Part shown: one piece after another, positions 1 through 64,000 of the stretch | Numbering within the stretch: the first letter of the stretch is position 1 | Layout: each line of letters begins with the position of its first letter | From: Phytoseiulus persimilis | Taxonomy: Eukaryota > Arthropoda > Arachnida > Mesostigmata > Phytoseiidae | Reading direction: 5' to 3' | DNA: 64,000 nt | Assembly: GCA_037576195.1 (NCBI GenBank) | Contig: CM075101.1 | Coordinates: forward strand, 23,374,001 to 23,438,000 | Made by a program: the position numbers and the translations under genes | The notes under the pieces: model-generated | The model's input: the letters and a program-made list of their open reading frames with translations, nothing else | Databases searched by the model: none | What the model was told of the DNA's origin: nothing

Positions 1-342
1 ACATGCTCGCCAGTCCACGTTTCGAGAAAGTTTTTAAGATGAGGGTTTTGCAACTTGTCCAGGGGGATATCAGCTTTGAGGAAGGCGTTGCAGAGCTCTC
101 CCGAATACTGACTCTTCTTCGAGCTTCGAGATGACCTGGTCAGATCTTCTCTCTTACTTGACAGAGCGTCGCGCCTTTTCAGAGCCTCTTTGTGCTTCGC
201 TGTGCCGATGTGCTGTTCCAGGGTGAACTTTCTTGGGTTCGCGAGCATCTTCGAGCACGCGATGCACGTAATCGATTCCTCATCGCACTCGAAAACGTCG
301 GATCCGAAAACTTCTGCAAGTTCCCCCGGGGTTGACTTCCTC
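1..342 (-). CDS. CGGBP1-like / hAT-type zinc-finger protein, 5' part only (runs off left edge)
   Basis: An open minus-strand frame runs from a splice-acceptor-like site (polypyrimidine then CCCAG, before 342) to the window edge without a stop. It reads a C-x2-C ... H-x4-H zinc finger (ITCIACSKML, then FTLEQHIGTAKH), a basic/serine linker, and the block LCNAFLKADIPLDKLQNPHL, followed by KNFL. That layout is the N-terminus of CGGBP1 and related hAT transposases: a BED-like finger followed by a 'Lxx(A/S)(N/D)IPLxKxxxPxxxxFL' segment. The transposon at 9135-11599 has the same order of elements. No initiator ATG is visible in this exon, so an upstream exon is expected. It may be a domesticated DNA-binding gene or a transposase; the hAT catalytic core would lie outside the window. 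Homology is clear to me; the exon start is inferred. Confidence 0.7.
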
Positions 343-3300
343 CTGGGAATAATTCAAACGATCTATGGCACAAACACGACTGATGTTAACCCGAAGGGGA
401 CTCTGTGCTAGAATGAATCTGTTCCTAGAGTCAGAACAATTTCTTCCCCGTCGTCTTGTAAATGCAAGATTATCCGTTGACATCTATGTGCCACGATGAT
501 TCAATGCAGCGAGTCGCTTTGGGGAGTTCTCAAGGTTTCCTCTCACACATTTCTGAGCTCTGGCCGAGAATGCTCGATCATCAGAGCTCAGGCTAATCGA
601 GACATCATCCGGGAGCGTCGAATTTCACCTCATACCCGACTGAAATGGAATAGGCGTTGAACAAGCCCGAGAGGGAGCGGAAGCAAGCCCGTCCCGGGAG
701 AACACGATAATCATACTATATCAAGCGACAAACTCATGGTTCAGCGTGAAATTATGAGAATGATGAAGATCCAGATTTTCGGGCCCTCATTGAAATGCTC
801 GTGCCTTCATATTTTTTGTGCATATTTTGGTGTATATTTGCATACTTTAACTGCATATTTTAGTGCATGAAGTCTCTGGCCCTAGTGATGAGCTGTTCCA
901 AGCAAAACGGGGAGCCTCCGTTTGCCACACTGGTCCACTGACTGACACACAGACTTCAACGAATTTATTGACTAGCTCGTCGAGTGGTAGAGAATGGTTT
1001 CGGCCCACTCCTGCTTGATTAGGGAGAAGTTCAATGAAAACCGATTACTCGTATGGGGGTCACTCTGCAAGTCGATTCTTTTGGAGGGAACCCACGGAGC
1101 TTCATCTGCTTATCACTTGGTCGAGGAGGCGGGGGACCCGTGTTGTTGGATCGAATCCGGAGCTCGAAGCGTGGTTTCCGTGAATCTTTCATAGTATTTC
1201 TCTCATGTTCAATATGTTTTGAAACGAGCTTCCAATGAATGTCGATCCATCTGTCTCTTCATCGCTCCCTACGTTGCTCGTGACGACGATTCTTTTCAAT
1301 AGTAGAGCTCATCGCTTGCGTCTCACGTTCTGCAGATCGCTCCGGATTTCCCCAAACTGCAGCGTCACGGGCCGTGGGGTTCCAGACCAGATTCCCGTGT
1401 CTCTCCTTGAGCTCCCGATGTATCTCATTCAGAGGCGGAGGCCGTGGCTTCTTTTTTTGCGATCCGATCGGGGGCCTTGGGCCGTTACCCATAGTGTTGT
1501 GCGCTCTGGTAGATTATACATGGACGTGGGTTCGGTGGACCATGTTGGTTCTCTGCATGGGTTCTCGGTATCATACAATCACTGCGTCGAGTGGGCCCTC
1601 TGGAGGACCTGGACCGTATGGGGCGGGGGAAATTTCCAATTTGAGAGGCAAAAACCTCATAGCTCGCTGTATGCCGTCTCGAGTCTCTGTGGTCGGCGTT
1701 CTCGGAAAAGAGGGCGCTTGTGGACTTGAGGCAACGAATTCGGAAAGATCCGGAATGTCTCATCAGAGTCAATGACGGCAGCCGAGCGCATGGCGATCAT
1801 CAGGTCGTTCGTTCAGAACACTGATATTCGATTCCGTCTTCGAATAGGAGGGATTCAGCTTCTGACATGGCTTGGGCCCATTCTCCTCGGAAAAGTTACC
1901 CATCCGCGCGACTCTGCGATTGGGCGCATGATTCCGCGCTCCCACTGAAATTCTCTCCACCGCAACGAGTGTCAATAGTGATACCCCTATCTCGTTCGCA
2001 TAGTGATCCATGTCTGGAAGATGGAGGAATCTATGTCTGGGTTTCTCACAGATGCTCCGCGGAGCTCGACGTGAATCTCCCTCACGCTTCTCCACTGCCT
2101 GAACCGAACAGCTTGCTTCATCGCTTCCTTGGATTTGCGGTAGATGGACTCTCTCTCTCTCTGTCTCTCTCTACCGAAGCGTGACGGAGGGACCCAGTGT
2201 TCCTCGAGACGTGGAGCTCATGAACCTTGAAGGAAATTCATCAAGCATCAGAGCTGATGATGACCCTAGAACGAGGGTAGCTGTACCGGGAATGAATTCT
2301 ACAAAATCTCGCGTTTGGAGCATACTCCGTATGAAACACGCGCCCGTTCGGGAACGGTGGCTCACAGGATGAGCTCGGGGCGCGAGTTTGTCCTTGATCG
2401 AAAACTAAGAACACATCCAAAAAAATCCGGCAGTCTAGAAACTTCTCCTTCAGAATCTCCCTCACGAAGAATCACGCGCACGCCCCTGATCCCATTGAGC
2501 GAAATCTCCTTCATACGCGAGACCTCAGGATATTGTGAGCAAGGAGCGCATAATGAGCTTCCAACCTCCACCATGACGATTCGTGCGGGACATCCGGCTT
2601 CTCGCTCGCAAGTGCCAGGAAAATACAGTATTCTGTTGTTTCTTGTCCACCCCATGAGGGCTACGCTCAGTTTCGAACCCCGAGCTGCCCCTGTAGACTG
2701 GGACTTTGTTCGGTTCGCGACCATTCATATTGAGTTTTCGGATTCCTCACCTTGGGCTTTGGTCACACGCCTGGATTCTGGACTCGAGTCCGTGTATGAA
2801 AATGCAGGCTGAACAAGGTTTGATACACCCGTTCCGAATAAACCCAGCGTACATAATTGTTGATAATCTTAAACTTCCCCCCTCCCCAAAACTCTTCGAA
2901 AATACTCCGAAGGGTGCATTAAAATCTGAAAAAAAAGCTGGGTACGCCCCTGCTAATACTATCGTGCAGTTCTCGGAATCACCCCATTTTTAATTTTGGT
3001 TTCCTCAGAGGAAAGGTGTTATTCCCATCCAGAGTGGGTTTGAAGAAGCTCCAAATCAGTCCCGACTTTGGTGATGCACAATGTCCAACCAAAAATATGT
3101 AATAACGCTCAACACAACACGTCCGATCACGGCTGAATTGGGACAAATCTCTTCTTCGTCGCCTGCGCCCTCATCGAATCATGGAAACAATGAGAGACGC
3201 CCATGTCCACATGAACATCCTATTCGCCACTTTTCAGCCTTCTCGCGAAGGCGAGACCGGTCTCGAGTTCTTCCTCTTGGTGGGCGGTCCTTCTAACGTC

Positions 3301-5126
3301 TAGATCTTTCTGGTATTCGTGCCATGCGTTGAGCTTGAGTCCCGTGTTTGTTAGGTTCTCTCCTCCCGCCAGGGCTGGTTAAAAGATGTACGGACTCTCG
3401 AGGTCAAGACCGAGCACTGCCTTGAAGGTCTTCCGACTGTCCAGGCTCATCGTACTGGTCTCAAGCAGGGTTCCGTACGATTCTGCACGAACCGCACAGA
3501 ACGATTGTCATGATTTCGAGCTAGGATGTGTTTATTGCCAGTGTAAGGGGCCTTTGCAATAGGTTTCCGGAACAAAGAAAAACAACAGCGACGGAATCTG
3601 GGAATGCCGCCCCTGGAACATGAGCTTATTAACTTCTGCGATCAGACAACATGATTTTTATTCTTCAATTTCTCTCGATTATTGAACTTCCATCCAAAAA
3701 ATATTGCAGCGACGCCTGTGAAGGAACCGCCCCTGCGATCGTGCTGTTCGCTTTACTCACGATCGTACATGTGGACGACACTTCATCCTTTGAGTATATC
3801 CAACGACGCAGATATCAGCAGAAATTGTCTCATCGGCTGATTCGATGACTGATGACGTTGGGTTCGGGAATGTTTTTGAGGCGTCGCTGTCGTTGATAGA
3901 GCGGAAATCTGTGCCAAAGAGTTCGAGCCTCAGCGGGGAGGCCCTTCCAGGCCACTTCATGGAGGTTTCCGGAGCCCCCAAGCTGATTCAACTGGTCCTT
4001 GTGCGGCGCCACGGCCGAATCGGGAGACGATTTTGAAAAAGAGGAACGCTCTTCGGGTGACGGTATGGCTAATGGAAGTGAAGGTGGGGCGGACACTGAT
4101 TCCTCAACTTTTCTGAGTTCTATTACGATTCGCCAAACTCATTCGACTTATCATGACCTTGAAGCATTAGATTTACAGAGAAAGCGATCCAGTAATAATT
4201 GCAGAGGTCCTGATGAAAAAAGTCTACCTAGCTAAGACATCTTCTGGAGCAAGTTTCCCCGTCTCTCGTGAAGTTCCTCGTGAATAAGAGGGATGGTCTC
4301 GGGTGAAATTAGTGTTCAAGTTGACGGATGAAATTTCATTTGGAGCAGAGAGCCTCTTTGAAGCAACCACTTGATGGCGAAATCCCTCTCAGTACCGCAT
4401 GACTAACTCTTTATACTGAAGACTTTTGCGAATGAGCACCTTCCATATCGGAGACTTTCCTCATGAACGACTCGTCTGGTGCACATGACATCGGAATCCG
4501 TCCTCGAAAAAATGGTCCTCCCGAATTTCCCTTGAGCAGAAGGAAAGTGCCCCTATCAATATAAGGTAAGCTGTGGTGATGAGCTCTGTTCATGGGTGAA
4601 GTGACAGACAGAATTACTCCATCGCAGAAAGAGGATTTCATTGAGGATTGAAGGTCTGTCACGCCTCGAGGGCGTCGCCGACCTCTTTCATCGACTGTCG
4701 AGACTCCACATCTCAGACTCTAGATGTTCCCGTTGTTCCTCTCCGCTTTGGCTGCCCATCGACCGGTCGTTGTGGCGACGGCGGCGTACGATAAGACGTA
4801 GTTGCTCCTGCGGCTTGCGGCGAACGTCTCTGGACCAAGAATCAACGTTGCCGCTGAACGCATGGTAGGCCCCATGATCGACAAGTTATCCGTAGGCACA
4901 GCCTAGCAGAGGGACGAGGTTCGACCCAAGACGCAGGAGAGCGTCCTCGTTGGATGACTTCGCTGCTGATCCGCCGAGGATGTCTTAGGCGAGCTCCAGA
5001 CTCAATTGCGTGGATGATAGAAGACGGGGGAAAGCCAGAGAAGTCGCGATCTTGAGACAAGGGCAACCAAGAGCGACTGGAAAATGCGCGTTATCAGCCT
5101 GCTGTTATTCCGAACGGTAGGTTCAG
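343..5126. other. No supported gene; non-coding or unresolved
   Basis: I see no ORF here with recognisable homology. Several frames of 60-165 codons occur on both strands at once, as chance predicts at this base composition. Minus-strand frames near 1780-2150 and 1260-1500 look mildly protein-like but lack consistent splice sites. A CT microsatellite lies at about 2150-2173, and a possible hAT-end relic at about 780-885 is listed separately. Confidence 0.4.
780..885. repeat. Possible hAT/MITE relic with GCATATTTT subterminal repeats
   Basis: Between two GGGCC-containing ends lies an AT-rich core with repeated GCATATTT-like motifs (about 810-870). The right end, read inward on the minus strand, is TAGGGCCAGAGACTTCATGC, resembling hAT termini with subterminal ATATGCA repeats. 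The left end shares only the GGGCC core and an ATGC, and I find no matching 8-bp target duplication. It could be a truncated or decayed non-autonomous element, or chance. Confidence 0.3.
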
Positions 5127-5556
5127 TTATGTTTTGGCGGAGCCAAAGAGGAAGCGTTCGGCCGCAAGAATCGGATGGAGCAGGACTTCTTCTGGAGAAA
5201 CATCTAGCTCTTTGAACGCAGGGAGAATGTCGTGGTGGACAGATTCCCGCGTGAGAGCTGATCAGGGGGAGAAGCGAGTATTCATCCAGACACGCATTCC
5301 AGCTCTAGTTCCAGCATCCGATTCTCGACTGGAGCGGTCAGATAAGGTCAGCCTTGCCAGAAGTTCCTGCCGATAGTACTATCGGTGCAGGCAGATGTCT
5401 GGATGTGCAGCCGATAGCCACGGGTCCAGCACCGGCTGTCCTCACCGCCTGAGCGATAAACCTCGTCCCGAACTCCTGTTCGGCTGCTTCCTCAGCTATG
5501 ATGAGGTCACAAATGCTAGCCAAGGCTCGAATAGGACACTCCAGCACATGGAAGAT
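5127..5556 (-). CDS. Unidentified two-exon ORF pair (putative gene, 3' part)
   Basis: Exon-like frame 5446-5556 begins after a good acceptor (a run of pyrimidines ending CGTCGAG). It encodes an amphipathic stretch containing ECPIRALASICDLIIAEEAA and ends at a GTGAGG donor. A second frame, 5127-5257, begins after CTTCTCCCCCTGATCAG and encodes ...HHDILPAFKELDVSPEE... up to a TAA. The donor is phase 0, but the second frame needs phase 1, so the joined model is not consistent as drawn and an exon may be missing. A faint resemblance of the first frame to the pyruvate kinase C-domain is not convincing. Function unknown. Confidence 0.3.
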
Positions 5557-5828
5557 CTCGACGACAGTGAGAAAAAGAAGGGGTGTCAGGTTGTTAGGTT
5601 TCGCGAGCCCGAAATTCTGCGAGCCGAAAGTTCCTCGAGCCCGATTCCCCCTGCGCCCGAGAACCCTTCCGCTCTATGGGAGACTCAATCAAACTCAATG
5701 AAGCTTCCGTGTCTGCGCAGGTGTCTCATACCGCAACGATTGGGGTGCCTAAGTTCGAGCATTGGGGCCGAGGGCTGACAAGGCATGTCGAATGAGGTCG
5801 AACGACGTCCTTCGTTCTCACTGTCCTA

Positions 5829-6442
5829 TCCCAGTTACCCGAATCCCAGTTACCCGACTCCAAATTACCCTCTCTCACCGCCAAATCCTCACGCTCTAGA
5901 GTCTAGGTCTAGAGTCACGACGGATCCCTAGGAGAAGCACAGGAACTGACTGAAAGAGATATCCAAAGAGATTATTCAGAGTCGTGTTCGTGCAGTGAAG
6001 TACAGTGCTGGGTTAGGTTAAATCAGGCTCTTTGTGAATCCTCTATTTACCATATCAGAATTGAATCTGAACCATCTTAAGACCCAAGCCCACCGCCCGC
6101 AATGGGATTTGCGAGGCGATAGGGACTGTTACTGAAGCAATACTCCGGTGATTCCGGTGCACTCCTGAGGGCTGGCTGAGAGGTTCAGCCGGAAAACAAA
6201 AAAAAAAGGCTCTTTGTGAAGGACGTCTCCACGGAGACCTACTAGAAATATCGTGAACTTCAATCAAGATAGGAGACTGGAACTTTTGGGTAACGTCATC
6301 CTTGAGGGAGAGGCAGTATTGGCTGACTTGAACTTCCGAAGTTCTGTCGGCGCGCGAATCGGACATGGAGTTCAGCGCATGAGGATTTAGCGGTGAGAGA
6401 GGGTGATTTGGATTCGAGTAACTGGGATTCGGGTAACTGGTA
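5829..6442. mobile_element. 614-bp foldback/MITE-like element with 66-bp inverted arms
   Basis: Arm 5829-5894 and the reverse complement of arm 6377-6442 match at about 60 of 66 positions. Each arm contains a 15-bp direct duplication (CCCAGTTACCCGAAT-like) and a CTCTCTCACCGC motif. The roughly 480-bp interior has no convincing ORF. This is the structure of a foldback or MITE-type non-autonomous element. I did not find a clear target-site duplication, so the superfamily is unknown. Confidence 0.65.
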
Positions 6443-6629
6443 CCCGACCGTTCTCACCATACTCCGATGATGATTCCGCCATGCTACCCGGATTCCATGC
6501 GGGTGATACCGAGGTCGATCCGACATACCTTTCAGGTTCAATGGAGGCGATTCCTAGTTCACTCTCACCAGAAAATTAACTAAAACCTAAAACTTGATAA
6601 AATGCTGCAGATAAGGACTCTGAATCTGA

Positions 6630-6960
6630 TTATATTTTTCGGGGCCCGACGATTCGATTCCGAGGTCGCTCTGACCATCTTTTTCAGGTGCAATGGAGGT
6701 GATTCCGGGGTCGATCTGACCATATTCCTCTGGGCCCCAAGAAGTGGTTTCGAGGTCGATCCGACCATCCTTTTTAGGCGCCAAAAAGATGATTCCGAGG
6801 TCTGGTGAGGATCTCACCATATTTTTGGGGGGTTCTCCGATGACCTCCATAGACCCCAGAGAGAGAGACCTCCATGGAATTCGAAATGTGTGGTCAGATG
6901 AATCTCGGAATCACCTCGATAGATCCCCCGAAATATGGTCAGATCCAGACGGACTCAACT
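6630..6960. repeat. Degenerate ~50-bp tandem repeat with an inverted copy
   Basis: At least four tandem units of about 48-50 bp share a core close to GATTCCGAGGTCGATCTGAC followed by CATATTTTT. They are clearest at 6655-6840, with an outlying related unit near 6510-6560. At about 6890-6955 the same core appears inverted (GGTCAGATC ... CGGAATCACC), so the array folds back on itself. Short ORFs here are just repeat translations (GPEEYGQID-type). It may be a satellite or the inside of a mobile element. Confidence 0.6.
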
Positions 6961-9134
6961 TCGAAGTACGATCTGAGCCAGGAGAGGCATCCTTCGGCAC
7001 CATTCGGCAACTCTCCGGCGAGCTCACGGCTGCGGCACCCCCCGACCCCCCTGGATTTCGATGCCGGAAAATTTTGACGACCTCTGCTCTGGCAAGTTAA
7101 ATTTGGTGAATTGGAGAATACGCAGAAGCGGCAAGAGGACACGCGACAGAGCTCTAGCACAATGGCGAGTATGTCTGGTGAGATGAAGTGTTGAATATTC
7201 TGGGGAGCGTTCGATTTTTCTCGCCCATGGATGACACTCCAGAGTCCGTACAGAGCGAAGAAGGTTCTCGAACTTTCGCCAAGCCTCAAGTTGTCTTTGG
7301 GCTCGAGGGATTTGAAGCTCGACGGATTTCGGGCTCGAGGGAAGTCGGGCTCGCGCGACTGTACCTGTCAGACTGTTCTTTGCTGTCCCCTCTCGGAACC
7401 GCTTCAGCTGGTCGGGAACGCCTTCCGAGCCGCAACTTGTGGTCGGAGGGACCGGTGAAGACGGAGGATTGGGGTCAGAGTCTTCCTCGCTCAGGCTCAA
7501 TCATCAATTGCTCAGTTCTCTAATGAAACGTCGGAGGAAGTGATTGACATGAATCGGAGCAGAAGTGAACAACCGTTCAATTTGCGGGTCGCACAGTTCC
7601 GAGCATCCGACTCTGAACCCTGCTGCTGCCTCTATCGTCGTTCCTCACTCCTGTCATCGAGTTTGGTGTTCGTCTTCCGATCTCGGAGAGTCTTCTCTCA
7701 GCCTCTGATGGCTCGATCCGTCGAAGAATGCGTGCATCCTGATGCAGTGGATTTCAACTCCTCAGAGTTTTCATTCAGCATCTTCAACTCCTCAAGCTAT
7801 ACTCGCTGGATCAAATGGTCGACCAACCTGGTAAAACAACTTCCAGCCACCTGCCCCTATCTCGTTCATATGGTTGGGAACCGAAAAACTCAAAACGGCC
7901 ATGTCTCGAGAACCGCTCGAGCTACAGCGTCGAGAGACATTTTATTGGAAAGCTCCTCGCGCAGGCTTCCCGCGACAACGGATCGACCGAATCGTAGAGC
8001 CAGAAGGATCCAACATTACTATTTCTCAATGTTGGAAAGCTCCCTGGTGAAGCTTTCTGTGCTTTTCTCCCACGCGGTCTGTATCGCGTGTCCCACTCTG
8101 TGTTCCGTCGGGAAGTAGCCAGCAAGCATTGCGAAGCACACTGCAGTCCCGCAAGTTCTATCGAAATCAATAGGATGCTGCATGGCTCGCGATCACTACA
8201 TATGACTCGGGACTGCTGCGATTTCGAGTATTCGATTCCCCATGCCTAAGATTTCATCCTCACCAAGGATATTTTCGTCCCTTATGTTCCAAGTGTGTCA
8301 GAGAAGACTGATCCATGTGCCGACCTGATCAGTGAACTTGCAAGCAGAACCAGAGAGCGCCCAACCGGGGAAGAAGACGTGTACCTGAGCCGGGTGTTCC
8401 GGTTCACAGACAATGTTCGTTACGCGTAGCTCTGAAAATTCATGGAGTCTCAAAATTCCATGTGTGCAGGCGCGGCTTATCGAGTATCAGACAGTTCAGC
8501 TGCTGCAGTCGGTATACGTCTAGAGGCAGTCGTTGAGCGCGACGGCCGGCTTCATCAGCTCAACGCAGCAAAGCTCAGCATGTTCAGTATGTGTTTAGGT
8601 TATGGGGGATGGGTCCATGAAACTCACAGAATGTATCGGATAGTCAGGTCTCAGGAAGTTGCGAGCGCTCTTGTAAAGAGACTTTCGGAAACTCGGAGTG
8701 TGCATCAACGATTTATGCAACTTCAACTTCAAGAATAACTGTCTCCGTCAAAGTCGGTGTCAACCACCACCCGAAGGTAGCAGCAATTGCAAATTACATG
8801 TGATGAAACTCCTTCTGAAGACCTGATGAGTCCGTCATCGTCTGCCACGTTCCGATGTATGCGAAAGATGAGCTGATCCGCTCCGTCTCCATCGACCTGC
8901 TATCATTCCAGACTTCTCGTGGCGCATACGTTCTCCAACGGGGAACCTCAAAAGGTGCGTATCAGCGGCGATCGCCTTCGGGGCCAGAAGAGGAACATAT
9001 GTGCAACATTTGGACAAAATTTCTGCCAGTGGCTTGAACGGAATCTCCTACAGTTAAGATCCCCTATACGCCACGCACACAGCCACTTGGGCTGAAAGCC
9101 CGGGTGCTGGGACTGAATCTGGATCGGTGTTTAC
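6961..9134. other. No supported gene
   Basis: The longest plus-strand frame (7540-8118, 192 codons, first codon ATG) has no family motif that I recognise and overlaps open frames on the other strand. Short GGGCTCGAGG-type repeats lie at 7290-7360 and have inverted relatives near 5600-5650. Nothing else can be supported. Confidence 0.35.
9127..9134. repeat. Target-site duplication, left copy
   Basis: GTGTTTAC sits directly outside the left terminal repeat and matches GTGATTAC at 11600-11607 in 7 of 8 bases. Confidence 0.8.
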
Positions 9135-11599
9135 TAGAGCCTGGAAGTCCAGGCAAAATGCCATATATGCCTGAAAATGCCTATTTCGGGGTTTGCCTCA
9201 ACATCTTGCCTATTTCTGTTTCTCACTAGGCATTTTGCCTATTTTCATGTTTTTCTCGTTGCGTTGCGCTGGCTCGACGTTCCGAGGAAGGGCCACGGCG
9301 TCAACCGGCCCTCGCCGTCAGCTAGGCCATAGCGTCAACCAAGCCTTGGGGGCATCAGGAGCCATAACCTAATCTCACCGAATCCCCCGCATAATGACGA
9401 ACGCGCTGGCTGTCGATCCGCTCACTCGCCCAAGCCGTGACCTAACCTCACCCAATCTCCGATTGACGCCGCGGCGCAGTTAACGCGTGTCTCCGGGGAA
9501 TGAGCCAAAAGGATACCAAGATCAAGGCCATATTTTCTTTTGAGAGCCGACTTTCGGTTCACATGTGTATCGAATGATTCCGGATTCGTTTGTGACAGAG
9601 CTTTGCGATTCAGCCCCGCAGCATCCTCACATTGTTGCTTCCAGAATTGGCAGTTGTCGAGGAACCGAAAACTGGAGCTCTCGAATGTTAGCGCATCGTT
9701 GCGGTGATAGAGCGGGTGTGATAGGTGCACGACAGAGTCACTTTCAATGCTGCCCAACACACACGTGGAGCAATAACAGAAAGGACCTGCCACGACAGCG
9801 GCACTCGTTAGGTGATACACTTGATTCGCTCGAATCAGTCAATGCTCATTTTCGTTCTCAATCTTGACACTGATTCCTCAACACCTAGTGCGCAACCCAG
9901 TGCGATTTTACTGGCGTGGTTGATGTTGTGACGATGCCGAAGCAAGCGAAGAGCCTGAGAAGCAGATTGCAGCGATACGTCGAGGAGTTCGGGAGCGAAG
10001 CGTTTATGACCGATGGAAAGGTGTTGACTTGTAAGTTGTGTGAAAAAAAAGTGAACAATGAGAAAAAATATTACGTCCAGCAACACGTCGAAAGCGCTGG
10101 ACACAAGAACCAGACGCAACGCCGTTCAGCGAGTATTCCTAACACGTGCTTGATCTCGAATTTTCCCGAGATATCGATCAGGGAGAGCGTGTTCAACATG
10201 GACCTCTGTACGATGCTCGTTGAATCGAATATACCGCTCTACAAAACTCACGATCCGTCCTTCCGTAAATTTCTGCAAAAGTATTGTAAGAATGAGGTTC
10301 CCGACCACACAACGCTGCGCAACCGTTACTTGAGATAGCTGTATGATGCCACCATAGGGAAGATCCGGCACGCTGTCGGAAACAATCGAATTTGGATCTC
10401 AGTTGATGAGACAACCGATGTAAGGGGTCGGTTTGTTGTGAACACGATTGTTGGTTGTATGCCACCAGAGCGATCCTCTAGCCCCTTCCTGTTATCTTCG
10501 GCTGTACAGGAGCACACCAACCACGCAAGCATCGCTCATACCTTCACAAACTCGCTGACGTCGTTATGGCCCGATGGTTTCAGGCATGATAACGTGATGC
10601 TCTTCGTTACCGATGCTGCACCCTATATGAAAAAGGCGGCTCGGGGTCTGAATGTGTTATTTCCCAATATGGTCCACATAACTTGTGTCGCTCACGGAGC
10701 GCATAGAGTATCCGAACAAATTCGCGACTCCTTCCCGATGGTCGACAAACTGGTTGCGAAAGTGAAAAAAATATTTGTGAAGGCCCCGTCGCGAATCCGT
10801 TTCTTTCAAAATATTGCACCCAATGTGCCGCTTCCGCCAGAGCCCGTTGTGACGCGGTGGGGCACATGGCTCTCAGCTGCTCTGTACTACGCCAAGTTTT
10901 TCGATGAGATCAAAAGCGTTGTGACGGCGCTGGATGCCAACGAAGCCGTTAGCATCAAAAGATCACAAGAGCTTATGGGAGAGCGCTCTTTCAAGGCGGA
11001 TCTTATTTACATAGCATCGAATTACTCGACCATTCCAGAATACATTAAAAAGCCAGAATGTACGACTCTTCCGCTCAGAGAAACAATCGAAGTCTTCCAA
11101 GACTTACGGAAATGCATCGACGCTGTCGAAGGAGCCCCAGCACAGTTTATCAAGAACAAAATGAAGCACGTCTTGGAGAATAACACGGGTTGCAAGATCA
11201 TGGTAGAGATAGAGGAAGCGGTGCGAGGAAAAGTCGTTGGCGATGACATTTCGCATCTTTCGGTTGCCGATATCTCATCATTCATGTACGCGCCCTTGGT
11301 CAGCGTAGATGTGGAAAGGTGTTTTTCACGTTATGAGGCACCTCTCTCAGACCGACGGTACGGCCTGGCCACGGAGAATCTCAAATATCAGATTATACCC
11401 TTGTGTAACTCAACTGCGTTCGAATAAAGTTGTTCCGACGCTCTGAAGACCCCCCCCCCCCCCCCTGAGGTTATGCTTCATTCAGATCATTCTGTTTTCA
11501 ACGCCTTTTTTGTCGAACCCAACTGCCTTTTTCCAGTTTTTTGATGTCTTTTTGCCCGCCTTTTCCCGACTTTCTTAGTGCCTGAACTCCCAGGCTCCA
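9135..11599 (+). mobile_element. hAT DNA transposon, nearly complete
   Basis: The left end TAGAGCCTGGAAGTCCAGGC and the reverse complement of the right end, TGGAGCCTGGGAGTTCAGGC, match at 17 of 20 bases. They are flanked by GTGTTTAC (9127-9134) and GTGATTAC (11600-11607), an 8-bp target duplication with one mismatch; 8 bp is diagnostic of hAT. Subterminal repeats occur at both ends: TGCCTATTT/GGCATTTTG near 9165-9255 and GCCTTTTT-like copies near 11505-11570. These are likely transposase-binding sites. A transposase reading frame occupies 9934-11427. A run of about 18 C residues follows it near 11449. The high terminal and duplication identity suggests a fairly recent insertion. Confidence 0.9.
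9934..11427 (+). pseudogene. hAT transposase with one in-frame TAG
   Basis: The ATG at 9934 (context ACGATGCCGAAG) opens a 498-codon frame broken only by TAG at 10336-10338. The frame continues unchanged on both sides. Visible parts are a BED/CGGBP1-like finger (CKLC ... H-x4-H, residues ~30-60) and the CGGBP1-type block (SNIPLYK...FRKFLQKY). The first catalytic Asp lies in ISVDETTD (D158), the second in FVTDAAP. The C-terminal dimerisation segment is VSVDVERCFSRYEAPLSDRR, the usual hAT 'ER.FS' region. With the stop the product would be a 134-residue finger-only protein, so the copy is probably not autonomous unless the stop is read through or is a sequencing error. Frame, motifs and stop are seen directly; loss of function is inferred. 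Confidence 0.88.
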
Positions 11600-11607
11600 G
11601 TGATTAC
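11600..11607. repeat. Target-site duplication, right copy
   Basis: GTGATTAC sits directly outside the right terminal repeat and pairs with the left copy at 9127-9134. Confidence 0.8.
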
Positions 11608-13403
11608 AATCGGAGGACGTCCACCCTCGGGTCGGCGCTCACGATCCACATCAAGAATAGCTTGATTGTGGATCTCAATGGCCCACCTTCCGGAACAGAG
11701 ATAGTGGCGACCATCGACGAGAAGGTCCTTGACAACGTCAACCTTTGATCTTTTCCCGAACCGCACGAGTTCCCAATCATAGATCGTGGGTTCCGCGCCC
11801 CAGTGGGGTTCATGCAGAACCGGGTCTCCATCGTATTCGATGCCAGCCACGGAGGGCACAAGAAACCAGCTTCCAACGAGAAGCCGTGACCAAACTACAT
11901 CGAGTTCTCGACGTTTTTTAGTGCACCATTCATTTGAAGGTAAACCGTATCGACTCCGAAAGCGCTAGTTATGTAGAAACATGTTCTTCCTCGGCCGCGA
12001 ATACGGCCCTATTGATTCCGATGAGGTCGCTGACTGCAGCTCAAATTCCACCGGAGCTTCATCGATGGGAATTAGCATCTCAGAGATTTCGTATATGGCG
12101 CAAAAAGGATTTTGAACGGGACTTTGAACGGATCGATCCCGATTTACCCTGTGCGGCCAATGAAATGAACGCTTGCGTTCAGCAAGGAAAATGGGGGCTG
12201 ATTTCTCTCAAATGGTCTCAACGAGACTCCTAGGAGGAAGAGGCATGCTTTCTCTTCCTCCTTGAGCCGGTAGCAGAGCTTTAGAACATTTCGAGATACT
12301 GAAGTTGCGCGATTTCGAAGCACTCGCAAGTGGTTGCTGATGATTTTTACCTGCTCTCCGGGAAGCATGACTTGCGACACGATATTGGAATTCCCTTAAT
12401 GCCGTTATTACGCTGGGGAAGAAAACATTTGAAAGAATGCTGTTGATGACGCCGATTAAGATCATGGAGATCAACTATTCTTATTATGCGCTAATCCACG
12501 CCCGGCGACATCCAGCTCGAAAACATTCAGAACTGGAAAGAAGGCGCAGAAACGATATCTGCCATTTTCTAAATCAATGAAAATACGAGAGGCACTTGGA
12601 GATATGCAACATGAAAAACAACACACAGATCCATACATCAGGGAGAATCGGCATACCTCGATTGTCAGCATGCTCTCCGATGAGCAAGATGCTCACACGG
12701 AGACACTCCATGGTGCTTGGTGACGTACGATGGAAGTGACTCGGTCTCTTACGGAGATTTCAGTTCCCCCTCTGACAGGAGCCCTGATTTCGAACCTTTC
12801 CTTTTTCGCCGTTTGATAAGGATCGCTCTGGCCATCTGGCCGGAACAGTTAGGGAACTTTGGCCTCAAAAGTACCTCCTTGGAAAATATAGGCCGATCGA
12901 CACCTAACTATCCGCTTACGCCCGGACTTCAGTAACGGAATGCACTACGAACCTGAGCAACCTTTTGTCCAGCGTACCGCCGAGGCTGCTCCAAAGATCG
13001 CACTGCATATTGAGCTCCATTCTCACTGGAGCCTCGAAGGACATTTCCAATTGCATTCAATAAAACTTGTTTATAGATCCACAAGAACACCGATAACTGG
13101 AACCGGTGGAGCTATCGTGCTCCACTTCGCAATGGACAGACACTATGCTGAGTCAGGGTTATGTGGAGTGAATGGTCAAATCGTGGAATTATCGCATTAC
13201 GCAACAGCGTAGGATCTGATGGAGATTCTGACCTCCTGCTTTCGCGATCCATGTCATCGGCAGATGCTGTCAGTCCTGCTCGTCGATGCTTCTCGGATGT
13301 TTAATATTCATCTGGGGTGGGATTGGCTCGATGACGTGTCTTCACCGTCATCGAGCCAACAAATTCGAGTTGGTACTTTCTCGAACCTTGTATCCAGACG
13401 GTG
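11608..13403. other. No firmly supported gene
   Basis: A minus-strand frame from about 11967 to the hAT insertion site (about 120 codons, no ATG) is open and mildly protein-like but matches no family I know. Plus-strand frames at 12717-12935 and 12940-13212 may belong to the sushi-like gene downstream, but I cannot place splice sites with confidence. Confidence 0.3.
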
Positions 13404-13792
13404 ATGCACGCGAGTCCGTCCCAATCCGACTCGATCAGCCCAGAAAGTTAATTATATCGTACAAAAGCGAAAGCAATCCAATTTGGGATGCGTGGCAGCT
13501 GATCTCCCGATCGTCTCGAACGCCACTGGCGATCCAGCGCGTTCGATTCGGATCCACAGCATGGGCGAAATAAAGTCGCGAATTCCATCACCCGACCAGG
13601 ATCATATGCGCTTCGACCATGCGAATGATGCAGTGATACAATGTGCTGACGGGTATGAAATCATTGATTGGAACTTGGGTAGACATGTTCCCCGTTGGAT
13701 CGCTTGTGTGAGAGAAATCTGATTCTTCTGCGCCTAACATTTAGGTGAATGGAACCCAAGGGTCAATCGCCGAGTCGAGGTTGATCAGTTGA
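13404..13792 (+). CDS. Putative gene 3' end with a sushi-like module
   Basis: A frame open from about 13404 to 13707 encodes an extracellular-type segment with cysteines. It contains LGCVAADLPIVSNA, later AVIQCADGYEI and PRWIAC. The 'vxCxxGY ... WxxC' spacing resembles a sushi/CCP domain, with an unusually long middle loop. A GTGAGA donor follows 13707 in phase 0. An acceptor (TAACATTTAG) lies before 13745, and the next exon reads VNGTQGSIAESRLIS to a stop at 13792. The upstream exon boundary is uncertain. The family call is tentative. Confidence 0.35.
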
Positions 13793-13825
13793 CCGGGCTC
13801 ACAACGCTGTGTTGTAAGAACATAC

Positions 13826-13921
13826 CCCAGAAGCGTGTCCGGAACGCAACTCGATTTCTAGGTCTTCCACTGTGAAACTGTTTCCGTCAAGCGAAACGTA
13901 CGGCGACGAATCCTGTTTCAT
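13826..13921 (-). CDS. Isolated first-exon candidate, aromatic-ammonia-lyase-like
   Basis: ATG at 13921 opens 32 codons ending at a strong GTATGT donor (phase 0). The peptide includes SPYVSLDGNSFTVEDLEIEL, which resembles the 'YIxLDGxSLxxEDL' start of the histidine/phenylalanine ammonia-lyase fold. I looked for the following exons (GTVGASGDLAP-type MIO motif) down the minus strand to the hAT element and did not find them. It may be a decayed gene, a gene with a very long intron, or coincidence. Confidence 0.25.
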
Positions 13922-14994
13922 AGTGATATACCTAGTGTTGCTCTCAAGGGGATGCTGCTGTTTTCTCGAAACCGGTTTTTCTAACATTCGGCATCAAACT
14001 TGCATTTGCTCGAACAGCTTGAAAGCGGAGTTCACTAGATCTGTGGAAAGCCGCCGGAAACCAGCTGACTCGTAACGAACGAGCCGCGGCTAAGAAACTT
14101 TTGTGAAGAAAACCCATGCTTCGTCCCGAAGTATCAGAGACGAATGAGCGTTCCAGTTCATAGAAAGCGGGAGTGGATACCCTCCAAGTTTGCGACATCG
14201 TTTCGCGAGATTTCCTGCAGGCCAAATGTTACGTCTTGATTTGTGGAGTGAGGTTATCGATTTCCAGGATTTCTCGTAGCTAACCGACGACGAGACTCCC
14301 CAAGCGGAGCGAGCTTTTGGTATACTGTGCCCTTCCTGCCGTTAGCCAGAGCTCCTGCGACTTCCTCGATCCATGGGAAACAATGACTCGGTGTCGGTTT
14401 GTTCCCAATAGAATTCCAGACTGATGATCAGCCATGCAGCACGGATATGGAAAATGCGAAAGGTTTCGGAGTGGGTTTCAGGGAAGGACACGGGTAACCC
14501 GGAGCGAATCCAACTTCAGTCAAACCGATTCCTGATTCGCTCCGAAACTCCGTCTCCGAGGGTCTTTTTCCCGCATTCGCGCGACGTACTTTCCTACCCA
14601 AGGAACCAACCAAGCATGTCCCGGCTGGGCGGAGTAACCAGAATCGGTCGTTCCTACGAAACAACTATACCTAATGAGAGAACATGACGCAGAATTCGAC
14701 AGAAAATCTGAGAGAAAGCCCGTCGTGGTCGTTGACGGCGGCTAATCACACACAAGCGATGAGGTCCAAAATTTCAGGTGATCGGGATCCAGGCTTCTCA
14801 TACCGCGCGTCTCCTACCGAGAGCATGAAGAAGTGGCTCCACCATGGAGGATATTTTTGTTCCTTGTCCAGCGATTCGAGCTTCAGGCCGTGGCTGCGGG
14901 ACACAGAGTGCACCGCCAGATCGAATTAAAGGAACCAGCTTGATCAATCCAAGAAACTTAGAGCCAACGAATCATCGCGTTCAATGAAATGCTC

Positions 14995-15738
14995 CTACTC
15001 TCCTTCTGTCGCCGGGCTCGGAACCATCGCTTGGGTCCATCTGTCCCACACGTCGGGCCCGTCCATTTCGATGTAGTCTCGGCCGAACAAAGAGACCAAT
15101 GCGCCATCACTGTTGAGGATTATCACAGTCGGTGGATGAACCACGCCGAATCGGTCCATGAGCTCCCTGTGAACATTATTCTCGGTTTCACGTCGTTTTC
15201 CTCAGCTGGCGAATCGCTGAAATCGAAACGCCCCGCGAATTCTCGGAAGTTCCGAATGCAATGCTTACATGCGGGCACCGCTTTCGACCGGCACAGCGGG
15301 CCAGTAGTCTCGGCAATCCGTTAAAAGATCCATCATTTCAGTATCAGAGCGGTCCAACGAGACCACGATGACGTTCAAACATCGGCCAGAGCTCTGTAAC
15401 TCGTGCACCACCGAGCTCAGGAGTCCTCTGAACGCTCTACCGAAACAAAGTTTGAGCTAATTTGAGCCACGCTTGAACCGTCTGGCGGGCGTTCGGAGAT
15501 CGATGAGCGAGCGCCAGATTTGACGATTGACAAAAAACATGAAGCACAATACGATCAACAACGAGAAAGAGCTCCGATTGAATTAACTATCAGAATAATC
15601 ACTCGGATATGCTCACCGACAAGCTCCGGATCGCTGTGATGCAAAGTATAATGCGATGAATTTGGAATCCTTCAGCTCCTCGATTGTGCAGCTGGTACCG
15701 TCTCTCCGTATCAACTGTACAGACGTGAGTATATCCAT
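14995..15738 (-). CDS. Nucleoredoxin-like (NXNL2/RdCVF2-type) thioredoxin-fold protein
   Basis: Three exons, 15617-15738, 15269-15436 and 14995-15166, join with GTGAGC/TAG and GTAAGC/CAG splice sites in phase 2 each time. They give 153 residues, close to the usual ~155 of NXNL2. Recognisable family segments are MDILTSVQLIRRDG, FIALYFAS, LNVIVVSLDRSDTEM, WPAVPVES, and MDRFGVVHPPTVIILNSDG with the cis-Pro loop, then GRDYIE. The start ATG lies in CCATGG. The family's active site WCxxCRAF is here RSGACRAF: Ser37 replaces the nucleophilic Cys, while Cys40 is kept. Nucleoredoxin-like proteins act as cytosolic thioredoxin-fold redox or survival factors; this copy cannot use a classical dithiol mechanism. 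All exons are shorter than 60 codons, so ORF scans miss the gene. Gene identity is confident; activity is inferred. Confidence 0.88.
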
Positions 15739-16587
15739 GGCGTAGGAGTCTGATTCAACGTCAGCGCAGCGCTACCTCACGCGGAAGTTGTGTCGTGCAG
15801 ACGTGTGGCTCACAACTTCACTTTGTGAGCGCTTTATGGAGTTCCCCAGTGATATGCGCGGCGCGTGATCGAATTCTTGGCGTGCTATCGAACGTGAGCA
15901 GTTCCGGGCACCGATTGATGGATTTTTTCAGCATCGCCGAATGACCCAGAATCGGCAGACTGAGTTCTGAGTTTGTGGCTTTATTATCAGGGAAGACGAG
16001 AGCTCGGGACCGGAGAGAACGATCGAAATCAAACCTGGTAACACTCGCGGAGGATTATTACCTCGCTTCGTGCACTGTTCACTACCTCTTCGTTGAAGCC
16101 GATGAGCTTGACGAGCCGTCGAGGGCACAAAACTCTGAAGGCGTCGGGAACATTCTCAGCCCGAACAACCCCCTCTCTTCCTTCTCTCCATCCAAGAGAC
16201 AGAGAACATGTATCACTAGAGAATGCACGGACGGCTGAGCCCCTTGCACCGAGGAGGCTACGCGTGAGGTCCGTTCCAGCCAGTCATTGGCCAACATCTG
16301 AAACCAGTGGAACTCTTCGCGGAAGAATATGACACCGGGCTGTCTCATAACCTCCACATTGGTTTTACTTGGGACTGGAGCTCTCAGAATATCCATATCC
16401 CTTGAGGCAGCTTCGAGAAGCTCACTGGTGTCGTTTCGAAATCGATTCCCCCGGGCCGAGTCCGAAATCATCATTCCGAGTTCTTCCACCGGAAGCGCTG
16501 AAAAATCTCGGACTTATCTACCAGCCTCGGTTCACCCGCCCAGGCCCTACCTCAACTAGTAGTTTGAAATGATTCATTCGCTGGAAC

Positions 16588-16593
16588 TTTATT
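16588..16593 (-). promoter_or_regulatory. Polyadenylation signal of the receptor gene
   Basis: AATAAA on the minus strand, about 105 bases after the stop codon of the receptor-like gene. Confidence 0.6.
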
Positions 16594-16698
16594 CGTTCTG
16601 CTCGAGCGCTGAGAATATTATTCACAGTTTATATCACAAAGAAGAAGCTCAGTTTCCAGAAACCCTAGAGTAGGCATCCGTAAAGGTCGGTCCACGCT

Positions 16699-18236
16699 TC
16701 ATTCATCGATCAGTGGCGGTGCAATCGTTGTCGGATGGATGAATCCGTGTTTGACCGGGTCGAGAATAAGTAGAATAATCGCATAAATAGTGACCGGGAA
16801 AGCAACACAGATTACCATCGCTTGCCTCGAGAGATCTATGGATTCCCACAATTTGAGCGTTTTCGGGAATCTTCGCTGATGATTCAAGTAACGAACTACA
16901 TGGCTATCGGCCTGATAATTTTTGTAAATCCAGCGACGAACCCGCTCCGACTCAACACCCACTCCGTACGAGCACTCACAGACAGCGAAGTAGCCGGCGC
17001 AAAGCATTATCGCATGGGCCCAAGTGGTGATGTGAGGCATTGCGTAGTCGGTCTGATGGTGTCGCGCCATTCCCAGGCCCTCGGAGAGATTGCCAATAAC
17101 GGCGGCAACCCACAGGCAGCACAGCGGACTGAACAAACTATCGGAGTAGTGGACCAGTTTCGATATTGTCGAGTGGCGCACCAGCGCAGAAACATGTGGC
17201 ACCGGTTCCTCCATGATCGCGCGTAACTCGAATTTGATGGCGGCAGCAACTAGCGCGTAGAGCACCATCGTGAACACTGTCGAGCCTACGACAACGAACG
17301 ACTCGAAGTTCCTAGAGAAATAAATCATCAGGAACGTATAGATGGTCCAGTTTTTCGATCCGACGAGATGGACGTTGCGATGGGTGTTTGCGACCTCGTA
17401 AAACCGCAACGAGGCCATCGCGGCCACAGCCGTCATCGATGCCAACACCACAACAATGCAAGTTTTGATGTTCTTCGGTTGCCGGGCACTGAGCGTCCCG
17501 AGGAGGAGATACAGTTTCCCGGTGTGACGATTGAGAACGAGGTGGTTGCTGAGAGCGGCGCCCAGGTTCAGCGTGGTACTCGTCCAGAAAATTGTGGCAT
17601 TCGGCAGAGGACTGATCCACTTGTAGTAGATCGAGGCGAAGTAAAGAGCTATGTGCGCCATGTAGAGCAGTCGGACGATAAAGAGCCAGAACTGAGTGAC
17701 TATGGCGCGGAAGGAGACGAGCGAATATTTGAGTCTCTCATCCGAGGGAATGCCCAATCCGCCGCCGCCGAGAATCTGCACGAGAGTCAAGGCAGTGCGG
17801 AACTCCGGAAGCAGGGGTGGTAGGCCCTGGTTTGAGCTTTCGAACGTCACGTCCTCTATGTTGGGCGTGATAGGAGACATGGGGACCGACGGGTCGACCT
17901 GCCCAGCCGGTATGTCCTCTCCTGGCAATGTGAGACTGAGCTGAGGTTTGGATGGATCATCTTTACGGAGCCTCCGTTTCTTCGAGGACGCTCGTCGCCT
18001 CGGCGCATGGCTCACTTCGGCGGCAGATGGCGACGGTGATTCCGGAGGGGTCGATAGCACTTGTTGGGAAGGTTCACTCGATCGCTGCTGATCATCAGGC
18101 TCGGTTATTTCTATCTGAGTTTCGGTCGGAGGATCCCTGGAGCAAAACGATATCGTGATAAATATCCGTCGAGGCCTCGAAATCAAGTGATTCGACTAAC
18201 AAGCGGAGGAGGCGCAGCAGCCCGAAACTCACATTT
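16699..18236 (-). CDS. Gustatory-receptor-like seven-transmembrane protein
   Basis: The main exon 16699-18136 encodes 478 residues. An acidic/Ser-Pro/Arg-rich cytoplasmic-type N-terminus of about 130 residues is followed by seven hydrophobic segments. They lie around FWLFIVRLLYMAHIALYFASI, FWTSTTLNLGAAL, TCIVVVLASMTAVAAM, VVVGSTVFTMVLYALVAA, PLCCLWVAAVIG, HAIMLCAGYFAV and VICVAFPVTIYAIILLIL. This one-long-exon, seven-helix layout with a hydrophobic final helix and short tail fits arthropod gustatory receptors; the canonical TYxxxxxQF motif is at best degenerate. The frame upstream of 18136 is entered by an acceptor (TTTTGCTCCAG). A GTGAGT donor at 18227-18232 precedes it by a 96-bp intron. 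Joining creates ATG across the junction (AT|G), giving MDPPTETQ... and 479 residues. The 5' exon itself has an in-frame stop and no ATG. Ligand unknown. Confidence 0.72.
18137..18232 (-). other. 96-bp intron splitting the start codon
   Basis: GTGAGT at the 5' end and TTTTGCTCCAG at the 3' end on the minus strand. Exon 1 ends CAAAT and exon 2 starts GGATCC, so the first ATG of the open frame is assembled only by splicing. Confidence 0.6.
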
Positions 18237-20549
18237 GGAACACTTCCAGCGACGCTAGTTGCGAGAGTCGAGGCGAGCCTGTTTATTTCAACTTTTCATC
18301 ACTTTCCATAGCCATCTTTAGCTTGACTCTCCACGGTGAGCACTCATACCGCTATGGGTTCTCCGTTCGCCATCCGACAACAACAACGACAGCGACGACG
18401 ATGGTCTCAGGCCACGGGCCTGAAAGTCTGCGGCCCTCCAGTACAGTGGCCTCATACCCTTTCCAAGCTCGTCTAGCGGACAGAGAGAAGGCGGCACTTT
18501 CCGCAGAGATCTTCTATTCTCGTCGAGAGCGAGAAAAACTCACGAGCCGAAAGAAAACGAGGGAACCCTGCTTTTACGACTTTCAGACGCTCAATGTAGT
18601 ATTTAGACAGTCTCTATTTCCTACCGCGGAAATCATCGCCGCACCGCTGTCGTTGAACGAATGTTATTGATCTCGACGATGGTTCAACCGAACCTACTTG
18701 TTTGAGTCGAACGGAATCTCCCATTCAACGGGCCTCACGTGAGCGTCGGAAACGGAGTGAGCGACCGGATCGTTGTGGATCAATCGTAGGCAAAACGTTT
18801 GCGATACTCCGAGCGAAACTCCATGCTTCCCTTCCACAACATCATTAGTGGCGGCGTCAGCAGCACGCTACGCACGAGATGCGGGGTCGACATTGAGCTC
18901 ATGGGATGTTAAAATCCTCGAAATAGCGAACGATGCTTTCTTCACGCGGGGACGCAGGCGAACATTCCGGTGTGGTGAGCAGGGAAACTCTACGGCTGAC
19001 CCTCGACAATGGAGCGGTTCATCCTTAAATTCGAGCTGTCCTCCGCACGTGGGAGCCATCCCGGATTCCGTGGCGGGATCCATCGCATCGCGCAAAGACT
19101 GTCAATCTACAAAATCTCGAAGGGGTCTTGCTCCGCCCACTGGATCTTCAATCCGTTCCACTTGTTCGCTACGTACAGGATGATGTTTCGTATTCAATGT
19201 GTTTGGGCCAAGAAAGATCTGCGGATCCCAGCGTCCTCATTGGATGCACCCGTTCCGCTCTTTAATTACTTCCCATACTCCGACTGCCCTCGAGTTCTTT
19301 TTGAAGCAGTCCCGCTCCAGTTTTGGATCGGCTCGTTCATGGTATTGGAGTGCAACCTCGATCAAGTGGTCAGTCGTAGTCAGAGAGCAGCACAGCCAGA
19401 TTTCTGTCATATCCGAGGCATCTGTTCCGAATCACAGTTTCCTTAATATGGGGTTTCCTCATCCCACGCTGCATCTTCTTATCCAGATGTGGTCGTCTGC
19501 TACCTAGCGCCAGCCGGGACCACACGAGGAACTTCTGGCACGGCCGGACCGTCGGTCTTTGGATTGCCTCAACCTCCACCGACTAGACCCACTCCCGCTA
19601 ATGGCCTAATGCGGCTCGTTCGACCGCAAATCAAAGTTTATCGAGAACACATGAATTGGTTCAGAGCTGTCTGAACAGGACAAGATGCCGCGATAGCTAT
19701 CATGGAGGAGTTCTTGGCGCTATTCGTGCCGTGCTTTGCTCTCTCCGCCGTTACTAGCTGGAAAATCGCAAGTCATTTGACCGAGCTTGTTTTCGAGCTC
19801 CACCATCAACAGCTTTCAGTGACGAAGGCGGATTCCTTGAACTTGCAATGCCTACAGTGCACGAGCAAGCTTATTCGCAAAAGCCGGTCGATAGTCCCTG
19901 TGAGAAACGCTCAGCGAGCAGCTCTCGAGGGAAGCGAACATGCATGCAACAACGAATATTGGCTGGATGTAAGCGGAGAGAGTCGTCAGAGAAAGATCTG
20001 CGAAAAGCACTGCTCTAAGGAAGTCTCTCATGTGCCGGACAAGTCGCTCAATGGAGTTCGCGAACAAGTTTCTGATTCTTAGCTGCCCATGTGAGTGATT
20101 CTGGTGTGAGTTTCCCTTAACTTCACAACAACAGGAAGGAAACCGAAACCCGAGCCGCCCACAGGAAATTCTCTCAGTTCCCATCGGAAACTCATTCTCA
20201 CGCCGCTCATCCGATGGAAAGAAGAAAGTCTGGATGTCGTTTCGATATTTGGCTTTGAAGTCTGCGGAAAGCGAGGTTTCACGGGGTGGGAGGGGAGGCG
20301 CTGTTCTCATCGATGACTCGTTCGACTCAGCATTTGACCTTATCTCTCTTTCCTTTTTCGTTTCCATCGAGTGATTGCGGCTTCCGGATGCGGATAGTGT
20401 TAGTCCGCCAATTGGCTCCGTTAGATCTCTGTGCTCACTCGACTCCCTCGCTCACCCGCTCGCCCACCGGAAGACTTACTGACAGACAGGCAACATCGTA
20501 CTTCATCCCCGAGACGTATTAGCGCGCGATCCGAGCTCGACGTCCCACC
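18237..20549. other. Intergenic region between the divergent receptor and RNase genes
   Basis: No coding exon with recognisable homology. It contains the 5' flanks of both neighbouring genes, so their promoters probably lie here, but I cannot identify a specific element. Confidence 0.4.
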
Positions 20550-23031
20550 ATGCTCCAACGTTTCTCAGTGGCCTTAGTGCTGTCTTGTTTGTTGCTCCAA
20601 CTTCTGGTTATACATCCGACCGAATCCAGGCCGAAGAAACAGAGGCGGCCGACCAGCAATCAATCGGTGTTCAATCATTACGTTTTCGCCCTGAACACCA
20701 AGGAAGGCTTCTGCAACACTTCAGCGAAATGCCACAGGTGACGAAACGTGATACGATTTACTATCACCACTGGGACAGTGGACATTACTGTCGAGGAACT
20801 CCGAAGCTATGAGGAGTGTCAACTCTTCACGTATGCTTAGCCGATATTCAAAAGCTAAGCCAATATGTGTGTTCTGAATGCAGACAAAACATCAAAGCAG
20901 CTCCTTGGACCATCCATGGTTTGTGGCCCAACAATAGCAGCTCTTCCCACGCTCCAATTTCATGTCCAGTGCGAGAGAAGTTTTCGTTGGAGAGAGTTGC
21001 TCCCATGCAAGAACAGCTGAACCAAGCTTGGCCCTCTTTCTGTAAGGAATCCAGTTTTCACCAAAAAAAAAAAACAAGTTCCTATGTTTCGGTTATTCAA
21101 TCATATAATCTGATTCCCGCCCAAGACAGTCCGCTAGAAATAGGAGACCAAGAGGTTCGCAAACAGCGTTTTGACGAGGAAATTCTCCTTTCACAGTGGG
21201 CAACAATTCTAAGTTTTGGCACCATCAATGGACGAAACACGGCAGCTGCTCCGTGAATCACACTTTGATTACGAGCGTGGCAGATTATTTCAACACCACT
21301 CTGGAAGTATACAGGTCTGTTTCCATTGACGTTTTCACTCATCATTGGCGAGCGAGTCGGCCGAATGATAGTGATCCATACACAATCGTTCGCACCGTGT
21401 GATTCTTTCTCGGAATCGTAACCATGAGTTTCAGCTAGGTGATATCGGGCTTCAAATCAGCCACGGAACACTAAACGGATCGATCCCCTGACAGGAAACA
21501 CAACGTGAGCCACTTTCTCACGAACGACAACATTGTTCCTCGGTTGGAACCCTATAGAACGAAGGACTTCTTTGACGCCATCCGCAACGACCTTGATAAC
21601 AAGAACGTGAACGTGAGTTCGACTTTCCTGACCTCACATGTGTGCAAAGGGGGTGAATGAGATGAAGTGCAGTGATTGAGATGCTTCGACCCGTTGGAGA
21701 GCAATCAAGAGGGAGCCCAAGCTTCGGCAAGTTTTGTGGTCCAGGGCCCACAGAGCCAGGTGGTTCTGTTGATCAAATGCTTGCGTTTGGACCAGAACTG
21801 CACAGTGTGCGAACCGCGGCGACCTTCTCGCGGTTCGCGGCTCCCACCTGATGTCCCGGCTCATTATCTGTGGGGAACGAAAGCTCGCACCGGCAGATGA
21901 TCCTCGAAGCTGATTCTAGAACCCTTCGGATACTCAAAACGACGTCAATACTTCGTGAGTCACAAATTTGATGCCATAACGGTTACGGCATAACCGAACG
22001 AAAATTCCCTCAACGAGTTCCATGGTCGGTTATGCTGGAAGCCACATCAAAATTCATACTCCTTCATTCATATTGATTCATTGAAACGGCTCGAATTCCA
22101 CGCCGAAGCAAAGGTAAAACTCGGAAGGGAGCATTCGGGGCTCTACGACGTTGGAGATCTGTATTTATCCCGATATTTGTGGCTACGCTCTATGCCAGAT
22201 GGCTCCGTCCGATGGCACGTACACTTGTGACTGAAGTTAGTGTGATGAGCCTGAACGAAAAACACGTGCGATCTGAAAACTCGAAACCCATCGAGGAAAT
22301 GTTCTCCAAGCAGCAACGACATCCATGTTGCCCAGAATCGAGAAACATGTGAGAGAGATGCAATGTCGTGGCATCCCAAACGTAGGCTATGGATCGGGGG
22401 AGCTGCCCCCTCCCCCGGGAATCCCACATGGTGATCGATGCGCAAAATATGATAAAATGCGCCCGATTTCATGAGCATGAGCCTCGTCTCCAGGTTTGAT
22501 TGCTCAAAGGGTGAGTAAAACAGCGGAAGCCAAACGGGGGCCTTGGCAGCGGCGGAGTCCATTCCCTACGCTTTTCTCGATCATTCGAAGCCCCGCCCGC
22601 CACCACGAAGCATAGCAAGCTCGCGCAGTTTTTCGTAGCATTCTCCGAATTCTAACTTTCCGAGTCGAGGAAATGAACCAAAAAGCCTGCTAGGATGAGT
22701 AACGCCCGCGGTGCCCCTTACCCCTATCGGGCCTTGGATTCGCGGAGCCGCCCCTGAGGTGATCAAAGCCCATAAATGAGGACACTAAACCAAGTCTCAG
22801 TTGTCCTCAATCGATTCCATTCGGTTTCAGGTGATTTGCAGGCGAGCCGCCAACATCTCGGTTGTGGTCGAAGTGCGGATCTGCTTGAACGAAACCCAGC
22901 TGGACGTCGTCGACTGTCCGAGGAAACATTCAAACTGCAGAAATAGTCTTTACTACCTGCCGCCCATAAATGCAGAGGCCAAGCTGCCGAACTCCACAAG
23001 CTCAGCGGCTGTGCCAGCCGCAGAAGCTTGA
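20550..23031 (+). CDS. RNASET2: Secreted RNase T2 family protein with altered active site
   Basis: Five exons, 20550-20737, 20884-21041, 21197-21314, 21495-21612 and 22831-23031, join with GT-AG introns in phases 2, 1, 2 and 0. They give 260 residues (human RNASET2 has 256). ATG follows CCACC. Residues 1-27 are a signal peptide. The CAS I motif is intact (WTIHGLWP, His74). CAS II reads FWHHQWTKHGSC: Gln126 stands where the family has Glu, with Lys129 and His130 kept. The C-terminus has the expected VVVEVRICLN ... VDCP ... C cysteine pattern. Several N-x-S/T sites are present. T2 RNases cleave RNA in endolysosomes or outside the cell with two His and one Glu; the Glu-to-Gln change should weaken catalysis. 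Intron 4 is about 1.2 kb, the others 118-180 bp. An AATAAA follows at 23077. Confidence 0.9.
21745..21900 (+). pseudogene. Possible relic or alternative last exon inside RNase T2 intron 4
   Basis: After an acceptor-like GTGGTCCAG, a frame in the right phase reads GPQSQVVLLIKCLRLDQNCT then VCEP to a stop at 21900. It echoes the true last exon (VVVEVRICLNETQLDVVDCP). The upstream part that would carry the first cysteine is interrupted by a stop at 21673. It may be a decayed exon duplication, a truncated alternative ending, or chance similarity. Confidence 0.25.
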
Positions 23032-23076
23032 GAGTAGCGGAACTGAGTCCTGCGACACGCACGCATCCAAAATCGG

Positions 23077-23082
23077 AATAAA
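23077..23082 (+). promoter_or_regulatory. Polyadenylation signal of the RNase T2 gene
   Basis: AATAAA, 46 bases after the RNase T2 stop codon. Confidence 0.7.
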
Positions 23083-26000
23083 GCGATATTTCCCCTCTCC
23101 TCGTCCATTTTGGTTCGCTCGGAGAAATGGTGCCATCCCACGACAAGCTCCCACTTTGTCTGGGGGGTGTCCGACAAACAATTTTTTCGAGGGTCGTCAC
23201 TGAATGTCGGGGCGTTTTCGAATCCCGCTCTGGGACCGAGCGGCAGTCCTGTGACGGCCGCAGAACAGAAATTCAATTGTGGCTTCCTCGGAAGCGGAAA
23301 AGGAAACTGCTGAGAGTAGACCGCGGAGTCTATCTCTCTCTTTTTCTCGCTCTAACGTAGTCACAGCTAGTTCACCAGTCATAAAGCCATAGAGATTGTC
23401 GTAAAGCTTCGCTGGTAGACGCTCCATCAGAATGTCGCCCGCCCGTCCGGACGCCCACCCACCAACAGATTTTCTCACGAAAGCTGGTTCCTCAATCCGA
23501 TCGAGATATCTGTTGACTCCGGAATATCCGTCTGTTGCCGATGCATTTTCTACGTAAGGAGAGCTCTGGGATCGGAGTCGACCGAACATTCTTCCCCTCG
23601 CAATGTAGATGGGAAGAGGACTGGAAAAATTTTCAATGGTCGAGCCGTATTGTTTCGTTCGGAGCGCTACTAAAAACAGGCGATTTCCGACTTTATCGCC
23701 TCGTGGCTGGCACACGAGCCGATGTTTGATGACTTTGCTAAGTGGCGTTCGGTGGCTCAATGTTTGGTTCAGCCGAGTTGAGAACTCTTCTTCTTGCTCC
23801 ATTCTTCCCCGAACCGGTGGAGCCCCTCAATGACTTCTCTCAATCGCGCGAAGGTGTCCACACTGCTTCGAGCGATCATTTCGCGAGCCAGCCAAGCAAC
23901 CAACGAACCGGCTACCGAATCAAACCAACCAACCCTGTGCCACCGGTCCCTGTCAGCAGCAGCTAGCTCCCCGTATTCTTCCATGGCTTCTGCGATGTAG
24001 TGACACAGAGGTGTACGTCTGAACGAGGTGAACCTTCGGCGACAGTGAACGCGGAGCCCGGGCTGAGACTGCTCGTCGATCTCCGATCCACCCCTGTGAT
24101 GCTCAACCCTCCCGCCGACGAACAACAGGACTTTGGGATGAAAATGTGTTGCTGTATACCGTTACTCATCGTTGCCGTGAGTTGCTCCATTCAAACTTTC
24201 ACCTCACAGATAGATAGAAACCGGCTGAGCATTGGATGGAGGCTCTAGCTCCAAACGTGACGTGAGCTCCATTGGGGCATTCTTGAGAATCTTCCTTCCA
24301 GATGACGGAAACTATTCCCCCTGGTTCATAGTGCGAAACCTCCCCGACTGATCCCTTGTTGGGCATTGTTGACCTTTTGTGTGACATGTTCTTGCTGAGT
24401 TGAGTTCTTCAAAACAACAAGCTCGACGTGCTATATTCTTATCTGAGCCCTGATGTTTTGGGCGCTCCACAACATTATCAGTAAATGCTTTCGTTTGAAT
24501 TAAGTACGGTCAAGTGGGCCTACACCGGTCGGATGAAATGATACCGGTCATTGCGCCGTGCGATGGGGGCAGATCACAGTAGAGGCAGACGTGATTATAG
24601 TTTTAGAGTCCTCAATGCTTCACAACAACGAACTCGGCGTAGACGAGTTCCCCGCGTGGGGTTACAGGGTGGATTTTCCATGTTGATTGCAGAAATCCTG
24701 ACGTCTCTTGAAACTTTAAAGAGTAAGCGTTTGGTAGGGCCCCACAGCAGCCCCCATGAGGGATTTGATCTTCCTCGTTGAGGCTCCAGGGGAACGGGCA
24801 TCGCGATGAGGTTTTAGATCTGTCTCATGGAAGCGCTCCATCGGCATTAGTGCCATGTCTCCTCCGACACGAAACATCGAATCTTTCAATGCCCCTCTGT
24901 ATTGAGGGGGGCTGATACTTCTCATGCGGAACAATATCGGGAGAGCTGGAAGCTCCGGCTCATGGATGGAAGAAGGATGAGAAGCATAGCATGCAACTGC
25001 CCAAGAATGCCCGGGAAACCTGCTCAGACCGGGGGAACATCACTCGGTGCGGGTACATTAGAGCACTTCTTGCCACAGTCGGCTCTGTTTGAATGGCCAA
25101 AGTTGAAAATTTTCAAGCCGTTCAGGGATTGAAGAAGCCCGCCTGCTAAAAGGAGAGGCATACTGTGTCCGACACTCGCTTATGTCGCCCTGAAAAACGA
25201 GCAGCGCTACGGCTCGCCCGCTCTAGGAAATACCTGCGACCGGTGTCACCCCGTTCACCGTCTGGGAACATCTCAGGTCCTGCACTTGGAGTTTGTTCGC
25301 AGTCGGATAACGTTTTTGTCGTGGGTTTTTTTTTTATCTGGTTTTCCCGAGAAAGCCGACTTGTCTCCTCATTTGACCGCAGCCGATCCCAATAGAAGGT
25401 TTCGCTAATGCCGGAACCCGCGATGTCAGACTTCACAACGAATGATTCAATCCCACTCTACGCAGGAGCTGAGCGGAATATCCAATTCCGGACTTCATAC
25501 TTTCGGGAAATAAGATTGTCCTGTTTGGAGAGGTGAACTTTGTTGGAATCACGAGGATTCCGCGGAGCCGCCCACGAAGTGCTTCGAACAAGTGCTTGGT
25601 TAGGAATGCGGAGTGTTTGGGTAGCGTTCTATTCCTCAGAGTAAGCTAGCCCCAACATTATGTTCTCAGCCCTCTCATGGCACAGGTTTTCATCCGGTGA
25701 GTGAGCCAGGTCACCGGCCGGCCGCAAGTCCGCCAAGAGGTGCGTAGGAGGCTCGAGGAGAAGTGCTAGTGTGCATTTGGAGAGGGAACGCAAGGAAGGC
25801 ATTCCGGATACGATTCCTGATACCGTATATGTAGTATTGTAGCTCTGACGTGTACGCGACTCCACTACATCACGAGTGAATGGGCTATTTTTAGAAAGGG
25901 TCCTCTTCGTTCGGTGTACGTCAGGCACTGGACGAACCCCCTTAGGGCCCGATTTACGTCACGGGGGAGGTCGGCCGAGTATGAGTTGCGCGCGCACCCT

Positions 26001-29000
26001 TAGTCCCGCCCGCGAGAAGAGCGCGGGACTTGCAGCACCAACTGTTGCACTTGGTGCTAGTCAAGATTGCTATATGGTTGCTGCTCGAGAAAACAAGAAA
26101 ATCCTCAGCGAGTGAAATCGCGTCGACGCTCTGGTGCTGCAGAACAGATTCTCCTCGGCTCAGTGCCATGAGGTTTTGACTCTGTCGGCCTCTAATCCGA
26201 GTCATCCTAATACTGCTATGTGGTCTCTACTGCTCGCCACGGTGAGTGACATGTCCGAATTCATACTTGCCATGTTCCATGGATTCTTCTTTATTTTTTT
26301 GACGGTCAACCATGCCTGCATTATCTCGGACTTCTTCCGAAATTCATGACGTGCCGGCGTCAGCGGTCATTCACTTTACACCTGAGGAATCCTGTGAAGA
26401 GTCGCGGAGGAGCGTTGATCGGGCCGGGCGCGACCTCATAAAACCGAAAATCGGTAACGAAAGGAACCAAATGCTATCGAAGGAGTGATCGTGAATGAAT
26501 TGACGACCCCGCACAGGGAGAGTTCATCTCCTGCTCAGGCCATTGAGAATAGTGTATTCGAAGGGGGTTGTAAAAGTTCCAGAGGATCATAGTCGTTCTC
26601 GTTGTAACTTCTCGAGATCCCCTTCCCGATCCGCATTGAGGATGTTATTCTTAGTGTGTCCAATACAATATTCGGGAAGCGCATCGTACATATGACAGCC
26701 ATGCGCGATGTTTTCCTTCCCAACGAGCGAGGCAGTTGTTGTGTCTGCTGACGGAGCATTGGAGTGTACTTACCTTGGGGCGGCAGAGTGACTTTTGCAG
26801 ACAATGTGACGCGAGTTCGGACATTAATCTTCAAGGCTCATCGCTTATTTCCCGACGTTTCACAGCATGATCCGTACGGGGGATTGGGCAGTTGTGTTCC
26901 GTTTCCGCATCTGAATTCGAGTATATCCTGAGTGCGAGTTTCCTGGCGATTGTCCCATTCAAACTCGGCGGCGGACGGGAAACGCGTTCGTTGAATTGAG
27001 CGTTTGCGCGTTGCTGGCAGAGTACTGTATGGACTTCTTTGGCAATTTCGACGTATGACTTACCGAAGTACGCTAATTGGATCTCCTCGACTCGGCAGCT
27101 ACCGCCACTCTTGCTAACCGATCGGATATAATTCTTCCCTCCAAAAACTGAGCTGGTACTTTCGAGTCGACATGATTAGACTCAGGCCGATCGGCGAACT
27201 TCATGGGGGAGTTAAGGTGGGAGAAACGAGTAGCGTCTCGCAGGTGTAGGCCCAGAAGAGCTCGCGAGCGAAACGGTCGGACCGCGCAACGGGAAGTATT
27301 CTCGATGGACATTTGATGAGGCGTCTCTGAAGCCCGGCTTAGCCTCAACTCTGCCAACACCGATCACGCGTTATGACGACTGCCGGAGGAAGCCTAAAAA
27401 TACGCCGAAACACGTCTGCGAGACTTTCTTCCGAGTCCCTGTGTATGTTCCCCCAGAGTATTGAAAATGGAAACCCAATGAAATCCGACCGGAAGCCTGT
27501 CTGGTTAGTCGGCGAGCGGAGACCACACGTTCCATCGCCGGTGTGTCCGAGCCAGACTCTCCGGAACTCAGGGCGTGCTGTCTGCGGACCGTCTAAGGTC
27601 GCGGCGGCGGCACCGCCGCGTTTGTTGTTGTGCCCTGGGACGTCGACGTGCTCGCCGTCATTCGGGTTGTTGTTGCTGCTGCTGCTGCGGTTGTCTATTT
27701 TCGGAATGGGCGTTCCCGTCATGTGGACACAAAAGAGATATTTCGGGCGTTTCAGGCGCAAGATGCGTCAGCCCCGCCTCCCAGCGACGCCGAGGGCTTC
27801 AATGCCGGAACCGCCTCTCTATTTTCTACGTGCGTTCGCCGCCTACAAGCTGCATCGCGAGGACGTTCGATGTTTATAAGGGCCGCAGACAATTCAACCC
27901 AAAAGCCATTTCTCCAATCTTCGCCCTCGACCCCCCCCCCCCCCCCCCCTCTCCCCCCCGAATCCGGAGCATGGCTCCGAATACCCTTCCCTTCCATGAT
28001 CAGGACGACTTTGAGCACCTGTAGTCAGACCCCGCTCATCTTGACCTGTGCGCGGGGGCGGGACCTCTCATCGTATGTTTCCATCGTAATTTCTAGCCCA
28101 TCTCTTTACTCTCTCTCCTCCCGATGAGGCAGGGGACACGATTGCGGTGAGATGTGAGGAGAACGAAACCCTCCAGGCGGCACCGCCGAGATAATATTCC
28201 AAGACCGTGAAGCTTCTCGAGGAGAGTCGAGTCATCCAAGGCGCTAGTCAAAGGGCTCCGGAGTAGCCGTTATTGCTCGACGGTTCATTAAATCCCTCCG
28301 CTGCTCTTCTGACGGAAGAAACCGTGGAGCACAACGCGAGACGCGTGTGAAGTGATTATCGGTCGGGTGCACCGCCCGGAGATGATGTTCACTCCTCACT
28401 TAGTCCCTGGGAGAGCCATCGAAGCTGTTTCCGACTCAATCATGACGATGCAAACAAATGTTCGAACTACTCCGTAAAGATTTCAGGGGCTGACGGCGTT
28501 CATCTTCCCGACTTCTGCGAGTAATGCTCGTCATGTCCGAGCTCCCCCGCGTTGATAACGACGTCTGGTGAGGAGTTAATGATTGCTCGCTCGACTTCTA
28601 CCACAGTTTGCACAAACAAGTGGAACGCATGTGCTCCGGAACCAGATATGGCGGTACTTCACCCTTGTATCCAATAACAACGAGCCGGGGAGAACTCGCG
28701 CGGATTCGATTCGCAAATTAAACCGAATTCCTTGCGTGTTCCGCCACAGACGATCGGAAATGACTCTCTAGCTGATTGGTTGAATTCTCTCGAATCGATC
28801 ACAAGAGCCCCCATCGGGTGCGTCCAGGCATTTCGGAGCTGCATGGGGAGAGCATAAGGATTTTGACTTCATTGTCATCGATCCCGCAGCGGGAGTTCCG
28901 ATTCACCCAGACTGGAAATCGAGGCTGCTGTCCATAGTCGGGCTAGGATTCTTCCCTCGAACTCGGGGCCAGCATCTTCACTGGAGGTGTGCTTTCCTGA

Positions 29001-31054
29001 GCGGGCTCATGGATTTGGGGCGGGATGACGCACCGAGGGGAGCAGTGGGAAGTAACGCTCTCGGTAGAAAGAGAGAACACGCCCAAGGATTGATGAGCTC
29101 CTAGAGGAACTCAAACGCCGTCGATTCGCTGGTTGTGATAGCTCTCGACGGTCGTAGGGCATCCGGCAAACATCGATGCCAGTCAAAGCCCGCCGAAACA
29201 GCCGTACTAAAACAAACTCACGCACGAGATTGCCCATCTTTACATATATCCATCAATCCGCACGTCCACCTCAGTTCCTCTCTCACGTGCGTCCCCCCAG
29301 CAGATTAGACGCCGAGCTGTGTACCGAAGGAGGTGCTTCGGAAAGTAGACAGCGAGCCGCGTAGAACTCCTTCTCCAATTATCGAATCCTTTGTCGTCGT
29401 ATTCGTGACTATCACGAGGCTCATCGCGTTCCTTGGCCTCAGCACCGACCAAGGGCAGATTTCCTCTCCAGTTTCGTAAATAACGTCATCTGAGTCAGCG
29501 TCTCAGTGGACCGACGGAGTGATTCACAAAAAGAGAGGAATGCGATCCTCAGACATGTTCCGAAGCTTCGGCGCTCTATTGGGAACGAAACAGATAACAA
29601 AACTATTAGATATAGGGGCTCGTCGATAGCAACCGGTGATGCACGCCCAATTGTCGAAGCTCCCTCGAGAACCCGCCGCTCGCTCCTTGCTTTCAAAGGC
29701 GTCAAGATTTATTCGCCCTGGAGGACAAAAAGAGACGCTAAAAGCCTCACCTACTCACTCTGACCTCCTGATGAGTGGCTGCGATCTCGATCTATTCTGG
29801 GATACCGGCGTCCCCCGCCTGCCCCATCCACCCAGCTCCCCACGACGCCCAGAAAACTCTACTCGCCTCCTCTTGAAACCCTTCGGAACTCCTCGTGAGC
29901 CCGTCAGAAGCCTCGCGACCGGATCACTTGTCGTCGGGCTGTGGGCTACTCCGGGTTTTTGGTAATTACCGCCTTGAAGCCCCACCGAACGCTAAGTTCC
30001 TTAACAGCCCGATTCCGTCGAACGTGCGGATCTGCTCGAGAGGAGAGCTCTGCGTCGAAACGATGTCTTGGAAGCTTCCTCAAAGCAGGTCACCCCAGCT
30101 TCTGGATCCGATCGGTTCTGCGGCCCATTCAAAAGAAAATGCATCGCCATGGCACAAGAAATCTCACAGCTTTGCGCTACTAGCTCGTATCAATCGCTTC
30201 TGGTGAGAAGCGATGTTCCAGGAGGTCTCTCCGTTTCCAGAGTCGAGTGCCTAGATTCGGGGTCCGTTCCGCCCGCCATCGCTCGTGGTTCGTCTGCTGA
30301 AGTTTGGCACACGGCCTTCTTTTTCTCGAAATCGCTCCGTCTGTCAGTTTGACAGCTTCAACAAAGCGAAATCCTTTTCGAGAACTGGGGCTCGTCTGCT
30401 AATGAACCCACTGACGTCTGCCCGCGACTCGGCCAGCGCTCATGCGGCGGTCTGTGCACGGAGTCGCTTGGTCCACAGTGCTTCAAATTAAACGCGATGC
30501 AAAGCAATTCGGTTGGCTGTCGCAAAATAAGTGGCTTCATGTCATCAATGAGAAAGAGTCTCGCCTCGGCTCACAACTTGATAATCAAGAGGAACCTCCA
30601 TGTGGGCAGCACCGTCGTCCCCTTCCTCCAACTTTCCTTAACGTCTGCCACCGTCTTCCTTAGTTTCCTTCACACCGGTCGGGAGAGATCGAGTTTTGCA
30701 TTTGGCGCTTCTCTCCGTTCGGCCTTCAACTTACTTCGCTCCCGTTAACTGGATTCTGGGCCGGATTCCTCGGGTGGGATGCATCTGCATCAGCTTAAAT
30801 TGGAATCTCCGAATTCGAATTCCGGGAATGAACTCCCTCCATTTGAATCATTCGCATAATTCAGAACTTCTCCCACCTGCTTGCGAGATCGCGGCCAGCG
30901 GTTGACCTGGAACGCCGAATGGCGACTTGGCCTTTGACGCGCGAGGAAAATCACGAAGAGGGACCAGCACCGTCCGTCCATCCGTCCACCCACGCTTCCT
31001 CAGCGCTGGGACTCGATAATCGGCAGCTCACATCCCATCCGAGAGCGGTCCCTC
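23083..31054. other. Long stretch without a recognisable gene
   Basis: Many frames of 60-200 codons overlap on both strands, for example 23197-23802 and 23769-24125 on minus and 27373-28127 on plus. None shows a family motif with coherent splice sites. A minus-strand frame at about 26826-27180 is open for over 110 codons and contains two GTAAGT donors (after positions near 27065 and 26775), so unrecognised short exons are possible. A minus frame ending near 24200 has a sushi-like CPNGAHVTFGARASIQCSAG. Low-complexity CAG/AAC (minus) lies near 27660-27700 and a poly-C run at about 27930-27950. Confidence 0.3.
27929..27957. repeat. Poly-C tract
   Basis: A nearly uninterrupted run of C residues. 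Similar runs occur near 11449-11466 and 45850-45863. Confidence 0.7.
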
Positions 31055-31820
31055 ATGGATCCAATCGCGACAGATCCTTCAGTAGGTTGCTTCGAGGATG
31101 ATGATGATGTCAACTTCTTCCTCTTCGGGACAATCCGAGCCCGGCAGGGTATTCTCGCAATGAGGCTCACAATCAGTTTGAGGCTTCGTTTTTGCTCAAC
31201 GATTCATCCCCGAGAATTCCCCAAGAAGCCTTTCTCGGGTCGTGGCTCAAATCCGAGCTATTCCCGGCCGAGCCACGTCTTGACGAATACATTCCAAGAA
31301 ATTATTGGAGGGCCGCGCAGCTGACGTCCGCTTTCCCTGCGTTCGTCGTTGTGGGATTCTGCCGCAACCTCATTCAGAGACAATTCCGAACAACACTACG
31401 GGAACATGAGCCTTAGTGGCCTGGAAATTGACCAGCTCCGGAGACCCCATGAATCTCGACACCCTGGCACTCGGTTTATTATCATCGGAGAGAGAACCGG
31501 AATTCGGCGACACTGGAAAATTATTCTTGTTTTAACAGCGCAGGAATTTTCCCGCCTGAAGCCGCCGAGTGCAATTTTTCGGAGTTTTCCTTATCAGAAA
31601 ACCTGTCTACGTTCCTCCTTTACCGTCGCCCCATTCATATCTAGTTGACGAAAGGTACCTTGCGATCAGGCAAGCGAGCCCGGAACTTCGCCACTACATC
31701 AGCGCACTTCCTGCGTCCCACCCAAGAAAGTTCCGAGCAAAACAAGACGCGATCGCGACGATAACAGCCCTAATCAGCGGACTACCCTCACAGTTCAGTA
31801 TCACTCCCAAATCTGATTAG
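31055..31820 (+). CDS. Putative multi-exon gene, product unknown
   Basis: Three neighbouring plus-strand frames look protein-like. A start-like ATG at 31055 (MDPIATDPS) can join, through a pyrimidine-rich acceptor ending CCCGGCAG at about 31150, to a frame reading GYSRNEAHNQFEASFLLN and later LDEYIPRNYWRAAQLTSAF. A frame at about 31412-31530 reads LVAWKLTSSGDPMNLDTLAL. A final frame from about 31599 (acceptor TTTTCCTTATCAG) reads PVYVPPLPSPHSYLVDERYL and continues to a stop at 31820. I could not make all phases agree, so boundaries are provisional. No domain recognised. Confidence 0.3.
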
Positions 31821-33720
31821 ATGTTGTTGTTCAGGAGTTGAGACAAGTGTCTCGACGATACTGACTTCCACGCAGCGAGTCAACGTGTTGACGTAACTTC
31901 GATGCTCACTTGCCCGAAAGCACGTTGAATCGTCCAGTGGGTATGTGGGGGACCAAATCAGCCTGGGCGGAACGCGCGGAGTAGGAAGGAGAAAACGGAA
32001 TATTCGTGGAGCACTTTAACAATATGTGAGAAAAATGGATCGATAAAGGACAGCGAGTGAGAATCTGACATTTGAAGTCAGCTGGCTGCCCTGGCTTCTG
32101 GTCGATGACCGAACAGCTCATTCTCGGTTATTTCGCCAAAACGGTATCGTTTGCTTACCTCTTCAGCTCCCATTCTCCGCAGTGACGTTAAGAAAACAAA
32201 GAAGACTAAGTTGTTTCAGTAGCCGCTCTTGCCTACGCGCGGAATCTTCCTTGCCCTGCGAAGCGGCACCACGGGATTGAATCTATCGCGGGAAGGAAGA
32301 CGCTTCACAATTTCGTTCATTCGGCTCGAGGTTATACGGGGGATCTTTATCCGTCCCCTGTGAACGATAATTGTTGCAGTGGCTCATGGTTCCCGCTCAA
32401 GAAATCCCGACAATCCACTCATCGGTGCTATGATTTCGAGATTGCCCCAGAACAGCTGGGGATGTGCTCGAAGAACAAGTTTGTTCAGCTCTCGAGGAAT
32501 CTTAGAGAATTTCAGCTGCGATGGGGTGGACATGCTTTCGCTTCTCTCCACTGTATTCTTTATCGGCCCCCTTTATGCTCCGCTCCTTTCGTTGAAAAAT
32601 TCTCCCACCTCCGAGCTCTGTATCACTCCGTATGCGAGGCCGACCGAGGCAAGATCATTGCATCAACATCCGCCCCTGGAGCCACACGACTGGAAGAATG
32701 CTCCACGAAACCCATATTGGCGTGCTCAGATTTCTCCCGATGCTCCCGCGCGCGGATGTGAGATCACGGCCGCGGCATCTCGGTCTCGTCCATGCGGGCT
32801 TTGACTTCGATTAAGCCTCTGCTCGGCTCGCTTCCCTGTGGGGTGTCAAGCAGCGGATTAATACGATATTTCTACCGGCGATATAGTAAAACAAAGAGGG
32901 AAAAACCACAGCAGGCGCAGGCATATGGCTCAGCGTACGCTATCGCCATCCAGAGCAGAGAGATTCTACCATCGGAAGGCTTAAAGATATCGTGACTCGT
33001 CTTGTATTGAGGGAAGTCATCCGAGCGTACGGAAGGGTGACCGACCCACAGCAGCCGGGTCTCGTCCAATAGCTGAGCTTTTCCGAAACGACTTTTGACA
33101 CAAAAGAAAGCGTGAATACGAGCTGAGCTCGGTGCGGGTTTTGAACTAATTCTCGACAGGATTCACTGGGTACCTCGATGTTCTCAGTCTCCGATGCTCC
33201 CGCAGCGACATTGAGCCGGGAAGCTGTTTCGAAAAGCGTTTCAGCGAATCGTTTTAGCTCTGACCAGAACTGATATCCCATTCGAAGGAAGGTCACGAGG
33301 ATCCGGAGATGATCACGGACAGCCAGAGCTTACCATAGACAGTTTTGCAAGTGGCTCAACCTGCGAGAAGCGTCAGCCTTTTCGATGTCGAAGATTTCAT
33401 TCTCCTATCGTTGGTCAACTCTTGGCCGCGATCGCCAACGTCAAATTACTTTGCGCACAAGAATCACTCGTCTGATGACCTTTGTAGGCTCCGATAATCA
33501 AATTTCGACCGCAGTCCCCATTTCCGACGATTTATATCCTCGTGACAACCGGAGCGTTCGCAGGGTGTGTTTTTACCTACGCAGCTGCTTTTAGCTGAGC
33601 AGTCGTTTTGCTCGGTCGACCACTCAGTCCGGATAATCCGCTACAGTTGTACGCCGTATCGCCGTCGAACTCAAGTTCTCGTTCTACGGGATTCGTAAAG
33701 CAGCTTAAGTTAATCCGCTG
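31821..33720. other. No supported gene
   Basis: Short overlapping frames on both strands only, with no family motif or coherent splice structure seen. Confidence 0.35.
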
Positions 33721-33967
33721 TTAGCGCCTAAGGTCAAGCAGGAAACGCCCGACAGCAAAGCAAGGTGATTCCGGAGGGCGCGTGTTGTATTCCACGGGGT
33801 CACTTGTTTCCGGTGTCCGTCGGTCCGCTGAAAGCGCAATCGTATCCGGAGCAGAAGGTTGTGTTCGTTGCACAGCTGCTCGCGTCGGTACTTGTGGAGT
33901 CATTTTGCTGTCGCAATCCGCTCCCGGTTCCGTAAATGCATGAAGAGCAGCTACTTCCCCGTCGGGG
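33721..33967 (-). CDS. Putative terminal exon, Pro/Thr-rich, product unknown
   Basis: After a good acceptor (GTGATTTATTCACAG), a frame beginning in phase 2 reads PDGEVAALHAFTEPGADCDS and continues as a Pro/Thr/Ser-rich tail to TAA at 33721. Another frame (33800-34258) is also open across this interval, so the choice rests on the acceptor. No family recognised. Confidence 0.25.
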
Positions 33968-34259
33968 CTGTGAATAAATCACCATCAAGCTCCACTCTCG
34001 CAAGTGTCCTCCGGACGTCCATTCACGTGGACGAAACTCTTCATGAAATCGCAAGCGCCTGATTGAGTCGCTGGAAGCGAACACGCTCAATGTTCCCGGA
34101 AGCCCCCTGTTCCACCGGACCACGTAATCCACGAATCGAATTAGCTCAACATGGATCGGGTGATGACCTGGAACAAGGTCGCTGATTTGTGTCTCAGAGT
34201 GTATCACTTGGTCAATCGGGGACGGAGTATCGCTCAATTGAGGCCTCAACAGACTCACT

Positions 34260-37200
34260 ATTCTCGAACGTCTGTGCCCAGCGTCGTCTTCGTTCTGTTT
34301 GCTACAAAGCCACGCAATCGCTGGCCTCCCGTAGAGCGAGGAGGGGAGGGGCGAGCCCGGGAAGGGAACATGAGGAGCGACGAATCAAAGGGTATTCGCT
34401 TAGAGGCGACAGCGGGGGCTCTGCGGGAACTCGGCACACAATGAGATTATGGAACGGTCCTTAGCAGGTGAGCGTCCCTCCGGGCACCTGTTGCCTCGCT
34501 TGCTCTCGAATTCTTATCGAGCCGTAGATTCCGACTCACCGCAGCTTGTGCTTGCTGCTTTCCTCAGTTGACGTCGTAGGCAGAGGAACCCGGAGTGAAG
34601 CGGTAAGAAGCCTCTAATGAGGTTTTCTAGTCGTAAGAAGTTTCTCATTAGAGTACCAGTCGTGGTTATGAAACGGCGGACTGGAACAATTATTCAACAA
34701 TATTTCGAGCGCGGTATGAGATCAGTCTACTCGCCCGAGTCGCTGTGCGCGACAATTTCTTTTGTCTGCACTCCTTATCTCACGAAACTGACCTTCGAAG
34801 CAGCCAGCTGTCCTTGCGACACTCATTCAAGCCATCGTTGCGTTTGCGTAATGTAATCGAAGTATGTCTACGACAGATACGTTTCTCTCGATCGGCTTCA
34901 CTACGCCAGTCAAGTTCGCTCCGACGAGCTCCATCTACGTCGGGAGCGATTGCGCCTTCGCCTGTAGCTTGCAGTCTATTTTTTGCGCGAGCAAATCTGG
35001 CTCGTCATGACGCTATGAGATCACTTCGATACCGTCGGCCGCGACCAAAAATGCGGCGACGCATACGGCATGTTCGGAATTCCTCTGCATTCCGAGCAAA
35101 GTTATTTCTGTTTGGAGTCATTCCACATTCAAACCCCGGCGCTCTCGTGCGGCGGCACGGAAAATACCCCCTTGCGTAAGAATCAGACCACACATGATAC
35201 GAGTATTTCATTGTAACGCCACTAGCTGATGAGGGAGGAGTCACGATTCAGCGGACAGCCGGAGTGCTCTTCGCTGGATTACCTGGTTGGATTCGATGCA
35301 CAGAAATTATGTATTTCGAGTCTTTTCCTGGAACTGCGGTCCGTTGGTAGAATCCTCAAATGCGGTGACCATCATTGGCTCTTGCCACCAGCGCGAAGAC
35401 AGCACACGCGTGAGCAAACTCCTCAACCGACTCCAGAGAGAACAATTCAATAGTTTTTTTCTATTGTTTGATTGCGCCCGTTCATGGGTTCTGAATGAGT
35501 CGGGCGGAAGCTCGGGTTTTAACTGAGCTAACCTCTCGGGCGACATAACACTTATTAATCCTCGAAACCGTCCCCGGGAATGCAACAGGTGGTCGTCAGA
35601 ACGACAGCGTTTGGTAGCGCTGATTTTTTTAAACGCCCAAACGACGATGAGAGAGTCCGGTCTAGTCGTTACCGAAACCGAAGGAATAATCTCAAGAACG
35701 GGTCCCTTCAATCTACTTTCAGTTTCTGACGGCAGTCACTGTTCAGACCGGAGCCGCTTCGTATGGACTCTTCGATAGAGAACGCTTTGGATACCGAGGA
35801 CGCTCAACTCCTTTCAGCCAACAGCAATCCAACAGTAGAACGCCGACCAATAAATTGTGAGTACGACGCCTATCGTTTTTTTCCGACGAGGATATCACAC
35901 TTTTCATCTCTCTCTATGACGGAGCGTTGATCGGTCTCATCTCCGGTTAACAGTGATCAGTTTTTTGTGATGAGTCGGTCACTTGCTGACCGGCATCAGT
36001 GTGGCGCGTAAAATACTTTTTCGTGGAAAGAACCAATGCAGCCACGGAAAGACCAATGTGGCTTCTCATGAAGCATGACTCCTCCGACACTCCTGCATCG
36101 ATTCTAATAAACATTCACATTGCGCCTCGAGACCTTTACGAACTCCCCGCGGGACTGCTCCTGTGTCAAAGGACCTAACAGATGGCATCTCGTTGTCATC
36201 GGATACGTCTCGGGCTTGTAAAAGAAGAACTTATGAAGCGTTAAGGAATCGCGGTCGGTCGACTCTACTTGTCTGATAGGATAAAACTGACCATGAAGGA
36301 ATAAGGAATGTCTTGAGCAAAAACGCAGTTTTGCGAGAAAAATCAACTTCTGAATGAATCAGAGGCTTCTCCCCCGTAGTCGAGATGTGCTTTGAAACAC
36401 AAAACTCGCCGGTCAGACCTTCCTTATTTGTGTCATATTTCGACCAGAAACCGGCGAGGCTGTCTCGGGATTCTTCCGATCCCTCGAAGAGTCACTCTGC
36501 CCACCGTGTGGCTTCCTTGAATGGTCAACGGAGGAATCCCGTGTCTTCGCATGCAACTCTTTCGCGAGCGGTTTCGGTTTCTATTCTTAGATATCCGGTG
36601 GCGCTGACTATCGAGTACTGCACGTGCACGTAGGAGCACGCTCATTCATACGACATGCTGGGAGCATGGGCACGATTGTCGTATTGGGGTGATCAGCGAA
36701 TTTTCCTCACTGGTCACGTCTGCAAGCAGGCGGACAAGTTCGTTAAAAGGACTTATTTGACAAGGTCCGGACGTCCCAGTTATTTCGACGAGCGAAGACG
36801 TCTTTGCCGCACGGGGAGATCGCATTAATTCCTTCTGACCGAATGCGGAGCCGGGTGCGACAGTTTGCTCTCTTGGGTCCGCCATATCTAGCTGGTGGGG
36901 ATCCGGATCGTAGCAGCTAAAGGCAAAAGCTTTGCTGATGGTTCTTGGTCGTGGAATGATGTGACGAGTGGAACCTCTTCCTATCCCGTCCGTCTCTCCT
37001 AACGCGCAGTGAGTCGGGCTTAAACTGAGAACTCAGTCCGCTCGACGAGTTGTTCAAATTTCCCGTCAGACAATCTCTCAGTCGTAATCGAGCGAAAGTT
37101 TCATTGATGCTGTACACGTAGGTGCCTCCTTCAAACGACGCTTAACGTGAATGCAGGCAGTAGGCGAGCGTGAACCGTTCATCTTTGTTTAATGCTTCAG

Positions 37201-40200
37201 GGAGCTTTCCCGTGTCCCGAGCGTTGATCGAATCGTCTGGCGCAGTATCCGGGGAAGAGAGTTGTCTCTTGGAGAAGGAGCACACTGACATCCTCGACTG
37301 CGAAGCGCTGGGTGTGCGAGCGAATATGCATGTCATTTCGGCACACATCCGAGCCGCGTCACTCGTACCTGGTTCCACGCCTTCAGTTCTCTACGGACCG
37401 CTTACCCACCTCCTCATCATACACTCCGTTCGCGTAGCGCGTCAAATCCATTTTACATTTCCCATTCTCCCCTTATATTCTGACCGGAGTTGTTTCCGCT
37501 GGAAAACCTCGCACGGCGGCGCCAGCTGCTGCAGAACTTTCGAAAGACTCGTTTGAGGGCCCCGATCCCTTCTAAAACCTAGACGAATCGGGAGATCTAC
37601 CATATGTTCGCTTCGAAATCCCACGGTCGGGAAACCACACAGTGAAGTGCCTCATCTGGGGCGTTCCTCCTGCGGAGGATTCCACAGGACTGAGGACCTG
37701 GGCCTTCCCAGTGTCGAACGAAATCGAGATTATCGTGATTATTTTTATGACTCCCAGATCCTATGATCATGATTATGACTATTAGCATCAGCGACTTCGA
37801 GAACTCACGACAGATTGTCAACTGCTCCCAAAATCTTGGTTCTCCATGGAAGGCCCACGTCGACGGCGAGATTACAGTCATGAATCTGGCCTCCTCAACG
37901 AAATCCGCGTCAGGTGGGAACGTTTGAGGGAAACGTACACCTACATTATGCTCAGCGACCCCGAAAACCACCGATCATTTATCAATCATCACCGGAGCCC
38001 TCTTCCGAAAAAAATCCCACGAATACGGATATGATCACGGCAAAACCAAAGGGGGGTTATGATTATGATTATATTCACAACAGTTATAATGATTCTGGCC
38101 ATTCTGTGATTTTGATTGTGATTTTAGTCATAATAATGATTCTATCATCGTTCGAATTGCACGTCACTGCGTCCAAGACTGGCAGAAACCAAGTCAAGGG
38201 CCAAAGTAGAAAATGAGCTCTATCTCGCAGGCCTCTGGACGCTGCTCCAATCACTGAGTATGCAATCTCAGACTCCCTGGTTCAGTTCGGTCATGGTAAC
38301 GCGTGAGCGTTACTATCATGTTACGAATGGACAGACGGGAGTATCGCCTGATTACGGATGCACTCCGTCACGATCGCTCCGACGCATTCAGAAAGGAAGA
38401 ATGCAACAGTACAACGATCAATCGTCTGACACTGTTTCAAAATGAGACGATACGCATCTTGTGACTGCGCTTGAATTCCTTGGAATAGTCTCACCCTGTT
38501 TTCGAGTGCAGGGAGAGCATGTCAGGGAACGAGAAACAAGAGTTGCAAACAAACACGAGAACTCATGAAGAGCTCCTCGAGGTGTTCGGGTTGCCGGAAT
38601 GATGCAGTATCCAAATAGAAATTAATGAACTCGCTGACAAAAAAATAGGTCGAGCTCTGGGAATATACAAGCCGGACAGCAGATGATCCTAGCATCACCT
38701 GCACGGGCCCTCCATTTGCCCGCGAAATACTTGACACCATCTATTGCTCCTTCCCGGGCTCAGCGAGTTTCAGGCCGCGACCGCAATGTTTCCACGCCTT
38801 CAGAAATGCCGCCTCTTATAGGATGTGTCCGTACAGTTTGTCTGAAACAGGAGGCGAATGGTGATTTTATTCGAGAGCGAAAGTCATTCAATAACTGGAA
38901 CCCATAATCTTGGGCATCATTCGATAATGCTTAGAGACTACGTTCTTACGGTAGTTCACGCACATCCGGCGGCTCACGCGCAGAGGGCCTCCGATGCTCG
39001 GAGGAAGGATTACCCTGAAATATGGGAGATAAGGGACTACTCTTCCTACCATAAATATACCCAGAATGCACAGTCATCGATGGAATTTGCAAAATCTGGC
39101 ATTTCTCCGTAATGGACGGAACGTTGCTACATCGTGCGGAATTATCGGGAGTCACATGCGTGCACACACCCAAAAGTTCCAGTCATGTTTTCAGTCAAAA
39201 AAGTAGCTCCTCATTTCGCAGATTCCAGGGTACAATAATATCCTACGACGATCCGCCTAAATCACTCCGGGGCTGACCTAAGATGCGTTTCAACAGGCTA
39301 TTCAGGTTCCCGTTCTCGTTTCAGATACAACAAGAACTCGCTCTGGGGATCCTACGAAGAGGCAGGAGAACCCGGGGAGCTGTCACAAGAAGAAGTTGAA
39401 ATTCTCGAGAATAAGGATTGCTGTCCTTCTGTAACGGAGCTGATTCATCCGTTGGCTGGTGTTTCTCGGAACGGAATGATAATGGAAATTTATCGTGGCG
39501 AGAACAAGACGCAAAAATTCTATCAAACATCGTGCCGTCGAGAGGTCAAAGACAGACCCTGCAGGTAAGGTCGTCTCATCCTACAACCTCGCTCACCGTG
39601 GCTAACCTCGCCTCGACAGCTCTGAATCAGGATGATGGAACACGTACATGTTGCATGGTGTTTCACTCTATGGACAAGGCTGTGAGATCGCATTGAGGAG
39701 GCTGCGGTTTCTTGATCTCCCGATCGAGAGATAGTTCGGAGATTTCCATATCTCGCTCTCACACAAGATACCTTCGTTCGCGGGACGCTGATGAGTTAGC
39801 ATACGGAATGGAAGTCAGCTCTAGAATTGCCCTCTGAAGCAGAAGGAAGACGGCTCGGCTTTACTCATGCATGACTGCGGAACAAAATGCTCCGACTGGA
39901 AGGATCTCTCGCTGATCGTTGAATTTCCGTTTTCAGATTCGTTCGCTCGAAATACGAGTTGGCTTCTCGCTGCAAGCAGGAATATAGCTACACTTACGCA
40001 ATCGTGCGTGATGTAAACACAGAAAGCCCGTGGCGAATGGACCACATTCGCGTCAGATCAGGTTGTACTTGCAAGGTTACGAAGGTGACTCGCGCTCGGA
40101 GTGGGGAAGCTCGCAAAAAAAGAAAATGAAAGGGGTCTCAAACTGAGAAAGTCTCACTCAGCATTCCTGAAACATGAGAACAACACGATTGCTTGAACAA

Positions 40201-43200
40201 CATCTCGAAGCAAGATTTTCAGCTCTCTCTCTCTCATCCTTCCTAAACCTCTCCAGCGGAGCGCGCTGTACATTCTCAACGAAGTCAGTTCAGCGTGATG
40301 AAGTGCAACCTGATGAGGATTCAACTACATAATGTTCATCTGAACCAGCCGCAAGCCGAGCAAGAAGTCGCGTCACTCGGCGCCCCGGCTGTAGAAAAGC
40401 TTGCAAAGCGGAAGGGCGTAAACTGCGAAGCCCTCCTGCCATGAAATAGAACTCACCCAATTGGATCATCAAACGCAATTCGCGACTTCAAATTACTTCC
40501 ATCATTTGTGTTGTGCTGCGAATTCTCAACGAACAACAGAACAAAGAGCAACCACCAACTCAAGGGACTGCGACGATTCATTCAATGATTCCTATAACTG
40601 CTGAACTGGGTTTTATTCCTGCGACAAACCCTGCTCTGCTGATGCCAACACCGGATGTTGCTAGAGATGTGACTCGTGGTCATATCGATGGCCAGGCGAA
40701 GGGAATCATAAGTAAGGCAGAGCGGGATAGAATAGGATAGTGTTTCATTTCGGCCGGCCTATTCTCTCATCGCTGTACATAGAATCTAGCTTGAGTTCGG
40801 CGGCAGAACACAGAGCAACCATGAAATGGGCGGAGCCATGTACAAAAGACAACCAAAAATAGCAATCTTCGATTTCAACACTTTTCCGGTGTTGACTGAT
40901 GAGCTGACAACCTTGTCCCCTACGTCAGTGAATGATCGATACAAACAGATCATCGAATAGGGTGTCAGAAACCCGGTCAAATACTTCGATATCAAACATC
41001 ACGAGTTCAATTGATCCTACTCGGTGTGTATACGTAGCAGCACCATTTCTGAAGCTGGGATGTGTTTATAGCCTTCAGCGGCCACTTTACAACCCTAAAT
41101 AGACATCTGAAAACGTAATCTATCGAACACTGAATCTACATTTCCGCGATTGCCGATGCGCTGGTCATCTGAGCCGTTGCATCGTCTAGACTCCGAATGT
41201 TCGAGTCAAACTTGCAATAATGAGCTGCTAGGGGTATTTATTTTCTTCGTGGACTGAAATAGAGTCGAACCTGAGCATATGACGGAGTCGACCTCCCAAG
41301 TGCCAGGAGCCTCTGTTCTGTGCCGTTTATCCCGTTCGTTTCATTCTCTACTGATCGATTAATGACAGTGAGTGGCTGTTCAATATTACGTTCTTCTATA
41401 TCGCCTGATTATGAGTCGGACAGCGCTTCCCTTTCAGTGCAGTTGAAGTTGATCATATCTCATCAGTAAGAAGCAGCTTTGAAAACGAACGAATCAGAAT
41501 TCTATGGACAGCTTAAGCTGGGTCGCCATCCCACGTGATCGAATCCAAGAGTGCCGAGAGTGATAAAGTTTCCGACAGATACTCGTTGATTCGATATCTA
41601 GAAGGTGACAAGTTCGAGATTCGTGAGCTTAGGACTCAGATCTCGAAGGTTTCAAGAGCGAGGTATGAGATCACGAGTCTGATGCAAATAGTCTTCGAGG
41701 AATGGCGCTCCACAATCCCGTTTTCAGACTGGGCTACGCATATCACGAGGCGCTATTATGAAACCGGAAGCGTATCATGCATCTGCTATGCCAGCGGTCT
41801 TGAAGACTCTCCCTGCCAAACCCGACAGCTTGAACAATCAGGCGGGGGCATGTTCAGAAGGTAAACAGACTATATTTGACTTTCGAGGATTAGTGTTGAC
41901 ACCTATAGAGAATATATGGGTACGAAGTCGTTAAAAATAAATTCCATGATTATTTTTGCTCTCCAAATTTGGCGAATTCATATATAGGCTCCGAACTTTG
42001 ATTTTGTGGACCTCGATTACGAGAACTCTCGATGTATGGAGCTCAATCCGAGACGTTTCGCGGTGCCATCTGTTAGTGACAGTCATCGATGGAAGCGGTG
42101 ACTGTTGGAGACGGTCTCACTGACTCACATTGACGGTTAGGGCAGAGGCCATGATCCGCAGGTGATCTTGATAACATGTGCCCCGATTATATCAGCGGCT
42201 TCTGACATTTATCAATTCGCCTCATTGAGGTTCCACCATAGTTGTGACGAGAGCATCGCTCCGCATATTCTATCATGACGTATGCTCTAACAGATGAAGC
42301 TCTCCAACCACATTTCGAGTGCGTGCTTTCTGACGCGCCACGTTTCCTGGGTTCGAGTGATTATCGTTGAGATTTAACGGGTGGAAAGGAAGCAACTCTC
42401 AGCAGCTTCCCCTCAGCCTATATATCTGATCCTTCCACTTCGGAGGGTGATTCGTAAGGTGCCATTCCCACAAGAGCGAGTCAGAGAAGTCGGATCTTCA
42501 AAACTCTTGCGTCAATTTCTCCAGTAATCTCTCGCTCTGTTCCTCTTTTTGTGAAGCCGGTCTTCGTAGACGGAGTATCGCCGCTGGGGTTCCAAACAAT
42601 TTCCGCTACAGCTGCTCCAACTGATTCCGGAACGAAAAGCGAGATTGAATGCTCGAAAGACAAAGGTTATCACCATGAACCTCGACAGGATCCCGGACTA
42701 TTACGCGTGTCGTTCTGCCTGCAGCGAATTATTTACAATTCTGATCGTTACCCATTCATTTGACGTTAATGAGCTCCGAGCGCAATTCGGAGAAAATCCA
42801 GGTGCGACCTCAGTCCGACAACGTAAGTCGGAATCCGATTGTTCCAATCGATAGAATCGATTCCCCGGTTGTACTCAGCTATCGGTGAATATATCCGCAT
42901 CACCAAGAGCGAATTTCAGATACTCACAGCGTAAACGACTTTATCCTCCTAGTTGTTGTCTGGAGCGGTTCTTGAAATTGTTCTCAACAACGACGCGGTC
43001 TGTTCTGCATCTTCCGCCACTGGGATATCGGGCGCCTCCTCAACGACGAGATGGCGGAGCAGTGATCGAATAAGTCGGTCAGAACGATCGAGACAAGTAG
43101 TTTTAAGGCATACTGCTAAAAATCACAGCGCTCGATGTGACTGCAGTGCTCATTGAAGTGTTTGTGAAATTGAAGGATGAGCAAGGTGAACGCGTGCTTT

Positions 43201-44639
43201 CGTGCATTGGAATCCAGTTCAATCCACCTTCATGTGCCGCACGGAAACGGCAACAGGCCCGAGCAATTTTTTCGCAAGACCGATACAGTTCTGAGGCGAA
43301 TTCACGCATTGCATGTTAGGAACCGCTCTCGGGACACGGTTCCGCTGCTCCATTGAGTCCTTGCTCTGGGAGGTTTCAAAGAATAGAGAGGAGGCGACTC
43401 GAGAAATCTGTTTGTCAGTGAGGCTATGCCCAGAATCCTTACTGTGGGCGTGTGATGCTCTGTTTCGATCTGGGGCTGATTCAACAGCCGGGCGCATGCG
43501 ACTTGGGCTCTTCGTCACGTATCCTGAAGAACCGCGTTCCGTTATCATACATGAAGAATGAGCTGTCTTCGAACTTCATCCTCGGTCGCACACATTTGTG
43601 AATTTGTAGAAATCTCGTGAACGATGAAGGAGAAGTTCCCTCGTTGTTTCGAATTGTATACATGCTGTCAATTTATTCATTGAATCTTTCTTCTCACCAT
43701 AATCGTAGGAATGGAAATGCAACTCCAAATGCGGTATTCGTTCGTCTGCTGTTCTTATCGTAAAAGTGGCTGTTGAGCATGATATTTAGTCTCGTCGGAT
43801 TTATATCAGCCTCATCGGCGTTCCCGCACCCAACGTATGGTTGGGTTTTCCAGCTTGTTCGTTCTCGGGATAGAAAGTCTATGCAGAATTTTCAGAGAGG
43901 GTATATCCTCAAAGGCCATCGGGAACGAAATCGGAAGGCTCGTTCACAGGCTCATGACGTGTCGTTTGAACTGAGGGATGTGGTTCACAGATGTGATCGA
44001 TTTTGTTGCTGGCTAACGCCTATACATTGAGAACTCAAAGCAACGAATTGCACGTTTCCCAGTCAACGTCTACCTGGGCAGGAACCTTGAACATAGCGAA
44101 GGCAGCCCACACAAACTCGCACCCAGGTTCACACGCTCCACGCAGAGACTCATGACTTTCATTGAATTAAATTGGCGCTTCTTCTTTAGGATATTCCTTC
44201 AAAGTTACCATAGGAACTCAAGCTCCGGAATATTGATCCACCACCAGACGCGAATCAAATGAGGCCGTTGTCCAGGAGAATACTGATAGCAGCTGTTCTA
44301 CGAGGTACCTATGAATTACTGATGCGATTCACTCACTGGTTGATTGATAGTTGAACTCGTGATTGATAGAGACGGCATGGGGATAGAATCCTTGCGGAAT
44401 ATTGGTTGAGTTCAAGCGTGAATTGATGTCGTAGAAAACGCCTCCTCGTCGTGCATGAATAAAGGATGCCCTGCACAGACACGCAGTCATTCGCACAGTC
44501 ACACTTTCATGACATGACGGCTCCACTGAACCGTGCCCTGTCATTCGAAGGGAAAACGGAGATTTCCGAGAGCTCTAACTCAATTACTCTGATTGATTTG
44601 TACACTGAGCTGATGTGTGACTGGGTCCGGCGATTCGTT
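34260..44639. other. Ten-kilobase stretch without a recognisable gene
   Basis: No homology seen. The most protein-like frames are plus 35287-35526 (VFRVFSWNCGPLVESSNAVT), plus 41535-41864 (109 codons, ending near a GTAAAC donor), plus 43137-43319 and plus 43313-43561, but the opposite strand is also open across several of them. ATTATGAT-type microsatellite sequence occurs at about 37730-37790 and 38055-38085, and a CT run near 40225-40240. Part of this may be 3' flank of the multiplexin gene or an unrecognised gene. Confidence 0.3.
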
Positions 44640-51869
<7,230 letters not shown>

Positions 51870-52532
51870 CAGAGTTCGGCGAATTCTGGTGACTATCCCG
51901 GCGGAAAATATGACTTCTGAATTCGTTTATTGTGAGAACTTCATCGCAAGCTCAGGGATGGGTGCATCATCTGGAGCAGCGATCCGGCGCTGCGGCTGCT
52001 GTTGCTTTCGCTCGACGACAACGATTACGCAGGCTGCGTCCTCGATCTACAGCGCACAAGTCCCGAGCCAACAGGCGGTGCGTCAAGTTGGGAGCATTCC
52101 AGCCGCCTCTTGAGTTTCACCTTTCTGAGTGTTCTGGACGCATACTTGGGCCAAAAGTTGGCTGCGCGGCAGCCGAGTGCCATCAGTGTTAGTCACCCGT
52201 TGAATTATCTTCGCGTGTCCTGTGATTGTCCAAGAGGCCGATGACCTAATTCGGGCGCTCCTATCGGTCGTGAGCTAGTGACGTTCTTGCTCTCGAACTA
52301 CTGACTCAGTTAATAATGGTATTGTTCCAAGTTTCATGGTACATGTGCCTGCAGCAGTGGATATCGTCTTCGTGAGACAGTAGAATTGCTCGGTGCAGCA
52401 GACACTGCAAAGCCCGCGTGAAAGAGCTGTGAACTCTGTTGTTCCCACTGCCCTCCGTTCGCATTTTTCCGAGGGAGAAACTCTGCCCGTCTCCGGGTTT
52501 TATGCTGTCGATGCTCAATGTGCGTCTGAGTG
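51870..52532. other. Divergent intergenic region between multiplexin and the first sulfatase
   Basis: A plus frame at about 51970-52244 reads SSDPALRLLLLSLDDNDYAG and continues to a stop at 52244. It looks protein-like but has no recognisable family or certain start, so it may be a small unrelated exon or chance. Otherwise this probably holds the promoters of the two flanking genes. Confidence 0.35.
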
Positions 52533-55194
52533 ATGACTTCAAAGTGGGGGATCGTCTCTAGGAATGCTTTGACGCTCGTTCTCTGCGGAGCACTTGCTGC
52601 CGTGATTACATTCGTGGTTTTAAAATATTCGCCAGTATTCAGAGACTCGAGACCACATATCGTCGTCGTCCTCGCGGACGACTTGGTGAGTTGGAATCTG
52701 AGGATGTTTCCTTGTTTGGTGGATTCGAAATGAAGGGAATGGGGACTGATTGACGACCATGTCCGTTTTTGCTCCAAAAGTCCCGTTCGATCATGTTGGG
52801 TGCAAAACATCCCATGAGTGGACAGAGCTCAAGCTGAATCGATGTGCCGCGTCACGTTTGTTTGTCACAAACTCTACCAGAGCACGTTTTCAGGGTTTCG
52901 ACGATGTTTCGTTCCATGGAAATGAACAGATCCCTACGCCCAATTTGGATGCGATGGCAGCGGACGGTGTCATCCTCAACAGGCACTACGCTGCCATGTC
53001 CGGCACACCGTCCCGGGGCGCTTTCTTCACGGCAAAGCTGCCTCTTCGCATCGGTATCTAGAGCATAGATCAAAGCCGGACAATGATGTGACGGAAGACT
53101 CGGGCAGGGCCCCGTGGGAATAATTCTTCTCTAAACGAGAGCTGTTCTTAATCGCTCAGGCTTGAATGAAGCACCGGTACTCAAGGGAGTTTACGGGAGC
53201 GGATTGTCCCTGAAACACAAATTGCTGCCAGCGTACATGCGTGATCTTGGATATGAGACTCACTTGATAGGCAGAGTACGTTCTCTACAATGAACCCGTT
53301 CGCAGTATGAGCTCAGACCAACCGCTAAGAGCCGCGTACCGGTAGGTTGCGCTCGAAAATCAGAGACTGATATCCTTGAAACTCGGTGTTGCAGTGGAGT
53401 CTGGGTTTCTACAAGCAGAGTTTACTGCCAACGAGTCGAGGATTCGATACTCATTACGGCCCTTATTCGGACTCAGGAAGCTACAGCAGTCATCTTTCAT
53501 ACGAGGTCAAATGAATTCGTTTTGCCGAGCACGTTATCGATAGGTCCTGATGGCCGAGGCTCATCAGACACTTACTTCGTGTAATAGACCACGACCATTT
53601 GATTCAGGAGGAATGGCGGCCATACAACGTCCCGCCGGGCTACGATCTGCACCTGAACGGAGAACCTGCTTTCAACGGGTTCAGTACCTACATAACGGAT
53701 CTGTACGACCTGCGCTTCAGCACGATCGTGCACCGAAGACGCAAGCCGCTGTTCATTGTTTTCTCGCACATGACCCCACACGGAGCGTCTCCCGGGCCTC
53801 TCCATCAGCCTTCGCCTCTCTACGATTCGGGGTCCAAGTTCGACAACATCCAAGACAAAGATCGAAAATCGTACGCAAGTATGCCGATCCATATCAGCTC
53901 GTCAACTCCTTGAATCAACCTAGCTCTTCGGTGGGTTCTGCTCATGCTCCCTCCCAAAAACTTCCCACTGATCTCTTCCAGAAATGGTGGATTCATTGGA
54001 CGACTCGTTCAGCCGGATGGTCGACGTCTTGCGCAAGAACAAGATCCTGTCCGAAACAGTGATCCTTTTCAGTTCGGATAACGGGGGCACCACCTTCCGG
54101 GATCCCGACTTCAAAACGGGAGCGTCCAACTGGCCGCTGCGAGGTCAAAAAAACACCCAATGGGAGGGCGGCGTTCGAGTTGCCAGCTTCATATGGAGCA
54201 GCCTCATCAGAAAACCCTACGTCAGTGACAAACTTTATCACTTTGTGGATTGGCTGGCCACCTTCTACAAGCTTGGAGGTGAGCTTCGTCGCCTCTAGAG
54301 ATGGAATTTCGAGAGTCCTGTACCGACACATCAGGCCAGCGAGAATTCGAAGGGTCCTTCGAGGCGGGAACCGAAGCCGGACTTTTTGCAGGTGGCAAAG
54401 TCAGTAATCTCAAGGACATCGATGGCTACAACGTTTGGGATTCCATCGCGGAAAGGAATACAACTTCTCCCCGACAGAAGATACTCCTTGCGTATGATCG
54501 AGACAACACAGACGACAGTCCTGGTTTCGCAGCCATCGTGGGGAAATATAAATATGTTTCCGGCGCATGGAAGGAGCGATCTCAGACAAACCACTACGCG
54601 CCCGCAGGCCTAAGGCGGACCACCAATTTTCAGAATCTTGAGCGCCTGCGGAAAGAATCCAGCGTTGCTCGGGCGCTCAAAGCCGTTGGGCGAGACGGAC
54701 CGGAGGCACACGAAAACTGGAGGGAGAAAGCTAGGATCAAATGCTACTGGGGTGCGGATCTGAGATGCAACGACATGAGTTGTGAAAGAATGATGCAAAC
54801 ATTCACCGGGGTCACTGAGAACACCGAAGTCAAGGTGACACCATACAACATGACGCATGAATGCGATTTCAAACATGATTCGTGTCTCTTCAACCTTGAG
54901 GACGATCCCTGCGAGACAACGAATATCGCAACTGAAAACAGGCAGATTCGGGATGATATCGCAAGTTACATCCTGAACAAGTTCGAGCCCGTCGAGTCCA
55001 CTGCCAAAGTCGTGTATAATGAGTGCTTCGATAGGAATTCGAACCCTGCGAATCACGATCCGCCCGTCTGGAAACCATGGCTCAATGGTTGCGACAACCT
55101 CCTCGGCGAGGTGTGTTTGACAGGTGCGCTGGGGTTCGCGCAAACCGCGCTCAGTCCAGTCTGTCCTCCAGGAGGCAATCTCGTGGACGGATGA
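52533..55194 (+). CDS. Arylsulfatase B-like pseudoenzyme (formylglycine site lost)
   Basis: Seven exons, 52533-52685, 52894-53053, 53160-53275, 53395-53505, 53608-53878, 53982-54278 and 54335-55194, join in phases 0,1,0,0,1,1 and give 655 residues. An N-terminal hydrophobic segment (ALTLVLCGALAAVITFVVL) acts as signal or type II anchor. Sulfatase landmarks are [24 protein letters not shown] and NWPLRGQK...WEGGVR. The signature C-x-P-S-R, whose Cys becomes formylglycine, reads SGTPSR: Gly88 replaces Cys. The GKWHLG motif reads GRWSLG (Arg143, Ser145 for Lys and His). These three residues are essential in ARSB-type sulfatases, so it should not hydrolyse sulfate esters. The reading frame, splice sites and many surface cysteines are intact, arguing for a maintained pseudoenzyme rather than a decayed gene. 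It sits head-to-tail with an intact paralogue. Confidence 0.92.
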
Positions 55195-55209
55195 AGATTT
55201 TTGTTGTGC

Positions 55210-55215
55210 AATAAA
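55210..55215 (+). promoter_or_regulatory. Polyadenylation signal of the first sulfatase gene
   Basis: AATAAA 16 bases after the stop codon. Confidence 0.65.
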
Positions 55216-55456
55216 CCCGAGAAGCGGGAGCCTTGCGAAAATGACCGCTCATGTGAATTACTTGTAGTCTTGGAAGCATCTGTCCGCGATTACTGGCAGC
55301 TCAGGCGAGGATAAGTTGTTCCACTCTCTCAATGAGCACGAAATATCGTACGTCAAAATGTGGAAGTCTCCGCTGAGAGCGAGGCCATTTTATGTTTTGA
55401 CTCCTCGCAGACAAACTCCACAAAAACGCAGAAAGGTGGCGTGAACTCTCCATAGG

Positions 55457-58400
55457 ATGGATGCGGTCGGTACCGGGGTCCAGCCCGGGCTCGAATCGAA
55501 TGTTTCCAAGGTTCCGTGGTGTCGCAGAGCCTCGTTCAAAAAACTCGTAGTCGCTCTCGCATTTCTGGTTGTGATCACAATCGCCGTCATTATCCTGGTT
55601 TTCTTCTTCTGGAAGAAACAGCGCGCGCCGGACGTAATACTTTTCATCGTGGACGATATGGTAAGCCTCTCCTCAGTCGGCACTCTCAATCAGGAAAGTC
55701 CAGACTACTCGGAACATCAATGACTCGATGAGTTTCAAAAATTTCGGCTATTCTGCAGTGAACTCGGCGCTGAACGCAACCTCATCGTTCTCTCGAGTTC
55801 ATCCCAGCTCCAAGTGCAGAGAAGCTGCCTGCGTCTCGAGGCATGTGTTCGTTCTGCAACGAAACTAGCCCGCGCCGACAGTCATAAACTTTAATGCACG
55901 AAACAGCGGAGCAGAGGTTGATCGCGTGCCGATTCAAAAGGCTTTTAAGGCTGATGCTGTCAGCGAGTTTCTTATTTAGATCTTTGAACAGTGTGACCCG
56001 TTTTCACTACCTTGTGCCGAACCAAAGCGCGTCGCCCACCTTTCCTGTGAGACTCCGGCCGACAGTTTCAATCCGCCAGCTCAAGTTCTGCTGTCCACCA
56101 GCTGTGAATCGCGCACAGCACTCTCGTTCGCAGAGCACTCGGACCAGCCAGAGCGAGAATTCTGTACGCCGACAGACCGAGTGTAAGCGGGCCGACTTTG
56201 GTCAGCCATAGGCTCTACGTGACGTGATGCTCGAAAGTAATCCGAACGTCCTAGAGCTAATTAATATAGCGCTCTTCTGCCGTTTTTCTGGGTTGACCGC
56301 GGACACGTTCTCCCGTCGATGTAGGCACCGGATGCGTATCTACCGGATCGATGATGATTCACCTCGGTCGGGAGCGATATCGATCACGTCCCTGCAGGGC
56401 CATGTCGTCTGGATGCTCCGAAGCAGAAGCATCAGTTAGCAGCGATGGCTTCCATTAGCGCGATAGTATTGTTTGGAATACATGGACTCTGTAATACAAG
56501 TATGAGCTGTGACACACACACAGATCAGTGCTCGTAGCGAGAGATCCAATCCTTCAAGGGCGGTCCGTTGCAATCGAGGGCAGATCAAAACTATGACGAA
56601 CGCGAAGTTTCTCAAATTTGACTCCTCAGGGCTGGTCAGACGTTTCCTTCCACGCTAACGGACAGATACCAACTCCGAATATCGACGCCATGTGTTCGGA
56701 CGCCGTTCTCCTGAACTCTCACTACGTTCAGCCCACGTGCACTCCATCGAGAGCGGCTTTACTGACGGGAAAATATCCCATAAAATTAGGTTTGTGTTCA
56801 AGAGTTCCCCTGTGTTCCGTTTGAGGATCCGAATCGCGATGCCACCTGTTTTGGAAGCGCGATCTCAGCGGTCAAAGCTCATGTTCCTCGATCAGTTTCC
56901 CTGAGCTCTTGACATACAGCGTCATCACCCAGATATTTGAAAGCTCCGAGCAGAGTTGCAGGAATACGAACGATATTCTCCCCACAGGGCTTCAAGAGTA
57001 CGTCATTGAGGCGGGAAGGAGCGAGGCTCTTAACTCGTCGCATAAGCTTCTCCCGGAGTATTTGAGAGAGCTCGGCTACGCGACACATCTGATCGGAAAA
57101 GTACGGGAACGAGCGGCGTACTCGCAAACTCAGCGGGGGAGATCGGAAGCGCATAACGGTCAAAATTCGTTTGTATTCCAGTGGCACTTGGGATTCTATT
57201 CGGAAGAATACCTGCCCCAGAACAGAGGTTTCGACTCTTTCTACGGTTATTACAATGGCGCCGGCTCCTACTACAACCACACCGTTACGGATGTGAATAA
57301 GCTTTACTGGAAGAATTATTCGCAGAACTGTTCAGAGATGGAGCGAAAACGCTCGAGCACGACTGACACACCACACACTTGTGTGCAGGCAAGCGGCCGG
57401 ACAGGCTACGACTGGCATTTGGACAATCAGATCGACAGGAGCGCCGAGGGGAAATACGCAACGGATATCATCACTCAAAGAGCCAAGGATCTGATAAAAT
57501 TCAGAGAGCCGGAGAAACCGATGTTTTTGATGATTTCCCATATGGCACCGCATGGAGGAGATCAAGGCAAACTATACGAGGTCGATGAGCGATGGGTGCA
57601 AGATCCCGCAATCGAGCACATCAAGCACAGGGGTCGGAAAGCGTATGCCGGTGAGACGCGAAAACTGATTGATTCAAGTCATGATTTGAGCAAGATGCGA
57701 TGATTTCTCCCAGGGAACGCTTCAAGAATTCCTGATCTCAGGAATGGTACGAGCCTTGGACGACGCATTCGGTCAAACAGTGGCCGCTCTCGACGAGGCG
57801 AACATGCTGGGCAACGTAGTGATTCTGTTCTCGTCGGACAACGGTGGATCGAGCGTTCGCGACGAGGTCTTCGCCACCGGGGCCTCTAACTGGCCTCTAC
57901 GTGGACAGAAATTCTCAATGTGGGATGGTGGCGTCCGGGCGGCCAGTTTTCTCTGGAGTCCTCTGCTCAAATCGCAGCGCTACATCAACAGACATCTTTA
58001 TCACATCACTGATTGGCTGCCAACTTTCTACAAGCTTGCAGGTAGAGTGGTTCCTCCTCAGATCCTCGCTGAAGCCTGGTCGTTGAAGCCCGGAGTAAGA
58101 AAACGTCATCATTCAGGTGGAAAAGCGAAATTGCCGGATGATCTCGATGGATTCGACATCTGGGAATCTATAAGCCGCAACGGGGACTCGCCGCGCAAAA
58201 ATATCCTGATCAACTACGATACCGGTGGAACCGAGAACTTCGCGGTGCGTCGAGGGAAGTTCAAGTTGATTCATGGCAAGCCTCCAATCCAAATTCGACC
58301 GTGGTACAACTCTTGGTACGCAGCAGCTGGAGGCACGATGGATGACTTCATGAGGCTTCAAAAAGCGATGAAAGGATCCGTGGCTTACGGTGTCCTGCGG

Positions 58401-58823
58401 AAGCAACCCAGTTTCGAAGAGCGCCGCAACGATTGGCGCGAGGCGGGCAAAGTAAAGTGTAAAATCAATAGCGGGATGGCCGACAGTCCACGAGGATTGG
58501 AATACTACGAGTACACGGTGGACGAGATGCAGAACGCTTCCACCGTCAAGGGAGGAATGTTGTGCCGGGATTCGGACGAACAGCCGTGTCTCTTCGATTT
58601 GCACGACGATCCATGCGAACTGAGACAGTACACGGGGCCAGATCGTGATCGAGTCATCGAAGAGCTCTCGGAAATAGCGGGAGAGTACCTCGGAATCGCG
58701 GAGCCCGCGCTAACGCCCTGGGTCCACCGGAGAGCTCCAGCGGAAGAAGATGCAGATCCGGGGAGATTCTCCGGAGCCTGGATGCCTTGGGTTACTCTTA
58801 ACAACACGAATCGAGCTCCATGA
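55457..58823 (+). CDS. Arylsulfatase B-like enzyme with intact active-site motifs
   Basis: Seven exons, 55457-55660, 56630-56789, 56988-57100, 57182-57292, 57389-57650, 57742-58041 and 58117-58823, give 618 residues with exactly the phases of the upstream paralogue; exons 2 and 4 have identical lengths (160 and 111). Two introns (57293-57388, 96 bp; 58042-58116, 75 bp) are multiples of three without stops, so simple ORF calling reads through them. I place them by GT-AG sites and the paralogue's structure. A strong hydrophobic anchor ([20 protein letters not shown]...) follows a 28-residue basic N-terminus, suggesting a type II membrane protein. Active-site motifs are intact: VDDMGWSD, CTPSR (Cys105), GKWHLG, SHMAPHG, SSDNGG and LRGQK. 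ARSB removes 4-sulfate from N-acetylgalactosamine in dermatan and chondroitin sulfate; the exact substrate here is unknown. Confidence 0.93.
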
Positions 58824-60436
58824 ATGTGCTCCCTCCTGCTTCTCGTGGGTGAGCTTCGGGAGTCGGGGACATTGACATAATTCAGCCCTATATTGAGAAA
58901 TTCGCAGATCGTGCTCGCTCATGATAGATCTTCCGTGTTTGTGAGAACCATTCGGCATATTTCCAGGAGAAGTCCGGAAAGACTGGCGCGGAGCTGACCG
59001 CTCACCGCAGAGGTAGCGCCCGGAATACCTTCGTTCTCACTGTCGATTCTGTATCTTGATAAATGCCTCGAGCGTGCACTCATTTGAACCTGATCCAAAC
59101 TGGCAGAATCCAATAGTTTCTCCAGTCCCTTCCGGTTGGCTGTGACGAAATTCCGTCGCAAGTCGCAGAGTCTTTCCTGGCTGTCCAACATCAGTTCTAT
59201 GACATCCTTGAGCTCTTACTCTATCCGAAGCAGGCTCGAGAAGCCCGTCGTAGACCCCACTCGGCTCTCTGTGATCAGCAAGTCCGTGACAGATGGCAAC
59301 CCGCAGCGTCCGAAACTCCTCTCATTTACATTGTTAGCGATAACGATCAACCTAAGCAACAATAGCGCTCGCCTTCATGAGTTCTTGGAGTTTCCGGTGA
59401 TGTCCAGTTTCCCGAATATGTGCTGCGGGAACTTTCTATACGCATCGATCGACGACGAGGCTCGTCCCTGAGCGGGAATCCTGTCGCTCTCCGGACGGAA
59501 GGGAGCAGAACAGCACGGCGATGAATCCGCGCAGAACCGCGCCAGTTCGTCCGCCAGCGAAGTGGTTTCCTCATTAAGACGTTGGATAAGATGCTCACTT
59601 CGAAACTTTCGTGAACACACACATCTCCATTCCCGGCCGCCCTGATTCGTGACTGAATTTTTCAACTTCCCTTGTTCCAAGGAATCCTCTCATGATGTTT
59701 CGGAGCGAAGAACTCTCGTTGAGCTCAAGCTCCATGAGAGATCGTTCCAGTTCGACAAAACGCTGATGTAATTCCCGAACCACGAGCATCTTCGATTAGA
59801 GCATGAGTGCGTCGACACGCCCCCTTAAGTTTCGCCGAAAGAGGAGCCAAATCGCCACGAGAAACCACTCCTCCTACTAGATACTTTTTCTGAAGCTGAT
59901 TCAGTTACGATTCCATGAGGAAAAATTATAGGCCGACTTGAGCGACAGGGCTCCGTGTCTGCACCATACGTGAAATTTAAGTCAGTGCGACACTACCACA
60001 ATAACCATTGCTCCTATCTCGATAGATAGCCGTTCTTTCAAATAGGAGATCAGAGCGTAGGAAGTGAGCGTCGATATTTAGCATCGACCCTCAATTGAGC
60101 GCCAGCGCGACGCTCCCCGTTCTCCTCGAGTGTTCGCCAGAGTGGATGTCTGAGGCGGAGACCGACCGGCCTGCGCTTCATCAACTCTGTGCCAGGGGAT
60201 ATGCGGTGCCAGATTGGGGCAGCGATAGATAAACTCATTCCATCACCGTCTAGTCGATCCAACTGAGAAACCTCAGGGGGATTCAGCGTTCCCCCTTTGG
60301 AAAGTAGTCCCAATAATGTTTGCCATATCTGTTGACGATTCCCGTTGGGTTGGAGACGTCGAAACGAGAGTTTCGGTATCCGATTGCTGACGCTATGGCT
60401 AGAAACTTCAGTTTCCAACGCAATAGAAATCTTCAA
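58824..60436 (-). CDS. Probable coiled-coil protein gene, family unknown
   Basis: Four minus-strand frames look like exons of one gene. One, 60050-60436 (128 codons, no ATG), reads ...KLSFRRLQPNGNRQQIWQTL and NPPEVSQLDRLDGDGMSL to a stop. Another starts at ATG 59789 with VRELHQRFVELERSLMELEL, a heptad-like stretch. It may splice at GAA|GTTGAA to a frame reading SEHLIQRLNEETTSLADELA. The last (~58919-59215) reads ELKDVIELMLDSQERLCDLR and ends at a stop. Splice sites are only moderately convincing and two alternative frames exist in the middle. There may be two genes. No function assigned. Confidence 0.4.
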
Positions 60437-63400
60437 TGATTTCGTTCAGGAAAGATAGCTATGGTAACTCACCTCATTTTCATGGATGTTTCCTCTCCCG
60501 AGGACCTGTGAAGTAGAGTCGGAATTCAGAATGTGTCTCAAGGAGAGTGTGCCATCCAAGCAAACACTTCCCTTGGAGAGGAAGTAGGATGACCTCAGGG
60601 TGAAACCGCATTCCAATAACTCACGAGTCTCTAGAACTGGCTACTTGACCTCGGCCACAGTTCAACCAGGGTGGGAGCCACGACTTCCACAAAAACGTTC
60701 AACTCCAACTCGGAGATCATTTGCGCCGCATCCGTTCCTCGCTTCACTCTCATGCCCCAACGGTGGGCGCAGATTATTAGCAATCGAGTCCTCGTTCTCT
60801 CTCCTCCGATCGAAAATCAGACTCTTTACCCTTGAGTCACCCTCGGAGTCAGCTGATCCGCACAAGGTGTTGCCACCACCCGCCTCAGCAGCGGAAATCT
60901 CGAGCTGCTGGTGTCGGTGGTGGACCGAGTCAAAAGCATCTTTCGTTCGTGATCGATGGCCGATGGAAAAACTCAGCGGCAGCAGCAGCAGCAGGAGTCT
61001 ACTCGGGATTCATTTTATGATTTACTAGAGCTTCTGTGGGCTCACATGTGGAGGGGGGAGTTTGCATGACTCCAGCTCCGTTTCAGCTCCACACTTCCGA
61101 GCTCGGCTCTTGCGGACCGCTCGGAGGTCTGAATCCAGGACTCGAGTGAGGAACGTAGCTCGCGCCTCGATTCAGAAGGAACCGCTGTGAGTCGCTGAGA
61201 GCTGCTGCTAGGTCACCACGATCGTGGGCGTTCATGAATTCTCAGCGGGTGCGTGGATCGATGGCTGCCCGTTGAGCTTCATTCGATAACGATCCGACGA
61301 CACCTGACTTCCGTTTTGTTTGCGCAACTGTTGGGTCCAAGCAGGTCCAGCCCAGAAACGCTGGAATCCGGACCTTCCTTGCTCTCCGTCGTTTCCATCT
61401 TCCGCGGTCTCGCTGTTTTCCTTGAAGCGGCCGCAGTCTGACCAGCCAAGTGTTTGGCGTGGTTGGGTGCGAAACAGTTACCGTTACGAGCCAATCATTG
61501 CAAATGGGTCTGCCAGCTGCCTCTCACTCGCTCTCCGGGTCGGTTGGTCGAGCGCTCGGCCAGTTGGACGGACAGACGCCCGGTTGGTTTGCCGCCCGGC
61601 TCTTTGCCCGCCCGCTAGCGAGACGGTCACTCGACTTCTGGACTGTGTTGGCTCTTGCGGGAACGGCCCACCGGAGTGTAGGGAATCGTGCAAGATGAGA
61701 ACGACAGACGAGGTGAACTCTCCTCTCAGACAGAGCTACTACAACTGCTGCTACTACACATTTATATGCCGTATAACACCGACAGCGAGAAGGGAGCGGG
61801 CGAGTAAGCAAACAGATAGACAAAGGAGGGCACTGGGCTGACGTCCAACGAGAACAACAAACAACCAACTAGCGCGTTTCTCCTGCCCAGGACGCTCTGT
61901 TTCATAGCTGACGACGAGGAGCTGCATGGTTTGTTGCTCCACGTTAGCGATCTGCGGCGAGTTCCCGACGCCGTTTCTCTCGATGCGGTGCTCTCCGAAA
62001 CTTTGGCGTGCTCGCTCGTCCCCAGGATCCTTTTTCCCTTCGAACCCGGCTGGGACAACCTCGGCCCATGCCGTTTCCGTGCACTGTAAAGTTTCCCACA
62101 GCTCCGCCGGATTATTACTTATCGCCAGTCATGTCTCCCGGGGCAGTAGGACGACGTTCCACTCAATTCGGGCATTCTGCTATCGACACCGACAGGAGAT
62201 TGGCTGTCAACACACACACACACGCGGAGATCGCTTCCTCAGAGGAGAACGGCGAGAGAGAGAGAATGACGGAACAACAAGGGACCACTGACGACAGTGA
62301 CGCTGCCGACGACGGCCTTCTGCGAGTCAAGAGTCCGGGCGCTAACGAAAACTGTTCTGCGGTGCGCAGCGACAAACAAGTCGGACGAGCGATATTGACG
62401 ATTCCGGAGCGTGCGAGCGGAATGCCAACGGTCTGCTCGACCACTAACAACACTCGTTGTGAATCGAGATCAGGCCGAGTGACCTGTGCGAGTTGCCCGA
62501 TAACGACTGTCCCACGTCATCATTCCTGTATCGACTTTGTTTCCGGTGTTGTCCCTCACGAGTTCCGCGGAGACTCCGGCCCTCGTTCACGGCGATTGGA
62601 GCCCCGACTGCGGAACCTCACAACAAACATCGAGAATCATATTCACATTGATCCCACCGATCGGACAACACTTCCTCCCAAACAGTGTCCCGAAACTCGG
62701 TTCAGCGTTAGCCGTTGCGCGGACCGACTCAAAGAGTGCCCGAACTCCGATCCGCCTGCTAACTTCCCGGGAACCCGCTCCATCACACGGCAGACATTAT
62801 CAGTGGAGTGATGGAAGCTTTCAAGTGAACTAAATGGCGTTCGACTCCTTGGTTGCGTCATTGTTATGCTAAGATCCGATGCCCGATCCCCGTCCCTTCG
62901 ACGGAGACAGCCGGTATCTCAAGATTGTCCAGATAGCTCTTCTAGACTCTGTCTGACTGACTCGCTCTCCCGACCCTGTTTTCGTTTAGGCACTCTCGCG
63001 AACAGGTCCTTCTCCCGGCAATACCCGATCCGATTCACCATTCCCGCGCGGTGATGGAAGCGCTTCTCTTCCAACTTTTCCTCACATCTCGAACTTGATG
63101 CTCTCGAGGCGGATCAAGGGTTTGATGAATATCGCTTCCAGCTGAGACACTCGATAATATTTCCCATCACTCCGACAACGGAGGGGAGAATACAGTTCAC
63201 ACGGGACCGATGCAGGAGGAATCTGTTCTCCCCGTTTTGGAGTCGAGCTCTCGAGTCAAGCGGCAGGGAGAATCTCGAGAAGAGGCTCGGGCTCTTCTCC
63301 GACGCTGTACCTAGAGAGACGGAGGGAGAGTTATCTGTAACATAAATAATAAAAGTATTCCATCATCAGGGCCGACTTCGGGGATCTCATCGCCCAAATT

Positions 63401-64000
63401 GCCGCGGCCCGGGAGGAAAAGGGAATAGAGAACGATACGGCGGGGAAGGTCCTGGCAAAATAAAGTTACCGCTTCTCAGGCCGAAGAAGAGTCGATCCAG
63501 GTTGGAAAGAAGAGACGTCTGCACAACCAGTGATAAAATTTGAGTTTCCTCCGGGGGAGGAAATACCAGCTCGGCCACGACTCGTTGCCAACCGATCGGG
63601 CTGTCAGCGATGTAGCCTCGACGATCTGACGTCTGGGCAGGAGCCGAGTTGCCTCCCAGTCGAGCCGGAATGACGCAGGGCAGTGAGCTTGAGCGAGGTC
63701 TCGTTCAACCTGTCAGTTAGTTTGACGTCTTACGGAAAACTCACGGAATTCGCAGCATCTCTCACCCTGATCCCAATCGAGAGGAACTCATCGGGGCTTC
63801 CTGTTCGCCGGCGTTGCTAGTTGCAAGCATCGGGCAGACCGGTGAATGCTGAGTTTTACGAGTGGTACTCCGTGGCTTCTGGAGTGGTCGCATGAATGGG
63901 AGCAGCAACAGCTCCCAGGGATTGGTATGGGAGAACTCCGCAGCCTTTATTGCGTTGGGAGGCTTCGATCTGCACGAAGACAAAAATCGTCCACCAGACA
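60437..64000. other. No recognisable gene; one long plus-strand ORF
   Basis: Apart from the ORF listed separately, only overlapping short frames are present. CA and GA microsatellites lie near 62209-62225 and 62250-62264. It may be the upstream region or first intron of a gene beyond the right edge. Confidence 0.35.
62263..62811 (+). CDS. Long ORF without recognised domain (doubtful)
   Basis: A frame open from about 62008 to 62811 (267 codons) has an ATG at about 62266, after a GA repeat, giving roughly 180 codons beginning MTEQQGTTDDSDAADDG. It is rich in Ser, Thr, Arg and Cys and has no hydrophobic segment or family motif. Its length is more than expected by chance, but the surrounding low-complexity sequence lowers confidence. 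It may be non-coding. Confidence 0.25.
   Translation, partial: RMTEQQGTTDDSDAADDGLLRVKSPGANENCSAVRSDKQVGRAILTIPERASGMPTVCSTTNNTRCESRSGRVTCASCPITTVPRHHSCIDFVSGVVPHEFRGDSGPRSRRLEPRLRNLTTNIENHIHIDPTDRTTLPPKQCPETRFSVSRCADRLKECPNSDPPANFPGTRSITRQTLSVE

Follow-up and report, generated by a model that had tools for sequence, protein, structure and literature searches.

The described system nearest to the locus analysed here is arylsulfatase B (ARSB; N-acetylgalactosamine-4-sulfatase, family S1, PDB 1fsu), in the context of a sulfatase family where formylglycine conversion needs the motif [CS]-x-P-x-R (PMC5066984, PMC7279497), with the formylglycine-generating enzyme (FGE) converting the Cys within CxPxR (PMC7279497; this and the other papers are cited from excerpts). 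Retained dead paralogues are already known for other enzymes, including heparanase and sperm aminopeptidases. Heparanase-2 is a non-catalytic paralogue with high affinity for heparan sulfate that inhibits heparanase-1 (PMC12406646), and the Drosophila S-LAP proteins form an expanded family under purifying selection in which some members are devoid of active-site residues (PMC3078892). Within family S1 itself, nine SulfAtlas members from Lentisphaerae and Planctomycetes have been suggested to be inactive (PMC5066984), and the glucosinolate sulfatases of Plutella provide a case of tandem arylsulfatase-like duplicates with changed function (PMC6501874).

The window, that is, the whole 64,000-nucleotide stretch of DNA that was analysed, corresponds to C1:23374001-23438000 of the Phytoseiulus persimilis assembly (181 Mb, 127 contigs) and has a GC content of 51.3%. 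It carries two ARSB-like genes lying head to tail on the + strand, the upstream one (U) at 52533-55194 and the downstream one (D) at 55457-58823, for which models of 636 and 618 codons, respectively, were built by hand. Spliced protein-to-DNA alignment of the D protein with the U locus, and of the U protein with the D locus, then recovered, in each locus, the whole of exons 2-6 together with the donor of exon 1 and the acceptor of exon 7; the outer ends deviated, the local alignment stopping early and a spurious 17-base exon preceding U exon 1. The features of the two genes are as follows.

52533-52685, + strand: U exon 1, with start ATG, N-terminal hydrophobic segment and metal-site Asp-Asp (hand model and alignment, the latter for the donor)
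52894-53053, + strand: U exon 2, with Gly88 (GGC 53002-53004) at the formylglycine Cys position (hand model and alignment)
53160-53275, + strand: U exon 3, ending with Arg143 in place of ARSB Lys145 (hand model and alignment)
53395-53505, + strand: U exon 4, beginning Trp-Ser145, with Ser in place of ARSB His147 (hand model and alignment)
53608-53878, + strand: U exon 5, His242 equivalent kept; the acceptor here is the splice site placed with least certainty, 53588 and 53611 being alternatives
53982-54278, + strand: U exon 6, equivalents of Asp300, Asn301 and Lys318 kept (hand model and alignment)
54392-55194, + strand: U exon 7, C-terminal part and stop (hand model and alignment, the latter for the acceptor)
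55210-55215, + strand: AATAAA, likely polyadenylation signal of U, starting 16 bases past its stop
55457-55660, + strand: D exon 1, with N-terminal hydrophobic segment and metal-site Asp-Asp (hand model and alignment, the latter for the donor)
56630-56789, + strand: D exon 2, with Cys105 (TGC 56738-56740) in TCTPSR (hand model and alignment)
56988-57100, + strand: D exon 3, ending with the Lys of GKWHLG (hand model and alignment)
57182-57292, + strand: D exon 4, beginning WHLG (hand model and alignment)
57389-57650, + strand: D exon 5 (hand model and alignment)
57742-58041, + strand: D exon 6 (hand model and alignment)
58117-58823, + strand: D exon 7 and stop (hand model and alignment, the latter for the acceptor)

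The span of 52533-58823 given in a preliminary description of this DNA proved exact, running from the ATG of U, which begins at 52533, to the final stop of D, which ends at 58823. The common architecture that it reported was also recovered, with seven exons per gene, the same six intron phases (end phases 0,1,0,0,1,1 in both) and two exons of identical length (exon 2, 160/160 nt; exon 4, 111/111 nt). GT-AG borders were found at 12/12 introns, and the sole stop in each frame is the terminal one. The intact frame of 655 codons attributed to U is open, but its length was not reproduced, the model having 636 codons, with 635-637 for the three open exon 4/5 splice-site combinations in the range enumerated. 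A six-exon version of D, in which 57182-57650 forms one long exon 4, is open as well (650 aa); the seven-exon version was kept because U is open only with an intron at this place (again in the range enumerated) and because the alignment of the U protein chose seven exons. The N-terminal segments of both proteins are strongly hydrophobic (maximum mean hydropathy over 19 residues of 2.7 in U and 3.5 in D), an indication that they may be membrane-anchored in the secretory pathway.

Outside U and D no sulfatase signal was found in the window (scores 38-55). Other open frames in it include one of 362 codons at 10339-11424 (+) matching DUF659 (E 5.3e-15), a domain known from hAT-type transposons; this frame is probably a mobile-element remnant. 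A frame at 48023-48712 (-) contains collagen triple-helix repeats (E 2.8e-17), and those at 16702-18195 (-; 498 codons) and 61948-62808 (+; 287 codons) had no Pfam or PDB match at E 0.001.

Human ARSB (PDB 1fsu) was the best-scoring solved chain for both proteins (E 7.5e-70 for U and 7.8e-93 for D), and the Pfam Sulfatase model PF00884 matched U over nearly its full length (positions 1-300 of 301; E 2.3e-43). Active sites were compared at ten ARSB residues (human numbering Asp53, Asp54, Cys91, Arg95, Lys145, His147, His242, Asp300, Asn301 and Lys318), a list that agrees with the tables of PMC4014121 and PMC7404199. D carries 10/10 of these, together with the Sulfatase domain and the CxPxR motif. 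U keeps seven (Asp53, Asp54, Arg95, His242, Asp300, Asn301 and Lys318), four of them calcium ligands, and the alternative list with Pro93 instead of Asn301 (PMC5159873) gives an identical 7/10. The three substitutions first noticed from the sequence were borne out by alignment to human ARSB: Cys91 is replaced by Gly88, Lys145 by Arg143 (AGA 53273-53275) and His147 by Ser145 (AGT 53398-53400), and their reversion to Cys, Lys and His would take at least one, one and two base changes, respectively, in three exons.

The loss of the Cys carries most weight. The corresponding motif of U, G-T-P-S-R, fails the pattern needed for formylglycine conversion, and with neither Cys nor Ser at this position formylglycine should not form and sulfatase activity should be lost, so that absence of this activity from U can be firmly inferred. 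The preliminary description had counted three catalytic losses; the first is decisive, but Lys145 to Arg and His147 to Ser would not by themselves prove inactivity, since the Lys/His positions are occupied by Tyr/Thr in a phosphonate monoester hydrolase belonging to this superfamily (table of PMC4014121). Active copies can be matured in this genome, as an FGE-family gene is present at C1:30.78M. Viewed as a candidate pseudoenzyme, U has kept the family fold, as judged by the sequence profile, and has lost an essential catalytic residue. It retains 74 of the 94 columns that are invariant in five active-type proteins, with D's codon at only 27 of these 74, and its catalytic losses are not enriched relative to changes at the other invariant columns (3/10 vs 17/84, p 0.44).

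The assembly was searched with the Pfam model and with the U and D proteins, and the best candidates were scored, so that the counts are lower bounds. At least five further ARSB-like genes were found, giving at least seven with U and D.

C1:24.90M: L019, alignment-based model, all ten residues
C1:43.51M: L021, alignment-based model, all ten residues
C3:29.69M: L022, alignment-based model, all ten residues
C3:37.29M: L047, alignment-based model, all ten residues
C36:6000-13500: L020, the C36 copy, modelled exons C36:10642-8199 on the minus strand, start further upstream

The models of L019, L021, L022 and L047 are uncertain at their C-terminal ends; taken together with D, these genes show 0/50 catalytic positions changed. 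Four additional PF00884 loci (C3:11.7M, C2:15.8M, C1:24.4M and C3:3.5M) had been excluded before counting as members of other subfamilies, aligning to U or D at 69-158, with 550-908 for the five ARSB-like loci.

The C36 copy, which lay out of sight of a reader restricted to the window, is a second and more degraded ARSB-like paralogue that has lost 8/10 residues (Asp53 to Gly, Asp54 to Ala, Cys91 to Ser, Lys145 to Thr, His242 to Gly, Asp300 to Thr, Asn301 to Thr and Lys318 to Arg). Its motif reads S-S-A-S-R, meaning that the Pro of the Cys motif is gone as well. The modelled frame runs for 532 codons without a stop and contains seven GT-AG introns, some of which, towards the C-terminus, are peculiar to this copy; a stop lies two codons beyond the modelled frame. 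The losses cluster at catalytic sites (8/10 vs 17/84 other invariant columns, p 0.0003), and this copy evolves faster than D in four relative-rate tests (p 0.0001 to 0.004). Active-site loss is seen, then, at two stages, with 3/10 residues changed and the calcium ligands intact in U, and 8/10 changed and all four ligands replaced in C36. The Pfam Sulfatase model scores U at 149.1 bits and C36 at 139.1 bits, far above the cut-off of 25, which implies that domain-based sulfatase gene counts overstate the number of enzymes.

Contig C36 is exactly 25,000 bases long, the GC of the stretch is 50-51%, and a repeat of the contig is dispersed on C1-C4, tying it to the chromosomes of the assembly. An origin by contamination or as a haplotig is disfavoured by the matching GC, by the shared dispersed repeat and by the absence of a near-identical second copy of the region among the matches listed (best 40 of 189 candidates), and C36 is here taken, rather than proven, to belong to the same genome as the window. 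The repeat at L020:5580-5880 occurs many times on C1 to C4, in several cases as two closely spaced copies on opposite strands, and resembles an inverted-repeat element. No further sulfatase signal was detected in C36 1-6000 and 13400-23399, where scores (40-50) were at control level.

In a tree built from 499 of 702 columns, U, D and the C36 copy form one clade with support of 100/99. Within it U is grouped weakly with C36 (66/65), and the AU test rejects neither of the alternative pairings, U+D (p-AU 0.17) and D+C36 (0.35); privately shared residues are about as numerous in each pair (30 for U/C36, 31 for U/D and 30 for D/C36). The intron splitting GK from WHLG is found only in U and D among the seven modelled genes and argues for their pairing. 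Another, at alignment column 291 in phase 1, is common to U, D and C36 and absent from the other four, L022 and L047 having an intron two columns away in phase 0. The view of U and D as tandem duplicates therefore stands with respect to duplication, as indicated by gene structure, but not with respect to their being closest relatives, for either one may have its nearest relative in the C36 copy. At the 78 fourfold sites that they share, U and D are identical in 26.9% of cases, random expectation being 25.7%; identity this close to chance points to synonymous saturation and hence to an old duplication. Catalysis would have been lost in a single event, if U and C36 inherited the loss from an ancestor of both, or else in two separate events.

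No stops, frameshifts or broken splice sites, the usual signs of a pseudogene, are present in U, and the preserved frame had been taken to suggest a retained role. Selection was assessed with a branch-specific codon model (403 ungapped columns of 702) under two of the three topologies, U+C36 and U+D. On the U branch, the Gly88 lineage for which the preliminary description had proposed a dN/dS calculation, omega = 1 was rejected (2dlnL 22.0 and 24.3 for the two topologies), an omega of 0.1 already costing 4.7 and 4.3. The same value was rejected on the C36 branch (2dlnL 46.8 and 45.5), and on the D branch only at p 0.036 and 0.035 (2dlnL 4.4 and 4.5). The U and C36 branch lengths hit the preset bound in free fits; this and the weak rejection for D illustrate how far saturation limits what can be measured. 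In simulations of neutral decay starting from the 618-codon D sequence, under the assumptions that indels amount to 10% of substitutions and that two thirds of the indels shift the frame, frames in which 3/10 catalytic codons had changed carried a mean of 8.3 stops, and only 0.9% were stop-free and 0.5% free of both stops and frameshifts (1000 runs each). When decay was continued until 8/10 catalytic codons had changed, the frame was intact in 0/300. Neutral decay would thus be a poor fit as an account of U and C36, and maintenance of U by selection as a protein is favoured.

The omega estimates average the whole branch, before and after the catalytic loss, which means that the loss is undated and possibly recent; the argument from the preserved frame has gained constraint on the U branch, but not a date for the loss. 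U could accordingly be a young pseudogene whose catalytic residues were lost too recently for lesions to have accumulated in the frame, a reading that we consider unlikely. The purifying selection on the U branch could wholly predate the loss, which, if recent, would also yield the results of the relative-rate tests between U and D with four outgroups (p 0.65, 0.57, 0.10 and 0.049). The end branch of U in the protein tree is longer than that of D (1.00 vs 0.56) and, with the marginal test at p 0.049, makes some relaxation possible, and the residue changes are few, only three. These involve, however, three catalytic codons and at least four base changes, a state that neutral evolution reached with an intact frame in the roughly 0.5% of runs mentioned above. 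Invariant columns near the lost Cys, a region picked post hoc, are changed in 6/13 cases vs 14/81 (p 0.029), an excess that would have needed time to arise, and the poly(A) signal and every splice site of U are kept.

Far less probable is that U works as an enzyme with altered chemistry, for example phosphodiesterase-like, relying on the metal site, which is kept, and on an adjacent Ser or Thr. Its four metal ligands, Arg95, His242 and Lys318 are in place, and the phosphonate monoester hydrolase of the superfamily likewise does without the Lys/His pair (PMC4014121). The nucleophile position of U is nevertheless occupied by Gly, the flanking Ser87 and Thr89 would lie out of register, and the Pfam phosphodiesterase model matches D (E 9.4e-10) but not U at E 0.001. 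In addition, the phosphonate monoester hydrolase keeps formylglycine, which weakens it as a precedent. Lastly, that Gly88, Arg143 and Ser145 are assembly or sequencing artefacts is barely credible even with the bases resting on one assembly, since at least four base differences spread over three exons cannot all be accounted for by a single sequencing error, additional U-specific changes occur at invariant columns nearby, and the remainder of the frame and splice sites is clean.

In summary, the best explanation, and one that we hold with reasonable though not high confidence, is that U is a retained pseudo-sulfatase; the broader proposition that it is a retained non-catalytic protein appears likely from the sequence evidence. 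Both the U and C36 proteins probably owe their retention to some function other than sulfate cleavage, given that a catalytic residue was lost yet the frame is intact, and that a second, more degraded relative exists. In the scenario proposed for this retained pseudo-sulfatase, an ancient duplication of an ARSB-like gene would have produced a daughter, D, that retained every residue of a formylglycine-dependent sulfatase, and another, U, that lost the Cys that FGE must oxidise and hence catalysis, its domain, metal ligands and reading frame being held under purifying selection. The U protein would still fold in the secretory pathway, presumably with its N-terminal hydrophobic segment as anchor, and might act by binding without turnover, its ligand being a sulfated glycan or a partner (D, for example), much like heparanase-2 beside heparanase-1.

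A specific glycan-binding or partner role of this kind, proposed by analogy, is put forward only tentatively. Binding without turnover is chemically plausible, since in U the calcium ligands are intact, as are His242 and Lys318, which contact the sulfate. The C36 copy, having lost all four metal ligands, is not expected to share this binding mode, which speaks against the clade as a whole being simple substrate decoys; any function common to both proteins would rest on surface contacts and not on the pocket. It is somewhat more doubtful still that these copies represent a clade of at least two animal pseudo-sulfatases kept by selection to bind sulfated glycans without cleaving them or to regulate D, a counterpart of heparanase-2.

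Pseudoenzymes and the sulfatase family are both well known. Among the open-licence papers listed, none on an animal pseudo-sulfatase appeared, nor any title or abstract opening on a sulfatase pseudoenzyme, and the word 'sulfatase' is absent from the main text of PMC6902594; an animal pseudo-sulfatase with an active-type tandem sister appears to be undescribed as far as that search reached. Two dead copies together with an apparently active D would offer a natural series on what the sulfatase domain does without catalysis.

Compared with arylsulfatase B, with which U and D have the catalytic domain in common, U is without the formylglycine Cys, Lys145 and His147, and both proteins have at the N-terminus a strongly hydrophobic stretch resembling a membrane anchor. 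The SulfAtlas sequences are, like U, S1 members missing an active-site residue, but they are bacterial, the residue lost is a positively charged one, and the excerpt of the source mentions neither an active sister nor a constraint test. The Plutella glucosinolate sulfatases resemble U and D in being tandem arthropod duplicates and differ from U in being active enzymes. In S-LAP, as in U, active-site residues are lost and purifying selection is seen (for U as an average over the whole branch, before and after the loss), although those proteins are M17 peptidases and have been shown to be major sperm constituents. Finally, heparanase-2 is, as U appears to be, a retained and catalytically inactive paralogue of a glycosaminoglycan-degrading enzyme, the difference being that it belongs to an endoglycosidase family and that the function of HPSE2 has been measured, whereas U is known here from its sequence.
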